From positions 1-64,000 of the forward strand of contig NZ_LFVY01000017.1 of assembly GCF_001050155.1 (NCBI RefSeq): a stretch of 64,000 bases of DNA, written 5' to 3'. Positions within the stretch are counted from its first letter, which is position 1, and each line of letters begins with the position of its first letter. The notes below the pieces were generated by a model. It was not told the DNA's origin. It did no database searches and was given only the letters and a program-made list of their open reading frames with translations. This stretch comes from Nitratireductor soli (GTDB lineage: Bacteria > Pseudomonadota > Alphaproteobacteria > Rhizobiales > Rhizobiaceae). This document shows positions 1 through 64,000 of this stretch, one piece after another. The position numbers were made by a program, and so were the translations under genes.

Positions 1-4
1 CCTT

Positions 5-147
5 GCCAGGCATCTCCCCCTCAAGGGGGAGATGCCTGGCGGCGGGTGTGTTTTCCGCAATCGCCACCGGAATCAGGAGCACACGACATGCCTGCAAGCC
101 GATCTCCCCCCTTGAGGGGGAGATGGTCGGCAGACCAGAGGGGGGTG
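5..147. repeat. REP-like inverted doublet, family C, copy 1
   Basis: A near-perfect palindrome at 5-40 (CATCTCCCC / GGGGAGATG arms around a short loop) is followed by a second, inversely oriented copy at about 98-147 carrying GAGGGGGAGATG and a CGGCAG/AGAGGGGGGTG tail. The two palindromes lie about 93 bases apart. The same arrangement, with nearly the same spacing, recurs at 27110-27253. This is the layout of REP doublets (REPINs). No gene is seen here. Confidence 0.8.
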
Positions 148-187
148 CTGCGCCGGCAGGCGCAGAGGGAGTGCCGGCGTCCGCGCG

Positions 188-331
188 CCCTTCTCCCCGC
201 CTGCGGGGAGAAGGTGAGGATGAGAGGCGAGCGCCATCATTGGCAGAGGCAACAATGAAGGGAAAACCCATGCGCCGGCGCTCGCCCCTCATCCTCCTGC
301 CGGGACCTTCTCCCCACAGGTGGGGAGAAGG
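188..331. repeat. Second REP-like inverted doublet upstream of mutL
   Basis: Two short palindromes (CTTCTCCCC / GGGGAGAAG) at 188-214 and 306-331 flank a 19-base imperfect inverted repeat at 217-235 and 277-295 (18 of 19 positions pair). Together they form a large potential stem-loop. It differs in sequence from the doublet at 5-147. With that doublet it fills the gene-free stretch 1-389, where I see no credible coding sequence. Confidence 0.75.
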
Positions 332-389
332 AGGCCGCCATCCCCTTCCCGCCCTTCGCATCGCTTCCGAATCCCCGTAGAATCGCTCC

Positions 390-2258
390 ATGACCATTCG
401 CCAGCTTTCCGACACCGTCATCAACCAGATCGCCGCCGGCGAAGTCATCGAGCGGCCGGCGAGCGTCGTCAAGGAACTTGTCGAGAACGCGCTCGATGCG
501 GGCGCTTCGCGCGTTGAGGTGGCGACGGCGGGCGGCGGGCTCAGCCTGCTGCGCGTCAGCGACAATGGCTCGGGCATGGCGGCCGGCGAATTGCCGCTCG
601 CCGTGTCGCGCCATTGCACGTCGAAACTTTCCGAGGACATCCACGACATCCGCACGCTGGGCTTTCGCGGCGAGGCGCTGCCGTCCATCGGCTCGGTGGC
701 CAGGCTGTCGCTGCGCTCGCGCCCGCCGGGCGCCGACGCTGCCGCCGAGATCACGGTCGAGGGCGGGCGCGTGTCGCCGGTCCGGCCGGTGGCGGCCAAC
801 CAGGGCACCACGGTGGAGGTGCGCGACCTGTTTTTCGCCACGCCCGCCCGGCTGAAATTCATGAAGAGCGAGCGCGCCGAGACCGCCGCCATCAGCGAGG
901 TCGTCAGGCGCATGGCGCTGGCCTTCCCGCAGGTGCGCTTCGCACTGTCGGGCACCGACCGCGGCGTGCTGGAACTGCCCGCCGTGCCGGCCGATGGCGA
1001 CGGGCTCCTGCGCCGCATCGCCCAGGTGATGGGCAAGGAATTTTCCGAGAACACGCTGGCCATCGATGCCGCGCGCGAGGGGGTGAGCCTGACCGGCCAT
1101 GTCTCCATCCCCTCGTTTACGCGCGGCAATGCGATGCAGCAATATTTCTACGTCAACGGGCGACCCGTGCGCGACAAGCTGCTCGCCGGCGCCATTCGCG
1201 GCGCCTATATGGACGTGCTGCCGCGCGACCGGCATGCGGTCGCGGCGCTGTTCCTGTCGCTCGACCCGGCGCTGGTCGACGTCAACGTCCACCCGGCCAA
1301 GGCCGATGTGCGCTTCCGCGACCCCGGCCTGGTGCGCGGGCTGATTGTCGGCGCCATCCGCCACGCGCTGGAAGGGAGCGGCATGCGCGCCTCGACCTCC
1401 GGGGCCGACGCCATGCTCGCCGCCTTCCAGCGGCCGGCGCGCGGTTTCTCCGGCCCCGCCCCTGCCTACACCCCTGGCTCGGCAATGAACGGCGGCTCCT
1501 TCGCCCGCAGGCCAGCACAGGACTGGCGCTGGGAGACCTCCCCCTCACGTCCGCTGGATGGCGCGCCCGCGCCGGTTTCCGGCTTTTCCGCCCCGCGGCA
1601 GGCCGCCTTCGACGTCGGGCCGGGGCTGAGCGCCGATGCGCGCGCCGGCGTCGAGGAAGCGCCCGCCGAATTGACGCGCAATCCGCTCGGCGCGGCGCGG
1701 GCGCAGGTGCATGAAAACTACATCGTCGCCCAGACGGAGGATTCGCTGGTCATCGTCGACCAGCACGCCGCCCATGAGCGGCTGGTCTACGAGGCCCTGA
1801 AGGAGGCGCTGCATGCGCGCCCGCTGCCGGCGCAGATGCTGCTGATGCCGGAGATCGTCGATCTGCCCGAGGAGGACGCCGAGCGCGTCGCATCCCATGC
1901 GGAGCTCCTCGCCCGGTTCGGGCTGGGGCTGGAGCGGTTCGGCCCGGGCGCCATCGCCGTGCGCGAGACGCCCTCCATGCTCGGCGCGGTGGACGTGCCG
2001 CAACTGGTCCGCGATCTGGCCGACGAGATCGCCGAGAACGACACGGCCGACACGCTGAAGGAGCGCATCGACCATATCGCCGCGACCATGGCCTGCCACG
2101 GCTCGGTGCGCTCGGGCCGGCGGCTCAGGCCCGAGGAGATGAACGCGCTGCTGCGCCAGATGGAGGCGACACCCGGCTCCGGCACCTGCAATCACGGCCG
2201 GCCGACCTATATCGAATTGAAGCTGACCGACATCGAGCGGCTGTTCGGCCGGCGGTGA
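390..2258 (+). CDS. mutL: DNA mismatch repair protein MutL
   Basis: Mismatch-repair ATPase that couples MutS recognition to downstream incision. The 622-residue protein has the N-terminal GHKL ATPase motifs ([12 protein letters not shown] near residue 11, [20 protein letters not shown]) and a poorly conserved Pro/Ala-rich linker around residues 340-440. The C-terminal dimerisation domain carries [12 protein letters not shown] near residue 457, which fits the DQHA(x)2E(x)4E metal-binding endonuclease motif. ACHGSVRSG and a CNHGRP element follow near residue 601. MutL is therefore probably itself a nicking endonuclease, as expected in bacteria lacking MutH. The start is the ATG at 390, just after the upstream repeats. 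A DUF2093 gene follows 78 bases downstream. Confidence 0.97.
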
Positions 2259-2336
2259 GCGGCGGTCAGCGCTGGTGCGGTGACTTGACGCCGCCGCCGA
2301 ATTGTGGCGCAACGGCATTGAAGTGAGGCTCTGCAC

Positions 2337-2573
2337 ATGAACCGTTTCGAAGGCTCCGGCGCGCGCGAGGCGCGCATCCGTTATCTGGATGGCGATTTCC
2401 AGGTCATGACGCCCGGCGCCTTCGTCCGCTGCGCGGTGACCGGGCAGTCCATCCCGCTCGACGAGCTCAAATATTGGAGCGTCGCGCGGCAGGAACCCTA
2501 TCTCAACGCCGAATCCTCGCTCGCCAGGGAGATGGAGGAGAACCCGGACCTGCGCAAGCGCGCGCGGACCTGA
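2337..2573 (+). CDS. DUF2093 domain protein
   Basis: Small 78-residue protein recognised as the alphaproteobacterial DUF2093 family, whose function is unknown. The body has YLDGDFQVMTPGAFVRCAVT and a following LDELKYWSV segment typical of the family. It lies 78 bases after mutL on the same strand and converges on lpxK, whose stop is 5 bases away. No signal peptide or membrane helix is visible, so it is probably cytosolic. The family assignment is by recall of its pattern. Confidence 0.85.
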   Translation: MNRFEGSGAREARIRYLDGDFQVMTPGAFVRCAVTGQSIPLDELKYWSVARQEPYLNAESSLAREMEENPDLRKRART

Positions 2574-2578
2574 CCCGC

Positions 2579-3604
2579 CTATTTCAGGCTGCGCTCGCGC
2601 CACGCCTCGATGGCGGCATTGATGATGATCTCAGCCATGTCGGGCGCGGCGAACACCGCCTCCACCGCCAGCACATGGCAGCGCTCGGCCAGTTCCCGCA
2701 TGGCGGCTGCGCCATGGTCGAGCCGCACCAGGTCCTTTTCGGTGGTGATGAGCGCCAGGCCCGCCGCCTGCGCCGCGCGCTCGAGTTCGCGCACGTCCTC
2801 CTCGTCGAACGGATGGTGGTCGGGAAAGCTGCGCGTCTCGATCACCGCGCCGCCCGCTTCGCGCAGGCTGTCGAAGAATTTTGCCGGATTGCCGATGCCG
2901 GCGAAGGCGAGGAAGCGCCCGCCCTTGATGCCGCGCGCCCGGCGCGCTCTGAGGCGCGCCTCGTACACCGGCTTGCCGGCGCGCGAGGCCCGGCGCACCA
3001 CATGATCGGCGGCGTCCCCCTCGCCCATGGTCAGGACCGCATCGGCGCGGCGCAACTGGTCGATCAGCGGCGCGCGCAAGGGGCCGCCGGGAATGACATG
3101 GCCATTGCCCAGGCCGCGCCGCGCATCGACGACCATCAAAGCGTAGTCCATGTGGATCCGGGCGCTTTGAAACCCGTCATCCATGATGATGAAATCGCAG
3201 CCGGCCTCGATCAGAACACGTGCGCCTTCCGCCCGGTCATGCGTGACCACGGTCGGCGCGCGGCGGGCCAGGAGCAGCGGTTCGTCGCCGACGAGCCTGG
3301 CCGAATCGTGCCTGGCGTCGACCAGGTGCGGTTTCGACAGGCTGCCGCCATGGCCGCGCGAGAGGAAGCCGGGCTTGCGGCCGGCCTTCACCGCCTGTTT
3401 GGCCAGGGCGATGGCGACCGGGGTCTTGCCCTCGCCGCCGACGGTGAAATTGCCGACACACAGAACCGGCGCATCGACCGGCGTGCGTCGGGCCGCCGCA
3501 AGGCGGTAGCCGGCCACCATGCCGTACAGCGTCGAGAATGGCGACAGACACCAGGCCCGCCAATCGGCCGCCTCCCACCAGAAAGGAGGTGCTTCGCTAG
3601 CCAT
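2579..3604 (-). CDS. lpxK: Tetraacyldisaccharide 4'-kinase LpxK
   Basis: Phosphorylates the 4' position of the lipid A disaccharide precursor at the inner face of the cytoplasmic membrane. The 341-residue protein (from the chosen start) has an N-terminal amphipathic/hydrophobic region and the P-loop GNFTVGGEGKTP near residue 65. Further family segments are LSRGHGG and DDGFQ. I chose ATG 3604 because it overlaps the kdtA stop by 8 bases (ATGGCTAG) and has GGAAGA upstream. An ATG at 3637 would add 11 residues inside kdtA. Translational coupling to kdtA is likely. Confidence 0.95.
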   Translation of the reverse strand: MASEAPPFWWEAADWRAWCLSPFSTLYGMVAGYRLAAARRTPVDAPVLCVGNFTVGGEGKTPVAIALAKQAVKAGRKPGFLSRGHGGSLSKPHLVDARHDSARLVGDEPLLLARRAPTVVTHDRAEGARVLIEAGCDFIIMDDGFQSARIHMDYALMVVDARRGLGNGHVIPGGPLRAPLIDQLRRADAVLTMGEGDAADHVVRRASRAGKPVYEARLRARRARGIKGGRFLAFAGIGNPAKFFDSLREAGGAVIETRSFPDHHPFDEEDVRELERAAQAAGLALITTEKDLVRLDHGAAAMRELAERCHVLAVEAVFAAPDMAEIIINAAIEAWRERSLK

Positions 3605-4916
3605 AGAAATGGTCGTCTTCCAAACGACTTTTGACAATCAGCGGATGAATGTATGGATCGAGCGCCTGCAATGTCCGCTTCAGGGCGCCGGACATATCCT
3701 CGACGGCGGTCAGGCCGGCCTTGATCATGGCGCCGCGCGCGACATGGTTGTTGAGCAGGAAATTGACCCCGCCTGCCAGCATCTCGCCGTCGCGCACCAG
3801 CCGCGCGCCGCCGCTGTCGATCAGCCGGCGATAGGCATCGCGGAAGTTCTGCACATTGCAGCCGGCCAGAACCGCGGTGCCCAGCCGGGCCGGCTCGATC
3901 GGGTTCTGGCCGCCTTCCTGGACCAGGGAGCGGCCGACAAAAGCAATCTCCGTCAAACGCAGGTAAAGGCCCATCTCGCCGATCGTGTCGCCGAGGAGGA
4001 TGTCGATGTCGGGCGTCACCGGGTCATTGCGGCTGCGCCTGGCGACCTTCAGGCCGCGCGCCTTGAATTCCTTTTCGAGATCGCCGGAGCGCTCGGGATG
4101 GCGCGGCACGACGATGGTCAGCAGGTCGGGATGGCGGGGCTTGAGCTTGAGCTGCACGTCGGCGGCGATCTTTTCCTCGCCCTCATGGGTGGAGACGGCT
4201 GCCCAGGTCTCGCGCGCCCCGATGGCGCGCTGCAGCCGCTCCAGCGACGGCTTGTCGACGGGCGGCGCGGCGGTGTCGACCTTCATGTTTCCCGAGACCG
4301 TGACCGGCCGCGCCCCCAAGGTGCGGAAGCGCTCGCCATCGACCTCGGACTGGGCCACCACATGGGCGAGGTTCTCGAACAGCGCCTCGGCCAGATAAGG
4401 CCGCTTGCACCAGCTGGCGAAGGAGCGGTCGGACAGCCGGCCGTTGACGAGAACCTGCGGAACGCGGCGCGCGCCGAGTTCGAGGATGGTCATCGGCCAG
4501 ATTTCGGATTCGGCCATGATCGCCAGGTCGGGCCGCCAGTGATTGAGAAAACGGCTGACGGCGGGTTTCAGGTCGAGCGGCACATATTGATGGATGACGC
4601 GCTCGTCGAGCCGTTCATCGGCCACCTTCGCCGAGGTCACCGTGCCGGTGGTCAACACGATGTTGATGCCGTATCCGAGCAGATGCTCGATCAGGCCAAT
4701 GACGGCCACCGTCTCGCCGACGCTGGCCGCATGCATCCAGATGAGCGGGCCCTCGGGGCGTGGCCGCCCGGCCTGGCCGTAGCGTTCGTGGCGGCGGACG
4801 CGATCTTCCTTGCCCTTGCCCGCACGCCAGACGATGTAGCCGCCGATCATCGGAAAGGCCGCGGCACCCGCCCAGCGGTAAGTCGTGAGAATGGCCCGCG
4901 CCCAACGTTCACTCAT
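3597..4916 (-). CDS. kdtA: 3-deoxy-D-manno-octulosonic acid transferase (KdtA/WaaA)
   Basis: Transfers Kdo from CMP-Kdo to lipid IVA, the first step of LPS core assembly. The 439-residue protein starts with a membrane anchor (about residues 8-30). It then shows the glycosyltransferase-30 N-domain pattern WMHAASVGE near residue 60 and a GT-B C-domain containing GGQNPIEPARLG. It sits 3 bases after the DUF374 gene and overlaps lpxK by 8 bases, forming one lipid A/Kdo operon. Confidence 0.96.
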   Translation of the reverse strand: MSERWARAILTTYRWAGAAAFPMIGGYIVWRAGKGKEDRVRRHERYGQAGRPRPEGPLIWMHAASVGETVAVIGLIEHLLGYGINIVLTTGTVTSAKVADERLDERVIHQYVPLDLKPAVSRFLNHWRPDLAIMAESEIWPMTILELGARRVPQVLVNGRLSDRSFASWCKRPYLAEALFENLAHVVAQSEVDGERFRTLGARPVTVSGNMKVDTAAPPVDKPSLERLQRAIGARETWAAVSTHEGEEKIAADVQLKLKPRHPDLLTIVVPRHPERSGDLEKEFKARGLKVARRSRNDPVTPDIDILLGDTIGEMGLYLRLTEIAFVGRSLVQEGGQNPIEPARLGTAVLAGCNVQNFRDAYRRLIDSGGARLVRDGEMLAGGVNFLLNNHVARGAMIKAGLTAVEDMSGALKRTLQALDPYIHPLIVKSRLEDDHFYG

Positions 4917-4919
4917 CGT

Positions 4920-5705
4920 TCAATGGCCGTCGACGAGGAGGTATGCCTGCCGCGTGGCTTCGTTCAAGGATGCGGTCACCTGCTGGCGCTTCTCTTCCAT
5001 CAGCGCCTCGTCCGCGTCGGCATCGACATGGATCGGCTCGCCGAGAATAACGGCGCTGCGGCCGAACGGCAGGTTGATGGTGGTCTTGTCCCAGGTCTTC
5101 TCGAGAACCTTGCGCCGGCTGGTGGCGATGGCGACCGGCACGATGGGCCTGCCGGAAATGCGCGCCAGCGTGACGATGCCCAGTCCTGCCTGCCGGGGGG
5201 TGCCATGGGGAATGTCTGCGATCATCGCGACATTGCAGCCACGATCGATGGTCTTTTTCAAGGCAATCAATGCCGAGGCGCCGCCCTTGCGGCTGTCGCG
5301 CTCGCCCTTGCGGCCGCCCGAACCACGGACGATGCCGAAGCCGAGCTTTTCAGCGACGAGCGCATTCAGTTCGGCATCGGCGCTGCGCGAGAACAGCGCG
5401 ACGATCCTGTGCTTGCGCGGGTTGATCGCCGGGCCCATCAGGTGCTGACCATGCCACAAGGCGGCGATGGCCGGCGAGTATTCGGCGATGGCCGGCTGCA
5501 GATCATGGGAACCGGCGACGCGCGGATTGGTGCGGTTGATGAAGCGGATCGCACCTGCCATGACCGTTGCCAGCGCCTGCTTTACAAAGCGCGACTTGGC
5601 AAGCGGCTTGCGGATGCGGCGCCATAAGCCCTTCATGGGGCGCGCACCCGACCTCTTCCGCTCAACGTTGACGGTATGCGACGGCGCGGTCGCCTTGTTT
5701 CCCAT
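4920..5705 (-). CDS. DUF374 lysophospholipid acyltransferase-family protein
   Basis: The 261-residue protein belongs to the DUF374 branch of the lysophospholipid acyltransferase superfamily. It carries IAALWHGQH near residue 80, a short basic N-terminus, FSRSADAE, VRGSGGRKG, and a DIPHGTPRQAG segment that may line the active site. Members are encoded next to kdtA in many alphaproteobacteria, so a role in lipid A or envelope lipid acylation is likely. The acceptor is unknown. The reading frame extends 72 codons upstream into the DUF4170 gene. I chose ATG 5705 because it begins the conserved protein 13 bases after DUF4170. Confidence 0.85.
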   Translation of the reverse strand: MGNKATAPSHTVNVERKRSGARPMKGLWRRIRKPLAKSRFVKQALATVMAGAIRFINRTNPRVAGSHDLQPAIAEYSPAIAALWHGQHLMGPAINPRKHRIVALFSRSADAELNALVAEKLGFGIVRGSGGRKGERDSRKGGASALIALKKTIDRGCNVAMIADIPHGTPRQAGLGIVTLARISGRPIVPVAIATSRRKVLEKTWDKTTINLPFGRSAVILGEPIHVDADADEALMEEKRQQVTASLNEATRQAYLLVDGH

Positions 5706-5718
5706 GAGTTGACCTTCG

Positions 5719-5967
5719 TTATCCCTGAACCTGACCGGCACCGGGATCGAGCAGGCGATGCAGGTGAACGATGAAATAGCGCATATGCGCGTTGTCCACG
5801 GTTTCCTGCGCCTTCGCCCGCCACGCCTTCTCGGCGGATTTGTAATCCGGATAAACCCCGACAATGTCGAGCGCATCGAGATCGCGGAAAGTGATGCCGG
5901 ACAGCGACGACAATTCGCCACCGATCACCAGATGCAAAAGCTGCGACTTCTCGTTCTCTTCGGCCAT
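5719..5967 (-). CDS. DUF4170 domain protein
   Basis: Small 82-residue cytosolic protein with the DUF4170 pattern (LLHLVIGGEL, then VGVYPDYKSAEKAWRAKAQ and a C-terminal IVHLHRLLDP). Function is unknown, but it is a common neighbour of the DUF374-kdtA-lpxK genes in Hyphomicrobiales. Start ATG 5967 was preferred over an in-frame start 13 codons upstream because the family begins near MAEENEK. It is co-directional with, and 13 bases before, the acyltransferase gene. Confidence 0.85.
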   Translation of the reverse strand: MAEENEKSQLLHLVIGGELSSLSGITFRDLDALDIVGVYPDYKSAEKAWRAKAQETVDNAHMRYFIVHLHRLLDPGAGQVQG

Positions 5968-6052
5968 GATCAAGCCCGTTTGCAATGAAAATGCTGTGGT
6001 GCGCAAATCGCTACACGCCCGTGTAGAATAATTCCGGCAATTTTGAAACCGT

Positions 6053-6880
6053 TTAGAACCCCCCGCCCCCGGCTTCTCGATGATCCGGATCGGCGATGAC
6101 GGCTGCCATCTCGGTGAGCAGGGGTCGACTGCCGGCGGCGAGCGCTCCGTGCCGCGGGTCCGCTCCCGCGAGCCGTGGCGGTTTGCCTTGTGCGTTCAGC
6201 ATCAACCCTCCCGCTTCCTCGAGGATCAAGTCGGCGGCGGCAATGTCCCAGTCATGGGAATTCGGCTTGACGAATGTGGCGTCCAGCGCGCCATGCGCCA
6301 CCATGGCGATGCGATAGGCAAGCGAGGGCACGTAGCCATGCGGGCTGGTCTTTGCGGCCGTTGCCGCCGGCAGGTTCTCGAGCATGGCTTTCGGACCGGC
6401 GATCACGAACTGTCCCGTCGGCGCCTTCACGCCGATGCGCCGGCCATTCATGAAGGCACCGGCACCGCGCGACGCGGTGTAGATTTCATCGAGCGCCGGA
6501 CAATCGAGGACGCCGGCAACGCTTTGCCCCTGCCGCACCACGGCGATGCTGACGCACCAGGTCGGCCGACCGTCGATGAAGGCGCGCGTGCCGTCGATCG
6601 GATCGACGATGAAGACGCGCTCGGCGGAAAGACGCTCGGGAGACCCGGCGGTCTCCTCCGAAAGCCAGCCATAGGACGGGCGCGCGGCCAGCAGCCTCTC
6701 GCGCAGAAAGCGGTCGACCGCCAGGTCGGCCTCGCTCACCGGCGACTTGCCGTCCTTCCACCAGACCTCGGGATCATGGCGGAAATACTTGATCGCGATC
6801 CGGCCCGCCTCGCGCGCCGCATCGGCGATCAGGATCAGATCTTCCTCGAACGAGGCGTGCGCTGCTTCATTTTCCGGCAA
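6053..6880 (-). CDS. Inositol monophosphatase-family / 3'(2'),5'-bisphosphate nucleotidase (CysQ-like)
   Basis: Metal-dependent phosphatase of the inositol monophosphatase fold, 275 residues. The metal-binding motifs are in order: WLSEETAG (about residue 72), DPIDGTRAFIDG (about 97) and WDIAAADLILEEAGG (about 210). This pattern fits CysQ, which removes 3'-phosphoadenosine 5'-phosphate, or an inositol-1-monophosphatase. The sequence alone does not settle the substrate. Its 5' end overlaps the 3' end of pmbA by 14 bases, so the two are co-transcribed. Confidence 0.9.
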   Translation of the reverse strand: MPENEAAHASFEEDLILIADAAREAGRIAIKYFRHDPEVWWKDGKSPVSEADLAVDRFLRERLLAARPSYGWLSEETAGSPERLSAERVFIVDPIDGTRAFIDGRPTWCVSIAVVRQGQSVAGVLDCPALDEIYTASRGAGAFMNGRRIGVKAPTGQFVIAGPKAMLENLPAATAAKTSPHGYVPSLAYRIAMVAHGALDATFVKPNSHDWDIAAADLILEEAGGLMLNAQGKPPRLAGADPRHGALAAGSRPLLTEMAAVIADPDHREAGGGGF

Positions 6881-8213
6881 GCGTCATGCCCTCGATCAGA
6901 AGGGTCGGCGCGGCGGTGCTGAAATTGCGGTCGAGATCGCTGGCCGGAATCATCCGAAGGAACATGTCTTTCAGATTGGAGGCGACCGTGACTTCAGCCA
7001 CCGGATAGGCGAGTTGGCCATTCTCGATCCAGAAGCCGGCGGCGCCGCGGCTGTATTCACCGGTGACGAGATCGACGCCCTGGCCGAAGACCTCGGTCAC
7101 GTAGAAGCCGGCCCTGATGCCGCCGATCAACGCTTGCGGCGTGCTTGTGCCGGGTTCCAGCGCGAGATTGGTGGAGGACGGTGAAACGGAGGACGCGCCG
7201 CGCACGCCACGCCCATTGGTGCCGGGAAGGCCCAGTTGGCGCGCCGCCGAGGTGGAGAGGAACCAGTGCTTCAGCACCCCGTCCTCGACCATCGTCACGT
7301 GTTCACCGGCCACGCCCTCACCGTCGAAAGGGCGCGAGGACTGGCCGCGCCTGCGGGCTGGATCATCCGTCACCGTGATGCCGGCAGCGGCAATCTTCCT
7401 GCCCATCATCTCGCGCAGGAAGCTCGATTTGCGCGCCACCGAGGCACCGTTGATGGCCGAGGCCAGGTGGCCGACGATGCCGCGCGCCACGCGCGGATCG
7501 TAGATGACCGGAAACTGTCCGGTTTCGACCTTGCGGGCGTTCAGCCGCTTGACGGCACGCTCGCCGGCGCGCCGGCCGATCTCGGCCGGCGCATCGAGAT
7601 CGGCAAAATGCAGGCGCGAGGAATAGTCATAGTCGCGCTCCATGCCGGTGCCCTCGCCGGCGATGACGCTGACGGAGCGGGAGAACCGCGTCGCCTCATA
7701 CTGGCCGACGAAGCCGTCGGAGGTGGCGAGAACCAGCCCGCCCGAACCCGCGCTGGCGCCGCTGCCGGAGGAGTTGGTCACGCCCGTGACGGCCAGCGCC
7801 GCCTCCTCGGCGGCCAGCGCGTCCTCCTTCAGCCGGTCGGACGATATGTCCGTGCTGTCGAAGAGCTCCAGATCGGCCGGTTGGCGCGCCAGGGCCGCCG
7901 GGTCGGCCAGTCCCTGATAGGGATCCTCCGGCGAGACACGGGCCATGGCGACGGCACGCTCGGCCAGCGGCGCCGGATCGGCATTGGCCGGCGCCGAGAC
8001 GCTGGCCACGCGCGCGCCGACGAAAACGCGCAGCGACATGTCATCGCTTTCCGACGCCTCCGTGCCCTCGACCTTGCCGAGACGCACGGAAACGCTCTTC
8101 GAGCGCGCCCGCACGACGACAGCGTCGGCGGCATCCGCTCCGGCCTTCTGCGCCGCCTCGACCAGGGCGGCCACACGGTCGACCAGATGCCGTCGTTCAG
8201 AGTTCACCGTCAT
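6867..8213 (-). CDS. pmbA: TldD/PmbA-family metalloprotease subunit
   Basis: 448-residue member of the TldD/TldE (PmbA) family. TldD-TldE acts as a zinc protease heterodimer that trims modified peptides. PmbA/TldE is the subunit lacking the HExxxH motif, and no such motif is seen here. Family features include the N-terminal SVRLGKVE and the SRGAAGFWIENG and PVAEVTVASNLKDM segments near the C-terminus. Start ATG 8213 is preferred. The open frame runs 17 codons further upstream but into a repeat element. No tldD partner is in the window. Confidence 0.92.
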   Translation of the reverse strand: MTVNSERRHLVDRVAALVEAAQKAGADAADAVVVRARSKSVSVRLGKVEGTEASESDDMSLRVFVGARVASVSAPANADPAPLAERAVAMARVSPEDPYQGLADPAALARQPADLELFDSTDISSDRLKEDALAAEEAALAVTGVTNSSGSGASAGSGGLVLATSDGFVGQYEATRFSRSVSVIAGEGTGMERDYDYSSRLHFADLDAPAEIGRRAGERAVKRLNARKVETGQFPVIYDPRVARGIVGHLASAINGASVARKSSFLREMMGRKIAAAGITVTDDPARRRGQSSRPFDGEGVAGEHVTMVEDGVLKHWFLSTSAARQLGLPGTNGRGVRGASSVSPSSTNLALEPGTSTPQALIGGIRAGFYVTEVFGQGVDLVTGEYSRGAAGFWIENGQLAYPVAEVTVASNLKDMFLRMIPASDLDRNFSTAAPTLLIEGMTLAGK

Positions 8214-8237
8214 CGATATCCTTACGCGTTTGAGCCA

Positions 8238-8325
8238 CCAGGTTGAATCACCTGGCGTCCGCATGAATGCGGAAAGACAAAAAGACAGAGCATCCTTGTG
8301 TCGCGTCTGGAGGACACACGGCGCT
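8238..8325 (-). repeat. Composite B-A intergenic repeat, minus orientation
   Basis: Reading on the minus strand, a B element (GAGCGCCGTGTGTCC start, 8325-8288) is followed by an A element (CCGCATTCATGCGG hairpin then CAGGTG/CACCTG-type arms, 8285-8238). The same B-A order with a short TCTT-rich linker is found at 17142-17245 and 25430-25533. The copy sits between the divergent pmbA and antiporter genes. Confidence 0.8.
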
Positions 8326-8448
8326 CTGGCTGGAGAAAATCATTGCGCCTGGAAGGCTGATACAGGCTGCACCTTGCTTCCATTTATGATTCGCCCGACA
8401 TATGTGCAATGGTGCGGGTGCTTTTCATCAAACACGAACGGAGCGCTG

Positions 8449-10266
8449 ATGGCTGTCGAGGCTGCGCCACTCTATTATGAACCGCTGCTTCTGCTTGCCG
8501 GAGCCGTCGTCGCCGCACCGCTGTTCAAGCGCATCGGGCTTGGCACGATTCTCGGTTACCTCGCCGCCGGCATCGCCATCGGCCCGGTGGCGCGGCTGAT
8601 CGTCGATGGCCGCGAATTGCTGCACGTGGCCGAGCTTGGCGTGGTCTTCCTGCTGTTCATCATCGGTCTCGAACTGAAACCCGCCAGGCTGTGGGCCATG
8701 CGGCGCAGCATTTTCGGCCTCGGGCTGGCGCAGGTGCTGGTGACGGGCACGGCGCTGGCGCTGATCGGCGTGGTTCTGGCCGGCCTCTCCTATGGCGCGG
8801 CCTTCGTCATCGGCTTCGGCCTCGCCCTGTCGTCGACCGCCTTCTCCGTGCAGACGCTGGAAGCGCAGGGTGCGCTCAACCGGCACTATGGTCAGACATC
8901 GTTCTCCATCCTGCTGTTCCAGGATATGGCCATCGCGCCGCTTCTGGCGCTCATCCCCCTTCTGTCGCCCGGCGGCGAGGGCGCGGAGGCGATCAGCGGC
9001 GAGCGTTTCCTTCTGGCGCTGGGCAGCATCGCGGCACTGATCGTCGCCGGCCGCTACCTGCTCAACCCGCTGTTCCGCATCATCGCCAATACGGGCGCCA
9101 AGGAAGTGATGATCGCCGCCGCGCTTCTGGTGGTGCTCGGATCGGCCACGCTGATGCAGATCGCCGGGCTTTCCATGGCGCTCGGCGCCTTCATCGCCGG
9201 CGTATTGCTGGCAGAATCCTCCTTCCGGCACGAGCTGGAAGCCGACATCGAACCATTCCGCGGCCTCTTGCTCGGCCTGTTCTTCATGGCCATCGGCCTG
9301 TCCCTCGACCTCGGCATCATCAGCGAAAACTGGCTGATGATCCTCATCGCCGTGCCGATCCTGATGCTCGTCAAGGCGCTGATCCTCTTTGCGCTCTGCC
9401 GCATTTCCGGCAGCGAGCACAATGACGCGCTGCGCGTGGCTGCGCTCCTGCCGCAAGGCGGCGAGTTCGGCTTCGTGCTGTTCACCGCCGCAGCATCCGC
9501 CTTCATCTTTCCCTCGTCGACAGCCTCGCTGCTGATCGCCATCGTCACCGTGTCGATGGCGTTGACGCCCCTGTCCGTGCGCCTGGGAGAAATGCTGAGG
9601 CGCAGCGAAGCGAAAGAGGAGATGGACGAGGATTTCGACGGCGCCGGCTCAGACGTGATGATGATCGGCTTCTCACGCTTCGGCCAGATCGTCTCGCAGG
9701 TGCTGTTGTCGGGTGGAACCGACGTGACGATCATCGACCATTCGGCCGATCGCGTGCGGGCGGCGGGCCGCTTCGGCTTCCGCATCTATTTCGGCGATGG
9801 GCGGCGCAAGGAGGTGCTGGAAGCCGCCGGCATCCGCCGCGCCAAGCTTGTCGCCGTGTGCACGAACGGCGTCGCCGCCACCGACCGTATCGTCAATCTG
9901 ATCCGCGACGAATATCCGCATGTAAGGCTCTATGTGCGCTCCTACGACCGGGCGCACACGCTGTCGCTGCGCAACCGCGATGTCGAGTATGAAATCCGCG
10001 AGACCTCCGAATCGGCGCTGATGTTCGGCTGCAGGACATTGCAGGCGCTCGGCTCCAGCGAGGACGTCGCCCGCGACATCATCGAGGATGTGCGGCGGCG
10101 CGACGATGAACGGCTGGCGATCCAGGCGGTCGAAGGCATCTATGCCGGCAACGACAAGATGCGCGTGCGGCCGGTGACGCCCGAACCGCTGGTCAAGCCA
10201 AACCGCGAGGCCCGCCGCCTCGACCGGGAAACACCAGAAGAGGCTAAGGAAACGTTGGGGAATTAG
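8449..10266 (+). CDS. CPA2-family monovalent cation/proton antiporter with RCK_N domain (Kef-like)
   Basis: 605-residue inner membrane protein. Residues about 10-390 form the Na+/H+ exchanger (CPA2) domain with roughly a dozen hydrophobic helices (PLLLLAGAVVAAPLF, GVVFLLFIIGLEL, FGFVLFTAA). Residues about 400-520 form a TrkA-N/RCK nucleotide-binding domain beginning VMMIGFSRFGQ, with the Rossmann acidic residue in TIIDHSADR. It resembles KefB/KefC/YbaL potassium-efflux systems. The ion specificity is not determined. The start is ATG 8449; the frame is open far upstream but crosses the pmbA gene antisense. Confidence 0.93.
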   Translation: MAVEAAPLYYEPLLLLAGAVVAAPLFKRIGLGTILGYLAAGIAIGPVARLIVDGRELLHVAELGVVFLLFIIGLELKPARLWAMRRSIFGLGLAQVLVTGTALALIGVVLAGLSYGAAFVIGFGLALSSTAFSVQTLEAQGALNRHYGQTSFSILLFQDMAIAPLLALIPLLSPGGEGAEAISGERFLLALGSIAALIVAGRYLLNPLFRIIANTGAKEVMIAAALLVVLGSATLMQIAGLSMALGAFIAGVLLAESSFRHELEADIEPFRGLLLGLFFMAIGLSLDLGIISENWLMILIAVPILMLVKALILFALCRISGSEHNDALRVAALLPQGGEFGFVLFTAAASAFIFPSSTASLLIAIVTVSMALTPLSVRLGEMLRRSEAKEEMDEDFDGAGSDVMMIGFSRFGQIVSQVLLSGGTDVTIIDHSADRVRAAGRFGFRIYFGDGRRKEVLEAAGIRRAKLVAVCTNGVAATDRIVNLIRDEYPHVRLYVRSYDRAHTLSLRNRDVEYEIRETSESALMFGCRTLQALGSSEDVARDIIEDVRRRDDERLAIQAVEGIYAGNDKMRVRPVTPEPLVKPNREARRLDRETPEEAKETLGN

Positions 10267-10286
10267 AGCATTTGCACTGACCCGGC

Positions 10287-10410
10287 GCGTGGTTCGACAA
10301 GCTCACCATGAGGAGGACATCTGGTTGCATGGCAGGCCCATCTGCAGCGTCTCGAATTGAGGCTCCATGCCAAGCTCAATCGCTCTCATGGTGAGCTTGT
10401 CGAACCACGC
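10287..10410. repeat. Perfect 26-bp inverted repeat doublet (family D)
   Basis: A 26-base sequence at 10287-10312, containing GGTTCGACAAGCTCACCATG, is repeated as an exact reverse complement at 10385-10410, with 72 bases between. A GTTCGACAAGCTCACCATGA-type word is, from memory, a common dispersed repeat of proteobacteria. Here it forms a hairpin-capable doublet just downstream of the antiporter gene and downstream of the convergent patatin gene. Confidence 0.85.
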
Positions 10411-10496
10411 ACAACGCGGTTGCCGCAAGATCAGACACAACCGGCATCGGCGTGCATCGCACATCGTGACCCGGACCCGCAGCCCGCGAAAAGCCC

Positions 10497-11378
10497 CTAC
10501 GCTTTCTCGAGCCGCGCGACGGCGGTATCGATCGCCCGCTTCAACTCGTCGCGGATCGCCGCGGTTTCGGCCAGGATCGCGTCGATCTTCATGAAATCGA
10601 GCACGCGGAAACGCGACACGGCGGGGCGGATGAGAATGTCGGGATGCTTCTGCGACAGCTTCATGGCGGTGATCGACTGCATCATCAGCTGGCTGGAACC
10701 GAACATCAGTTCGATCGAGGTCGGCGGCTTGCCGCCCGTGTCGACGGGAGCGCCGACCACATCGACGGCAATCAGTATGTCCGCCTCGCCCTCGATCAGG
10801 TCGAAGGGCACGGGGTTGTAGATGCCGCCGTCGATCAGCGTGCGTCCGTTGCGCTCGACCGGACGGAAGACGGCCGGGATCGCCGCCGAGGCGGCCAGCG
10901 CCTGGCACAGGGGGCCGCGGTCGAGCACCGCCAGCTCATGGCCGTAATAGTCGGTTGCCGTGACCCGCAAGGGGATCGTCAGTTCCTCGAAAGTGTCCGG
11001 GACGGCCGGTGGCAGGAACGTCTTGATGATGCGTTCGGCGTTGAACTGACCGAAGCGGAAGCCGCCTTCGACCATTTCGGAAAAATTGCCCGGCCGCGCC
11101 CGCCACAGGCGGCTGGCCACCTCGGCGCGGCTGCCGAGGATGGCGCGCGCATGGGCGTGGATGTCCTTGCCGCGCATGCCGGCGGCAAATCCCGCCCCCA
11201 TCAGCGCACCGATGGAGGACCCGGCGATGACTGTCGGCCGGATGCCGAGCTCGTCCAGGACCTCGATGACGTGGATATGGGCCAGCCCGCGCGCGCCACC
11301 GCCGCCGAGCGCGACGGCGAAGCTCAGCCCATCGCTTGAAACCGCTGCCGCCTTGCCGCTGCCGCTTGCCGCCTGCAT
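10497..11378 (-). CDS. Patatin-like phospholipase family protein
   Basis: 293-residue serine hydrolase of the patatin family. The oxyanion loop GGGGARGLAH is near residue 27, the nucleophile elbow GSSIGALMGAGFA near residue 54, and the DGG catalytic Asp motif (LIDGGIYNPVP) near residue 183. It has the RssA-type bacterial patatin architecture with no signal peptide. Lipid acyl hydrolysis is expected, but the substrate is unknown. It begins 4 bases after the second M16 gene and is probably translated from the same mRNA. Confidence 0.92.
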   Translation of the reverse strand: MQAASGSGKAAAVSSDGLSFAVALGGGGARGLAHIHVIEVLDELGIRPTVIAGSSIGALMGAGFAAGMRGKDIHAHARAILGSRAEVASRLWRARPGNFSEMVEGGFRFGQFNAERIIKTFLPPAVPDTFEELTIPLRVTATDYYGHELAVLDRGPLCQALAASAAIPAVFRPVERNGRTLIDGGIYNPVPFDLIEGEADILIAVDVVGAPVDTGGKPPTSIELMFGSSQLMMQSITAMKLSQKHPDILIRPAVSRFRVLDFMKIDAILAETAAIRDELKRAIDTAVARLEKA

Positions 11379-11382
11379 GACG

Positions 11383-12699
11383 CTAGCCCCCGTTCTGACC
11401 CGCAGGCCCGATCACCAGCATGGCCGGCTTGGCGCTCAAAAGGCGCTGCGCGGCCTTCTTGACATCGTCCAGCGTGACGGCGTTGATCAGATCGGCGCGG
11501 CGCTGGATGTAGTCGATGCCCAGATCGTCCTGCTGCAGGCCAACCAGCGTGCGGGCGATCGCCGTCGACGAATCGAGATTGTTGATCGGATAGGAGCCGA
11601 TGACATAGGTCTTGGCCTCGTCCAGTTCCTTCTGCGTCGGTCCCTCGTCGCGCATGCCGTCCACGACATCGCCGATCACCGTCAGGGCAGCACCCGCCTG
11701 CTCCGAGCTGGTCGCGGTCTGGATGGCCAGCGTCTGCGCATAGTCGCGGCTGTTGAGATAGGACGTCGCGCCATAGGCCAGACCGCGCTTTTCGCGCACT
11801 TCGTTGAACAGACGCGAGGAGAAGGTCCCGCCGCCGAGAATCTGGTTCATCAGATAGGCGGCGAAGAATTCGGGATCATCGCGCTCGATGCCCGGGTAGA
11901 CGAGTTGCAACGTCGATTGCGGCAGCGGATAATCGACCCGCACTTCCTGGTCGAGCTTCGGCTGCATCGTTTCGACCGGCGTCAGTTGCGCGTCTTCCGG
12001 CAAGTCGCCGAACACCTTGTCGAGCGCGGCCCCGAGCGCCGCCGCGTCGATCGCGCCGACCACGCCGACGGTCAGGTTCGAACGGGCGAAAACGCGAGCG
12101 TGGAATGTCTTCAGATCGTCGGGCGTGATGCTGGCGAGGCTTTCAAGCGTCCCCTCGTCGGGGCGCGCATAGGGATGATCGCCATAAACCGCCTGCTCGA
12201 GCGCGCGGTATCCCTGCTTGTTCGGGTTGCGCTCGTCGGAGCGGATCCCGACGGCGATCTGCGAGCGGATGCGCTCGACGGGATCGGCATCGAAGCGCGG
12301 ACGGGTGACGGCCAGATGCAGGAGATCGAGCACGGCGTCGCTGTTTTCGGCGAGCATGCGGATCTGGCCGATGATGGTGTCGGAGCCGGCCTGGAAGGAC
12401 ATTTCGGCGCCGAGTTCCTCGAGCCGCTTCTGGAACACGTCGAAGGTCAGGTCGCCGGCGCCCTCGTCGAACAGGCCGGCCATCAGATTGGCCATGCCCT
12501 CCTTGCCCTGCGGATCCTGTACCGTGCCGCTCTTGAAGGCGAACTGGAAGGTGATGATGGGCAGCGAATGGTCTTCGACCAGCCAGGCGGTCACGCCCCT
12601 GTCGGAGGTGACATCCTGGATCTCGACCGCCGCACGGGCCGGCAGGGCAAGAACGATGATCAACGCGAGAAGCGTCGCGGCGGTAGAGAAACTGCGCAT
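11383..12699 (-). CDS. M16-family peptidase homologue lacking the HxxEH zinc motif
   Basis: 438 residues from the chosen start, with a signal peptide (MRSFSTAATLLALIIV to about residue 24). It has the M16 fold pattern, but the position where HxxEH should occur reads FDEGAGDLTFDVFQKRLEE, so zinc binding is lost. It is therefore probably the non-catalytic partner of the gene immediately upstream, as in two-subunit bacterial M16B enzymes. The C-terminal half keeps the KRGLAYG and SSRLFNEVREKRG family motifs. An alternative ATG at 12735 overlaps the upstream stop (ATGA) and has a good GAGGAGAA ribosome site. That start would add 12 residues. Confidence 0.92.
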   Translation of the reverse strand: MRSFSTAATLLALIIVLALPARAAVEIQDVTSDRGVTAWLVEDHSLPIITFQFAFKSGTVQDPQGKEGMANLMAGLFDEGAGDLTFDVFQKRLEELGAEMSFQAGSDTIIGQIRMLAENSDAVLDLLHLAVTRPRFDADPVERIRSQIAVGIRSDERNPNKQGYRALEQAVYGDHPYARPDEGTLESLASITPDDLKTFHARVFARSNLTVGVVGAIDAAALGAALDKVFGDLPEDAQLTPVETMQPKLDQEVRVDYPLPQSTLQLVYPGIERDDPEFFAAYLMNQILGGGTFSSRLFNEVREKRGLAYGATSYLNSRDYAQTLAIQTATSSEQAGAALTVIGDVVDGMRDEGPTQKELDEAKTYVIGSYPINNLDSSTAIARTLVGLQQDDLGIDYIQRRADLINAVTLDDVKKAAQRLLSAKPAMLVIGPAGQNGG

Positions 12700-12731
12700 G
12701 AAAAATCCTGCTGATGAAAATGCGGCGGGTA

Positions 12732-14105
12732 TCATGAGCGCTTCTCCTCGGCGGGCAGAAGGTATCCCTTGACCGCGTGCGACAGGTCCAGATAGCGCTG
12801 GGCGGCAGCCTGCACCTGGTCGACGGTGACGGCGGCAAGCCGCTCGGGAAGCCCGGTGATATCATCGACCGAACCACCCGTCGCCAGCGTCGAACCGAAC
12901 AGATTGGCGCTGCGCACCTGGCTGTCGCGCAGGAAGACCTGGTCGCGCAGGATCTTCGTCCGGGCGGTCTCCAGTTCCTCGGCGGTGATGCCGTCGGTCT
13001 TGATGCGGGCGATCTCCCTGTTCAACGCCTCCTCGACGGCGGCCAGATCGGCATCGCCGCGCGGCTCGCCGTAAACACCGATGGCCGAGTAGTCGTATGC
13101 GTTGCCCTGCAAATAGCTGCCGGCGCTGGCGGCGATCCCCTGCTTGACGACAAGCTCCTGGTAAAGACGGCTGCGCAGCCCCTCGCCCAGCACCTGCGAG
13201 AGAATGGCAAGCGCTTCGAACTCGCCCTTCTTCGCGGTGCGGTGAGATGGCGCGAACCAGTTGATGGAGAGGTTCGGAACGCTGACGCGGGGATCGCTGA
13301 ACGTGACGGTGCGGGCCGTCTTCTGATCCGGCTCCATCGGCCGGGCGCGCGGCGGCAAATCGGGGCCGCGCGCCACCTTGCCATAAGTGTCCTCGGCCAG
13401 CTGGCGCACGGTGTCGGCTTCGACATCGCCCGCCACCACCAGAATGGCGTTGTTGGGCGTGTAGTAGCGGTCGTAGAAGGCCTTCAGATCGTCATGGGTC
13501 AGGCCCTCGATCTCGCGCTGCCAGCCGATCACGGGAATGCCATAGGGGTGGTTCTGGTAGAGCGTGGCGTTCAGCTCTTCCGAGAGGATCGAGCCTGGCA
13601 CATTGTCGGTGCGCTGGCGGCGCTCCTCGAGCACCACCCGGCGCTCGGTCTCGATATTTTCCTCCGACAGCACCAGATGGCGCATGCGGTCGGCCTCGAA
13701 GCGCATCATGTCGCCCAGTTCCGTGGGCGCAACCTGCTGGTAATAGGCGGTGAAATCGTAGGAGGTGAAAGCGTTCTCATTGCCGCCGACAGCAGCGACG
13801 GCCTGCGAGAACTCACCGGAGGGATAGGTGTCCGTGCCCTTGAACATCAGGTGTTCGAAGAAATGCGCGATGCCCGATTTGCCTGGATCCTCGTCGGCGC
13901 TGCCCACCTTGTACCACAGCATGTGTGTGACGACCGGGGCGCGGTGATCGGGTATGACGACCACATCGAGACCGTTGTCGAGGGTGAAATTGGCGACGGC
14001 GGCGTCACCGCCCGCTTCGGCCGCAAGCGCCACCGACGCCGCGGCCAGGGAAAGGAAACCGGCGAATGCCGCCCGGCGCGCGGCAGCCGCGAGTGAGTAT
14101 CTCAT
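12732..14105 (-). CDS. M16 (insulinase/pitrilysin) family zinc metallopeptidase
   Basis: 457-residue secreted or periplasmic peptidase. A signal peptide spans about residues 1-29 (cleavage after ASVALAA is plausible). The inverted zinc motif HFFEH is at residues 81-85, with the distal glutamate in ENIETERRVVLEE. The C-terminal M16 domain follows, with SRLYQELVVKQG. Start ATG 14105 was chosen because it opens the signal peptide; the longer open frame upstream is antisense overlap with rsmD sequence. It pairs with the inactive paralogue downstream (ATGA overlap). Confidence 0.93.
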   Translation of the reverse strand: MRYSLAAAARRAAFAGFLSLAAASVALAAEAGGDAAVANFTLDNGLDVVVIPDHRAPVVTHMLWYKVGSADEDPGKSGIAHFFEHLMFKGTDTYPSGEFSQAVAAVGGNENAFTSYDFTAYYQQVAPTELGDMMRFEADRMRHLVLSEENIETERRVVLEERRQRTDNVPGSILSEELNATLYQNHPYGIPVIGWQREIEGLTHDDLKAFYDRYYTPNNAILVVAGDVEADTVRQLAEDTYGKVARGPDLPPRARPMEPDQKTARTVTFSDPRVSVPNLSINWFAPSHRTAKKGEFEALAILSQVLGEGLRSRLYQELVVKQGIAASAGSYLQGNAYDYSAIGVYGEPRGDADLAAVEEALNREIARIKTDGITAEELETARTKILRDQVFLRDSQVRSANLFGSTLATGGSVDDITGLPERLAAVTVDQVQAAAQRYLDLSHAVKGYLLPAEEKRS

Positions 14106-14196
14106 AAAGCAATCCCGTATCGTTCGGTTCAGCAACCAGCGCAGCATGGCATGCGCACGTGACGAGCGGAAGCTATCGGCGCAAAAGTGACGAAAC

Positions 14197-14751
14197 TCAG
14201 GCGCGTACCGCAAAGCTCGCGCAAGAGGTGCCGTATTCGCGCCGCTCGATGAGCGTGAAGCCGGCAGGAGGCTGGAATGGCGAGGCGGCCGCCTCCTCGA
14301 CCATGACGAGCGCGCCGGGCGACAGCCAGCCGCCGGCAAGCGCGGCGGCGAGCGCCCTTTCGCCAAATCCCTTGCCATAGGGTGGGTCGGCCAGAACCAG
14401 ATCGAAAGGCTGCATCGTGCCCGCATCGCCAAGCCTGGTGGCGTCGCGGCGAAAAATCTTGCTGCGCCCCTGCAGTGCGAGGGTTTCGACATTGGTGCGG
14501 ATCAGCCCGCGGGCAGCGGCCGTCTCCTCGATGAACAGGGCAAAGGCGGCGCCACGCGACAAGGCCTCGATCCCCAGCGCGCCGGTGCCGGCGAACAGAT
14601 CGAGCACCCGCGCGCCGGCAAGCCGGTCGGCGAAACGGTGCTCCAGAATGTTGAACAGGGCCTCGCGGGTGCGGTCGGTGGTCGGACGTATGGCGTCCGT
14701 GCGCGGCGCGGCCAGCACCCGGCCGCGAAACTCACCGCCGACAATGCGCAT
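14197..14751 (-). CDS. rsmD: 16S rRNA (guanine966-N2)-methyltransferase RsmD
   Basis: 184-residue SAM-dependent methyltransferase that modifies G966 of 16S rRNA. It shows the RsmD opening RIVGGEFRGRVL, the SAM motif VLDLFAGTGALGIEALSRGA near residue 46, and the catalytic LVLADPPYGKG near residue 120. It starts 3 bases after the rluB-like stop, so the two RNA-modification genes are co-transcribed. Confidence 0.96.
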   Translation of the reverse strand: MRIVGGEFRGRVLAAPRTDAIRPTTDRTREALFNILEHRFADRLAGARVLDLFAGTGALGIEALSRGAAFALFIEETAAARGLIRTNVETLALQGRSKIFRRDATRLGDAGTMQPFDLVLADPPYGKGFGERALAAALAGGWLSPGALVMVEEAAASPFQPPAGFTLIERREYGTSCASFAVRA

Positions 14752-14754
14752 GGC

Positions 14755-16464
14755 TCAGCGGCCTTTCGCCGGCTTGCCCGGGCGCGCGCCGGCAGGCCTG
14801 CCCTTGCCGGCCGCCGCCGGTTTGCCGGCGAATTTCCCACCCGGCTTGCCGAACGGCTTCGCACCGGGTTTGCCAAACGGCTTGCCAGCCGGCTTCGCAC
14901 CGAATTTCCCAGCCGGTTTCGCGCCTGGCCTGGCATCGGGGCGGGTGCCGCCGGGCTTGCGGTCTCCATGCGGCTCGGCCGAGCGCGGCCTGTCGCCGTC
15001 GGGGCGCGGCTTGCCCTTGCCGTGCGGCCGCGCCGAGAACGGCTTGTCGCCCTTGGGAAAACGTTCGCGCTCGCCGCCTTCCGGCCGGCTTCTGCCCGTG
15101 GGCTTGTCCCCGTCCTTGCGGAACGCTCCAGGAGCCCGCTTGGCGAACGACCTGCCGCGACCTTCACCGCCTTCGTCGGGCTTGTCCTTGCCAAACGGCC
15201 TCTCGGTGCGCGGTTTGCCGCTCCTGGCAAAACGATCGCGGCTACCGGCCTCGCCAGCCGGGCGCGCGCGCTCCTTGCCGGACGGCGCCGGCCTGGTTCT
15301 CGAGCGCGGCTTCTCCGCCGCCTGTTCTTCAGCCATCTCGGCCTTGCGCTTGCCTTGCGGCCGGGCGCCCGGCGCCATCCACACATGGGCGCCACGGCTG
15401 TGTCGCGCGCTGCCTTCGCGTCGCTCGTCATCGTCGCGCCGGCCACCGGGGCGCGTTTGAAGACGGCCGCGCATTTCCTCGCGATGCTCCTCGCGATCGC
15501 GCTTGCGGTTCTTGACGAAGCCCTCGCCGCCGATGCGCTCGCGCGGTTCGTCGCCGCGCGGCGGGCGCGCTTCACCCTTGTCGCCGGCGGGCGTCTTGCG
15601 TTCGCCGCGCACCGGCTTGTTGGAGAACGGCTTGGCGATCGGCGCCTCGAAATTGGCGCCCGCTTCGGCGATCAAGCGGTCTCCGAGCTGGTCGCGCAGC
15701 ATGCGGCCCTTGATTTCCTGCACCTCGCCTTCGCCCAGCGTGCCAAGCTGGAAAGGACCGTAGGACAGGCGGATCAGCCGCGTGACGTCCAGCCCCAGCG
15801 CGCCGAGCACATTCTTGACCTCGCGGTTCTTGCCCTCGCGCAGGCCGACCGTCAGCCAGGCATTCGAGCCCTGCTCGCGGTCAAGCGTCGCCTCGATGGC
15901 ACCGTAGAACACGCCATCGACGGCAATCCCCTCCTTCAGCCCTTCCAGGGCCGTCGCATCCACCTTGCCGTGGACGCGCACACGATAGCGGCGCAGCCAG
16001 CCGGTGGACGGCAATTCCAATGTGCGCGCCAGGCCGCCATCATTGGTCAGCACCAGAAGACCCTCGGTGTTGATGTCGAGCCGGCCAATGGTAATGAGGC
16101 GCGGAAGGCCGGGCGGCAACACGTCGAACACGGTCTGGCGACCTTGCGGATCGCGATTGGTGGTGACCAGGCCGGCGGGCTTGTGGAACAGGAAAAGGCG
16201 CGTTCGCTCGACTTCCGGCAGCGGCTTTCCATCCACTTCGATGCGGTCGGAGGGGCCGACATTCAACGCCGGCGTCGTCAGGACCTTGCCGTTGACCGTC
16301 ACGCGGCCGGCCGCAATGATCGCCTCGGCATCGCGGCGCGAAGCAACACCGACCCGCGCCAGGCGCTTGGCGATGCGCTCGCCCTTGCTGGCGGAAGGGT
16401 CAGCCTCTGATGCCTTCTGAGCGCTGTCCTTACGGGGTGAAGTCTTCGGTCGGTCGCTGGTCAT
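14755..16464 (-). CDS. Pseudouridine synthase RluB-like with very long basic low-complexity tail
   Basis: 569 residues from ATG 16464. Residues about 20-85 form an S4 RNA-binding domain (ERIAKRLARVGVASRRDAE). Residues about 85-250 form an RsuA/RluB catalytic domain with the Asp-containing GRLDINTEGLLVLTND. The remaining 300 or so residues are Arg/Lys/Gly/Pro-rich: first mixed charged, then runs of GKP, AKP and FGKPG units at the extreme C-terminus. E. coli RluB is about half this length. The catalytic core predicts 23S rRNA pseudouridylation (position 2605 for RluB). The tail probably binds RNA, which is inference. Confidence 0.93.
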   Translation of the reverse strand: MTSDRPKTSPRKDSAQKASEADPSASKGERIAKRLARVGVASRRDAEAIIAAGRVTVNGKVLTTPALNVGPSDRIEVDGKPLPEVERTRLFLFHKPAGLVTTNRDPQGRQTVFDVLPPGLPRLITIGRLDINTEGLLVLTNDGGLARTLELPSTGWLRRYRVRVHGKVDATALEGLKEGIAVDGVFYGAIEATLDREQGSNAWLTVGLREGKNREVKNVLGALGLDVTRLIRLSYGPFQLGTLGEGEVQEIKGRMLRDQLGDRLIAEAGANFEAPIAKPFSNKPVRGERKTPAGDKGEARPPRGDEPRERIGGEGFVKNRKRDREEHREEMRGRLQTRPGGRRDDDERREGSARHSRGAHVWMAPGARPQGKRKAEMAEEQAAEKPRSRTRPAPSGKERARPAGEAGSRDRFARSGKPRTERPFGKDKPDEGGEGRGRSFAKRAPGAFRKDGDKPTGRSRPEGGERERFPKGDKPFSARPHGKGKPRPDGDRPRSAEPHGDRKPGGTRPDARPGAKPAGKFGAKPAGKPFGKPGAKPFGKPGGKFAGKPAAAGKGRPAGARPGKPAKGR

Positions 16465-16558
16465 GGTGGCCCTTGCCTGTGGAGCGCTGCGCATCCTTAT
16501 CGATGCGCAACGGGCACTCCGGCTCTCTTAAACTACGCGGCGCGCTTTGCGAAATCGA

Positions 16559-16592
16559 TTTCGATTTGGTTTTCGATTTGGTTTTCGATTTC
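16559..16592. repeat. 12-bp tandem repeat, about 2.7 copies
   Basis: The unit TTCGATTTGGTT is repeated head to tail between the divergent rluB-like and tadA genes. A TATAGA hexamer at 16604-16609 lies just downstream and may be a -10 box for tadA. No gene is seen here. Confidence 0.7.
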
Positions 16593-16689
16593 CGGGCGGA
16601 TGCTATAGAGGCGGCTAGGTATCAACTTGGTCCGCCAGTTGCGAGCAAAAAGATTGAGCGATCGGGCGAAAGCGAAATACAGCGCCTTC

Positions 16690-17127
16690 ATGGATGCGGC
16701 CATCGAGGAGGCCCGCCTGGCCGCCGCGCGCGGCGAGGTGCCCGTCGGCGCGGTGATCGTGCGCGACGGGGCGATCCTGGCACGGGCCGGAAACCGCACC
16801 CGCGAGCGCAACGACCCGACGGCCCATGCGGAGATCGTGGCGATCCGCGAGGCTTGCGCCGCGCTCGGATCCGAGCGGCTCGTCGATGCCGATCTGTATG
16901 TGACGCTGGAGCCCTGCGCCATGTGCGCCGGGGCGATTTCGTTCGCCCGCATCAAGCGTCTTTATTTCGGCGCCGAGGATGAAAAGGGCGGCGCGGTAAC
17001 CAGCGGCGCCCGCTTCTTCAGCCTGCCCACCTGCCATCATGCGCCGGATGTCTATGCCGGCATCGGCGAGAGCGAGGCAGCGGCGCTGCTCAAATCATTC
17101 TTCCGCGCACAGAGGACAAATGATTAG
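16690..17127 (+). CDS. tadA: tRNA adenosine(34) deaminase TadA
   Basis: Converts A34 to inosine in tRNA-Arg(ACG). The 145-residue protein has the deaminase zinc motifs HAE (in NDPTAHAEIVAIR) and PCAMCAGA, and ends with the TadA-type FFSLPTCHHAPDVYAGI. Known TadA proteins usually carry a few residues before the FM(D/E) segment. A TTG at 16654 or 16627 could therefore be the real start; a TATAGA -10-like box at 16604 would allow either. No strong ribosome site precedes ATG 16690. Confidence 0.93.
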   Translation: MDAAIEEARLAAARGEVPVGAVIVRDGAILARAGNRTRERNDPTAHAEIVAIREACAALGSERLVDADLYVTLEPCAMCAGAISFARIKRLYFGAEDEKGGAVTSGARFFSLPTCHHAPDVYAGIGESEAAALLKSFFRAQRTND

Positions 17128-17141
17128 CGCGTCTGCGCTTT

Positions 17142-17245
17142 AGAGCGCCGTGCGTCCTTTTGGACGCACAAAGGACGCTCCATCTTCTTGTTTTTCCGCA
17201 TTTATGCGGACGTCAGGTGATTCCACCTGACTGCAAAATGCTTTA
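17142..17245 (+). repeat. Composite B-A intergenic repeat
   Basis: The B element (17142-17180, GAGCGCCGTGCGTCC with its inverted GGACGC partner) is followed by an A element at 17186-17245. The A element contains the palindrome CCGCATTTATGCGG and the hairpin TCAGGTG/CACCTGA. The copy lies between the convergent tadA and lipoprotein genes, where it could act as a two-way transcription stop. Confidence 0.85.
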
Positions 17246-17902
17246 AGACCCGAAGGGCCACAGACGGCGCAGGTCGAAGCCACCGCCGCCCTTCTGGGCG
17301 GCGCGCTTGGCCTCGCGGGCCTTCTTGGCCTCGGTCTCACCCAGTTCACCGACAGGCGCGGTTTCAGCCGGCTGGCGATAGACGACCGGCGGCTCGCTCA
17401 GATAGCGGCGCGAGGTCGGATTGACATTGCTGAGCTCGGCGCGCTGCTTCAGCACTTCTTCGCGCTGGCGCCTGGCCATCGCCGGATCGAGCGCGCCGGT
17501 GTCGCTGCGCGCATTGACACCGATGTCGCGCTGCACCGGCGAGCGATAGAACGGATTGTCCTGGTTTTCCGTCGCCTCGGCGCGGACGCGGGCAAGCCGC
17601 TGTTCGGGCGATTCGGGCCATGCCGGGTTGCCGGACGTGGCAACATCCTCCTGCGGCGGCGGCAGAACCTCGGTGGAGGCCGGCATGACAATGCCGGCGC
17701 GCGGCTTGTAGTCGATGCGTTCCTTGTTCTTCGGCCCCAGCGACAGGACGCCGGTGACGTCCTCCATCAGCTGCTGGTCGGCGGCCTTGCCCGTCCCGTA
17801 GGTGGGGGCGCCCATGCAACCGGATAAAATCGTGGCGGACAGGAAAAGCGTGCCCGACGCCGCGATCATGCCTGCGGACCGCTGCCGTGCATTGGTTTCC
17901 AT
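17243..17902 (-). CDS. Putative lipoprotein of unknown function
   Basis: 219 residues from ATG 17902. The N-terminus has a hydrophobic segment and lipobox ILSGC, so it is probably an outer-membrane or periplasmic lipoprotein. The rest is hydrophilic and Pro/Arg/Glu-rich and ends in a basic KKAREAKRAAQKGGGG stretch before LWPFGS. The domain is not recognised. The same position, downstream of ileS, is often held by a lipoprotein in related genomes (recollection). The start was chosen for the compact signal peptide; GTG 3 codons upstream is also possible. Confidence 0.8.
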   Translation of the reverse strand: METNARQRSAGMIAASGTLFLSATILSGCMGAPTYGTGKAADQQLMEDVTGVLSLGPKNKERIDYKPRAGIVMPASTEVLPPPQEDVATSGNPAWPESPEQRLARVRAEATENQDNPFYRSPVQRDIGVNARSDTGALDPAMARRQREEVLKQRAELSNVNPTSRRYLSEPPVVYRQPAETAPVGELGETEAKKAREAKRAAQKGGGGFDLRRLWPFGS

Positions 17903-18121
17903 ATGTTTCACTGCCACCTCTTTCCCGGAATGCCTCAGGCCACACCTGCAATGCACTCCGCTCAACATCCCGTTACGATCCGCCGGGAAAGCCCGTTCAT
18001 GCCGTGTCGCGCAGGAATCCGGCGACAACGTGGCATCTGTTACCCGGCGGCAGTTGTATCGAAGGCGGAAGCGGGACGCAATCGGCACACCTGCCGGGGC
18101 GCCGGGCATCCCGCCTTTTCG

Positions 18122-21034
18122 TTACAGACGACCAAGCGCCTGCAATTCGCGCAGCGCCGCCGCATCGCGCGCCGACACATCCGGAAACGCCGGATCGGAG
18201 CCCACATCGTCCGTGTAGCGCCAGGAACGGGCGCATTTCTGGCCGCCGGCGCGGGCAAACACGACGCCGACACCCGGCACTTCTTCCAGCGTGAAGGCGT
18301 TTTCCGGCGGCGTTTCGTGGCGGATATCGATGCCGCTGACAATGCAGATCTCGGCCATGTCGCGGTCGGCGATCGCCGTCTGCAGCTCGGCATCGGTGAC
18401 GTAGACCACGGGGGCCGCCTCGAGCGAGGAGCCGATGGTCTTGTCCTTGCGCTCGATCTCCAGCGCGCCGGTGACGACGCGGCGCACCTGGCGGATCTTG
18501 CGCCATTTCTCGGCCAGAGCCGCATCGCGCCACTCCGCCGGGATTTGCGGAAACTGCGCCAGATGCACCGAGCGCGCGTCCGGATAGCGCTCCAGCCATG
18601 CCTCTTCCGTGGTGAAGGGCAGCATCGGGGCCAGCCACGTCACCAGGCAATCGAACAGCTTGCGCACCACCTGCAGTGACGCCTTGCGGCGCAGGCTGGA
18701 CGGGGCGTCGCAGTACAGCGCGTCCTTGCGCACGTCGAAATAGAAGGCGGAGAGCTCGAGAACCATGAAATCGAGAAGCGAGCGCGTGATGCGCTTGAAA
18801 TCGAAATTGTCATAGCCCTTGCGCACCAGCTCATCGAGCTCGGCGAGCCGGTTGAGCATCAGGCGCTCCAGTTCCGGCATGTCGGCCAGCGCCACGTCCT
18901 CACCCGTGTCGTGCGCCAGCGTGCCGAGCATCCAGCGCGTGGTGTTGCGCAGCTTGCGGTAGGCGTCGATGTTGGTCTGGATGACGTTCTGGCCGAGCCG
19001 CTGGTCTTCCCAATAATCCGTCGTCATGACCCACAGGCGCAGGATGTCGGCGCCGGATTTGTTCATGATCTCCTGCGGGACGACCGTGTTGCCGAGCGAT
19101 TTCGACATCTTGCGGCCTTCCTCGTCCATGGTGAAACCATGGGTGATGACCGTGTCGTAGGGCGCCCTGCCCCGCGTGCCGCAGCTTTCCAGAAGCGAGG
19201 AATGGAACCAGCCGCGATGCTGGTCGGAACCTTCCAAATAGACATCGGCCGGCCATTTCAGATCCGGGCGGTCTTCCAGGGTGAAGGTGTGCGAGGAACC
19301 CGAATCGAACCAGACATCGAGAATGTCCATGACCTGGGTCCACGGCTCGTTTGCCTTTTCGGCGAGGAAGCGTTCGCGCGCGCCCTCGGCGAACCAGGCG
19401 TCGGCGCCCTCGGCCTCGAACGCATCGAGGATGCGCTGGTTGACGGCGTCGTCGTTCAGCACATTGCCGTCCTCGTCGGCGAAGACGCAGATCGGCACGC
19501 CCCAGGCCCGCTGGCGCGACAGCACCCAGTCGGGCCGGTCCTCGATCATGGCGCGCAGGCGCGCCTGGCCGGCGGCCGGCACGAAGCGGGTGGCGTCGAT
19601 GGCTTTCAAGGCGCGGGTGCGCAGCGTCGAGGCATCGCCCAGATCCTTGTCCATGTGGACGAACCATTGCGGCGTGTTGCGGAAGATGATCGGCTTCTTC
19701 GACCGCCAGGAATGGGGATAGGAATGTTTTAGCCGGCCGCGGGCGAACAGCGTGTTCGTGCCGATCAGCGCCTTGATGACGGCGTCGTTGGCATCGCCCT
19801 TCTTGCCCTTGTCGTCGATGACACGCGCCGCGCCGCCTTCGCGGTCCGGGCCCAAGCCCGGCGCGTCCTTGGTGAAATAGCCGCCATCGTCGACGGTGAA
19901 GGGGATGGCCGGATCGATGCCGCGATCGCGCAGGCTGGACGCCGCATCCATCCAGGCGTCGAAATCCTCCCGGCCATGGCCGGGCGCGGTGTGGACGAAG
20001 CCCGTGCCGGCATCGTCGGTAACGTGGTCGCCGGCGATCAGCGGGACGGCGAAGTCATAGCCGCCGCCGAGACCCCTGAGGGGGTGGGCGCAGGTGACGG
20101 CACCGAGTTCATCGGCCGACACGTCGCGCAGACGCTTGTAGCCGAGCTTCGCCTTGGCGAAGGATTCCTCGGCCAGTGCATCGGCAAAGATCAGCTTTTC
20201 GCCGGGCTGCGGGCCAAAATCGTTCTCCGCCGCCGTGACCTCGTAGAGACCGTAGGAGATGCGTGGCGAATAGGAGATGGCGCGATTGCCGGGGATCGTC
20301 CACGGCGTCGTGGTCCAGATGACGACGAAAGTGCCTTGCGTCTCGGTTGGACCTGCCGCCACAGGAAACTTCACCCAGATCGTGTCGCTCTCGTGGTCGT
20401 GATATTCGACCTCGGCCTCGGCCAGCGCCGTGCGCTCGACGACGCTCCACATCACCGGCTTGGAGCCGCGATAGAGCTGGCCGGATCTGGCGAACTTCAA
20501 CAGCTCGCCGGCGATCCGCGCCTCGGCGTGGAAGTTCATCGTCGTGTAGGGCTGCTTGAAATCGCCCTCGATGCCGAGGCGCTGGAACTCGCCCGTCTGC
20601 ACCGCGATCCAGTGCGCGGCAAACTCGCGGCATTCCTTGCGGAATTCGTTGACCGGCACCTCGTCCTTGTTCTTGCCCTTGGCCCGGTATTGCTCCTCGA
20701 TCTTCCATTCGATGGGCAGGCCATGGCAGTCCCAGCCGGGCACGTAGTTGGAATCGTAGCCGCGCATCTGGAACGAACGCGTGATGACGTCCTTCAGCAC
20801 CTTGTTCAGCGCGTGGCCGATATGGATGTTGCCGTTGGCATAGGGCGGGCCGTCATGCAGGACGAATTGCGGCCGGCCGGCCGCATCCTCGCGCAGCAGG
20901 CGGTAAAGGTCCATCTCCTGCCAGCGTGCCACCGTTTCCGGCTCCTTCTGCGGCAGGCCGGCGCGCATGGGAAACTCCGTCTGCGGCAGGTTGAGGGTTT
21001 TGGAATAGTCGATCTTTTCGGACGTCTCGGTCAT
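18122..21034 (-). CDS. ileS: Isoleucyl-tRNA synthetase
   Basis: 970-residue class I synthetase that charges tRNA-Ile. It has the HIGH signature ([13 protein letters not shown] near residue 67), the CP1 editing domain, KMSKS ([11 protein letters not shown] near residue 630) and an anticodon-binding domain. The C-terminal zinc-ribbon region of many IleS enzymes is reduced. It reads [15 protein letters not shown] and then [11 protein letters not shown], keeping only one cysteine of the usual paired CxxC motifs. It lies downstream of ribF in the same direction, with a 238-base gap in which I see no gene. Confidence 0.97.
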
Positions 21035-21272
21035 GGTCTTGCCGTGAAATGCGCGAAGCAGCGAAGGGCTTCGCCAATGCCTGTATCAGAAAGCGGAGGG
21101 CGCACGATGGACGCGCGTAGGAACCCGGACCTTCCGCAGCACTCAGGCCGCACGGAAGGCCGGGCCAGTAATTCGGCCAACAATTCGTATGGCAATCGGC
21201 GTGAAACCGGCGCTCGTCATCATGGTCGCGCTTTTAGCCGACGCGGCGGGAAGAATAAAGAGGCGATTGGCC

Positions 21273-22271
21273 TCACGTCTCCATGCCTTCGAAGGCGATG
21301 CCGAGATCGAGCGGGGAAAGCGGCGTGACGTCGGCCAGAAGCGCGCGTGCCTCCGCCTCGTCCCGCTTCATCTGCGCCACCAGCGGATCGAGCCCGTCGA
21401 ACTTCACCTCGCCGCGCAGGAAGCCGAACAGCGAGACGGCGCAGGTCTCGCCATAGAGATCGTCGTCGAAATCGAACAGGAAGGTTTCGAGCAGCGGCGC
21501 GCCGTCCTCATCCACCGTCGGGCGGCGGCCATAGCTCGCCACGCCGTCATGCAGGCTGCCATCGGCGCGGCGGAAGCGCACCGCATAAATGCCGTGGGCA
21601 AGTTCCACCTCCGGCGGCAGCACCATGTTGGCGGTCGGGAAGCCCAGCGTGCGGCCGAGCCGCTTGCCGCCGGTCACCTCCGCCTCCACCGTGAAGCGGT
21701 AGCCGAGCAGGCCCGCCGCTTCAGCGACATCGCCTTCGCCCAGCAGGCCGCGAATGCGGCTCGACGAAACGACCGCGCCGCCTTCGTCGGAGAACGCCTG
21801 GACCACCGTCACGCCGAAATCGTTTGCACGGCCCGCCTCGGCCAGGGTCTGCGGCGTGCCGCCCCGGTTCCTGCCATAGTGAAAATCGAAGCCGGTCACG
21901 ACATGGGAAATGCCGAGGCCCCGAACCAGAATCGTCTGTACGAATTCCTCCGGCGAGAAGCCGGCGAAGGCGCGGGTGAACGCATGCTCGACGACGGCAT
22001 CGAAGCCGAGCTGGCAGAGCAGACGCGCCTTCATCGGCGCGGGGGTGATGCGGAACAGCGGCACGGCCGGGCGGAAAACACGGCGCGGATGCGGCTCGAA
22101 GGTCAGGACGATGGCCGGCACCTGGTCACGCGCGGCGATCTCCAGCGCCGGCTCCAGCACCGATTGATGGCCGCGATGCACGCCGTCGAAATTGCCAATC
22201 GCCACCACGCCGCCACGAAGCTCGGCGGGCAAATCAGCAACATCGGCAATGCGTCTGATGGCGGACCGCAC
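21273..22271 (-). CDS. ribF: Bifunctional riboflavin kinase / FAD synthetase
   Basis: Makes FMN and FAD. The 332-residue protein has the N-terminal nucleotidylyltransferase domain (VAIGNFDGVHRGHQ near residue 22; SSSRIRGLL near residue 168). The C-terminal flavokinase domain carries GKRLGRTLGFPTANM. The likely start is GTG 22271, 8 bases after the HAD gene stop, which suggests coupling. Gene order HAD-ribF-ileS is typical of Hyphomicrobiales. Confidence 0.96.
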   Translation of the reverse strand: MRSAIRRIADVADLPAELRGGVVAIGNFDGVHRGHQSVLEPALEIAARDQVPAIVLTFEPHPRRVFRPAVPLFRITPAPMKARLLCQLGFDAVVEHAFTRAFAGFSPEEFVQTILVRGLGISHVVTGFDFHYGRNRGGTPQTLAEAGRANDFGVTVVQAFSDEGGAVVSSSRIRGLLGEGDVAEAAGLLGYRFTVEAEVTGGKRLGRTLGFPTANMVLPPEVELAHGIYAVRFRRADGSLHDGVASYGRRPTVDEDGAPLLETFLFDFDDDLYGETCAVSLFGFLRGEVKFDGLDPLVAQMKRDEAEARALLADVTPLSPLDLGIAFEGMET

Positions 22272-22279
22272 GCGACGGC

Positions 22280-23140
22280 CTACCGCAAGTGGGTGATGGC
22301 GGCCACGGGCGCGTGGCCATGCTTATCCAGGAATGCCGCGAGGCGTGCCGGGTCGGGATTGTCCGGCGTGCCGTATTCGCGTCCGTGGATGCCGGCGGTG
22401 ACGAACAGCACGTCGAAACCGTAGGTGTCGGCGCCCTTGACGTCGGTCAGAACGCCATCGCCGATGGCCAGGGCCTCCTCGCGCGGCAGTTCACGGCCGA
22501 GGACTTCGCCGGCCGCCTTGAAAGCTGCGTCATAGATCGGCTTGTGGGGCTTGCCGGCAATCAGCGTTCGGCCTCCCAGGAGGCCGTAGTCGCGGGCCAG
22601 CGCGCCGGCGCACCAGATGTGCTTGTCGCCACGCTCGACGATGATGTCGGGATTGGCGCAGATGAAGGGCAGGTCGCGCATGCGCAGCCGCTGAAGGATA
22701 TCGGCATAATCCTCGGGCGTTTCGGTCTCGTCGTCGAAAAGGCCGGTGCAAACGACGCCGGACGCCTCGAAATCCTCGACCAGCTCGACATCGAGACCCT
22801 CGAAGAGGGCGCCGTCGCGTTCCGGCCCGATGTGGTACAGGCGGCGCGGCGCCTCGCGGATCAGGTCGCGCGTCACATCACCCGATGTGACGACCCGATC
22901 CCAGGCGTCGCGCGGCACGCCGAGCACGTCGAGTTGCTCTTCCACCCCCTGGTGCGGGCGCGGCGAATTGGTGATCAGCACCACCACCTTGCCGGCGGCG
23001 CGCGCGCGCGCCAGCGCCGCGCAGGCATCGTCATACGCCTCGACGCCATTGTGCACCACGCCCCAGACATCGCACAGGAGCGCTGCGTACTGGCCGGCAA
23101 CAGCGTCGAGCCGGTCGATCATCGGGAGTGCGTCGGGCAT
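22280..23140 (-). CDS. TIGR01459-family HAD hydrolase
   Basis: 286 residues from ATG 23140. Haloacid dehalogenase phosphatase of the NagD/p-nitrophenyl phosphatase type. Motif I is LLCDVWGVVHNG (a DxW variant of DxD), motif II is VVLITNSPRP, and motif III/IV is AIGDGVLTDVKGA. It matches the HAD family that precedes ribF in rhizobia. The physiological substrate is unknown. Two further in-frame ATG codons lie up to 84 bases upstream. Confidence 0.9.
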   Translation of the reverse strand: MPDALPMIDRLDAVAGQYAALLCDVWGVVHNGVEAYDDACAALARARAAGKVVVLITNSPRPHQGVEEQLDVLGVPRDAWDRVVTSGDVTRDLIREAPRRLYHIGPERDGALFEGLDVELVEDFEASGVVCTGLFDDETETPEDYADILQRLRMRDLPFICANPDIIVERGDKHIWCAGALARDYGLLGGRTLIAGKPHKPIYDAAFKAAGEVLGRELPREEALAIGDGVLTDVKGADTYGFDVLFVTAGIHGREYGTPDNPDPARLAAFLDKHGHAPVAAITHLR

Positions 23141-23387
23141 GGAGTTGCGCTTCGTCTCAAGCATTGCGGGATCCGGAGAAAAACTGCATGGCCGGGAATT
23201 ATCGGAAGCCGGCGGCAGTGTCACCCGCTTTTATCGCCGATCGGCCGCGCGCGATGGCGAACCGGGTATTTGAGCGGTGCGGTTAACCGCGCGGGAACCA
23301 CGATCGCAGCGGACATCGGCGCATATACGCTCGATTAAGCAGTTTTGACGAGATTCACGCCCGCAATTCAATTTGGGGTGGCAATAG

Positions 23388-25301
23388 ATGCTCAGGACAT
23401 TCTTGCAGGATCGGCGCGGCAATTTCGCCATGATGACCGCGCTCTTGATGGCGCCGGTGATGGGCGTTCTGGCGCTGGCCGTCGACTACACGCAGATGAC
23501 CCGGCAACGGCAGATGACGCTGAACGCGCTGGATGCCGCCGGCATCGCCACGGCGCGGCGCATTTCCGACGGCGCCACCCAGGCGGAGGCGGAAGCCTAT
23601 GCGGAGGATTTCTTCCGCGCCAATCTGGGCGCCGTCAAACCCGAGAATGCCACGCTGCACGTGCTTCTGCCCAACGACAATACCGGCGGTGGCACGCTGA
23701 AGCTGACCGCCGACCTGAAATACGCGCCGATCTTCTTCCCGGTCTTCCAAAGCCTGCGCGGCGAAGCTCCGGACGGGGTGCAGAAGATCGATTTCCGCGC
23801 GGAAAGCGAGATCCGCCTGAAGAACACGCTGGAAGTGGCGCTGGTTCTCGACAATTCCGGCTCGATGGACTTCACCGGCACCGGCTCGACCGAAAAGCGC
23901 ATGACGGTGCTGAAGAAGGCGGCCAAGGAGCTGGTCAAGACCATCGCCAATGAAGGCGCGCAGATGAAGCAGATCTCCAAGCCGGTGCAATTCGGCCTGG
24001 TGCCGTTTGCCGGCGCGGTGAATGTCGGCCCGCAAAATGACGGTGCTTCGTGGATGGACACGGATGGCCGCTCGCCTACTCATCACGAGAATTTCGACTG
24101 GGACTCGATGAAAAACGCCGACGCCAACAAGCGCGTCGAGAAGAGCGGCGGCGTCTACTACAAGCGTGGAACGGGATGGAAAGACCAGGAGAACGCCAAG
24201 GTCACGCGCTTCACCCTGTACGATGATATCAAGCGCATTACCGGATACACCACGGAATGGGGCTGCGCGAGCTACTACAGCAACGGGACTTGCAGATACG
24301 AGGGCTGGATCCAGAAGGAAGTCCACGGCCCGTTCGCCAGTTGGGGCGGCTGCGTCGAGATGCGCCCCTACCCCTACAATCTGAACGATGTCAGCCCGGC
24401 CAGCAGCAAGCCGGAGACCTATTTCGTGCCCATGTTCGCACCCGACGAGACGAACCTGACCGATGGCGGACGCCCGGCGAACAACAATTGGTGGCCGGAC
24501 ATCAGCACCAGCAACGCGGCCAACAGGCAAGCCTATATGCCGAAATATTTCGTGGCGCAGAGCAAATCGGCAATGGGCCTCAATGAAGGACCGAACGCCG
24601 GCTGCACCACGAAGCCGATCACGCCGCTGACCGATGTCAGCAACGCGGCCGGGCTGGACAAGATCAACAAGGCCATCGACGCGATGCAGCCGAGCGGCTC
24701 GACCAATGTGACCGAGGGGCTTGCCTGGGGATGGCGGGTCGTCTCCAGCGGCGAACCCTTTACCGAGGGCCGCAGCGAGAACGAGAACGGCAACGACAAG
24801 GTCGTCATCGTGCTGACCGACGGCGCCAACACCTACTACACGCCGAGCAGCGTCACCGCGTACAGCTACTCCGGCGGAAACTACAATTATGGCGGCAACG
24901 ATCTGGCCGGCACGCACTCGCTCTATTCCAATTACGGCTATGCCGTCGCCAAGTTCCGCACGATAGCGAACCGCATCTTCGACGGCACTGCGAACATCAG
25001 CAAATCCGACTATTCGAACAGCAACTACTCGGCAGCGATGACCCAGCACATGGCAGCGGCCTGTGAAAACGCCAAGGCAGGCAGGATCATCATGATGACC
25101 GTCGCGCTCGACCTGAAGCTGAACGACGCGGCCGAGAAGAAGCAGATCGACGCGCTGAAGGCCTGCGCGTCGGAATCGCGCACCCGCAAGGATGCGGACG
25201 GCAAGCCGGAGAAGCTGTTCTGGAACGCGACGGGCGGCAATCTCGACCAGAAATTCAAGGAGATCGGCGACGAATTGTCGAACCTGCGCATCGTCGGCTG
25301 A
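23388..25301 (+). CDS. TadG-like protein with von Willebrand factor A domain
   Basis: 637-residue envelope protein. The N-terminus FLQDRRGNFAMMTALLMAPV is the Tad/TadG-like signal: a short basic segment followed by a hydrophobic helix. A pilus-assembly-like region precedes a VWA domain starting near residue 147 with the metal-ion site DNSGSM and a later VLTDGANT. A Tyr/Asn/Gly-rich loop lies at about residues 485-540. Such proteins accompany Flp/Tad pili, but no other tad gene is in this window, so it is a lone TadG-type VWA protein. A terminator-like hairpin follows at 25540. Confidence 0.88.
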   Translation: MLRTFLQDRRGNFAMMTALLMAPVMGVLALAVDYTQMTRQRQMTLNALDAAGIATARRISDGATQAEAEAYAEDFFRANLGAVKPENATLHVLLPNDNTGGGTLKLTADLKYAPIFFPVFQSLRGEAPDGVQKIDFRAESEIRLKNTLEVALVLDNSGSMDFTGTGSTEKRMTVLKKAAKELVKTIANEGAQMKQISKPVQFGLVPFAGAVNVGPQNDGASWMDTDGRSPTHHENFDWDSMKNADANKRVEKSGGVYYKRGTGWKDQENAKVTRFTLYDDIKRITGYTTEWGCASYYSNGTCRYEGWIQKEVHGPFASWGGCVEMRPYPYNLNDVSPASSKPETYFVPMFAPDETNLTDGGRPANNNWWPDISTSNAANRQAYMPKYFVAQSKSAMGLNEGPNAGCTTKPITPLTDVSNAAGLDKINKAIDAMQPSGSTNVTEGLAWGWRVVSSGEPFTEGRSENENGNDKVVIVLTDGANTYYTPSSVTAYSYSGGNYNYGGNDLAGTHSLYSNYGYAVAKFRTIANRIFDGTANISKSDYSNSNYSAAMTQHMAAACENAKAGRIIMMTVALDLKLNDAAEKKQIDALKACASESRTRKDADGKPEKLFWNATGGNLDQKFKEIGDELSNLRIVG

Positions 25302-25343
25302 CGCGGCCGGACGGCTGGCGTTCACGCAATGCGCTCCGTCCGC

Positions 25344-25400
25344 TTGTTCTTGCCGCATTTGCGCGAGGCCGGGTGATCCCACCCGTCGGCAAAAAATGCT
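25344..25400 (+). repeat. Degenerate A element
   Basis: A diverged copy of the A repeat: GCCGCATTTGCGCGAGGC, then GGGTGATCCCACCC and a tail AAAAAATGCT. It lies 30 bases before the full B-A composite at 25430, so two copies stand in tandem between the VWA gene and hisS. Confidence 0.65.
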
Positions 25401-25429
25401 CGACTTGCCGCTTCGGCCCTGATCGGATC

Positions 25430-25533
25430 GAGCGCCATGCGTCCATTCGGACGCATAAAGGACGCTCGGTCTTCTTGTTGTTTCCGCATTTATGCGGACG
25501 TCAGGTGGTTCCACCTGACTGCAAAATGCTATA
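25430..25533 (+). repeat. Composite B-A intergenic repeat
   Basis: The B element at 25430-25467 (GAGCGCCATGCGTCC/GGACGCAT hairpin) is followed by an A element at 25480-25533 with CCGCATTTATGCGG and the extended hairpin TCAGGTGG/CCACCTGA. It has the same architecture as 17142-17245 and 8238-8325. Confidence 0.85.
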
Positions 25534-25539
25534 GGACAG

Positions 25540-25574
25540 CCGCGCCCCTTCCCGGGCGCGGTTTTCTCTTTTTT
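25540..25574 (+). terminator. Rho-independent terminator-like hairpin just upstream of hisS
   Basis: Stem CCGCGCCC / GGGCGCGG (25540-25547 and 25554-25561) followed by TTTTCTCTTTTTT. It could end transcription of the VWA gene. Because it stands 15 bases before the hisS start codon, it could also act as an attenuator of hisS if the hisS promoter lies upstream. Confidence 0.75.
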
Positions 25575-25589
25575 GCAGGCGATTTTCAC

Positions 25590-27071
25590 ATGGCGGACAA
25601 GGCGGCTAAAACCAGAGCACGGCTCCCACGCGGCTTTGTCGACCGTCATCCGGCCGACATCCGCGCCGTCGAGGAGATGAACGCCCGTATCCGCGAGGTC
25701 TACGAGCGCTACGGCTTCGATCCCATCGAGACGCCGCTGATCGAATACACCGACGCGCTGGGCAAATTCCTGCCCGACCAGGACCGGCCAAACGAGGGCG
25801 TGTTCTCGCTGCCCGACGATGACGAGCAATGGCTGTCGCTGCGCTACGACCTGACGGCGCCGCTGGCGCGCCACGTGGCGGAGAACTTCAACGAGATCCA
25901 GCTTCCCTACCGCACCTATCGCGCCGGCTGGGTGTTCCGCAACGAGAAGCCCGGCCCCGGCCGCTTCCGCCAGTTCATGCAGTTCGACGCCGACACGGTC
26001 GGCGCGCCCGGCGTCGCGGCGGATGCCGAGATGTGCATGATGATGGCCGATGTGATGGAAGCGCTGGGGATCGCGCGCGGCGACTACGTCATCCGGGTGA
26101 ACAACCGCAAGGTGCTCGACGGCGTGATGGAGGCGATCGGCGTCACGGATGAAGGGCAGAAGCTCACCGTGCTCAGGGCGATCGACAAGCTGGACAAGTT
26201 CGGGCCTGAAGGCGTGAAGCTGCTGCTCGGCGCCGGGCGCTGGGACGGCGGCAAGGAAGGCGACGGGGATTTCACGAAGGGTGCAGGGCTGGATGATGCC
26301 GGCGCGCAGATCGTGCTCGACTACATCGCAGGCGATGCTGGCGGTGTTGCAAGCGAACTCTTTCAGATCGGAGTGCGGGAACTGGCCGAAATCGAAAGCC
26401 TCTGCCTTGCAGCCGGCTACGATGCCACGCGCATCCGCATCGATCCATCCGTCGTGCGCGGCCTCGAATACTACACCGGCCCCGTCTTCGAGGCCGAGCT
26501 GCTGGCGGAAATTCCCAACGAAAAGGGCGAGATCGTCCGCTTTGGCTCGGTCGGCGGCGGCGGGCGTTATGACGGGCTCGTCTCGCGCTTTCGCGGTCAG
26601 CCGGTGCCGGCGACGGGCTTTTCCATCGGCGTGTCGCGGCTTGCCTCGGCGCTGAAGAATCTCGGCAAGCTCGGCCGGGACGCCGTGCTGCCACCGGTGC
26701 TGGTCACCGTCATGGACGGCGACACCGAGGCGATGGCCAAGTACCAGCAGTACACGCAGGCGCTGCGCCAGGCCGGCATCCGCGCCGAGATGTACCAGGG
26801 CAATTGGAAGAAGTTCGGCAACCAGCTCAAATATGCCGACCGGCGCGGCTGCCCGGTCGCGATCATTCAAGGCGCCGACGAGCGGGCCAATGGCGCGGTG
26901 CAGATCAAGGACCTGATCGAGGGCAAGCGGCTTTCCGGGGAAATCGAGAGCAACGAGGAATGGCGCGAGGCGCGCGTGGCGCAGTTTTCCGTCAAGGAAG
27001 ACGGGATCGTCGAGGCGGTGCGCAAGATGCTTGCGGAGCAAGCGGCCGAGCGCGGCGACAAGGCGCAATGA
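25590..27071 (+). CDS. hisS: Histidyl-tRNA synthetase
   Basis: 493-residue class II synthetase that charges tRNA-His. Motif 2 appears as [20 protein letters not shown] near residue 112. The histidine-specific segments [11 protein letters not shown] (about residue 291) and [10 protein letters not shown] (about 324) and a C-terminal anticodon-binding domain are present. Start ATG 25590 begins the conserved MADKAAK segment; the open frame upstream runs through repeats. It is followed by hisZ and hisG, separated by a REP doublet. Confidence 0.96.
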
Positions 27072-27109
27072 TGTTCGGCGTTTCAGCCAAGAGTACCCCC
27101 CTCTTCCCT

Positions 27110-27253
27110 GCCGGGCATCTCCCCCTCAAGGGGGGAGATCAGACGGTGGCATCGTTTTCGCCAATCGCCAGCATTCGCGGTAAGGTAAAGCACTGCAGCC
27201 AGCCAATCTCCCCCCTTGAGGGGGAGATGTCCGGCAGGACAGAGGGGGGTGTG
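27110..27253. repeat. REP-like inverted doublet, family C, copy 2
   Basis: Two palindromes (27115-27138 and 27206-27229) with CATCTCCCCCTCAAG and CTTGAGGGGGAGATG cores, in opposite orientation and about 91 bases apart. An AATCGCCA word lies between them, as in the copy at 5-147. It fills the hisS-hisZ gap. Confidence 0.8.
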
Positions 27254-27279
27254 CCGGCCTCAACGCCCAGGGTCAGTTC

Positions 27280-28401
27280 ATGACGCTGCGCGCCCCCGAC
27301 TTTGCCGGCGAGATCACCGCGCTGTTCGCCGAGCGCGGCGCGGCGCTGACCGACATCGCCATCATCCAGCCGGCCGACCCGTTTCTCGACATGGCGGGCG
27401 AGGATCTGCGCCGACGCATCTTCCTGACGGAGAGCGAGACCGGCGCCAATCTGTGCCTCAGGCCTGAATTCACCATTCCCGTGTGCCGCGATCACATCGA
27501 GAAGCGCGCCGAAACCCCACGGCGCTATGCCTATCTGGGCGAGGTGTTCCGCCAGCAGCGCGAAGGCGGCGCGGAGTTCTTCCAGGCCGGCATCGAGGAT
27601 CTGGGCGAAGGCGACCGCGCCACCGCCGACGCGCGCTCGCTGGCCGACGCGCACGCGCTGCTGGCCCGCGTGCTTCCCGGCGCCCCCCTGCGCGGCACGC
27701 TCGGCGACCAGACGGTGTTCGAGGCGGTGCTGGCGGCACTCGGCCTGCCGCGCGGCTGGCAAAAGCGCCTGACCCGCGCCTTCGGCTCGCAGAAACTGCT
27801 GCAGGCCGCACTCGACGATCTCGCCAACCCGCAGGGTGCCGGGAGCCTGCCGCGCGCGGTCGCCGGCCTTGTCGCGCGCGGCGACGCGGAAAGCCTTGCC
27901 GCCCATGTCGCAACCGTGATGGAGGAGACCGGCCTGTCGCCGTCCGCCGGCCGCACGCCGCAGGACATCGCCCGCCGCCTGATCGAAAAGGCCGAGTTGC
28001 GCAGCGTGCGCCTGACCGACGAGGCGATGGCGGCGCTGAAATCCTTCGTCGCGCTGCGCGCGCCCTTCACTGAGGCTGGCAAACGCCTTGCCGGCTTTGC
28101 CGCCGACAACGGCCTGGTCCTCGACGAGGCGCTGGAAGGGTTCGACGCGCGCGCCGCGCGCATCGCCGAACAGGGCCTGCCGCTCGACATGCTGACCTAT
28201 GATGCCGGCTTCGGCCGGCCGCTCGACTACTACACCGGCTTCATCTTCGAGATCGGCGCCGACGGCGGCGCGCAGCCGCTGGTCGGCGGCGGGCGCTATG
28301 ACCGGCTTTTGACGCTGCTCGGCGCGGCGATGCCCATTCCCGGTGTCGGCTTTTCCGTCTGGCTCGACCGCGTGGCGGCGCTCAGGGAGGCGCGGATATG
28401 A
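27280..28401 (+). CDS. hisZ: ATP phosphoribosyltransferase regulatory subunit HisZ
   Basis: 373-residue class II synthetase-like paralogue of HisS. It lacks full synthetase motifs and acts as the regulatory/activating subunit of short-form HisG in the first step of histidine synthesis. The HisS-like [14 protein letters not shown] and [10 protein letters not shown] segments are near the C-terminus. It overlaps hisG by 4 bases (ATGA), which supports equal co-translation of the two subunits. Confidence 0.94.
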
Positions 28402-29117
28402 GCATCACGCTCGCCCTGCCCTCCAAGGGCCGCCTGAAGGACGAGGCGCTCGACCGGCTCGAAAAATCCGGCCTGCCCGTGCTCCTGCCGGAGAACGACC
28501 GGCGCTACCGGGCGACGCTCGCCGGGTTCGACGGCGTCGAGGTGGCCTTCCTTTCGGCTTCGGAAATCGCCCGCGAGCTGGAGCGCGGCACGGTCGATCT
28601 CGGCGTCACCGGCGAGGATCTGGTGCGCGAGACCATTGCCGACTGGGAGCGCAAGGTGGAGATTTCCGTGCGCCTCGGCTTTGGCCGCGCCGACGTGGTG
28701 GTGGCCGTGCCCGAGGTCTGGTTCGACGTCGCCTCGATGGCCGACCTGGACGACGTGGCCGCAGATTTCCGCCATCGCCATGGCCGACGCCTGCGCATCG
28801 CCACCAAATACTGGCGGCTGACGCAGCAATTCTTTTCGCAGAAGCACGGCATCCAGGTCTACCGCATCGTCGAGAGCCTTGGCGCCACCGAGGGGGCGCC
28901 GGCGGCGGGCTCGGCCGACATCATCGTCGACATCACCTCGACCGGCTCGACGCTTGCAGCCAACCACCTGAAGGTGCTCGACGACGGCGTGATCCTGCGC
29001 TCGCAGGCATGTCTCGTGACCGCGCTCAAGGAACGGTCCGCCCAGGATGCGGCGATGGTCGAGGAACTGGCGGCCAGGCTCGACGCGACAGCGTCATGCA
29101 TCCATTCGGACGCATAG
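28398..29117 (+). CDS. hisG: ATP phosphoribosyltransferase catalytic subunit, short form
   Basis: 239-residue HisG of the short type, which needs HisZ. Family motifs are [15 protein letters not shown] at the start, [10 protein letters not shown] near residue 72, and the PRPP loop [15 protein letters not shown] near residue 173. The C-terminal regulatory domain is absent, as expected. Oddly, the last residues [10 protein letters not shown] and the stop codon are read from a copy of the B repeat (about 29088-29117), so the natural C-terminus seems to have been replaced. Confidence 0.95.
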
Positions 29118-29120
29118 CGG
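29088..29120 (+). repeat. B element at the 3' end of hisG
   Basis: AGCGTCATGCATCCATTC continuing into GGACGCATAG matches the B hairpin seen at 17142, 25430 and 43628. Here the TAG of the element is the hisG stop codon. On the other strand the element joins the end of the ArsR-like pseudogene. Confidence 0.75.
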
Positions 29121-29400
29121 CAGTCGTCGGAAAGAAAGCCGATCGGCGCCTGCATCGCCGGGTGATGCGCCCGGCAGATCAGCGTGGCGCCTGTCGCGTG
29201 CGGGCCATCAGTCCCGTCTCCGCCAGCCGTTTGCAATGGTGCGACAGGGTGGATGCCGGCAAAGCCCGCTTCTCCTGCAGGCCGCCGACCTGGAGGCCTT
29301 CGTCACCGCCCCGACCAGGAGCCGATAAAGGCGCAGCCGCAGCGGATTGCCCAATGCGTCGGGTTGCGGACGATGCAGGACCAGGCCACCGGGCAACCAT
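29121..29400 (-). pseudogene. Decayed ArsR-family transcriptional regulator
   Basis: Three minus-strand frames together give an ArsR-like winged helix: DALGNPLRLRLYRLLVGA (about 29370-29317), then after a frameshift DEGLQVGGLQEKRALPASTL (ending in SHHCKRLAETGLMARTRQ, about 29313-29210), then after a second shift ATLICRAHHPAMQAPIGFLS (ending in DDCR, about 29207-29135). Each break behaves like a small indel. The N-terminus is also degraded. Beyond DDCR the sequence is a B repeat. A repeated CAACCATATTT near 29394-29427 may be what remains of its operator. Confidence 0.8.
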
Positions 29401-29440
29401 ATTTGGGCCGGCGGTCAACCATATTTCGATTACGCACGAA

Positions 29441-30718
29441 TTATTCGTCGACGACACGCAGCCGCAATTGGCCCGAGCCGGGACCGCCCTCACCAGCGAC
29501 CGCCGCCTTGCCGCCCGGTGGAACCTCGTCTTCCGGCGGCTTTGCACCCTGCAGCGCGCCCAGTTCCAGCGCCTCGATCCTGGCGCCGCGCTTGGTCACC
29601 TTGTCGGTCGAGGTGAGAATCAGGTCGATGTCCTTGTTGGCCTGCATGAAATGGGTCTGCAGCTTGCGGACGCGATCGTCGACGCGATTGACGTCCTCCA
29701 TCAGCCGCACCACTTCGGCCTGGATCAAATGCGCCTGCTCGCGCATGCGCGCATCCTTCAGAACCGCCTGAATGACCTGGATCGACAGCATCAGCAGCGA
29801 CGGCGAGACAATGACAACGCGGGCGCGGTGGGCGCGATGCACCAGCGCCTCGAAATTCTCGTGAATCTCGGCGAAGATCGATTCCGACGGGACGAACATG
29901 AACGCCGTATCCTGCGTCTCGCCGGTCAGCAGGTATTTTTCCGAGATTGCCTTGATGTGCACCTCGACATCGCGGCGAAACGCCGTCTCGGCTGCCTTGC
30001 GCGCCTCGGCGCTGCCGCCCTCGCCTTCGGCGGCCGCGCGGATGGCGTTCCACGCCTCCAGCGGGAATTTCGCGTCGATCACCAGCGACGGCGCGTCGTT
30101 GGGCATCTTCACCAGGCAATCGGGGCGGCTGCCATTCGACAGCGTCGCCTGGAACTCATAGGCGTTGTGCGGCAATCCGTCGGCGATGATCGCTTCCATG
30201 CGCGACTGGCCGAAGGCGCCGCGCGTCTGCTTGTTGGAGAGGATCTGCTGCAACTGCACCACCTGGCCGGCAAGCGTCTGGATGTTGTTCTGCGCCGTGT
30301 CGATGACCGCGAGACGCTCCTGCAGCTTGGCCAAATTCTCATGGGTCGACTTGGTCTGCTCGGTGATCGAGTTGCCGAGCCGCGAGGTCATGCCGTCCAG
30401 CCGTTCGGAGATCGCCTTGGTCAACTCCGCCTGGCGAGAGCCGAACACTTCGGCGATGGACCCCATGCGCCCCTGCAGTTCGGCTTGCGCCCTGGTCAGC
30501 TCGACCATGCGCGTTTCCGCGTCGCGGGCATGCTCGGCGGCCTGCACGGCCGCCACCGCCCGCGCCCGCGCCCGCGCCGAGCGCCACAGCGCCGCGACGA
30601 GCGCCACCAGCAACAGCACGAAGAGAATGCCGCCGGCTGCAAGGAACTGGCCAAGCGTGAAGGTGCTGGCGCCAAGCTGTGCGACCGGGACGGAAAACAA
30701 GTCGGAAATCTGGCTCAT
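29441..30718 (-). CDS. rmuC: DNA recombination protein RmuC
   Basis: 425 residues from ATG 30718. An N-terminal membrane helix (about residues 20-45) is followed by a long coiled coil (about 50-150) and the RmuC nuclease-like domain, with VIDAKFPLEAWNAI near residue 220 and FVPSESIFAEIHE near 292. RmuC limits inversions at short inverted repeats in E. coli. The start is the ATG opening MSQISDLF; 14 more codons are open upstream without clear support. It is divergent from def. Confidence 0.93.
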   Translation of the reverse strand: MSQISDLFSVPVAQLGASTFTLGQFLAAGGILFVLLLVALVAALWRSARARARAVAAVQAAEHARDAETRMVELTRAQAELQGRMGSIAEVFGSRQAELTKAISERLDGMTSRLGNSITEQTKSTHENLAKLQERLAVIDTAQNNIQTLAGQVVQLQQILSNKQTRGAFGQSRMEAIIADGLPHNAYEFQATLSNGSRPDCLVKMPNDAPSLVIDAKFPLEAWNAIRAAAEGEGGSAEARKAAETAFRRDVEVHIKAISEKYLLTGETQDTAFMFVPSESIFAEIHENFEALVHRAHRARVVIVSPSLLMLSIQVIQAVLKDARMREQAHLIQAEVVRLMEDVNRVDDRVRKLQTHFMQANKDIDLILTSTDKVTKRGARIEALELGALQGAKPPEDEVPPGGKAAVAGEGGPGSGQLRLRVVDE

Positions 30719-30816
30719 GCGCGCCACCCTAGACGATTCGCAAGGCAACCATAAGACCAAACCGTGAACAACCGTTGCGTATTGACGTTTTTCCTGTCAG
30801 CGATTACCTGACGGGC

Positions 30817-31347
30817 ATGACCATTCGACCGCTTGTCCTGCTTCCTGACCCGATCCTGCGCGAGACCTCCAATCCGGTGGAACGCGTGGACGATCAGTTG
30901 CGCAAATTCGCCGACGACATGCTGGAGACCATGTATGATGCGCCGGGCATCGGCCTGGCCGCCATCCAGATCGGCGAACCGTTGCGCATGCTGGTGATCG
31001 ACCTGGCCGACAAGGATGAGGCGCCGGCGCCGCTGGTGGTGATCAACCCCGAGATCGTCGCCCGCTCCAGCGCGCTCAACGTGCATGAGGAAGGCTGCCT
31101 GTCGATCCCCGACTATTACGCGGAGGTCGAGCGCCCGGCCGAGGTCACGGTGAATTTCCTCGACCGCGACGGGAAGGCACAGAGCATCAAGGCCGACGGC
31201 CTGCTCGCCACCTGCCTGCAGCACGAAATCGACCATCTCAACGGCGTGCTGTTCATCGACCATCTGTCGAAGCTGAAACGCGACATGGTGGTGCGCAAGT
31301 TCAAGAAGCTCGCCAAGGATCGTCCGCCCGCTCAGATGGTGGGTTAG
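30817..31347 (+). CDS. def: Peptide deformylase
   Basis: 176-residue metalloenzyme that removes the formyl group from new protein N-termini. All three motifs are present: [10 protein letters not shown] (about residue 44), [11 protein letters not shown] (about 92) and HEIDHLNG (about 139). Start ATG 30817 was chosen over a TTG at 30775. First gene of def-fmt-truA, a conserved order. Confidence 0.96.
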
Positions 31348-31414
31348 ACTGGCGTTTCCGGCGCGCGACGTGTCTCACCGACAAAGCGGGCTCACCAACA
31401 CAGCGGGAACGCGC

Positions 31415-32350
31415 ATGCCCCTTCGCCTGACCTTCATGGGAACGCCGGAGTTTTCGGTGCCGGCGCTTCAGGCGCTGGCGGCGGCGGGCCATGACATCGC
31501 CGCCGTCTACACGCAGCCACCGCGGCCCGCCGGCCGGCGCGGGCTGGACCTCACCAAATCGCCCGTTCATCAGGCGGCCGAGGCGCTGGGCATCGCGGTG
31601 CGCACGCCCAAATCGCTGAAGGGCGCGGACGAGCAGCAGGCTTTTGCCGCGCTTGAAGCGGATGCCGCCGTCGTCGTTGCCTATGGGCTTCTGCTGCCGA
31701 AAGCCATTCTCGACGGCACAAGGCGCGGCTGTTTCAACGGCCATGCCTCGCTCTTGCCGCGCTGGCGGGGTGCTGCCCCCATCCAGCGGGCGATCATGGA
31801 AGGCGACCGGGAAACCGGCATGATGGTCATGAAGATGGACGAAGGGCTCGACACCGGGCCGGTGGCGATGACCGAGCGCGTGGCGATCGAACCGGACATG
31901 ACCGGTGGCGAACTGCATGACGCCATGAAGGAAACGGGAGCCGCCCTGATGGTAAAAGCCATGCAGGCGCTCGGGGACGGCGCGCTGGTGCTGACCGCAC
32001 AGCCGGACCAAGGCACGACCTATGCGAAGAAGATCCTCAAGGACGAAACGCGGGTCGCCTGGACGCGGCCGGCAGAGGCGGTGCACAACCACATTCGCGG
32101 CCTCTCCCCCTTTCCCGGCGCATGGTGCGAAATGTCCTTCGGCGGCAAGACCGAACGGGTGAAGCTTCTGCGCTCAAGCCTGGCTTCGGGCAACGGCGAA
32201 GCGGGCACCGCGCTCGACGACGCGCTGACCATTGCCTGCGGCGAAGGGGCGGTGCGGCTGGTCGAACTGCAGCGCGCCGGCGGCAAGCCGATGCCAGCTA
32301 AGGATTTCCTGCGCGGCGCGCAGGTTGCGAAGGGAACGAGGCTCGCCTGA
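31415..32350 (+). CDS. fmt: Methionyl-tRNA formyltransferase
   Basis: 311-residue enzyme that formylates initiator Met-tRNA. The N-terminal formyltransferase domain begins [14 protein letters not shown] and contains [16 protein letters not shown] with catalytic Asn/His. The C-terminal OB-like domain follows. The opening MPLRLTF at ATG 31415 fits the family. It lies 67 bases after def; its stop is 1 base before the truA start. Confidence 0.96.
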
Positions 32351-32351
32351 C

Positions 32352-33095
32352 ATGCCACGCTTCCGCATCGACATCGAATATGACGGCGGCCCCTATTTCG
32401 GCTGGCAGCGCCAGGCCAATCACCATAGCGTGCAGGCAGCCATCGAGACGGCGATCGCCGCCTTTTCCGGCGAAACCGTGACCCTGTTCGGCGCCGGGCG
32501 GACGGATACCGGCGTCCACGCACTGGCCCAGGTGGCGCATTTCAACCTGTCGCGCGAATGGACCGGGCGCACCGTGCAGAATGCCATGAACGCGCATCTG
32601 GCGATGGCCGACGAGACCGTCGCCATCATCGCGGCGGCGGAGGTGGCCGACGATTTCGACGCGCGCTTTTCCGCCAAGGGGCGGCATTATCTCTACCGCA
32701 TCCACAACCGCCGCCCACCGCTGACCGTCGGGCGGGCGCATGCCTGGCACGTGGCCGCGCCGCTCGACGCGGACGTCATGCACGAGGCGGCGCAGCGGCT
32801 TGTCGGCACGCATGATTTCACCACCTTCCGCGCCGCCCAATGCCAGGCGAAAAGCCCGATCAAGACGCTGGAGCGCCTGGATGTAACGCGCGATGGCGAG
32901 ATGGTGGAAATCCGCGCCTCGGCGCGTTCCTTCCTGCACAATCAGGTGCGGTCCTTCGCCGGCACGCTGAAGCGGGTGGGCGAAGGCGGCTGGAACGCCG
33001 ACGACGTGGCACGGGCGCTCGAGGCGCGCGACCGCAAGGCCTGCGGCCCGGTGGCGCCGCCGCACGGCCTCTATCTGGTCAAGGTCGACTACTGA
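32352..33095 (+). CDS. truA: tRNA pseudouridine(38-40) synthase TruA
   Basis: 247-residue pseudouridine synthase acting on the tRNA anticodon stem-loop. It shows the family opening [17 protein letters not shown] and the catalytic Asp in [18 protein letters not shown] near residue 52. [15 protein letters not shown] follows near residue 190. Its 3' end overlaps that of the convergent Lrp-type gene by 7 bases. Confidence 0.96.
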
Positions 33096-33631
33096 GCGTT
33101 TTCGATCGGCAGCAAAGCTTTCGGCATCGGCCAGGAAGCGGTCACGCCGGGCTGCGGCGGACGCTCCAGATAGGTGGACAGCACCACGTAGCTGCGCGTG
33201 GCAAGCACGCCCGGCGCATCGTAAATCCGCGCCAGCAACCCCTCCAGTGCATGGGTGTTTTCGGTCCGTACCTTGAGGAGCATGCAGGCATCGCCCGCCA
33301 CCGAATGCACCTCCTCCACCTCCGGGTAGCCGGCGACCGCCATCAGTGCCGGCGTCTTGCCCCAGCCCCTGGTGTCCACATGAACGAAGGCGAGCAGTCC
33401 CTTGCCAAGCGCATTGGGCTCGATCAGCGCCGCCATGCGCTGGATGACCCCGCTGCGCTTGAGCCGCTTGACGCGCTCATGGGCGGCAGGCGCCGAGAGG
33501 CCGACGCGATTGCCCAATTCGGCGTAGCTGACCGTCGCGTCCTCGACCAGGACGGCTAATATTCTTCGGTCCATCGCATCGACGGACTGGGGTGAAGGGA
33601 GGATCGGACGAATCTCATCTGTTTCTTTCAT
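33089..33631 (-). CDS. Lrp/AsnC-family transcriptional regulator
   Basis: 180 residues. The N-terminal AsnC winged helix ([20 protein letters not shown], then [19 protein letters not shown]) is followed by the ligand-binding RAM domain ([26 protein letters not shown]). It is divergent from an MFS transporter gene with only 51 bases between starts, so it probably controls that transporter and itself. Confidence 0.92.
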
Positions 33632-33655
33632 GGTTCGACACTTTCTGTTTGAACC
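33632..33655. promoter_or_regulatory. Possible Lrp-type operator
   Basis: Imperfect palindrome with GGTTCGA / TTGAACC ends and an AT-rich centre, in the 51-base gap between the divergent Lrp-family and MFS genes. Placement and symmetry suggest an autoregulatory site; the match is weak. Confidence 0.35.
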
Positions 33656-33682
33656 CTAATTTCATTCGGCCATTATGGCTTT

Positions 33683-34852
33683 ATGTCGAAGATCAATCAA
33701 CCTGCCGCCGACCCTGCAATCGTCCTCGACGCGCGCATTCCGCCCATTGCCTTCATCCTGACGGGGGCAGTGGCGGTGATCGGCTCGAATTCCCTGGTGC
33801 TCTCGCCGATCGCGCCAGAAGTGTCACGCTCACTCGGTGCGTCCGTGCAGGGAGTGATGACGGCATCGGCCGCATTCGGATTGGGTACGGGGGCAAGCGC
33901 ATTGTTCCTGGCCCGCTACATCGACCGCGTCGGCGCGTGGAAAATGCTGCGTCTGGCCTTTGCCGTCCTGGCCGCCGCCCTTGCGGCAAGCGCGCTTGCA
34001 CCCTTCGTGGCGATGCTGGCGGCCGCGCAATTGATCGCCGGTCTGGCCGCCGGTGTGGCATTGCCGGCGATCTACAGCAATGCCGCCGCCGTTGCCCCGC
34101 GCGGCCGTGAAACGGAAACCGTCGGCATCGTCTTGACCGGCTGGACGTTGAGCCTGGTCGCCGGCGTTTCGCTGTCGGCGGTGCTGGCCGACCTCCTGCA
34201 CTGGCGGGCGGTGTTCGGCGCCGTCTGCCTGCTGGCGCTCGGCGCCTTCCTGGCGCTGGCCTTCAACGGGCGGCGCGACGTGGTGTCCCACACGCCCGCC
34301 ATCTCCCCCATCGCCGCGCTACGCCTGCCGGGCGTTGCCCGGCTGCTCATCGCCTGCGGCGCCTTCATGGCCGCTTTCTACGGCGTCTACGCCTATCTCG
34401 GCGATCATCTGACGAACGGGCTTGGAAAGCCGGTCAGCGCCAATGGCCTGATGACGGTAAGCTACGGCCTGGGTTTCGGCGGCGCCGTGTTCCTCGACCG
34501 CACGCTGCAGACTTTCGCCGCGCGCAATCTGCTTCCGTTTGTCTTCGCCGCCGTGGCGGCGGTCTATGTGGCGATGGTGCCGGCCTCGACGAGCTATGGC
34601 GCGATGCTGATCGTTGCGTTCGCCTGGGGGCTCGCCAACCATTTCGGCCTCAACATGCTGATCGTCCGGCTGTCCGCCATCGACCCGGCCCGGCGCGGGG
34701 CCATCATGGGGCTGAACAGCGCCACCACCTATTTCGCGGCCTTCGCCGGAACGCTGTCCTTCGGGCCCCTCTATGCCGGCTTCGGTTTTGCCGTGGCGGC
34801 CGGCGTTGCGGCGTTCCTGATGATGATCTCCGCGCTGGCGACCGCGCGCTGA
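33683..34852 (+). CDS. MFS transporter (drug/metabolite efflux type)
   Basis: 389-residue inner membrane protein with about 12 hydrophobic helices. A loop resembling the MFS motif A lies between helices 2 and 3 (LARYIDRVGAWKMLR). The size and lack of fusions suggest the DHA1-like class. The substrate is unknown. Likely controlled by the divergent Lrp-family regulator, whose members often govern amino-acid export. Confidence 0.88.
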   Translation: MSKINQPAADPAIVLDARIPPIAFILTGAVAVIGSNSLVLSPIAPEVSRSLGASVQGVMTASAAFGLGTGASALFLARYIDRVGAWKMLRLAFAVLAAALAASALAPFVAMLAAAQLIAGLAAGVALPAIYSNAAAVAPRGRETETVGIVLTGWTLSLVAGVSLSAVLADLLHWRAVFGAVCLLALGAFLALAFNGRRDVVSHTPAISPIAALRLPGVARLLIACGAFMAAFYGVYAYLGDHLTNGLGKPVSANGLMTVSYGLGFGGAVFLDRTLQTFAARNLLPFVFAAVAAVYVAMVPASTSYGAMLIVAFAWGLANHFGLNMLIVRLSAIDPARRGAIMGLNSATTYFAAFAGTLSFGPLYAGFGFAVAAGVAAFLMMISALATAR

Positions 34853-34877
34853 CAATCCAGCCACGCAGTACGCCGCC

Positions 34878-35471
34878 TTATCCGGCGCGCGACAGGTCCA
34901 GCAGCCCCTCGAAGGTGAAAAGCACCCCGAGCGAGGCAGCGAACATCGCCGCAAAAACGGCGGTCGCCACTGCCGGCCCCTTGCCGATCACCGCGTTGGT
35001 GAGGCGCCAGGACAGGACGAGCATCGCGACGAACAGCAGGAAGGTGACGGCATTCGACGCCTCGCTGGCCTCCGGCCAGAACAGGCGCACGAGCACGGGC
35101 GGCAGCATCATCCAGGAAAACAACGCCGAAGCCCAGTTGTTGGCCACCACATAATGGACGAAACGATCGGCCACGCCCGCCGGCCGTGCAGCGAGCGCCA
35201 GAATGCCGTAGGGCAACACCCAGGACGCCAGGTCGGTCAGCATCAGCCGCACGAACAGCGAGAAGCGGAATGAAAACACATCGCCGCCTGCCATCTCGTT
35301 GGCGATGGTGACCCAGCCGACGATCAGCGCCGGGAAGGCGACGGCGATGGCGAAGAAGGAATTCCAGAACCCGTCAGCCGAAAGGTCGAGCAGCTTCAGC
35401 CCGTCGGCGCGCCCCATCATCAAGCGCCAGACACCCGCAAAGTATTGCTGGATCTCGGCGGCTGGCGGCAT
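34878..35471 (-). CDS. Hypothetical multi-pass membrane protein
   Basis: 197 residues with four to five hydrophobic helices (FFAIAVAFPALIVGWV, ASWVLPYGILALAA, FLLFVAMLVLSW, VATAVFAAMFAASLGVLF). No domain is recognised. ATG 35471 was chosen as start; it begins 1 base after the dapE stop, so translation is probably coupled. A TTG 9 bases upstream is the alternative. The position beside dapE recurs in related genomes, but no link to lysine synthesis can be shown. Confidence 0.75.
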   Translation of the reverse strand: MPPAAEIQQYFAGVWRLMMGRADGLKLLDLSADGFWNSFFAIAVAFPALIVGWVTIANEMAGGDVFSFRFSLFVRLMLTDLASWVLPYGILALAARPAGVADRFVHYVVANNWASALFSWMMLPPVLVRLFWPEASEASNAVTFLLFVAMLVLSWRLTNAVIGKGPAVATAVFAAMFAASLGVLFTFEGLLDLSRAG

Positions 35472-35472
35472 A

Positions 35473-36660
35473 TCAGGCAAACCAGTCTTCGAGGAAGCGC
35501 AGATAGATGCGCGTCAGGGTTTCCAGATCGGCGAGCGCCACGCGCTCGTCCACCATGTGCATGGTCTGGCCAACCAGGCCGAACTCGACCACCGGGCAGT
35601 AATCCTTGATGAAGCGGGCATCCGAGGTGCCACCCGATGTGGAGAGTTGCGGCCGCGTCCCGGTGACGGCTTCGACGGAAGCGGTGAGCGTCTCGATCAG
35701 CTTCGCGTCGCGGGTCAGGAAGACCGGGCTTGGCCGCCCAAGCCATTCGATGTCGAATTCGACCGGCGTCTCATGGCCGGGCCGCAGCCGGTTCTCGGCC
35801 GCCGCGCGGTCGAGCCGGTTGTGGATCTCGGCCTGCAGGGTTTCCGCCGTCCAGGTGTCGTTGAAGCGCACGTTGAAAGTCGCGCCGGCGCGAGCCGGAA
35901 TGACATTCGTCGCCGTGTTGCCGACATCGACGCTGGTGATTTCCAGATTGGTCGGCTGGAACTCGTCCGTGCCCGCATCGAAGGCCGGCGCCAGCAGCGC
36001 TTCCAGCAGGCCGAGCAACCCCGGCACGGGATTATCAGCCAGATGCGGATAGGCGACGTGCCCCTGCCGGCCGTTGACGATGACGCGGCCCGACAGCGAG
36101 CCGCGCCGGCCGTTCTTGATCATGTCACCGAGTTTGTGCGGATTGGTCGGCTCGCCGACGATTGCCGCGTTCCAGCTCTCGCCCCGCCCGGCCGCCCATT
36201 CGAGCAGCTTGACCGTGCCATTGATGGCAGGCCCCTCCTCGTCGCCGGTGATGAGGAAGGAGACCGAGCCCTTCGGGCGGCCATGTTTCTCGACGTAACG
36301 GGCCAACGCCGCCACGAAACAGGCGATGCCGCCCTTCATGTCGACGGCGCCGCGGCCATATATCCGGCCATCGGCAATTTCGGCGGCGAAGGGCGGATGC
36401 GTCCAGGCCGCCTCGTCGCCCGGCGGAACGACATCCGTGTGGCCGGCGAACATCAGGTGCGGGCCATCGCCCGAGAGCCGCGCATAGAGATTTTCGATGT
36501 CCGGCGTGCCGTCCTCGGAAAAGACGGGACGCTCGACCGTGCAGTCGAGCCCCTTCAGCATGCCCTGCAGCACGGAAAGCGCGTTGCCTTCCGCCGGCGT
36601 GACGGACGGGCAGCGGATCAGCTCGGCAAGGTTGGCGGCGGGGTCTGTCGGCAGCGTCAT
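35473..36660 (-). CDS. dapE: Succinyl-diaminopimelate desuccinylase
   Basis: 395-residue M20-family zinc amidohydrolase of the succinylase branch of lysine/diaminopimelate synthesis. Metal ligands lie in MFAGHTDVVPPGD (about residue 70), GAVDMKGGIACF (about 99) and TGDEEGPAING with the general-base Glu (about 133). The gene pairs functionally with dapD at 37165-38019 on the same strand. Confidence 0.95.
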   Translation of the reverse strand: MTLPTDPAANLAELIRCPSVTPAEGNALSVLQGMLKGLDCTVERPVFSEDGTPDIENLYARLSGDGPHLMFAGHTDVVPPGDEAAWTHPPFAAEIADGRIYGRGAVDMKGGIACFVAALARYVEKHGRPKGSVSFLITGDEEGPAINGTVKLLEWAAGRGESWNAAIVGEPTNPHKLGDMIKNGRRGSLSGRVIVNGRQGHVAYPHLADNPVPGLLGLLEALLAPAFDAGTDEFQPTNLEITSVDVGNTATNVIPARAGATFNVRFNDTWTAETLQAEIHNRLDRAAAENRLRPGHETPVEFDIEWLGRPSPVFLTRDAKLIETLTASVEAVTGTRPQLSTSGGTSDARFIKDYCPVVEFGLVGQTMHMVDERVALADLETLTRIYLRFLEDWFA

Positions 36661-36712
36661 GATGGAGAGGGATAATCCAACGGCGCGCGGCTGTCACGCG
36701 GCAAGGAAGCAC

Positions 36713-37084
36713 TCAGTCCTTCGGCGCGTTGGTCCGGTCGCCATATTCGTTTGCGCCAGCATGGCCGGGAAAGACGCATAAGGCGATGAACGCGACGATC
36801 GACACCATCGGGATGAACAGCGTCACGGCGAAAATGCCGGGCTTGCCGAAATCATGCAGCCGCTTGACGCCGAGCGCGACGGAGGAGAAGACCGAGACAA
36901 AGAAAAGCGCCCAGAAGGACAAAGCCCACACGCCGCTGGCACCGCTGCCTTCCGGCGCAAGCGTGAAACGGTACAGCGTGAAGGCCTGGAGGATCGCCAG
37001 GAGAAGCCCGGCCAGGAAGAAAGCCGCGCGGCTGACCCTGCCGGAAAAGCCGAAGAACAGCCAGAATATCTGCCCTTTTTGCAT
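36713..37084 (-). CDS. DUF805 family membrane protein
   Basis: 123 residues with the DUF805 pattern: FFGFSGRVSRAAFFLAG at the start, about four membrane helices, and VKRLHDFGKPG near residue 77. Function is unknown. Start ATG 37084 was chosen at the conserved beginning. It lies between dapD and dapE with an A repeat upstream. Confidence 0.85.
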   Translation of the reverse strand: MQKGQIFWLFFGFSGRVSRAAFFLAGLLLAILQAFTLYRFTLAPEGSGASGVWALSFWALFFVSVFSSVALGVKRLHDFGKPGIFAVTLFIPMVSIVAFIALCVFPGHAGANEYGDRTNAPKD

Positions 37085-37104
37085 CGTGCCTCTCCGCCTA
37101 TCCC

Positions 37105-37160
37105 ATTGTTTTCGCATTTGTACAGACGCCAGGTGATTCCACCCGGCTGCAGAATGCCAT
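37105..37160 (+). repeat. A element, diverged
   Basis: A copy without the B part: TTTTCGCATTTGTACAGACG then CAGGTGATTCCACCCGG and GCAGAATGCCAT. The first hairpin is damaged by substitutions; the second is kept with a GT pair. It lies between dapD and the DUF805 gene. Confidence 0.7.
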
Positions 37161-37164
37161 AGCG

Positions 37165-38019
37165 TCAATCGCGCAGAAGTTCGTTGATCGAGGTCTTCGA
37201 ACGCGTCTTCTCGTCGACGCGCTTGACGATGACGGCACAATAGAGGCTCGGTCCCCAGTTTTCGCCCGGCACGTTCTTGCCCGGCATGGTGCCGGCGACG
37301 ACCACCGAATAGGGCGGCACCTCGCCATAGAAGACCTCGCCCGTGGCGCGGTCGACGATCTTGGTCGACTTGCCGATGTAGACGCCCATGCCGAGCACCG
37401 AGCCCTCGCGGACGATGCAGCCCTCGACCACTTCGGAACGCGCGCCGATGAAGCAATTGTCCTCGATGATGGTCGGGCCGGCCTGCATCGGCTCGAGCAC
37501 GCCGCCAATGCCGACGCCGCCTGAAAGATGAACGTTCTCGCCGATCTGCGCGCAGGAGCCGACCGTCGCCCAGGTGTCGACCATGGTGCCCCGGCCGACA
37601 TGGGCGCCGAGATTGACGAAGGAGGGCATCAGCACGACGCCGGGCGCGATGAAGGCCGAATGCCGCACCACCGCGTTGGGCACGGCGCGGAAACCGGCCT
37701 TCTCGAACTCGTTGGCGCTCCAGCCGTCGAACTTCGAGGCCACCTTGTCCCACCAGACCGAATCGCCGGGGCCGCCCTTGATGACCTGCATCGGGTTCAG
37801 GCGGAACGACAGGAGCACGGCCTTCTTCAGCCATTGATTGACCGTCCAGGAGCCGTCCGCCTGGCGCTCGGCGACGCGCGCGCGGCCGCTGTCGAGCAGC
37901 GCCAGCGACGTTTCGACGGCATCGCGGATCTCGCCGCGTGTTCCAGTCGAAACGGCGTCGCGCTCGTCAAAGGCCTTCTCGATTGTTTTTTCCAGCGCGG
38001 CGACATCCGTCTTGGTCAT
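37165..38019 (-). CDS. dapD: 2,3,4,5-tetrahydropyridine-2,6-dicarboxylate N-succinyltransferase
   Basis: 284-residue left-handed beta-helix acyltransferase, third step of the succinylase pathway to diaminopimelate. The DapD-specific [17 protein letters not shown] is followed by hexapeptide repeats ([20 protein letters not shown]) and [16 protein letters not shown]. Start ATG 38019 opens [17 protein letters not shown]. Confidence 0.96.
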
Positions 38020-38171
38020 GCTTGCGGCTCCGTTGAACAAGCTGTTAAGGGCTCGACCATAGATTACGGGATGGAAACCCAAGGCCGGCGCGGAACCTAT
38101 GCGAAGCGCCGGGAGGGGTCAATCTCGCGATGACGCGCCAGGGACCGCATTCAGGACTGGAAGACAGGATC

Positions 38172-39011
38172 ATGGACACGACCGACGAAAATGGCTGGAC
38201 GCCGCTGCCGCATTCCGACGAGGATCTGAAGCGCGCGCGCCAGGTGCCCGACACGCCGCAGACGCGTGCACCGACCTATCGGCTGGCCTGGGACGATGAG
38301 GATTTCATGACGCGGCGCGAGTTGCGCGCCGTGCGCCTGCAACTCGAACTCCTGAAACCGGAACTGGCGCTGGCCGAACGCGGCATCCGCTCGACGGTCA
38401 TCCTGTTCGGCGGGGCGCGCCTGCCGGAGCCCGGCGGCGACGCCTGGGCGGCCAAGAACGAGACGCAGAAGAAGAACCTCGAGAAGAACAGCCGCTACTA
38501 TCATGAGGCGCGCCGCTTCGCCCGACTGTGCTCGGAAGAATCGGCCAAATCCTACTATCGCGAATATGTGGTGGTGACCGGCGGCGGGCCGGGCGTGATG
38601 GAGGCCGGCAACCGGGGGGCGGCCGATTGCGGCGCGCCGACGATCGGCCTCAACATCGTCCTGCCGCACGAGCAGGCGCCGAATGCCTATGTGACGCCGG
38701 ATCTGTGCTTCAACTTCCACTATTTCGCCATCCGCAAGATGCATTTCATGATGCGGGCCAAGGCGGTCGCAGTGTTTCCGGGCGGCTTCGGCACGATGGA
38801 TGAACTGTTCGAATCGCTGACGCTGATCCAGACCGGCCGCATGGAACGGATGCCGGTCATCCTGTTCGGCAAGGAATTCTGGGCGCGCGCCATCGATCTC
38901 GAATTCCTGGCCGAACAAGGCACCATCTCGCCCGGCGACGACCAGCTGATCACCTTCGTCGATACCGCCGAGGAGGCCTGGGAGAAGATCGCCGAGTTCT
39001 ACGAACTGTAG
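38172..39011 (+). CDS. LOG family protein (TIGR00730-type nucleotide-processing fold)
   Basis: 279 residues with the LOG/lysine decarboxylase-like signature GGGPGVMEAGNRGA and PGGFGTMDELFE. Family members include cytokinin riboside 5'-monophosphate phosphoribohydrolases and nucleotide 5'-monophosphate nucleosidases. The longer N-terminus (about 75 residues before the fold) places this in the large LOG subgroup. ATG 38172 is preceded by GGAAGACAGGA. The true substrate is unknown. Confidence 0.9.
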   Translation: MDTTDENGWTPLPHSDEDLKRARQVPDTPQTRAPTYRLAWDDEDFMTRRELRAVRLQLELLKPELALAERGIRSTVILFGGARLPEPGGDAWAAKNETQKKNLEKNSRYYHEARRFARLCSEESAKSYYREYVVVTGGGPGVMEAGNRGAADCGAPTIGLNIVLPHEQAPNAYVTPDLCFNFHYFAIRKMHFMMRAKAVAVFPGGFGTMDELFESLTLIQTGRMERMPVILFGKEFWARAIDLEFLAEQGTISPGDDQLITFVDTAEEAWEKIAEFYEL

Positions 39012-39078
39012 CGTCCGCGCCGCCTTGCCGCATCAATCGACACTGGCACACAAGCTGCGGCTGCGCTACTCATTGGCG

Positions 39079-39483
39079 ATGCGCAAGGAAGGACCGCAAA
39101 TCACCTGGTTCGACAGCCTGCGCCGCGATGCCAGGCTCTTCGCGGCGGTCGGCTTTCTTGCGCTGTTTCTTGGCGCGCTGCAGCCGCTGGCGGTGGCCGC
39201 CAGCGCCTCCCCGGCCGACGGTTTCGTCATCTGCACCACCTATGGTGTCGGCCAGGCCGGCGACGACAATCGCGGCCACGCGAGCGACGTCGAGTGTCCG
39301 CTGTGCATCACCGGCCATTCCTGCGCCTTCCAGCTCATGGCCAGCACGCCGGCGCCATCCCTGGCCATCACGCTGCCGGCGGCGGTAGAGACCCGCGCCG
39401 CGCTTTCCTGGGCCGTTGTCGATCCGGGCGCCCGTGCCGGCGATCCTCCGCCATCGATCCGCGCCCCGCCGCATCTCGTTTGA
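39079..39483 (+). CDS. DUF2946-like small exported/membrane protein
   Basis: 134 residues from ATG 39079. One hydrophobic segment (FAAVGFLALFLGALQPLAVAA) serves as signal or anchor. The mature part has a CPLCITGHSC motif and a Pro-rich end. This looks like the DUF2946 type often found beside copper-handling genes. It is followed 55 bases later by a YcnI-PCuAC fusion, so a role in copper is plausible but inferred. Confidence 0.7.
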   Translation: MRKEGPQITWFDSLRRDARLFAAVGFLALFLGALQPLAVAASASPADGFVICTTYGVGQAGDDNRGHASDVECPLCITGHSCAFQLMASTPAPSLAITLPAAVETRAALSWAVVDPGARAGDPPPSIRAPPHLV

Positions 39484-39538
39484 TCGCTTTGCTCCCGGCC
39501 TGCCGGGATGTTCCAACGTTCAAACGCAAAGGCCCATC

Positions 39539-40510
39539 ATGCGCCAGTTTATTCTCGTCTCGGCTGCAGCCCTGCTGCCAGCCCTAATCGCTCACAATGC
39601 TGCTGCCCATGCAGTGCTCGAAACGCCCACCGCCCCGGCCGGCGGCTACAAGGCCGTCGTCACCATCCCGCATGGCTGCGATGGCGAACCCACCAATTCC
39701 GTTCGCATCGACATTCCCGAGGGTTTCGTTTCCGTCAAGCCGATGCCGAAGGCCGGCTGGACACTGGCTGTCGAGGAAGGCGATTATGCCAAATCCTATC
39801 AGGTTCACGGGAAGGCCGTCGCAAGCGGCGTAACCGCCGTCACCTGGAGTGATGGAGCATTGCCCGACGGTCAGTTCGATGAATTTGCCCTGCGCGGCAC
39901 GCTGGCCAGCGTCGAACCCGGCCAGAAGCTGTTCTTCAGGACCGTGCAGACATGCGCCAGCGGCGAAGTTGCCTGGATCGAGATTCCCGCCGAAGGCCAG
40001 GATGCGCACGCGCTGGAGCATCCCGCTCCCGGCCTGACCATCCTCGCCGCCGACACGGGGATGGCCGCTCACCACGCGCATGGCGACCAGGCGACCATGG
40101 CGGGCGACCTGAAGATCACCACCGCCTGGGCGCGCGCCATGCTGCCCGGCCAGCCCTCGGGCGGCGGCTATCTGACCATCGAGAACACCGGCGCCGCCGA
40201 CGACCGGCTGCTGTCGGTCGCGTCGCCTTCGGCCGGCCGGGTCGAGGTCCACACGATGGAAATGAACAATGACGTGATGGTGATGCGTCCGGTCGAGGGC
40301 GGCCTGGCCATTCCCGCCGGCGAGACGGTGACGCTCAAGCCCGGCGGGCTGCACATGATGTTCATGGAGGTGACCGCGCCGTTCAAGGAGGGCGCGGCCG
40401 TGCCCGTCACGCTCGAGTTCGAGAAAGCCGGCGCGGTGGAACTCGAGTTGAAAGTCGGCCCGGCGCGCGGCGGCATGCCGGAAATGGATCACTCGGGCCA
40501 CGGCAAATAG
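39539..40510 (+). CDS. Fused YcnI (DUF1775) and PCuAC copper chaperone protein
   Basis: 323-residue periplasmic protein. A signal peptide spans about residues 1-23; cleavage would expose the mature HAVLETP, whose N-terminal histidine is the copper ligand in YcnI proteins. The DUF1775 domain occupies about residues 24-165, with HGCDGEPTNSVRIDIPEG and the Trp of VAWIE. A His-rich linker (AAHHAHGDQ) follows. The PCuAC (DUF461) domain, about 205-310, has the H(M)...M...HxM copper motif: VHTMEMNNDVMVMRPV then PGGLHMMFMEV. It probably handles Cu(I)/Cu(II) for cytochrome oxidase assembly or copper storage. Confidence 0.9.
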   Translation: MRQFILVSAAALLPALIAHNAAAHAVLETPTAPAGGYKAVVTIPHGCDGEPTNSVRIDIPEGFVSVKPMPKAGWTLAVEEGDYAKSYQVHGKAVASGVTAVTWSDGALPDGQFDEFALRGTLASVEPGQKLFFRTVQTCASGEVAWIEIPAEGQDAHALEHPAPGLTILAADTGMAAHHAHGDQATMAGDLKITTAWARAMLPGQPSGGGYLTIENTGAADDRLLSVASPSAGRVEVHTMEMNNDVMVMRPVEGGLAIPAGETVTLKPGGLHMMFMEVTAPFKEGAAVPVTLEFEKAGAVELELKVGPARGGMPEMDHSGHGK

Positions 40511-40540
40511 CTGCGGCAGTACATGTTGAGCGAAGCCGGT

Positions 40541-41425
40541 TCAGGCCGGCTTCGCCTCCGCCACCGAAGCGGCTGGCAGCTCGGGCTGGCGCGGCCTGTG
40601 CACCAGCGAGACGAGCACGAAGGATATGATCATCAGCAGGTACCAGGCGCCGAGCTTGCTGAGCGACACCGGCGTCCAGCTTTGTGCCTGCGATGGATAG
40701 ATCCAGGCGCGCGACCAGGTGCCGATGTTCTCGGCGAACCAGATGAACAGCGCCACCAGCAAAAAGCCGAGCAGCAGCGGCATGCGATGGCGAAAGCGGA
40801 AGACCCGGTAATGCACCGTGGTGCGCAGATAAAGCAGCGCCGTGGCGGCAAACAGCCCGTAGCGAATGTCCACGGTGAAATGGTGGGCAAAGAAATTGAC
40901 GTAGATCGCCGCCGCCAGAAGCACGGTTGTCCAAAGCGGCGGATAGCGTGTGTAGCGCATGTCGAAGATGCGGCTGACGCGGGCGAGATAGGAGCCGACC
41001 GCCGCATACATGAAGCCGGAGAACAGCGGCACGGCGCCGATGTGAAAGACGCTCGCCTCGGGATAAATCCACGATCCGACCGAGGTCTTGAAAAACTCCA
41101 TCGCTGTGCCGACCACATGGAAGATCAGGATCACCTTCGCCTCGGACAGCGTTTCCAGCCTGCCGGCCAGCATGGCAACCTGAATCCCCAGCGCCGCCAG
41201 GAACAGGAAATCGTAGCGCGCCAGCGCCGCATCGCGCGGCCACAGATAGTGGGTGGCGATGATCAGGGCGAGCAGCGCCCCGCCGAACAGGCAGGCCCAG
41301 GCCTGTTTCAGGCCAAACACGACGAACTCGACCAGCGCGCCGGAGACACCACGCGCCGGCAGCGTGTCCAGCACGCGATGCGCGGCCGCGTCGATTCGCG
41401 CTTCGAGCGAAGTGAAGCGCCGCAC
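40541..41425 (-). CDS. DUF817 family integral membrane protein
   Basis: 294 residues from GTG 41425. About eight membrane helices carry the DUF817 pattern (FVVFGLKQAWACLFGG, FHVVGTAMEFFKTSVGSW, FSGFMYAAVGSYLAR, VDIRYGLFAATALLYL). Function is unknown. The GTG has GGAGC nine bases upstream. It starts 5 bases after the HAD gene stop, so the pair is co-transcribed. Confidence 0.85.
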   Translation of the reverse strand: MRRFTSLEARIDAAAHRVLDTLPARGVSGALVEFVVFGLKQAWACLFGGALLALIIATHYLWPRDAALARYDFLFLAALGIQVAMLAGRLETLSEAKVILIFHVVGTAMEFFKTSVGSWIYPEASVFHIGAVPLFSGFMYAAVGSYLARVSRIFDMRYTRYPPLWTTVLLAAAIYVNFFAHHFTVDIRYGLFAATALLYLRTTVHYRVFRFRHRMPLLLGFLLVALFIWFAENIGTWSRAWIYPSQAQSWTPVSLSKLGAWYLLMIISFVLVSLVHRPRQPELPAASVAEAKPA

Positions 41426-41430
41426 TCGGC

Positions 41431-42132
41431 TCAAGCTCCGATCACCGTTTCGAGGAAGGTCGCCAGATCGTCGGTGACGTAATCGACATCGTCCTCCTGC
41501 CCGGCGTCCTGCTCCCACACTTCGGAGAAGGTCGGCTCGAAATTGTTCGGCACCACCAGGACCGTGGTCATGCCGAGCGTCTTCGGCACGGAAAGGTTGC
41601 GCGCCAGGTCCTCGAACATCACCGCCTTGTCGCCCGCCACCCGGTGCAGGGCGGTGAAACGGTCATAGGTGGCGGCTGCCGGCTTCGGCAGGAGATCGGC
41701 GGCGACGATGTCGAAAATGTCGTCGAAATGGTCCAGCACGCCAAGCTGGCGCGCGGCGCGCTCCGCGTGACCGCGGTCGCCATTGGTGAAGATGAACTTG
41801 CGGCCCGGCAGGACGCGAATGGCGGCCCCGAGGCGCGGATCCGGATCGAGCCATGAATAGTCGATGTCGTGGACCTTTTCGAGAAAATCGTCCGGATCGA
41901 TATCGTAGCGTTCCATCAGCCCGTTCAGCGTCGTGCCGTAGTCGCGGTAGAGCTCCTTCTGCAGGCGGCGCGCGGCTTCGCGGTCGAGTTGCAACAGCTG
42001 CTCGACATAAGACGTCATCTTCACGTCGATCTGCGAAAACAGATTGCTGTGGTGCGGATAAAGCGTGTTGTCGAGGTCGAACACCCAGTCGGTGATGTGA
42101 GAGAAACGCGCTGGCGAGGGCTGATTTGTCAT
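41431..42132 (-). CDS. Pyrimidine 5'-nucleotidase (HAD family, TIGR01993 type)
   Basis: 233-residue cytosolic HAD phosphatase. Motif I WVFDLDNTLYP is near residue 16, motif II KFIFTNGDRGHAERAA near 112, and a later MFEDLARNL. This is the pattern of alphaproteobacterial pyrimidine 5'-nucleotidases related to yeast SDT1. Start ATG 42132 (MTNQPS) is preferred over an ATG 12 codons upstream. Upstream neighbour of the DUF817 gene. Confidence 0.9.
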   Translation of the reverse strand: MTNQPSPARFSHITDWVFDLDNTLYPHHSNLFSQIDVKMTSYVEQLLQLDREAARRLQKELYRDYGTTLNGLMERYDIDPDDFLEKVHDIDYSWLDPDPRLGAAIRVLPGRKFIFTNGDRGHAERAARQLGVLDHFDDIFDIVAADLLPKPAAATYDRFTALHRVAGDKAVMFEDLARNLSVPKTLGMTTVLVVPNNFEPTFSEVWEQDAGQEDDVDYVTDDLATFLETVIGA

Positions 42133-42259
42133 GCGCCTGTTATGGCAGACGAGCGCGGCGCGCGGCAATCGCCAGCCGACCGTTTTCCCCTCTTACAAAC
42201 GCCATCTTGTCTGGTGAGGGTTCGGCCTCCCGCAATAGCCCCCACGGAACACCGCATCC

Positions 42260-42652
42260 ATGTTTGCAGCCATTCGAGCCATTGTCCTTGTCAGTGCGCT
42301 GCTTGTCCCCTCCGTTCCGTCCGCATGGGCGCAACCCGCGCCGAGCTTCGAGGCATCGTGTTCGCAGCTGCGCGAAAAACTCGATGTCCTGGAGGTGGAG
42401 GAAGGTGAATGGGCGGTGATCGACGTGGTTGGCACGCTGCGCGCCGTCGAGCATGACGGCACGCTGGGCTATATGCTTGTCTGCGCGGCGCCAGACCCCG
42501 AAGTCCTTTGCGTCACCTACCAGGTCAACGACTATCGGGTGGGCGACAGGGTCGTTCTCAGCGGCACGCTGAACCGGGTCGATGACGATCATGTCAGCCT
42601 CGATCCCTGCCTGCATTATCCGCCGAACAGCGCAGGCGAGCAATATCGGTAG
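42260..42652 (+). CDS. Small secreted protein of unknown function
   Basis: 130 residues with a clear signal peptide (MFAAIRAIVLVSALLVPSVP, cleavage after AWA). The mature part has four cysteines, near residues 34, 75, 84 and 117, which could form two disulfides. The beta-rich pattern VIDVVGTLRAV ... YRVGDRVVLSGTLNRV resembles a small OB-like barrel. No named family is recognised. Confidence 0.7.
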   Translation: MFAAIRAIVLVSALLVPSVPSAWAQPAPSFEASCSQLREKLDVLEVEEGEWAVIDVVGTLRAVEHDGTLGYMLVCAAPDPEVLCVTYQVNDYRVGDRVVLSGTLNRVDDDHVSLDPCLHYPPNSAGEQYR

Positions 42653-42723
42653 CCCGAACTGGTATACCACATTGTCGCACCTGCCCCTTGAGATGCCGGC
42701 CGCTTGCCTGCACAAGGGCCGGC

Positions 42724-43629
42724 ATGGAGCTCTGGATTCCCATCACGATCGCCGCCGCCTTCCTGCAGAATCTGCGGTCGGTCGGGCAGAAACACCTGAA
42801 AGGCGTCATGGGCACGACCGGCGCCACCTTCGTGCGCTTCGGCTTCGGCATGCCGTTCGCCATTCTGTTCGTGCTCGGGCTGCATGTCTTCGCCGGTTAT
42901 CCTTTCGCGCCGATCAATGGCGCCTTCCTGGCCTGGACCGTGCTCGGCGGGCTTGGGCAGATCGCCGCGCAATTCCTGCTGATCTATCTGTTCTCGTTCC
43001 GCAACTTCGCTGTCGGCACGGCCTATTCGCGAACGGAGCCGGCGCAAGCCGCCATCTTCGGCCTCATTCTGCTCGGGGAGGTCGCCGGGCCTGGCGCGCT
43101 GATCGCCATCGCCGTGACGGTGGTCGGCGTGATGCTGATCTCGGTCGCCCGCACGCCGATGAGCTGGCGCAACCTGTTCGCCTCGCTGGTCAGCCGCAAC
43201 GCACTGATCGGCCTGGCTTCGGGCACGCTGTTCGGCGTTGCAGCCGTCGCTTATCGCGGCGCTTCCCTTTCGCTCGGCGGGCCGAATTTCCTGATGCAGG
43301 CGGCCACCACGCTGGCGGTCACCATCACCTTCCAGACGGTCATCATGCTCGTCTGGATGCTGTGGAGCGACCGCACGCAGATGGTCCGCATCGCCGCCGC
43401 CTGGAAACCGTCCCTGTTCGTCGGCTTCGTCGGCGCATCGGCTTCGCTCGGCTGGTTCACCGCCATGACCCTGCAGCAGGCGGCGGTGGTGAAGGCGCTG
43501 GCGCAGATCGAGATGATCTTCACCTTCGCCTCCTCCGTGTTCTTCTTCCGCGAACACATCAACCGCACGGAAGTCGCAGGATGCCTGCTGATCGTCGCCG
43601 GCATCCTGCTTCTAGTCCTGATCGGTTAG
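42724..43629 (+). CDS. EamA/DMT-family transporter
   Basis: 301-residue inner membrane protein with ten hydrophobic helices in two EamA repeats (AYSRTEPAQAAIFGLILLGE; QIEMIFTFASSVFFFREHIN). The drug/metabolite transporter superfamily is likely; the substrate is unknown. The start is ATG 42724. Its stop codon TAG is the first three bases of a B repeat. Confidence 0.88.
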   Translation: MELWIPITIAAAFLQNLRSVGQKHLKGVMGTTGATFVRFGFGMPFAILFVLGLHVFAGYPFAPINGAFLAWTVLGGLGQIAAQFLLIYLFSFRNFAVGTAYSRTEPAQAAIFGLILLGEVAGPGALIAIAVTVVGVMLISVARTPMSWRNLFASLVSRNALIGLASGTLFGVAAVAYRGASLSLGGPNFLMQAATTLAVTITFQTVIMLVWMLWSDRTQMVRIAAAWKPSLFVGFVGASASLGWFTAMTLQQAAVVKALAQIEMIFTFASSVFFFREHINRTEVAGCLLIVAGILLLVLIG

Positions 43630-43662
43630 AGCGCCATGCGTCCATTCGGACGCATGACGCAC
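43627..43662 (+). repeat. B element supplying the stop codon of the DMT transporter gene
   Basis: TAGAGCGCCATGCGTCCATT and its hairpin partner GGACGCAT. The leading TAG is the stop of the upstream gene. It has no A element; instead a different hairpin follows at 43673. Confidence 0.8.
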
Positions 43663-43672
43663 GATGTGTAGA

Positions 43673-43713
43673 GCGGATCGCTTCTCCCGCCTCGCACAGG
43701 AGATGCGATCCGC
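43673..43713. repeat. Long hairpin between convergent genes
   Basis: GCGGATCGC and GCGATCCGC at the ends, with inner TCTCC / GGAGA pairs, give a stem of about 14 pairs with one mismatch and an 11-13 base loop. It lies between the DMT transporter and the lipoprotein gene. It may stop transcription from both sides, but there is no clear T-run. Confidence 0.7.
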
Positions 43714-43780
43714 ATAAAGGCGCCCGCCGCGCCCGGATGAACCCCATCATCCGGTTCCCCGCCCGGCCGGGTGTCGCGCC

Positions 43781-44116
43781 TTACTTGACGACGATCCTGA
43801 TCGTGTCCTGATAGCGGTGCGTCTCATCGCCGGCGGCAATGCCCGTGACATTGACGGCGCGGGTGGGCACCCGCGTCCCGCACTGCTTGCTGTTGCGGCT
43901 GGACGGCCCGCCGTCGGAATAACGAACGGTCTTGGCGCGCGGCAGGCGGGCGGCCACGTTGGCGTAGCTCGGGGCCGAAGCACCGCAACTGTCGGCACGA
44001 TAGGCCGTCAGGTGTTTCGTCTGACCGACGCCGAGTTCCACTGTCTTGTCCACACTGGTGCAGCCCGTGGCAAGAAGGGCGGCAAACCCCGTCATCGACA
44101 TCCCAATTCTCTTCAT
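43781..44116 (-). CDS. Small lipoprotein sharing a domain with the neighbouring HTH-membrane proteins
   Basis: 111 residues from ATG 44116, which has a GGATGAGGG ribosome site. A hydrophobic signal is followed by a lipobox-like ATGC (Cys19), so it is probably membrane-anchored in the envelope. The mature domain shows VELGVGQTKHL, Cys44, a Pro, LPRAKTVRYSDGGPSSRNSK, Cys79 and VNVTGIAAGDE. The two non-lipid cysteines, the SDGG...RNSK block and the final strand align with the outside domains of both proteins encoded at 44331-45930. The family is not recognised; an immunoglobulin-like beta sandwich is my guess. Confidence 0.75.
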   Translation of the reverse strand: MKRIGMSMTGFAALLATGCTSVDKTVELGVGQTKHLTAYRADSCGASAPSYANVAARLPRAKTVRYSDGGPSSRNSKQCGTRVPTRAVNVTGIAAGDETHRYQDTIRIVVK

Positions 44117-44242
44117 GTGGCTTCCCTCATCCTTTGGAGAATGGGAGTCCCCGCCGCGCGTTGCCTGCATGACGGAAGCGCTCCCCCGGCGGAATAGACC
44201 GCCCAACCGCGGTTCGCGCCTAATGAAAAATCGGGCCATCTT

Positions 44243-44264
44243 CGGAAAATACGGAAAAATCCGG
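44243..44264. promoter_or_regulatory. Possible operator repeats
   Basis: CGGAAAA occurs twice with a 9-base period (44243 and 44252), and the second copy forms CGGAAAAATCCG, a short palindrome. It stands in the 215-base divergent gap between the lipoprotein and the first HTH-membrane gene. It could be the binding site of their HTH domains; this is not demonstrated. Confidence 0.3.
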
Positions 44265-44330
44265 CCGCAAACCATTCCGATTTCAGGCGAACGCCGATAG
44301 CTTCAAAGACAGCGGTCAAGGGGAAGAGAT

Positions 44331-45161
44331 GTGACGGCGGGAGACTGGAGCAGCCACAAGCACTGGCACATCGTGCTGGACGAACTCTGCAATCGGCGCG
44401 GTCATTACGACAACGCGATCCTGGCGTCCGAACTGTGCCGGCAGTCCGGGCGCGGCAGCAAGGAGGATTTCGAGGCCGCCAAGAAAAAGCTGCGCAACTG
44501 GCGCCAGGGGAAACGGATCCCGCTGCGCCGCAACTTCCAGGTTCTTTCGGAACTGCTGCAGATCGACGCGGACGCGGAGCTGCGGCCGATTTGGGATCGG
44601 CTCTACGCCGTCGCCCATGAGCGGGCCTATCCGCAGCGCGCGCCCGCGCAGGCCGACGCAGGGGCCGCCAACGGCGGAGCCCGCCAGCGCGGATGGCGCG
44701 GTGCGTGCCGATGGGACATCGTGGCCGCCGCGGGCATTTTCACCGGCGGCATCTTCATCGCCGTCGCTGTCTTCGAACACCAACCGGCGAAGCTCGGCCT
44801 GCCCGAGGTGGGCTACAACGCCCAGATGAACATGATCGTCGGCGAAACCAAGCTCATTCACGGCGAATACGATCGCTGCGACGCGCCGCCGCCGAACTGG
44901 GAGGCGGTGCTGCCGCGCATCCCCAATACGGATCTGGGCGTGTTCGGCGATGGCGGGCTGGCGGCCAAGATGGTCAATGACTGCGGCCGGGAGATGGTCG
45001 TGCGCGCCGTCCGGTTCACCGCGGTGAAGCCCGGCATAGAGGAAGTCGTCCTGCTCGGCGACTTCATGCGCCTGGTGGTGACGTCCGCCCAGGAGCTGCG
45101 CTCCGTGAATTCAACGCCTGCAATGGAGAGAGGGAAGGTCGATGGACCAAAGGTTCGATGA
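44331..45161 (+). CDS. HTH-like / single-membrane-helix / extracytoplasmic-domain protein, paralogue 1
   Basis: 276 residues starting at GTG 44331 behind AAGGGGAAGAG. Residues about 10-95 look like an all-helical XRE-like DNA-binding domain with an insertion: LASELC, then KLRNWRQGKRIPLRRNFQVL, where WRxGxxxP mimics the end of Cro/CI-type helix-turn-helix domains. A variable linker rich in Ala/Arg precedes one membrane helix (about 130-148). Residues about 160-252 form the outside domain: VGETKLIHGEYDRC, GVFGDGGL, DCG, VRFTAVKPGIEE. The basic residues before the helix place the N-terminus in the cytosol. It overlaps the next gene by 20 bases. Possibly a membrane-bound one-component regulator. 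Confidence 0.8.
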   Translation: MTAGDWSSHKHWHIVLDELCNRRGHYDNAILASELCRQSGRGSKEDFEAAKKKLRNWRQGKRIPLRRNFQVLSELLQIDADAELRPIWDRLYAVAHERAYPQRAPAQADAGAANGGARQRGWRGACRWDIVAAAGIFTGGIFIAVAVFEHQPAKLGLPEVGYNAQMNMIVGETKLIHGEYDRCDAPPPNWEAVLPRIPNTDLGVFGDGGLAAKMVNDCGREMVVRAVRFTAVKPGIEEVVLLGDFMRLVVTSAQELRSVNSTPAMERGKVDGPKVR

Positions 45162-45930
45162 GATCGATCGATGGCACGAGCTCTTCGACGAGCTGTGCAT
45201 ACGCGCCGGCTATTCGGACACGGCGTCGCTGGCCGGAAAATTCTGCGCCATGACCAATGGCGGCGGCCAGAACCAGTACGAGACGGCGTTGAGAAACCTC
45301 AACAACTGGCGTTCGGGCCGGCACATTCCCAGGCAGCGCAGCATGCGCGTGCTGTGTGAGCTGCTTGGCGTGCCGGGGGACCCGGAGCTGCTGGCGCGCT
45401 GGAACCTGCTGTACCAGCGCGCGCGCCAAGTGGAGGAGGAAGCGCCGGAGGAAAGCCCCGCTCCGTCGCCGGCTGAAAATGCCACGGGCGCGGGCAAGCG
45501 AAGCCGTCATCCGGGCAGCCTGTCGACCCTCCAGGCGATGTTTGCCGGCGCCTTCCTCTTCCTGGTCGGCATGGGCGCCGGCGTGCTCGTCGCATCGGAC
45601 TGGCGCCCGTGGGGCGGGCCCGCCGACGACGCGCCGATGATCCGATACGACCCGGAACTCAGGATGACGGTCGGCGAGAGCCGCGTCATTCATGGCGAGC
45701 GCGGCGATTGCGGCAAGCTGCCGCGCGAATGGGACGACCTGCAGAACAGCCTGCCCGCGTCGGCGCTCGGCACCTTCTCCGATGGCGGGCTGGTGCGACG
45801 CAACTCGAAATACTGCAAGGGCGTCACACCGGCCCGCGGCATCCGCTTTACCGCCACCAAGCCGGGGACGGAGCTGATGCATATCACCGGAGACCTCATC
45901 AAGATGACAGTGGTGGAGAAGCCTCAGTAG
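45142..45930 (+). CDS. HTH-like / single-membrane-helix / extracytoplasmic-domain protein, paralogue 2
   Basis: 262 residues, clearly homologous along its length to the preceding protein. Cytosolic helical domain about residues 8-95 (LAGKFC, LRNLNNWRSGRHIPRQRSMR, VLCELLG). An acidic Pro/Glu/Ala linker, then KRSRH, precedes one membrane helix about 131-152. The outside domain about 168-258 has TVGESRVIHGERGDC, LGTFSDGGLVRRNSKYC and RFTATKPGTE. The FSDGG..RRNSK..C block is closest to the lipoprotein encoded at 43781-44116. The ATG 45142 has GGAGAGAGGGAAGG upstream. A tandem duplication is likely. Confidence 0.8.
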   Translation: MDQRFDEIDRWHELFDELCIRAGYSDTASLAGKFCAMTNGGGQNQYETALRNLNNWRSGRHIPRQRSMRVLCELLGVPGDPELLARWNLLYQRARQVEEEAPEESPAPSPAENATGAGKRSRHPGSLSTLQAMFAGAFLFLVGMGAGVLVASDWRPWGGPADDAPMIRYDPELRMTVGESRVIHGERGDCGKLPREWDDLQNSLPASALGTFSDGGLVRRNSKYCKGVTPARGIRFTATKPGTELMHITGDLIKMTVVEKPQ

Positions 45931-45947
45931 TCGCCGAGGCCTCCCAA

Positions 45948-46406
45948 TCAGCCCCACTCGCCGGCAACCTGCCTGACCGAGGCATTGAGCCGGTTCCAGA
46001 CATTGATCAGGGCGATCTGCAGCAGCAGGGCCGAGAGCGCCGGCTCGTCGAAATGGCGCGCGGCCTCCTCCCATTCGCCGTCCGGCACCGGGTCGGCGCG
46101 GTCCGACAGGCGGGTGACGGATTCCGTCAGGGCAAGCGCCGCGCGCTCGGCGTCGGTGAAGTAGGGCGTGTCCCGCCAGGCGGCGACAGCGAAGATGCGG
46201 TCGTCGGATTCATTGGCCTTCTTCAATTCACGGGCATGCATGTGCACGCAGACGCTACAGCCATTGATCTGGCTGGCGCGCAGATGCACCAGCTTGCGCA
46301 GCACATAGGAGACCGTCTCGTTCTTGTCGGTCGCCTGGTCGAGCGCGTGCAGCGCCTTCATGGCGTCGGGAATGATGAAGACGGGATGTTTCATTCGGGC
46401 CTGCAT
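45948..46406 (-). CDS. AhpD/carboxymuconolactone decarboxylase-family protein
   Basis: 152 residues. Helical AhpD fold with the redox motif CSVCVHMH (CxxC plus downstream His) near residue 50, so it probably acts as a peroxidase or thiol oxidoreductase rather than a decarboxylase. It is divergent from an ECF41 sigma factor gene. COE-family (carboxymuconolactone decarboxylase, oxidoreductase or epimerase) genes are the known partners and targets of ECF41 factors. A GGAGATCGAAC ribosome site precedes ATG 46406. Confidence 0.92.
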   Translation of the reverse strand: MQARMKHPVFIIPDAMKALHALDQATDKNETVSYVLRKLVHLRASQINGCSVCVHMHARELKKANESDDRIFAVAAWRDTPYFTDAERAALALTESVTRLSDRADPVPDGEWEEAARHFDEPALSALLLQIALINVWNRLNASVRQVAGEWG

Positions 46407-46485
46407 GTTCGATCTCCGTTAAAGCAGTTCAGGTTAGACACCGGTTGTCCGGCTTTTGCCGACGACGCCGAACCGCGCGTTTTTC

Positions 46486-46512
46486 CGTCACATGGCTCGG
46501 ACTTCGTTCGTC
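46486..46512 (+). promoter_or_regulatory. ECF41-type promoter for the sigma factor gene
   Basis: CGTCACA at 46486-46492, a 16-base spacer, then CGTC at 46509-46512. The ECF41 consensus as I recall it is TGTCACA-N16-CGTC, so this differs at one position. It would give a leader of about 30 bases before ATG 46549 and indicates autoregulation. Confidence 0.75.
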
Positions 46513-46520
46513 ATGGGCAT

Positions 46521-46547
46521 GACGGAACAGCCGAAGGAAATGTGACC
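46521..46547 (-). promoter_or_regulatory. ECF41-type promoter for the AhpD-family gene
   Basis: On the minus strand GGTCACA (46547-46541), a 16-base spacer, then CGTC (46524-46521). It has the same spacing and core as the plus-strand promoter, facing the AhpD-family gene whose start is at 46406. The two divergent promoters lie side by side, and the minus-strand -35 overlaps the sigma gene's ribosome site region. Confidence 0.75.
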
Positions 46548-46548
46548 G

Positions 46549-47424
46549 ATGGACGAGAATAAATTTCTGGCCGAGCAGTTCGAGGCAAAGCGCGGGCACC
46601 TCAGGGGCGTCGCCTACCGCATGCTGGGCTCGCTCAACGAAGCCGAAGACGCGGTGCAGGAAGCCTGGCTGCGGCTGGCACGCAGCGATGAAAGCGAGAT
46701 CGCCAATCTGGGCGGCTGGCTGACGACGGTGGTCGGCCGCATCTGTCTCGACATGCTGCGGGCACGCAAGGCGCGGCGGGAAGACCCGCTCGAACCGGGG
46801 GAGCCCAGATCAGAAACCGGCGATCCGCAGGCCGCCAACCCGGAAGAGGAGATGGCTATGGCCGATTCCGTGGGCCTGGCTCTCCTCGTGGTGCTGGAGA
46901 AACTGGCGCCCGCCGAACGGCTGGCATTCGTCCTGCACGACATGTTTGCCGTGCCGTTCGAGGCGATTGCGCCGATCGTCAACCGCACGCCGGCGGCGGC
47001 GCGGCAATTGGCCAGCCGGGCGCGCCAGCGCGTGCAAGGCAAGCCCGCCCTGCCCGCCGCCGACCGCGCGGCGCAACGCAGCGTGGTGGATGCCTTTCTT
47101 GCCGCTGCCCGCAATGGCGACTTCAACGCCTTGCTGTCGGTGCTCGACCCGGAGGTGATGTTCCGCGCCGACGGCGCTGCGGCCCAGCTCGGCTCGTTGG
47201 CGGAGATCCGCGGCGCCGAAGCGGTGGCGAACTCCTTCAAGGGTCGCGCTCAAGGCGCACGGCCGGTGCTGGTCGACGGCGCGCTGGGTCTGCTGGTCGC
47301 GCCGGGCGGTCGCCTGCGCATCGTGCTCAACCTGACGATCCGCGACGGCCGGATCGCTGCCATCAACGCCATCGCCGAGCCGGCGCATCTGGAGGCACTG
47401 GAACTGGCTGTTCTCGACGATTAG
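46549..47424 (+). CDS. ECF41-family RNA polymerase sigma factor with SnoaL-like C-terminal extension
   Basis: 291 residues. Sigma region 2 lies near residues 10-75 (AYRMLGSLNEAEDAVQEAWL). Region 4 is near 115-165 (FAVPFEAIAPIVNRTPAAAR). The fused SnoaL/NTF2-like domain is about 175-285. The C-terminal domain regulates ECF41 factors in place of a separate anti-sigma factor. Partner gene and both promoters are adjacent. The stop codon TAG is the start of a B repeat. Confidence 0.93.
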   Translation: MDENKFLAEQFEAKRGHLRGVAYRMLGSLNEAEDAVQEAWLRLARSDESEIANLGGWLTTVVGRICLDMLRARKARREDPLEPGEPRSETGDPQAANPEEEMAMADSVGLALLVVLEKLAPAERLAFVLHDMFAVPFEAIAPIVNRTPAAARQLASRARQRVQGKPALPAADRAAQRSVVDAFLAAARNGDFNALLSVLDPEVMFRADGAAAQLGSLAEIRGAEAVANSFKGRAQGARPVLVDGALGLLVAPGGRLRIVLNLTIRDGRIAAINAIAEPAHLEALELAVLDD

Positions 47425-47459
47425 AGCGCCGCGCGCCCAACCGGACGCATAAAGAGCGC
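47422..47459 (+). repeat. Diverged B element supplying the ECF41 gene stop codon
   Basis: TAGAGCGCCGCGCGCCC with GGACGCAT and GAGCGCT. The leading TAG ends the sigma gene, as also seen for the DMT transporter at 43627. The hairpin is partly eroded. Confidence 0.65.
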
Positions 47460-47544
47460 TGCAAGTTGCTGAATCTGCGCATCGTGCTTTCCGAAGATCG
47501 ATTCCGGTTTTCGGAACGATGCCGGCGAGCGTCGGTCTTGCGTG

Positions 47545-47859
47545 TCAGGAAGCCAGGGGCACCAGCGCATGCGCCACGAGCTGGGCGAACGAAAGCGCCA
47601 GCAGGCCAAGCCCACGGCGAAACCAGCGCCGCTCGCTTTCGATTTCGGCGAGCGCACGATCAAGCAGCGGCTTGGCCTGCGCGTCGAAAGCCTTGGGGTC
47701 GGTGACCGTCACCTGCAGGCGCTGCAGGCGCACCAGCGTGCGACGCGAATCGGTCGAGGACAGGGTCGGTATTGCCAGCGCCACCGAACCGCCGAGGCCA
47801 AGCACACCGGAAATGGCCGGTGCGTACTGGCCGACGAGCAATTCTCCGAGAAGCGACAT
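47545..47859 (-). CDS. Small two-helix membrane protein of unknown function
   Basis: 104 residues. An N-terminal helix (APAISGVLGLGGSVALAIP) and a C-terminal helix (GLGLLALSFAQLVAHALVPL) flank a charged helical middle. No domain is recognised. It starts 12 bases after the XRE gene and is third in the compact three-gene unit 47545-48595. Confidence 0.65.
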   Translation of the reverse strand: MSLLGELLVGQYAPAISGVLGLGGSVALAIPTLSSTDSRRTLVRLQRLQVTVTDPKAFDAQAKPLLDRALAEIESERRWFRRGLGLLALSFAQLVAHALVPLAS

Positions 47860-47871
47860 CGGCGCGCTCCT

Positions 47872-48222
47872 TCAAGAGGCCGATTTGTACGGCGCGGCGA
47901 ACGCCTCCCGCGCCGGCTCGGCAGGCGTGACGCCCTCTTCGAGCGGCATGGCGGACAGCTCGATGGTCCGATTGCAGGCAGCGGCAAAGACGAAGGCGAA
48001 ATCGACCGATGGCGTATGATCGATCAGCCCGCTTTCAACCTGCGAGATACGCGCCTGGCTGACGCCGATGCGTCCGGCAACGTCAGCCTGCGTCAGCCCG
48101 GCTTCCTTGCGCATCCCGGCGAGAAGGCTGGATATCTTTCGCGCTGCCTTGGCGCGCGCGCGCGCCAGACGAAGCGCGGGATCGCGCTCGATCAGCTCCA
48201 GTTCCTGGTCAAATCCCATCAT
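47872..48222 (-). CDS. XRE-family regulator, putative antitoxin
   Basis: 116 residues from ATG 48222. A charged N-terminal helix is followed by a Cro/CI helix-turn-helix (LTQADVAGRIGVSQARISQV, then ESG) near residues 48-70 and a C-terminal tail rich in Ala/Pro/Glu. It overlaps the upstream gene by 14 bases. The order unknown-then-XRE resembles HigBA-type toxin-antitoxin units. Confidence 0.82.
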   Translation of the reverse strand: MMGFDQELELIERDPALRLARARAKAARKISSLLAGMRKEAGLTQADVAGRIGVSQARISQVESGLIDHTPSVDFAFVFAAACNRTIELSAMPLEEGVTPAEPAREAFAAPYKSAS

Positions 48223-48595
48223 CCCACCTTTCCGCTTGCCCGCGCCGCACCCGGTCGCGGGCTTTGTCGAGGAAGGCATCGCGGTCCTGCAATGTCCATA
48301 TCCTGCTGTCGAAGGTTTCCGACAGGGCGAGCGACACATCGTGGGTTTGCGCCCGTCCATCGCCGGGCACGGTCGCCGCCATGCGGAACTTCACATCGCG
48401 GAACAGAAACACGCCTCCCGCTGTCGCATGCCAGGCGCCGCCAGGCAAAAAACCCGCGTCCCTGATCCGCAACAGCTCGAAGAAGCCGTTGACGATGCCA
48501 GCGCTCTTGTCAGGGTCGCCCGTGTAGGCAGCGCGCAGGGCCGACAGTTCCTGGCCAGCATCGAAATCATCTCCGCGATAGACCCAGACAGCCAT
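48209..48595 (-). CDS. Unrecognised protein, candidate toxin upstream of an XRE gene
   Basis: 128 residues from ATG 48595. Soluble, mixed alpha/beta, with MAVWVYRGDDFDAGQELSAL at the start, GVFLFRDVKFRMAATV in the middle and a basic C-terminal helix (DKARDRVRRGQAERW). No signature of RelE, HigB or HipA is certain. The operon layout with the XRE gene (14-base overlap) and an AT-rich palindromic promoter region suggest a toxin-antitoxin or similar two-part system. Function is inferred from context only. Confidence 0.65.
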   Translation of the reverse strand: MAVWVYRGDDFDAGQELSALRAAYTGDPDKSAGIVNGFFELLRIRDAGFLPGGAWHATAGGVFLFRDVKFRMAATVPGDGRAQTHDVSLALSETFDSRIWTLQDRDAFLDKARDRVRRGQAERWDDGI

Positions 48596-48605
48596 ACCGG
48601 CCCCC

Positions 48606-48634
48606 AATATAATCTATACCTTATAAAACGTCCA
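48606..48634 (-). promoter_or_regulatory. AT-rich promoter/operator of the XRE unit
   Basis: On the minus strand TGGACG, 17 bases, TATATT, with an imperfect palindrome TATAAGGTATAGATTATA overlapping the -10 region. This is strikingly AT-rich for this genome. The leader to ATG 48595 would be very short. A probable binding site for the XRE protein. Confidence 0.5.
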
Positions 48635-48692
48635 GCCCTCGACTTCCGATAAAATCATAGCGTGTGTTTTCCTGGCTTACAAACCAGGGCTA

Positions 48693-49586
48693 TCAGGGAA
48701 CGATCAGCGTGCCGGCGCCATGCTCTGTGAAAAGCTCGAGCAGCACCGAATGCGGCGTCTTGCCGTTGAGGATGACGACGCCCTCGACGCCGCGCTCGAT
48801 GGCCTGGATGCAGGTCTCGACCTTGGGGATCATGCCGCCGGAGATGGTGCCGTCCTTGATCAGCGCGCGCGCCTCGGAGACCGTCAGTTCGTCGATCAGC
48901 TTCTTGTTGGCATCGAGCACGCCTGGAACGTCGGTCAGGAACAGCAGGCGCGTCGCCCGCAGCGCGCCGGCGATGGCACCGGCGAAGGTGTCGGCGTTGA
49001 TGTTGTAGGTGTGGCCGTCGCGGCCGGGCGCCACCGGGGCGATGACCGGGATCATCTCCGAATGCGCCAGGAGGTCGAGCAGCGTTCGGTCCACCTCGAC
49101 CGGCTCGCCGACGAAGCCCAGATCGAGCACGCGCTCGATGTTGCTGTCGGGGTCCATCACCGTCTTGTGCGCCTTTTCGGCGAACACCATGTTGCCGTCC
49201 TTGCCGCACAGGCCGATGGCCCATTCGCCCTCGGCGTTGATCAGGGCGACGATTTCCTTGTTGATCGAGCCTGCCAGCACCATCTCGACGATCTCGACGG
49301 TGCTCTGGTCGGTGACGCGCAGCCCGCCTTCGAATTTCGATTCGATGCCCATCTTCTTCAGCATGGCGGCGATCTGCGGCCCGCCGCCATGAACGACGAT
49401 GGGGCTGACGCCGGACTGCTTCAACAGGGCGATGTCGCGGGCGAACGCCTGACCCAGCTCCGGGTCTCCCATGGCGTGGCCGCCATATTTGACGACGATC
49501 GTCTTGTTCTCGTAGCGCTGCATGTAGGGCAGCGCCGCCGAGAGAAAGCGCGCCTGGGCTTCCGCTGTTTCCGCAGTACTCGTCAT
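48693..49586 (-). CDS. argB: Acetylglutamate kinase
   Basis: 297-residue amino acid kinase, second step of arginine synthesis. It has [12 protein letters not shown] near residue 26, the substrate loop [10 protein letters not shown] near residue 63, [20 protein letters not shown] near 182, and [10 protein letters not shown] near 229. The ATG 49586 has GGGGAAG upstream. In related genomes it directly follows engB; here an ECF module and msrB intervene. Confidence 0.96.
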
Positions 49587-49844
49587 CGCGATCTTCCCCA
49601 GAGACAAAACCGCGGTTTCATAGAGCATTTTTCCGCCGAGCGAAATGACCTGACTGCGGCGCGAGCCGGAAAAACGCCGCCGGCGGACGAAAAGCCGGCA
49701 GCAGACAGCCGGAATGGTAGCCCGAGGCAAAAAATGCAGCCATCCGGTTGCCGGAGCATCGCGGCGCGCTATGTCTGCTGCGAAACCGAAACCCACGCCT
49801 CGACGGCGATCACCGCCTTCTTCCCAACCACGAGTGTCCACACC

Positions 49845-50384
49845 ATGACGCCGGATGAGATAACAAGGCTGATCTTCCGCACCGCGCTCAAGGAGCGCGC
49901 GGCGTTCGATCTGCTTTACCGGCACACCAGCGCGAAACTCTTCGGCGTCTGCCTGCGTATCTTGCAGGACCGGACGGAGGCCGAAGAGGCGTTGCAGGAA
50001 GTCTACGTCAAGCTGTGGACCAAGGCGGATCGTTTCGCCGCTTCCGAGCTCAGCCCCATTTCCTGGCTCGTCGCGGTGGCGCGCAACCACGCCATCGACC
50101 GGCTGCGGGCGCGGAAAAAGCCTGCTAAAGAATTGGACGAGGCCTATGACGTCGCCGATCCGGCGCCCGATCCGGAGACGCTGGCCGTCGCGGGCGGCGA
50201 ACGCCGGCGGATCGACGCGTGCCTGGACGAGTTGGACGCCGATCGTGCAATGGCGGTGCGCGGGGCTTATCTTAATGGCGACAGCTATGCCGATCTTGCG
50301 GCGCGTTTCAACGTGCCGCTCAACACAATGCGAACCTGGCTGCGCCGCAGCCTGCTCAGCCTCAGGGAATGCCTGGAACGATGA
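49845..50384 (+). CDS. ECF RNA polymerase sigma factor (SigK-like)
   Basis: 179 residues. Region 2 (about 20-85) contains [19 protein letters not shown] and [14 protein letters not shown]. Region 4 (about 120-175) contains [20 protein letters not shown]. It is followed with an ATGA overlap by an RskA-like anti-sigma gene and then a fasciclin gene. The SigK-RskA pair of mycobacteria also controls fasciclin-domain antigens, which supports the assignment. Confidence 0.92.
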
Positions 50385-51097
50385 CGACGGCGGAACACAA
50401 CGGACCGGAAAGGCGCGACGACGACATGGTCGCCGCCGAGTATGTTCTCGGCGTGCTGCCGGCCGATGAGCGGGCCGCGGCCGCCCGGCGCATCGCGACG
50501 GAACCGGATTTCGCCCGTCTGGTCGATGCGTGGGAAGCCCAGTTCGCGCCGATGGCGGACGCGTTCGAGCCGGCCGAGCCGCCCGCGTCCGTGAAGCAGG
50601 CGCTCGACGCCCGCCTGTTTGCCGCGCCGGCCAAGCCGGCGGATCGTCCCGGCCTGTGGTCGAGCCTGGCCTTGTGGCGCGGTCTGACGGTGGCCGCTCT
50701 TCTGGCGTTGGCAGCCTATGTCGGGCTGACCTATACGAGCCTGCAGCAACCGGGCGACGCGCAGCGCTTCGTCGCGTCGCTGGCGCATGACGACACCGAT
50801 GTGCGCTACCTCGTCATCTATGACGGAACCAGGCGAGACGTCGCGCTGTCGCATGTGGCCGGCGAGCGGCCCGCGGGGCGCGATTTCGAGCTGTGGGCCA
50901 TCGAGGGCGATGCGCCGCCCGTTTCGCTGGGCGTCATCCCGGCAGGTTCCAGCGTTCACCTGGCGCTTGACGAAAACCTCGGCAAGGCGATCGACCGGGG
51001 CGCCGTGTTCGCCATCACCACCGAGCCGCTCGGCGGGTCGCCATCGGGCGCCCCGACAGGTCCCGTGGTGGCGGCCGGCGACCTCAGGGAGATCTGA
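50381..51097 (+). CDS. Anti-sigma factor, RskA/anti-sigma-K family
   Basis: 238 residues from ATG 50381 (overlapping the sigma stop). A cytosolic anti-sigma N-terminus ([20 protein letters not shown]) is followed by one membrane helix at about 103-120 ([20 protein letters not shown]). The periplasmic RskA-type domain contains [20 protein letters not shown] and [12 protein letters not shown]. It is expected to hold the sigma factor at the membrane until an envelope signal leads to its proteolysis. Confidence 0.92.
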
Positions 51098-51224
51098 TCG
51101 CGACGGCGCAGCGGAATTTTTTCTGCGTTTTTCTGAAACTCCTTCGAACCCTGCCTCGTAACTCCTCGCGTTGCCAATCGGCCGGCCATCAAGGCGGCCT
51201 TGAAACGAACCCAGGAGTTTAAAC

Positions 51225-51779
51225 ATGCGCAAGATCACTCTCTCGCTTCTCGCCGGCTCGATCGCCCTGGCCTTCACCGGTTCGGCGCTGGCCGAAAACC
51301 CGATGGTCGGCGGCGCCGCCATGTATGCCGACAAGAACATCGTCGAAAACGCCGTCAATTCGAAGGACCACACGACGCTGGTCGCCGCCGTCAAGGCAGC
51401 GGGCCTGGTCGAGACACTGTCGGGCGAAGGCCCGTTCACGGTCTTCGCGCCGGTCAACGCCGCCTTCGAGAAGCTGCCGGCCGGCACGGTCGAGACGCTG
51501 CTCAAGCCCGAGAACAAGGACACGCTGACCAAAGTGCTGACCTGCCACGTCGTGGCGGTGGACGCGATGTCGGACGCCATCGGCAAGATGATCTCCGATG
51601 ATGGCGGCAATCACCCGGTCAAGACCGTCGGCGGCTGCATGCTGCAGGCCAAGATGGACGGCGAGAAGATCACGCTGACCGACGAGAACGGCAATGTGGC
51701 GACCGTCACCATCGCCGATGTCGACCAGTCGAACGGCGTCATCCACGTGATCGACACGGTGCTACTGCCGAAATCCTGA
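51225..51779 (+). CDS. Secreted fasciclin-domain protein
   Basis: 184 residues with a signal peptide ending ALA (about residue 23) and one FAS1 domain (about 35-182). The H1 motif is FTVFAPVNAAFEKLP, and the H2 motif is GVIHVIDTVLLP at the end. Two cysteines (near residues 107 and 139) could pair. Position after the sigma/anti-sigma genes makes it a likely target of that sigma factor. Confidence 0.93.
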   Translation: MRKITLSLLAGSIALAFTGSALAENPMVGGAAMYADKNIVENAVNSKDHTTLVAAVKAAGLVETLSGEGPFTVFAPVNAAFEKLPAGTVETLLKPENKDTLTKVLTCHVVAVDAMSDAIGKMISDDGGNHPVKTVGGCMLQAKMDGEKITLTDENGNVATVTIADVDQSNGVIHVIDTVLLPKS

Positions 51780-51962
51780 TCGGCTCCAGCCGGGTTTTGG
51801 GGCCTTGGGGGCCTCGGGGGTGGCGCGCTTCGCCGTCCCCGAGCTCGGCTCCCGGCCGCCTCACGGCTCATTGACTTGGCGGTGATGGCCAGCATGGCCT
51901 AGTTTGGGCGCTGCCAGACAATGCAATAGGCAAACAGCGCGCCTCGACAGGCAAGGAGCAAG

Positions 51963-52475
51963 ATGATGAACCGCCGCAATTTTCTCTACGGTACCGCCGG
52001 CGCTTTCGCAGCACTGACAGGCGGCGCCTTTCTCGCTGGCAACCGGCCGGGCGGCAGGGCCATGGCCGAGACGTTCGAGATCACCAAGACCGAAGACGAA
52101 TGGCGCGCGATCCTGAGCAGGCAGCAATTTGCCGTTTTGCGCGAGGAAGCGACCGAACGTGCCTTCACCAGCCCGCTCAACGAGGAAAAGCGCGCCGGCC
52201 TGTTCCATTGCGCCGGCTGCGACCTGCCCGTCTATTCTTCAGATGCGAAGTTCGATTCCGGCACCGGCTGGCCAAGCTTTTGGCAATCGCTTTCCAATGC
52301 CGTCGGCACGAAGGAAGACAACACCCTCTTCATGACTCGCACCGAGTGCCATTGCCGCCGTTGCGGCGGGCATCTGGGCCATATTTTCGACGACGGCCCG
52401 AAGCCGACCGGCAAGCGCCACTGCATCAACGGCGTGGCGATGACCTTCAAGCCGGGCGCCACGCAGGCGAGTTGA
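51963..52475 (+). CDS. msrB: Exported peptide-methionine (R)-S-oxide reductase MsrB
   Basis: 170 residues. A Tat-type leader (NRRNFLYGTAGAFAALTGG) means this MsrB is probably exported folded to the periplasm. The zinc sites CAGC and CRRC, SGTGWPSF, and the catalytic RHCINGVAMTF are all present. It repairs oxidised methionine. It follows the sigma/anti-sigma/fasciclin genes by 183 bases and may belong to the same stress response. Confidence 0.94.
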   Translation: MMNRRNFLYGTAGAFAALTGGAFLAGNRPGGRAMAETFEITKTEDEWRAILSRQQFAVLREEATERAFTSPLNEEKRAGLFHCAGCDLPVYSSDAKFDSGTGWPSFWQSLSNAVGTKEDNTLFMTRTECHCRRCGGHLGHIFDDGPKPTGKRHCINGVAMTFKPGATQAS

Positions 52476-52486
52476 TCAGCACTCGA

Positions 52487-52586
52487 CCAGTTCAGCGTTT
52501 CACAGAATCGCTGAACCGGTCTATCTCCTTGTTTTTCCGCATTTATGCGGACGTCAGGTGATTCCACCCGACTGCAAAAATGCTAT
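52487..52586 (+). repeat. A element with a substitute hairpin
   Basis: An A element at 52526-52586 (CCGCATTTATGCGG, then CAGGTGATTCCACCCGAC and GCAAAAATGCT). It is preceded by a hairpin with GTTCAGCG/CGCTGAAC arms in place of the usual B element. It lies between the convergent msrB and engB genes. Confidence 0.8.
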
Positions 52587-52603
52587 CGTCCCGCAAGGAG
52601 CGA

Positions 52604-53287
52604 TCAGGCGCGGCCGTCATTGACCGCCAGGGCAATGGCGTCCCGCAATTCCTCCAGTCCCTCGCCCTTTTCCGACGAGGTGGCGACGATCTGCGGAAAA
52701 GCGGCAGCGCGCTTCTTCAGCTTCGTTTCCGTTTCGCCCATGAGGCGCAGGACAGCCGGCGGCTTGATCTTGTCGGCCTTGGTCAGCACCACCTGATAGG
52801 AGACGGCGGCCTTGTCGAGCAGGTCCATCACCTCATCGTCGTTCTTCTTGATGCCGTGGCGTGAATCGATCAGCAGAAAGACGCGCTTCAGCGTGACGCG
52901 GCCGCGCAGATAGTCGAAGACCAGCCTGGTCCATGCGTCCACCTGCTCCTTCGGCGCCTGGGCGAAGCCGTAGCCCGGCATGTCGATCAGCGCCATCGGC
53001 GGCAGATCGCCGGCCTCGCCGGAATAACCCTCGGGCACGAAGAAATTCAGCTCCTGCGTGCGCCCCGGCGTGTTGGAGGTGCGCGCCAGGCCGCGCCGCG
53101 AGAGCAGCGCATTGATGAGCGACGACTTGCCGACGTTCGAGCGGCCGGCAAATGCCACTTCCGCCGGCCCCTCCGGCGGCAGGAACTTCATCGACGGCGC
53201 GCCGCGAATGAAGGTCCACGGCCGGGTGAAAACCGTCTGGTCCAGCTTCGTGCCGCCGGAAGCAGCACCTTGTCCTGATGTGGTCAC
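52604..53287 (-). CDS. engB: Ribosome biogenesis GTP-binding protein EngB (YihA/YsxC)
   Basis: 227-residue TRAFAC GTPase needed for large ribosomal subunit assembly. It has G1 [18 protein letters not shown] near residue 45, G2 NTPGRTQ, G3 [10 protein letters not shown] near 100, G4 VLTKADKI near 168 and G5 TSSEKGEGL. The frame begins at GTG 53287. In related genomes it stands between yidC and argB. Confidence 0.95.
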
Positions 53288-53378
53288 GCCAATGTCTCCA
53301 GTCTCATCCTGAACGGCATCAAGACTGCCGAGGCATTTGTCAACAGGCGAGGCCTGTTCACGGCACCCGCCAGCACGC

Positions 53379-54017
53379 CTACCTGGCAGTTGCCAGCGCC
53401 GAAAGGTCGCCGCCGCGAATGGCCGCCAGGTTGCGGGTGATCTTTTCCGCCGGCCAGTACCACCAGGCGATATCGAGGAGTGCGGCCACGGTCTTTTCGT
53501 CGAAACGCAGGCGGATCACCCGCGCCGGATTGCCGGCGACGATGGCGAAAGGCGGAACATCGCCGGCGACGACCGCATGCGCGCCGATCACCGCGCCATC
53601 GCCGACCGTCACGCCGGGCATGATGCGCGCCTCGCGGCCGATCCACACATCGTTGCCGACCACCGTGTCGCCGCGGCTCGCCGCCACATAGGCCGACGCG
53701 TCGAAATCCTTCTCCCAGCCATTGCCGAAGATGTTGAACGGATAGGTGGAGAAGCCCGTCATCAGGTGGTTCGCACCGTTCATGATGAACGTCACGCCAT
53801 GGGCGATGGCGACGAAATTCTTGATGATCAGCCGATCGCCATAAAATTCGAAGTGATAGAGGACGTTGTCGTCCTCGAACCGCTCTGCGCCGTCCGGGTC
53901 GTCATAATAGGAATAATCACCGATCTCGATGGTCGGGCGCGTGATGAAGTTCTTGAGAAACACCGTGCGGGGAAACCCCGCCATCGGATAGGGCGTCGAG
54001 GGATTGGGTCCATGCAT
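53379..54017 (-). CDS. Vat-like xenobiotic (streptogramin A) O-acetyltransferase
   Basis: 212-residue left-handed beta-helix acetyltransferase of the CatB/Vat class. It carries the Vat hallmarks [50 protein letters not shown] (containing the catalytic His), [26 protein letters not shown] and [12 protein letters not shown] 54017 follows GGAGGT. It may inactivate streptogramin A or acetylate another hydroxylated compound. Chromosomal Vat homologues in environmental bacteria are not always resistance genes. Confidence 0.92.
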
Positions 54018-54171
54018 GAGGGACCTCCATGATCGTCGAACAAGGGTGCGTGACACGGCCGCGTCCGACGGGTCGGAAGGCTGGGGCGGACCTCATCCCC
54101 GGCGGCGTGCTGAATGCGCGGTCCCTCTATCGGGTCATGAATGCTGTCTCCTGATCGGGAGCGCCTTTATA

Positions 54172-54208
54172 AACGAAAATCCGCCGGGAACAAGGCGTGC
54201 CGGCGGAT
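54172..54208 (-). terminator. Rho-independent terminator after the DUF1772 gene
   Basis: On the minus strand ATCCGCCGG, a 12-base loop, CCGGCGGAT, then TTTTCGTTT. It separates the NmrA-DUF1772 unit from the acetyltransferase gene downstream. Confidence 0.8.
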
Positions 54209-54216
54209 CCCGGGTT

Positions 54217-54660
54217 TCAGGCGCGCTGGACGAGCGCCAACGCGAAGCTCGCCAATGCCGCCAGCGAGGCGAGCGTGCGGACATGGTTCCACATCACCCA
54301 GCGCGACAGGTAGTCGCGCCACAGATCCGCGCCCTGGATGCTCGCCGGATCGACCTTGGCCAAGGCCTCGTTCATCGGCACGTTGAAAACAACCGTCACC
54401 AGGAAGGTGCCGACGACATAGAGGATGCCGCCGGCAAGCAGGTAGACACTTCCCGGTGCGCTCAAGTTTAGCAGCGCCAGGACACCGAGCACGATGCCGA
54501 GCAGCGCCGTGCCGAAGAAGGCGGCGAAGAAGAACGGGTTCAGCACCGTCACGTTGATCGCCTGCATCACCGTATTGGAGAAGGTGAAGAAGAACCCGGC
54601 CATCAACCCCGCGCTGAGCGTGGCAAGCAGGGTCAGGACAAGCAGAAGGCGGTCCGACAT
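54217..54660 (-). CDS. DUF1772 (anthrone oxygenase-like) membrane protein
   Basis: 147 residues from ATG 54660. Four membrane helices with the DUF1772 pattern (GFFFTFSNTVMQAINVTVLN, VFNVPMNEALAKVDP, WNHVRTLASLAA). Some fungal members are anthrone oxygenases. The bacterial role is unknown. Its start lies 34 bases after the NmrA-family stop, so the two form a unit likely controlled by the divergent TetR gene. Confidence 0.88.
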   Translation of the reverse strand: MSDRLLLVLTLLATLSAGLMAGFFFTFSNTVMQAINVTVLNPFFFAAFFGTALLGIVLGVLALLNLSAPGSVYLLAGGILYVVGTFLVTVVFNVPMNEALAKVDPASIQGADLWRDYLSRWVMWNHVRTLASLAALASFALALVQRA

Positions 54661-54694
54661 GGCATTGTCTCCTTTTCGCAAGTGAGCTGGATTC

Positions 54695-55549
54695 TCAGGA
54701 ACCGGCAGCCGCTTCCGGCACATACCACACACCCGTCGCCGCCGTCGCAGCGGCGTAGGCGGAAAAATCACGCGGCGGCCGGCCGAGCGCACGCTGGACG
54801 CCGTCCGCCAGGCTTTCGTTGCGCCCGTCGAGCACCTGGGTGAAGAGCTCCAGGAGCAGGTCGATGAAGGGCTGCGGCACGTCCTGCGCGTGCAGGCCGG
54901 CGATGAAGTCGTCCACCGGAATGCGCACGAAGCGGATGTCGCGACCGGTGGCCTTGCCGATCTCCGCGACCACCTCCGGGAACGTCATCAGACGCGGACC
55001 GGTCAGCTCATAAAGCTCGCCCACATGCCCCTTCTCGGTGAAGGCGGCGAAGGCGATATCGGCGATGTCGTCGGCATCGACGAAGGGCTCGCGCACGTCG
55101 CCCACCGGCAGCGCGACTTCCCCCGCGAGAACCGCATCAAGCAGGAAGGCTTCGCTGAAATTCTGGAAGAACCAGTCGGCGCGCAGCACGGTCCATTCCG
55201 CACCGGTCGCCATCAGCAGCCGTTCGGCCTTCTCGGCGCCCTCCTCGCCGCGCCCAGACAGGAGAACCAGACGCTTCACGCCCTTGTCGACCGCCCGCCT
55301 GGCGAAGGCTTCGACGGTCTCGGCAGCGCCTGGCAGGGAGAGGTCGGGGAAGTAGCTGAGATAGGCGGCGCTTATGCCGTCCAGCGCGCCGTCCCAGGTG
55401 GCGGGATCCTCCCAATCGAAGGGAATGTCGGCGCGGCGCGAGCCGATGCGCACGGGAATACCGGCGGCCGTCAGCCGCTCGGCAAGGCGCCGGCCGGTCT
55501 TGCCGGTTCCGCCCGTGATGAGGATGGGTTTTTGCGCGGTGACGGTCAT
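54695..55549 (-). CDS. NmrA-like NAD(P)H-binding oxidoreductase/sensor
   Basis: 284-residue atypical short-chain dehydrogenase. The dinucleotide motif ITGGTGKTGRRLAERL is near residue 11. LVLLSGRGEE and FVDADDIADIAFAAF follow, as in NmrA/AzoB-like proteins. The catalytic YxxxK is not obvious. Divergent from the TetR gene across an operator-like palindrome. Confidence 0.88.
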   Translation of the reverse strand: MTVTAQKPILITGGTGKTGRRLAERLTAAGIPVRIGSRRADIPFDWEDPATWDGALDGISAAYLSYFPDLSLPGAAETVEAFARRAVDKGVKRLVLLSGRGEEGAEKAERLLMATGAEWTVLRADWFFQNFSEAFLLDAVLAGEVALPVGDVREPFVDADDIADIAFAAFTEKGHVGELYELTGPRLMTFPEVVAEIGKATGRDIRFVRIPVDDFIAGLHAQDVPQPFIDLLLELFTQVLDGRNESLADGVQRALGRPPRDFSAYAAATAATGVWYVPEAAAGS

Positions 55550-55567
55550 TTCTCGTTCCCTTCGATT

Positions 55568-55615
55568 AAATGTGAGTAAGTCTCATATTTGCAAAAGTGA
55601 TAAATCCTCATATTA
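55568..55615. promoter_or_regulatory. TetR-type operator pair
   Basis: A palindrome AAATGTGAG-TAAGT-CTCATATTT at 55568-55590 (8 of 9 positions pair) is followed by a second half site CTCATATTA at 55607-55615 with a weaker partner. Both are AT-rich, and their centres lie 25 bases apart in the gap between the divergent NmrA and TetR genes. A likely binding site of the TetR protein. Confidence 0.6.
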
Positions 55616-55652
55616 TGTCTGTCAAGCAGCAAAACGGATTCGGAGCGCGACG

Positions 55653-56288
55653 ATGGAAAACGCCGACATGCAACGGGCAGTGGAAACGGTGCAGGCGGCG
55701 CGGCGCAATCCGAGCCAGAAGCGCAGCCGCGAACGGGTCGAGCGGATACTCTCGGTCGCCTCCGGCATCATCGAGGCAAGCGGCAGCGACCAGATGAAGA
55801 TGAGCGAGGTGGCGGCGCGCGCCGGCATCTCCATCGGCTCGCTATACCAGTATTTTCCCGACAAGGCGGCGATCATCCGCACGCTGGCCGAGCATTACAA
55901 CGCGCTCGGGCGCGACTGCATCGGCGCGGCGCTGGAAGGCGTTTCGACCCCGGCCGAGCTCGAGCGCGCTTTCAGCGAACTGGTCGATACCTATTACGGC
56001 ATGTTCCTCGCCGAGCCGGTGATGCGCGACATCTGGTCGGGCACCCAGGCCGACAAGGCGCTGTGCGACCTGGACCTTGCCGATGCGCGGGCCAATGGCG
56101 ACACGCTGGCCGCGGCCATGATGCGTGTCGCACCCGGACGCGAGGCAGACAAGGTCGGGTCGGCAGCCTTGCTGATCATGCATCTGGGGGAGGCGACGAT
56201 GCGGCTGGCCATCCAGGTGGGGGAAGAAAAAGGGCGCGCGCTGGTGGATGACTACAAGCGCATCGTCCTGCGCGAGATGCTCGACTGA
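55653..56288 (+). CDS. TetR/AcrR-family transcriptional regulator
   Basis: 211 residues from ATG 55653. The N-terminal TetR helix-turn-helix has ERILSVASGIIEASGSDQMK and VAARAGISIGSLYQYFPDKA. The C-terminal ligand domain is variable. Divergent from the NmrA-DUF1772 genes, which it probably represses. It ends at a shared terminator with yidC. Confidence 0.93.
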   Translation: MENADMQRAVETVQAARRNPSQKRSRERVERILSVASGIIEASGSDQMKMSEVAARAGISIGSLYQYFPDKAAIIRTLAEHYNALGRDCIGAALEGVSTPAELERAFSELVDTYYGMFLAEPVMRDIWSGTQADKALCDLDLADARANGDTLAAAMMRVAPGREADKVGSAALLIMHLGEATMRLAIQVGEEKGRALVDDYKRIVLREMLD

Positions 56289-56300
56289 GAAGCCGCGAAA

Positions 56301-56328
56301 CAAAAAAGGCCCGCGATGCGGGCCTTTT
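56301..56328. terminator. Bidirectional terminator between TetR and yidC genes
   Basis: GGCCCGC-GAT-GCGGGCC stem with AAAAAA on the left and TTTT on the right. It serves the convergent TetR (plus) and yidC (minus) genes. Confidence 0.85.
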
Positions 56329-56343
56329 CGGGAATGGTCCCGG

Positions 56344-58146
56344 CTATTCAGCCGGTTTCGGTTTCCTCTTGAACAAGCTGATCAGATTGTCCCACAGCTC
56401 GATCTTGGCGCCCTGGCGCTTCATGATCACGCCCTGCTGGAGGATCGACAGGAAGTTGTTCCATGCCCAGTAGATCACCAGACCCGCCGGGAAGGTCGCC
56501 AGCATGAAGGTGAAGACCACCGGCATCCAGGTGAAGATCATCGCCTGGGTCGGGTCGGGCGGCGTCGGGTTCATGCGCATCTGCAGGAACATGGTGACGC
56601 CCATGATCAACGGCCAGACGCCGATCATCAGGAAGGCCGGCACGGCGAAGGGCAGAAGGCCGAAGAGGTTGAAGATCGAGGTCGGATCGGGTGCCGCCAG
56701 ATCCTGGATCCAGCCGAAGAACGGCGCGTGCCGCATCTCGATCGTCACATAAAGCACCTTGTACAGGGCGAAGAAGACCGGGATCTGCAAAAGCACCGGC
56801 CAGCAGCCGGCGATCGGATTGATCTTCTCCTTCTTGTACAGCTCCATCATTGCCTGCTGCTGCTTCATCTTGTCGTCCGCGTATTTCTCGCGGATCTCCA
56901 GCATGGCGGGCTGCACCATCTTCATGTTCGCCATCGATTTGTACGATTTGTTGGCAAGCGGGAAGAAGATCAGCTTGACGACAACCGTCGTGGCGAGGAT
57001 CGCCAGGCCGAAATTGCCGAGCAGCTTGTACAGCCAGTCGATCAGATGGAACATCGGCTTGGTGATGAAGTAGAACCAGCCCCAGTCGATCAGCAGCTCG
57101 AATTTACGCACGCCGCGTTCGGTCTCATAGGCGTCGACGATGCCGACTTCCTTGGCTCCGGCGAAGATCATCGTCTCCGTGCTGGCGGTCGCGCCGTCGG
57201 CCACGGTGATCTCGTCGGTCAGGTAGTCGGCCTGATACCGCGGAGTGTTGTCACCGGAATAGGAGTAGCGCGGCTGGAATTCCCAGCCGGTCTGCGGCAC
57301 CAGCGCGACGGCCCAGTATTTATCGGTGATGCCGAGCCAACCATCAGAGGATTTCCCCGGAGTGACGCGCTTGGCTTCCTCGACGTCGGAATAGTCGATC
57401 TCCTGCAGCCCCTCCTCGCCCGTGACGCCGATCAGGCCTTCATGCAGGATGTAGATGCCGGAGGTGTCCGGCGTGCCGATGCGGGTGGTGCGGCCGTAAT
57501 TGCGCAGGGCGACCGGCGCGCCCGAGGCATTCTGCACCGTATCGGAGAAGGTGAACATGTAGTTCTCGTCCACGGACACCCGGCGCGTGAATGTCAGCCC
57601 CTTCTCGTTGGTGTAGGTCAGCGTAACCGGGCTCGCAGGGGTAAGGGCCGCGCCCTCGGCCAACGTCCACACCGTGTCGGGGCCAGGCATCGCGCCGTTG
57701 GCCGCGTCGCTGACATAGCCGGTCTCGGCGTAGTAGCCGTCCGGTTGGCCCGAAGGGTTGAGCAGCCGGATATTGGGCGAATCCTTTCTCACCGTGACCC
57801 GGTAATCCTTGAGCAGCAGGTCGTCGAGGCGCGCGCCCATCAGATTGATGGTGCCGGAGAGGCGTGGCGTTTCGATCTTCACGCGCTCGGCGGCGGCCAA
57901 TGTCGTTGCTCGGTCCGGCGGGGTCTGGGCGGCGCTGCCGCTGCCGGCCTGAGGCGTTGGAATGCCAATGCTCTCACCATCGGAAGTGCCGGAGCCCGGC
58001 GCCGTCTTCTCGGCGGCCTGCTCGGCTTCGATCCGCGCTGCCTCGCGCTGCGTCTCGATGCGCGGGTTCATGTAGAAAACCTGCCATACGGTCAGGATCA
58101 GCACAGACAGCGCGATCGTGATGAGAAAATTCCGGTTGTTGTCCAT
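56344..58146 (-). CDS. yidC: Membrane protein insertase YidC
   Basis: 600 residues from ATG 58146. An N-terminal helix (FLITIALSVLILTVWQVFYM) is followed by the large periplasmic beta domain (about 60-350) and the five-helix insertase core near the C-terminus (YKLLGNFGLAILATTVVVKL, GCWPVLLQIPVFFALYKVLY). It inserts inner membrane proteins with or without SecYEG. The order rpmH-rnpA-yidC is conserved. The TTG immediately before the ATG is not preferred. Confidence 0.97.
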   Translation of the reverse strand: MDNNRNFLITIALSVLILTVWQVFYMNPRIETQREAARIEAEQAAEKTAPGSGTSDGESIGIPTPQAGSGSAAQTPPDRATTLAAAERVKIETPRLSGTINLMGARLDDLLLKDYRVTVRKDSPNIRLLNPSGQPDGYYAETGYVSDAANGAMPGPDTVWTLAEGAALTPASPVTLTYTNEKGLTFTRRVSVDENYMFTFSDTVQNASGAPVALRNYGRTTRIGTPDTSGIYILHEGLIGVTGEEGLQEIDYSDVEEAKRVTPGKSSDGWLGITDKYWAVALVPQTGWEFQPRYSYSGDNTPRYQADYLTDEITVADGATASTETMIFAGAKEVGIVDAYETERGVRKFELLIDWGWFYFITKPMFHLIDWLYKLLGNFGLAILATTVVVKLIFFPLANKSYKSMANMKMVQPAMLEIREKYADDKMKQQQAMMELYKKEKINPIAGCWPVLLQIPVFFALYKVLYVTIEMRHAPFFGWIQDLAAPDPTSIFNLFGLLPFAVPAFLMIGVWPLIMGVTMFLQMRMNPTPPDPTQAMIFTWMPVVFTFMLATFPAGLVIYWAWNNFLSILQQGVIMKRQGAKIELWDNLISLFKRKPKPAE

Positions 58147-58154
58147 CAAGGTCC

Positions 58155-58520
58155 TTAGCCCCTTTCACGCCCTCGACCGGCTTCACCGATGCGGCGGGAA
58201 AGCTCGTCTTGCAGAGAGGCGAATGGCGCATCGAGTATCGAGCGCCGCGCCACAATCACATAGTCCTTGCCGGCCGCCATGTCATGGGCTGCGTGGGTAC
58301 GGCAAGCTTCTTTCAACCGCCGGCGAATGCGGTTTCGCACAACCGCGTTGCCAACCTTCTTGGTGACCGTAATGCCGAGCCGCGGCGCGCCTTGGTCGCC
58401 GCGATCCAGCACTTCAAGCAGAAAAAGCCGTCCACGCCGTTTTTCACCACGGCGGACAGCCAGAAAATCGGCACGCTTCTTAAGGCGCGCCGGGGGGTGT
58501 GCGACTGGCCGGTCCACCAT
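58155..58520 (-). CDS. rnpA: Ribonuclease P protein component
   Basis: 121-residue basic protein that assists RNase P RNA in tRNA 5' processing. It shows the family opening [19 protein letters not shown] and the RNR motif as [15 protein letters not shown] near residue 60. It lies between rpmH and yidC. Confidence 0.96.
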
Positions 58521-58543
58521 ATTTCCGGCCTTGCCTGCAAGGC

Positions 58544-58678
58544 TTAGGCGGACAGCCGCTTGCGGCCACGATTGCGGCGGGCCGCGATGACGCGGCGGCC
58601 GCCCGTGGTGGCCATGCGGGCGCGAAAGCCGTGCCGGCGCTTGCGGACGATCTTCGAGGGCTGATAAGTGCGCTTCAT
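58544..58678 (-). CDS. rpmH: 50S ribosomal protein L34
   Basis: A 44-codon gene. Translation begins [20 protein letters not shown] and ends [11 protein letters not shown], matching L34 throughout. It stands 23 bases upstream of rnpA, with a strong promoter further upstream at 58804-58832. The ATG is at 58678-58676. Confidence 0.98.
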
Positions 58679-58803
58679 TTATTTTAATACCGCGGAGTGC
58701 GGCCCTTCTTCATACTGCTGCATTTGCACAGGAGCTTTGCTTTTCGGGTCCGGCCGGAGGCACAACTGCGCGCCGCCGGGCACAACACCCAAGCGTGGCC
58801 GGG

Positions 58804-58832
58804 CTTATAGGGAGAGGGGCGCGAAAAGTCAA
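58804..58832 (-). promoter_or_regulatory. Sigma70-type promoter for rpmH-rnpA-yidC
   Basis: On the minus strand TTGACT (58832-58827), a 17-base spacer, TATAAG (58809-58804). Both hexamers are close to consensus with ideal spacing. The leader to rpmH is about 120 bases. Confidence 0.8.
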
Positions 58833-58847
58833 TCAAACCGCGCGGCA

Positions 58848-58916
58848 TCGCGCGGATTGTCGCGCGGATTGTCGCGCCCTGCGCCGGCCGTTGAAAACCG
58901 GAAGCGGTTTTCAACA
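58848..58916. repeat. Short tandem repeat and perfect hairpin
   Basis: The word GCGCGGATTGTC occurs twice in direct repeat. It is followed by a perfect 11-base hairpin, GTTGAAAACCG / CGGTTTTCAAC with a 4-base loop, at 58890-58915. It lies just downstream of the DUF937 gene; there is no T-run. Confidence 0.65.
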
Positions 58917-58940
58917 AGCAGGACGCCGGTTTCGGTGATC

Positions 58941-59909
58941 TCAGCGGCGGCGTTCGAGGCCCTGGCGGAACTGCTCGAAGATGTTCTCCACGCCGCGCTC
59001 GTAATCGTCGCGCGACTTGCGGCCGGTCTCGAACATCTGGCCGAACAGATCATCGTACGGGTTGCGCTGACGGCCGCTCGGAGTGGCCTGCGGCTCCTGG
59101 CGAGGCTCCGGCGCGCGGCGCGGCTGGGCCTGAGGCTGGGATCGAGGCTGCGGTTCGGCGCGGCCGGCGCCTTGCGCATTGCGCAGGAACTCGTCGAAGA
59201 TCTGGCCAAGCGGGTTGTCGGTTTGCCCGCCGGGCGCCTGGCGCCGCTGCGTCGTGCCGCCCGCGCCACCGCCGAACATACCCTCGAGAATCTGGCCGAG
59301 CGGATTATCGGACGGGCTTGTTCCTGTTGGCCTGCGGCCTGTCGGCGCACGGCCTTGCGGCATGCCCTGCCCGCCGGATTGATTGCCCATCTGGCGCATC
59401 ATCTGCTCCATCAGCTCACCCAGCATGCCGCCGCCGGCGGCCTGGGCTTGTTGCTGAGGGGCCTGTTGCTGCGGGGCTGCCTGCATCTGCCCGGTCGACT
59501 GTTTGAACAGGCCGCCCATGATCATCGAGGCCAGCACGGGAAGCATCTGCTTCAACACGTCCTGGCCGATGCCCGTTGCCTGGGCGGCATGGCTGGCGAC
59601 GGCGCGGCTGACCTCCTTCGAACCGAACAGGTGGCCAAGAATGCCATTGCCTTCAGCCATGCCCTCCGGCGTGAAGGCTTTCGCGGCGTTCTCGAAGTAA
59701 TCGGCATGCTGGCCCGAGGCCAGGGCGCCGAGAAAATTGCCCGTGCCATAGGGATCCGACGCGTTGCGCTTCAATCCCTGGCTGAACGCCGGCAGCAGCG
59801 CTTCCATCGCGTCCTGCGCCTGTTTTTGCGAAAGGCCGAACTGCCTGGCCAATTGCTCGACGCCCTGGCCATGCCCGGCATTGTTGAGCATTTCGAACAA
59901 GGGAAGCAT
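58941..59909 (-). CDS. DUF937 domain protein
   Basis: 322 residues. The N-terminal DUF937 helical domain (about 1-130) contains QLARQFGLSQKQAQDAMEAL and ends with LPVLASMIMGGLF. A Gln/Gly/Pro-rich tail follows, with a repeated DNPLGQI motif (about residues 202 and 230) and a basic C-terminal helix. Function is unknown. Abundant low-complexity sequence suggests an oligomeric or scaffolding role, which is inference. Confidence 0.85.
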   Translation of the reverse strand: MLPLFEMLNNAGHGQGVEQLARQFGLSQKQAQDAMEALLPAFSQGLKRNASDPYGTGNFLGALASGQHADYFENAAKAFTPEGMAEGNGILGHLFGSKEVSRAVASHAAQATGIGQDVLKQMLPVLASMIMGGLFKQSTGQMQAAPQQQAPQQQAQAAGGGMLGELMEQMMRQMGNQSGGQGMPQGRAPTGRRPTGTSPSDNPLGQILEGMFGGGAGGTTQRRQAPGGQTDNPLGQIFDEFLRNAQGAGRAEPQPRSQPQAQPRRAPEPRQEPQATPSGRQRNPYDDLFGQMFETGRKSRDDYERGVENIFEQFRQGLERRR

Positions 59910-60009
59910 GGATTTCTCCTCTCAAGGACACGGCATCACGACCGGCGCTCGGCGCCGTTGCGTGACGATAGAACATTTTGCCGGTGAGTGAAATCGGGAT
60001 CGCCCGGCC

Positions 60010-61383
60010 TCAGTAAGCCTGTTCGATGAAGACCGGCTCGATCGAACCACCCCAGCGCGTGTTGAAGGCGTTGGCGAGTTCCTCGGCGCTGGTCGTGCCA
60101 CGCGCGACGACCTCGTCAAGCGGGCTGAGAAAGCTCGCCTCGTCATAGCCTTCGGCGTTGACGCGACCGCGGTTCTTCAAGCCGAGGCGCGAGATGACCA
60201 GCACTTCACGCGCCGTATCGCGCAGCCGGTGATTGCGAAATTGCGTCGACAGGCCTTCGCGCGGCACCGCGTCGCGCATTGCCTGAACCTCATCGAACGA
60301 CCAATCGGCGGTCAATTCCTCCGCCGCGTCGAGCGCTTCGTCGTCATACAACAACCCGACCCAGAAGGCCGGCAGCGCGCAGATGCGCCGCCACGGACCG
60401 CCATCGGCGCCGCGCATTTCCAGAAAGCGTTTCAGGCGGACGTCGGGGAACAGCGTCGAAAGATGGTTCGACCAGTCGCCGATGGTCGGCCAGCCATCGC
60501 TGATCTCGTTCTTCAGCGCGCCGGCCATGAACTGGCGGAAGGTGACATGGGTGCAATCGTGATAACGCCCATCGCGGATGACGAAATACATCGGCACATC
60601 GAGCGCCCATTCCACATAATCGGCAATGCCGAAGCGCGGTGAGAAGACGAACGGCAGCAGGCCTGAGCGCTGGTTGTCGGTGTCGCGCCAGATTTCGCCG
60701 CGCCAGGACTGGAAGCCGTTCAGGCGTCCCTCGGTAAAGGGCGAGTTGGCGAACAGCGCCGTCGATAAGGGCTGCAGGCGTTGCGCCACCTGCATCTTGC
60801 GGCGCATGTCGGCCTCGGAGGAAAAGTCGAGGTTCACCTGGATCGTGCAGGTCCGATACATCATGTCGAGGCCCTGGCTGCCGACCTTCGGCATGTAATT
60901 CGTCATGATCTGGTAGCGGGATTTCGGCATTTTCGGCGTTTCGGCCAGCGTCCATTTCGGGCTGCCGCCGAGCCCGACGAAGCGGATGCCGAGCGGCTCG
61001 GCGATCTCGCGCAATTGCGCCAGATGCGCGTTGCCCTCCCGGCAGGTCTGGTGCAGCGTCTCGAGCGGCGCCCCCGACAGTTCGAACTGGCCGCCCGGCT
61101 CAAGCGAAATGGCGCCCTGCCCCGTCGGTTCGACCAGGCCGATGATGTTGCCCGCGTCCTCGATCGGATCCCAGCCGAGCGTCCGCTGCATCCCCTCGAG
61201 AAGCGCGCGGATACCGCGCTCCCCCTCGTAGGGCACCGGGCGATTGCCATCGACGTAGAAGGGGAATTTCTCGTGCTCGGTGCCGATGCGCCATTTTTCC
61301 CTGGGCTTGCAGCCCATGGCGATGTCGGCAACAAGGTCGTCGACCCGCTCGATCGGCCGATTGTCGGTGGTGTCACGGGCCAT
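60010..61383 (-). CDS. gshA: Glutamate-cysteine ligase
   Basis: 457 residues from ATG 61383 behind AGGAGG. This is the plant/proteobacterial GCS2-type glutamate-cysteine ligase, the first step of glutathione synthesis. It has GTEHEKFPFYVDG, GAISLEPGGQFELSGAPLET and MYRTCTIQVNLDFSSEADM. The catalytic acidic residues lie in the EPGGQFE region. It matches the family length. Confidence 0.95.
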   Translation of the reverse strand: MARDTTDNRPIERVDDLVADIAMGCKPREKWRIGTEHEKFPFYVDGNRPVPYEGERGIRALLEGMQRTLGWDPIEDAGNIIGLVEPTGQGAISLEPGGQFELSGAPLETLHQTCREGNAHLAQLREIAEPLGIRFVGLGGSPKWTLAETPKMPKSRYQIMTNYMPKVGSQGLDMMYRTCTIQVNLDFSSEADMRRKMQVAQRLQPLSTALFANSPFTEGRLNGFQSWRGEIWRDTDNQRSGLLPFVFSPRFGIADYVEWALDVPMYFVIRDGRYHDCTHVTFRQFMAGALKNEISDGWPTIGDWSNHLSTLFPDVRLKRFLEMRGADGGPWRRICALPAFWVGLLYDDEALDAAEELTADWSFDEVQAMRDAVPREGLSTQFRNHRLRDTAREVLVISRLGLKNRGRVNAEGYDEASFLSPLDEVVARGTTSAEELANAFNTRWGGSIEPVFIEQAY

Positions 61384-61486
61384 GGGCATGCCTCCTGCCA
61401 TTCTCTGATCGCGACAGATGGACCATGCTGACAATGCGGTTCAAGCAAAAAGTGCTGATGGTGCGACAACTTCTCTTGATGCTGCG

Positions 61487-62224
61487 TTAGCTCCAATCGC
61501 CAATCGCGGCCTGAATGATCGCAAGGGCGGCAACCGCCGCGGTGTCGGCGCGCAGGATGCGGGGGCCGAGCGGAATGGCGGTGACGAAGGGCCGCGCCCG
61601 CAACTGCGCTCTTTCGGCATCGGAAAACCCGCCTTCCGGGCCGACCAGAAGGCCAAGCCGCCGCTCCTTTACGCCTGAAAGCGCCTGCATCGGATTGTTG
61701 GTCGCCGCATCCTCGTCGCAGAAAATCAACCGGCGCTCCGGCTCCCACTCGGCCAACAGCCTGTCCAGCTTGACTGGCTCGCGCAGTTCGGGAATCGCCA
61801 GGATGCCGCATTGCTCGGCCGCTTCCATGACATTCGCCGCGAGACGCTGCATCGGCGGCCGGGCCAGTTGCGTGTGCTGGGTGATGACCGGCTGCAGGCG
61901 GCCGGCGCCCATCTCCACCGCCTTCTGCACCAGATAGTCGAGCCGGCCCTTCTTCAGCGGCGCAAAACAATAGACGAGGTCGGGCAATGGCGTTTGCGGG
62001 CGCGCCTGTCGCGTCAGACGCAGGCGCACGGCCTTGCGGCCAGCCTCGGCCAGCTCGGCAAGCCATTCGCCGTCGCGGCCATTGAACAGCAGCACCTCGG
62101 CCCCTTCCCCCATGCGCAGGACATGGGTCAGGTAATGGGCCTGTTCGCGGCTGGTCTCCACCATCGCGTCGGCGACGAGCGGAGCATCGATGAAAAGCCG
62201 CTGCAATTTGTAATTCGCGCGCAT
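61487..62224 (-). CDS. rsmE: 16S rRNA (uracil1498-N3)-methyltransferase RsmE
   Basis: 245 residues from ATG 62224. SPOUT-fold methyltransferase with an N-terminal PUA-like domain ([20 protein letters not shown]) and the knot segment [17 protein letters not shown] near residue 190, then [19 protein letters not shown] longer open frame upstream is not supported by the family. Confidence 0.95.
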
Positions 62225-62463
62225 GGCGATCTGATGGTGGATCAGCGGGACCGCGTCAAGTGGATGCCTGCGCGCCACATTTCCTTTGGCCGGACGTCCA
62301 ATTCGCGAAAAACTGCCCCTTGTGCCTTGCCCCCTCCGCTCCACCCGCTTATACGCACCGGCTCGTTTCAATCATCTGGCCGGATGCATCGGGTTCCCGA
62401 CACGGGAGCGGCGCCTCGTTTGCGCGCAACGCATGGCTGGAGTTCTGCCGATCGGATGAACCC

Positions 62464-63720
62464 ATGAGCGATGTGTTTTGCGGAATTGACTTCGGGACCT
62501 CCAATTCCACGGTCGGCGTCAGCGATTCCCGGCATGCCCGCCTGCTGCCGCTCGAGGGCGAGCGCGTCACGCTGCCGAGCGCGCTGTTCTTCAGCTTCGC
62601 CAATGACGGCGTGCAGTTCGGACGCTCGGCGATCGATGCCTATGTGGAGGGCGAGGAAGGCCGACTGATGCGCTCCTTGAAGAGCATTCTCGGTTCCTCC
62701 CTGATGCACGAGAAGACGCGTATCCGCGCCCGTTTCATGACGTTTGCCGACATTCTCGGCGAATTCATCGGCCATTTGCGCCAGCAATTGGAGGCCCAGG
62801 CCGGCAATGCCGTCGACCGTGCGGTCTTCGGCCGGCCGGTCCGTTTCGTCGACGAGAACGACACGGCCGACATGGCGGCCCAGGCGATGCTGGAGCAGAT
62901 CGCACGCGACCAGGGCTTTCGCCATGTCGACTTCCAGTTCGAGCCGATCGCCGCGGCACTCGACTACGAGCAAAGCACGACCCATGAGGAACTGGTGCTG
63001 ATCGCCGACATCGGCGGCGGCACCTCGGATTTCTCGATCGTCCGGGTGTCGCCCGAGCGCGCCCGCAAGACCGACCGCCAGGACGACATCCTGGCCAATG
63101 GCGGCGTGCATATCGGCGGCACGGATTTCGACCGCCTGTTGAGCATCGCCCATGTCATGCCGCATCTGGGCCTCGGCTCCTCGACCGCCGACGGCAAGCG
63201 GCTGTTGCCGAAGCGGCATTTCAACGATCTGGCGACCTGGCATCGCATCAACGCGCTCTATACGCGCGAGGTGATGACCGAGTTGCGGCAGATCCGCTAC
63301 GAAGCGGCGCGGCGCGACCTGGTGGACCGGCTGATCCAGATCGTCGAGGAGCGGCGCGGCCATTCGCTGGCGCTGGCCGTCGAACGGACCAAGATCGAGC
63401 TGACCAGCGCGGCGGAAGCGGACATCCTGCTGGCCCGCTTCATCGGCGGGGCGAACATCACCGTGACGCGCGATGCCTTCAACGACGTGGTTCAGCAGGC
63501 GTTGCAGCGCGTCACGCAGGCGGTTTCCGACCTGTTTTTATCAGCAGGCGTCGGTGCGGAGGCGATCGACACGATCTTCTTCACCGGCGGGTCAAGCGCG
63601 ATACCGGCGCTTCAGAAGGACATCGCAGCACTGCTGCCCAATGCCCGGACCGTCGATGGCGACCGGCTGGGCAGCGTCGGCACCGGGCTGGCGCTCGACG
63701 CACGGCGGAAATTCGCCTGA
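62464..63720 (+). CDS. Hsp70-family protein (YegD-like)
   Basis: 418 residues from ATG 62464. An actin-like ATPase domain with phosphate-1 motif FCGIDFGTSNSTVGV, phosphate-2 LIADIGGGTSDFSIV near residue 180, and adenosine motif FFTGGSSAIPALQKDI near 378. The substrate-binding domain of DnaK is absent, as in E. coli YegD. The client or role is unknown. Confidence 0.92.
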   Translation: MSDVFCGIDFGTSNSTVGVSDSRHARLLPLEGERVTLPSALFFSFANDGVQFGRSAIDAYVEGEEGRLMRSLKSILGSSLMHEKTRIRARFMTFADILGEFIGHLRQQLEAQAGNAVDRAVFGRPVRFVDENDTADMAAQAMLEQIARDQGFRHVDFQFEPIAAALDYEQSTTHEELVLIADIGGGTSDFSIVRVSPERARKTDRQDDILANGGVHIGGTDFDRLLSIAHVMPHLGLGSSTADGKRLLPKRHFNDLATWHRINALYTREVMTELRQIRYEAARRDLVDRLIQIVEERRGHSLALAVERTKIELTSAAEADILLARFIGGANITVTRDAFNDVVQQALQRVTQAVSDLFLSAGVGAEAIDTIFFTGGSSAIPALQKDIAALLPNARTVDGDRLGSVGTGLALDARRKFA

Positions 63721-63723
63721 CGA

Positions 63724-64000
63724 TCACACCGCAGTGGCATGCCAGGCCGGCCGGTAGCCGGCGCGCAGCACGGCGAGCGTGGTCCGCGGCGTCAGCAGCG
63801 CCAAAGAATCCGGCAGATCGGCGACCGGCCGCGCCGCGCCATAGCCCTCGAAACGCCATGGCAACGCCTGGCCGTGGCGAAGGGCGAAGGCCGCCCGGCC
63901 ATCGGCGATCATCGCGCCATCGGGCAGATGCGCGATGGCGCGGCGGCCGATCGCCTCGACCCTACCGGTCGAGGCCAATCGCTCGCCATGCAGGCGGCCG
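63724..64000 (-). CDS. Hypothetical protein, cut by the right window edge
   Basis: Only the C-terminal 91 or so residues are inside the window. The minus-strand frame is open through base 64000 and ends at 63724, 3 bases from the Hsp70 stop. The visible part contains LPDGAMIADGRAAFALRHGQ and ends LRAGYRPAWHATAV. No family is recognised. An internal TTG at 63978 is probably not the start. Confidence 0.6.
   Translation of the reverse strand, partial: GRLHGERLASTGRVEAIGRRAIAHLPDGAMIADGRAAFALRHGQALPWRFEGYGAARPVADLPDSLALLTPRTTLAVLRAGYRPAWHATAV

Follow-up and report, generated by a model that had tools for sequence, protein, structure and literature searches.

Transmembrane transcription regulators combine, within one single-pass protein, a helix-turn-helix type domain inside the membrane and a sensor domain outside it, as set out in the excerpted text of PMC10269533. 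The two regulators encoded at the locus described here, R1 and R2, are predicted to share this plan and would belong to this already known kind. They differ from the regulators covered in that excerpt in their unnamed outside domain, in an N-terminus that stays below Pfam cut-offs, and in their occurrence as a tandem pair adjoining a lipoprotein that carries this outside domain as well.

ToxR of Vibrio resembles R1 and R2 in being membrane-anchored, with two periplasmic cysteines, direct-repeat operators and an adjacent partner gene, and illustrates that a plan with two periplasmic cysteines and direct-repeat operators works (PMC7496328, in the portion excerpted). In the same excerpt, the DNA-binding domain of ToxR is of the OmpR kind, whereas the N-terminus of R2 is predicted to be a five-helix, XRE-like and all-helical domain. 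An OmpR-type winged domain was found in neither R1 nor R2 (no Pfam family; all-helical N-terminus in the R2 model), and the R1 locus has direct repeats, identified by sequence only, whose unit and spacing are other than those of the ToxR operator. ToxS is not known to be a copy of the sensor domain. RodZ likewise consists of an XRE-type helix-turn-helix (HTH), one membrane helix and a periplasmic β-domain; it differs in its role in cell shape and in an HTH that does not interact with DNA (PMC6946637, excerpted text), and it is not known to have a lipoprotein twin. The RodZ-type HTH and periplasmic Pfam domains were not found in R1 or R2, which have no Pfam match. It should be noted that RodZ is the main warning for a regulator reading of R1 and R2, since its XRE-type domain, set in the same layout, lacks DNA binding.

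BlaR1 differs from R1 and R2 in transmitting its signal by way of a protease domain. Its outside sensor is structurally homologous to an exported family, the β-lactamases, with a fold common to both, and illustrates that a sensor can have the fold of an exported protein; unlike in R1 and R2, the ligand is known and the likeness is drawn at the fold level (PMC5957439, excerpted text). The control of ExoR-ExoS-ChvI by LppA/JspA in Sinorhizobium is a case of rhizobial lipoproteins adjusting envelope signaling. It differs in that other proteins and a two-component system are involved, and a shared sensor domain is not described in the excerpted text (PMC10659215). In open PubMed Central text, a search for one-component regulators of the XRE type that are membrane-bound and come with lipoproteins or periplasmic domains found no paper on the R1/R2/lipoprotein system. 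An initial sequence-only reading had known of no described system with this design. New features of the system are its outside domain, the family of its N-terminus, a tandem pair accompanied by a lipoprotein carrying the same domain, and the exchange of divergent partners.

Layout of the locus

The analyzed window is a stretch of 64,000 nucleotides from Nitratireductor soli. Both overlapping regulator genes, like the divergent gene for the lipoprotein, lie where that reading had placed them:

43781-44116, minus strand: lipoprotein gene, 111 aa, ATG at 44116, lipobox LLATGC, Cys19; its mature portion consists of the shared domain
43784-44056, minus strand: shared two-cysteine domain of the lipoprotein (Cys44, Cys79)
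44225-44266, plus strand: presumed operator, a conserved block of direct repeats; GAAAAATC followed by CGGAAAATACGGAAAAATC, with the exact CGGAAA-N3-CGGAAA at 44243-44257
44331-45161, plus strand: R1, membrane regulator, 276 aa, GTG start
44355-44624, plus strand: helical N-terminal domain of R1, presumed DNA-binding
44718-44774, plus strand: membrane helix of R1, about residues 130-148, placed by eye from hydrophobicity and by homology with R2
44802-45083, plus strand: shared two-cysteine domain of R1
45142-45930, plus strand: R2, membrane regulator, 262 aa, 20-base overlap with R1
45163-45432, plus strand: helical N-terminal domain of R2, XRE-like by weak matches
45523-45594, plus strand: membrane helix of R2, model helix 128-151, with low pLDDT in its second half
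45634-45921, plus strand: shared two-cysteine domain of R2 (Cys190, Cys225)

The divergent R1 and lipoprotein genes are separated by a gap of 214 bases. An extension of the lipoprotein ORF to 44275 is mechanical. In all 11 tandem pairs identified, R2 starts between -20 and +30 bases from the R1 stop, with start codons picked by the analyst. All eight trio lipoproteins are positive in a test for an N-terminal hydrophobic stretch and a lipobox cysteine; both this signal-peptide test and the gene caller were home-made. In the window copy, the domain begins about 5 residues past the lipidated cysteine, leaving a short tether, and the residue following that cysteine is Thr, not Asp. Comparison with Nitratireductor pacificus, whose R2 copy is 85% identical, gave dN/dS values of 0.28 for R1, 0.15 for R2 and 0.17 for the lipoprotein. 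No RNA element around the locus reached Rfam gathering scores and a consensus scan of the region returned no sigma-70 promoters or terminators. A conserved wider operon was considered and rejected: shared flanks represent vertical synteny and the solo exported domains sit in unrelated places.

A shared two-cysteine outside domain

R1, R2 and the lipoprotein have in common a domain of about 95 residues, and the proposal that these outside domains are related is borne out by profiles built from one group matching the other without decoys. R1 and R2 are 33-35% identical. Searching the genome with R2 retrieved R1 with an E-value of 6.3e-42 and, at 30% identity and an E-value of 1.2e-4, the lipoprotein, followed by two further, non-significant matches (E 0.15 and 0.30). 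A profile of 27 regulator domains (11 R1, 11 R2 and 5 single regulators), from which lipoproteins were kept out, finds all eight lipoproteins, including the window copy at 1.1e-16; conversely, a profile of the eight lipoproteins finds 11 of 11 R1 and 11 of 11 R2 domains. Neither profile had any match among 6,347 background ORFs and 800 shuffled sequences, while the best decoy of a third profile, made from solo exported domains, had an E-value of 0.048. Chance is excluded as the source of the likeness between the three domains.

That the domain had been called undescribed agrees with the family databases searched, in which no Pfam family passed its cut-off. R1 and R2 do not match any Pfam family at E<=10, and R1, R2 and the lipoprotein have no match in NCBIfam or PHROGs. 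The sole Pfam match of the three proteins, SpdB in the lipoprotein, scored 18.7 bits at E 0.0022, where the cut-off is 25 bits; seen in 1 of 37 domains, it was rejected as chance. The outside domain is a small conserved module without a family name in the databases searched.

Structure prediction for R2 reproduced the proposed regulator layout of a helical N-terminus, one membrane helix and an outside domain, with good confidence except in the linkers. The R2 model (mean pLDDT 81.9) contains N-terminal helices at 11-21, 27-37, 43-58, 65-74 and 81-100, and a membrane helix at 128-151 that separates two folded domains, with low confidence at residues 143-152. The predicted β-domain (172-258) consists of strands 172-176, 180-187, 210-222, 227-238, 242-248 and 251-258 and a helix at 197-203. 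In the lipoprotein model (77.0), the corresponding elements are strands 24-28, 33-40, 64-76, 81-92, 96-102 and 104-110 and a helix at 51-55. The models of R2 and the lipoprotein were compared by element order, which is identical, with the cysteines in the two corresponding loops; for these two proteins, the proposed common outside layout is upheld.

Both cysteines are invariant in all 37 aligned domains. This invariance would fit a reading in which the cysteine pair itself is the sensor, the module reporting periplasmic redox or disulfide stress in the manner of ToxR, which has two periplasmic cysteines, direct-repeat operators and redox-dependent activity (PMC7496328, excerpted text). A plain structural disulfide fits equally well, however, because lipoproteins and solo exported proteins have this pair without exception, and we consider a cysteine-based sensor quite unlikely.

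Foldseek searches with the R2 and lipoprotein models returned no match at E<=0.001. The best leads for the lipoprotein model are Ig-like proteins of the chagasin type, namely amebosin (6cjz; E 0.07, prob 0.92, TM 0.41), followed by the parasite inhibitor PbICP-C (3pnr; E 0.28, prob 0.28). These top matches raise the idea that the outside domain has a chagasin-type peptidase-inhibitor fold and that the module senses or inhibits an envelope protease. Chagasin and amoebiasin have Ig-like folds, and such likeness is possibly independent in origin (PMC3901451, in the part excerpted). Membership in the inhibitor family I42 (chagasin) was rejected at the sequence level: PF09394 had no match among the 37 domains or in the genome of N. 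soli, hhalign comparison with five alphaproteobacterial I42 domains gave a probability of 0.8%, and the usual I42 inhibitor motifs were not seen. A chagasin-type inhibitor module directed at an envelope protease appears very improbable.

Distribution, history and divergent partners

The complete trio was found in 8 of 297 genomes of the family. Within the genus its occurrence is all-or-none, with three of ten genomes encoding all three proteins and seven encoding none. An R2 search of the 297 family genomes (E<=0.001) matched 20, of which 15 carry regulators and five a lone exported domain. Searches with the domain profile covered the order, class and phylum levels: ten further genomes were found in the order (397 genomes; four with regulators, six with lone domains), four in the class (385 genomes; one with a regulator, one with a regulator and an exported domain, two with lone domains) and one weak match in the phylum (299 genomes). 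One frame of 53 aa with a stop (G1183, E 2.4e-4) was counted neither as a regulator nor as a solo domain. A pattern scan of 84,980 species genomes, which detects close relatives only, yielded four loci. Using tblastn, R2 had two matches among 72,556 plasmid records, both from Alphaproteobacteria. Phage origin was rejected, as R2 had no match among 50,697 phage records in the same type of search.

A tree of 55 domains and 95 columns, too few columns for many forks, recovers R1 (100/100) and R2 (94/91) as one clade each. One single regulator joins R1 and R2 in a supported group (99/98) that excludes the lipoproteins; these make up a separate clade (99/96) adjoining one lone exported protein (91/94, not starred). 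The idea that the lipoprotein is a copy of its own regulators' sensor finds no support here. Since the R1 and R2 clades group apart from the lipoproteins, it appears that the regulators duplicated once, giving rise to the tandem pair, and that the lipoprotein did not split off from either but represents an old paralogue rather than a recent copy of R1 or R2.

Gene neighborhoods were compared across 24 regulator loci, comprising the 22 loci used for the repeat counts below, L009 and a plasmid of Rhizobium sp. WL3; G485, in which the N-terminal domain lies in a 164-aa frame without an outside domain, was excluded. The divergent neighbor is a small exported protein in 19 of the 24, the background rate of exported proteins in the context loci being 77 of 645 predicted genes (12%, partners included). 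The number of independent cases is below 19, because the eight trios represent one vertically inherited arrangement. The partner carries the shared domain in nine loci, as a lipoprotein in eight and as a secreted protein in one (L076, from another order-level lineage). In the other ten of the 19, the exported neighbor lacks it and belongs to one of several unrelated families. L064, L066 and L008 encode a secreted family whose Ig match is below the cut-off, and L067 encodes a member of the PEBP family (Pfam 2e-10). The neighbor is an unnamed lipoprotein in L068 and belongs to an unnamed secreted family in L069 and L070. The partners in L072, L073 and L075 include DUF995-like proteins (over the cut-off in L075, just below it in L072, assigned by eye in L073). 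A short low-scoring ORF also lies in the gap of L066 and L074.

Five of the 24 loci fall outside the plain design. L065 and L071 have no divergent neighbor, and L071 instead has a lipoprotein like that of L068, convergent and downstream. The WL3 plasmid carries a convergent group with a DUF995 lipoprotein and no divergent exported gene. L074 has its lipoprotein at a distance of about 590 bases, and in L009, where the regulator frames are broken, there is only a homologous ORF. The own-domain lipoprotein is one version of a broader design, given how often the divergent gene encodes an unrelated exported protein.

A further possibility is that the lipoprotein is a direct antagonist or co-receptor, pairing with the outside domains of R1 and R2 and silencing or activating them. 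The common fold and conserved neighborhood would agree with such pairing, as would a class-distant genome that combines the same regulator with a secreted copy of the domain, and rhizobial lipoproteins such as LppA/JspA do modulate envelope signaling (PMC10659215, excerpted text). On the other hand, the lipoprotein clade is old and separate from R1 and R2, and the divergent exported neighbor lacks the domain in 10 of 19 loci. Location argues in the same direction. By the lipoprotein sorting rule of E. coli, Thr rather than Asp after the lipidated cysteine directs a lipoprotein to the outer membrane. Because of this residue and its short tether, the lipoprotein would reside in the outer membrane, presumably far from R1 and R2, which makes a shared soluble ligand likelier than contact with either regulator. 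Direct pairing is an explanation we regard as unlikely.

Conserved repeats and putative regulation

The proposed XRE-like nature of the N-terminus agrees with the five-helix model and its likeness to XRE repressors, a likeness that is weak and below cut-offs. The repressor leads are DdrO and C.Csp231I. Foldseek weakly matched the R2 N-terminus to DdrO (6jq1, prob 0.69; the two DdrO matches of the model have prob 0.69 and 0.44) and to 6rnz (TM 0.64 over 67 columns). The best sequence-profile match leans weakly to HigA-2 (E 0.07), and Pfam HTH families matched one of 31 N-termini, below the cut-off (HTH_31, E 0.056). W49, G52 and P56 are invariant and R50 and R59 near-invariant, all around the presumed recognition helix. 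Based on these comparisons, the N-terminus of R1 and R2 is presumed to be a putative DNA-binding domain, weakly XRE-like.

The repeats that had been noted at 44243-44264 are conserved in position across loci and turn out to be part of a larger block, at about 44225-44266. Repeat counts were made for 22 loci, which omit L009, whose frames are broken, and the WL3 plasmid; L016, a near-copy of L014, was omitted from A2 and A5. In the 200 bases before the 22 regulators, CGGAAA occurs 44 times against 7.3 expected from dinucleotide shuffles, 40 of the 44 copies lying on the strand of the regulator. At least two copies precede 14 of 22 regulators and are present in 9 of the 371 upstream regions of other genes from these stretches; for at least one copy the counts are 19 of 22 and 87 of 371, respectively. 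A degenerate pair with a 9-base period is found at -87 to -96 relative to the regulator in ten of the 22 loci, namely the eight trios plus L064 and L065. Three more have it at -104 to -107, so that 13 of 22 have the pair and nine lack it; the exact CGGAAA-N3-CGGAAA pair is present in six of 22. Genome-wide, the exact pattern has two matches in N. soli (control, one) and 46 matches in ten genomes against 16 in the control, six of the 46 being at the presumed operator. It is not a clean regulon marker, and an excess elsewhere is possible. The repeats are kept both where a divergent gene is absent (L065) and where it is unrelated (L064), indicating that the block goes with the regulator.

These observations have to be weighed against a RodZ-like role, in which the XRE-like domain would bind proteins rather than DNA, R1 and R2 would organize an envelope complex with the lipoprotein, and the repeats would belong to another regulator. 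RodZ provides the precedent, combining an XRE-type HTH without DNA interaction, one membrane helix and a periplasmic β-domain (PMC6946637, excerpted text), and the DNA-binding fold of R1 and R2 is drawn from weak matches. The absence of any Pfam match in R1 and R2, and hence of any to the RodZ domains, speaks against a scaffold of this type, as do the invariant and near-invariant residues surrounding the presumed recognition helix. Further, the block keeps its position upstream of the regulator in loci with no divergent gene or an unrelated one, as self-regulation predicts. We assign a RodZ-like scaffold a low probability.

Building on the computed homology and layout, the conserved trio and repeats, and the recurring divergent exported partners, we hypothesize that the locus encodes a membrane-anchored one-component system regulating its own operon and a divergent envelope gene, a proposal whose chances we judge to be about even. 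DNA binding, control of the divergent gene, a periplasmic signal and feedback by the lipoprotein are the steps that we infer. In R1 and R2, an XRE-like DNA-binding domain in the cytoplasm would be joined by one membrane helix to a small periplasmic β-domain of the disulfide type with two invariant cysteines. Through binding to the direct repeats within the 214-base gap, the two proteins may regulate both their own operon and the divergent gene, the output being a small exported envelope protein. In the lineage of the window, this output would be a lipoprotein with the outside fold of the sensor, acting as effector or feedback component. Most likely, one fold would be common to sensor and output because both meet the same periplasmic partner or condition.

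A broader and more tentative reading, which we hold to be somewhat improbable, is that membrane one-component regulators of this type combine a movable sensor domain with a fixed direct-repeat switch, around which the divergent envelope gene is exchanged in evolution. The exchanged partners would be the own-domain lipoprotein, the secreted own domain, and PEBP-like, DUF995-like, Ig-like and unnamed proteins. In the lineage of the window, the sensor fold itself would have become the output, with sensor and effector reading one periplasmic ligand.

Membrane-anchored one-component regulators are common and their signals are mostly unknown. Here, a unit of about 2.2 kb from a non-model environmental bacterium brings together a putative sensor domain that has no family name, a defined candidate operator and a gene for the proposed output, and is repeatedly conserved. 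If the lipoprotein has the ligand of the sensor, the purified lipoprotein would offer a direct route to finding that ligand. Partner exchange around a fixed switch, if true, would show how envelope regulators get re-wired.

Flanking genes and further features of the window

The trio, composed of the lipoprotein gene and the tandem genes for the putative membrane regulators R1 and R2, is flanked on its lipoprotein side by an EamA transporter gene (window 42688-43629). An EamA transporter gene occupies the same side in five further trio loci (L057-L060 and L062), with L058-L060 and L062 carrying, on the side opposite the transporter gene, a gene that we take to be argB-like. Besides the pair in the presumed operator upstream of R1, the genome contains a single other exact match to CGGAAA-N3-CGGAAA, located at window 1576-1590 on the minus strand. 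A probable toxin-antitoxin pair occupies window 47872-48607, where a gene matching Pfam HTH_3 (7e-11) adjoins a small ORF presumably resembling a HigB/Gp49-type toxin.

Broken and partial regulator frames

In the Brucella oryzae sequence (L009:5075-6818), the R1 frame is broken into three ORFs and the R2 frame into two, reflecting either a disrupted copy or assembly errors. A 164-aa frame in G485 (L099:1378-1869) contains the regulator N-terminal domain (E 1e-36), with no outside domain found nearby.

Solo exported domains and DUF995-like neighbours

The two-cysteine domain common to R1, R2 and the lipoprotein is also carried by thirteen solo exported proteins (L077-L089), whose gene neighbourhoods are unrelated and contain no regulator within the examined stretches, some of them on short contigs. 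Small exported DUF995-like proteins neighbour regulators of the R1/R2 family in L072, L073, L075 and L109, recurring across different lineages.
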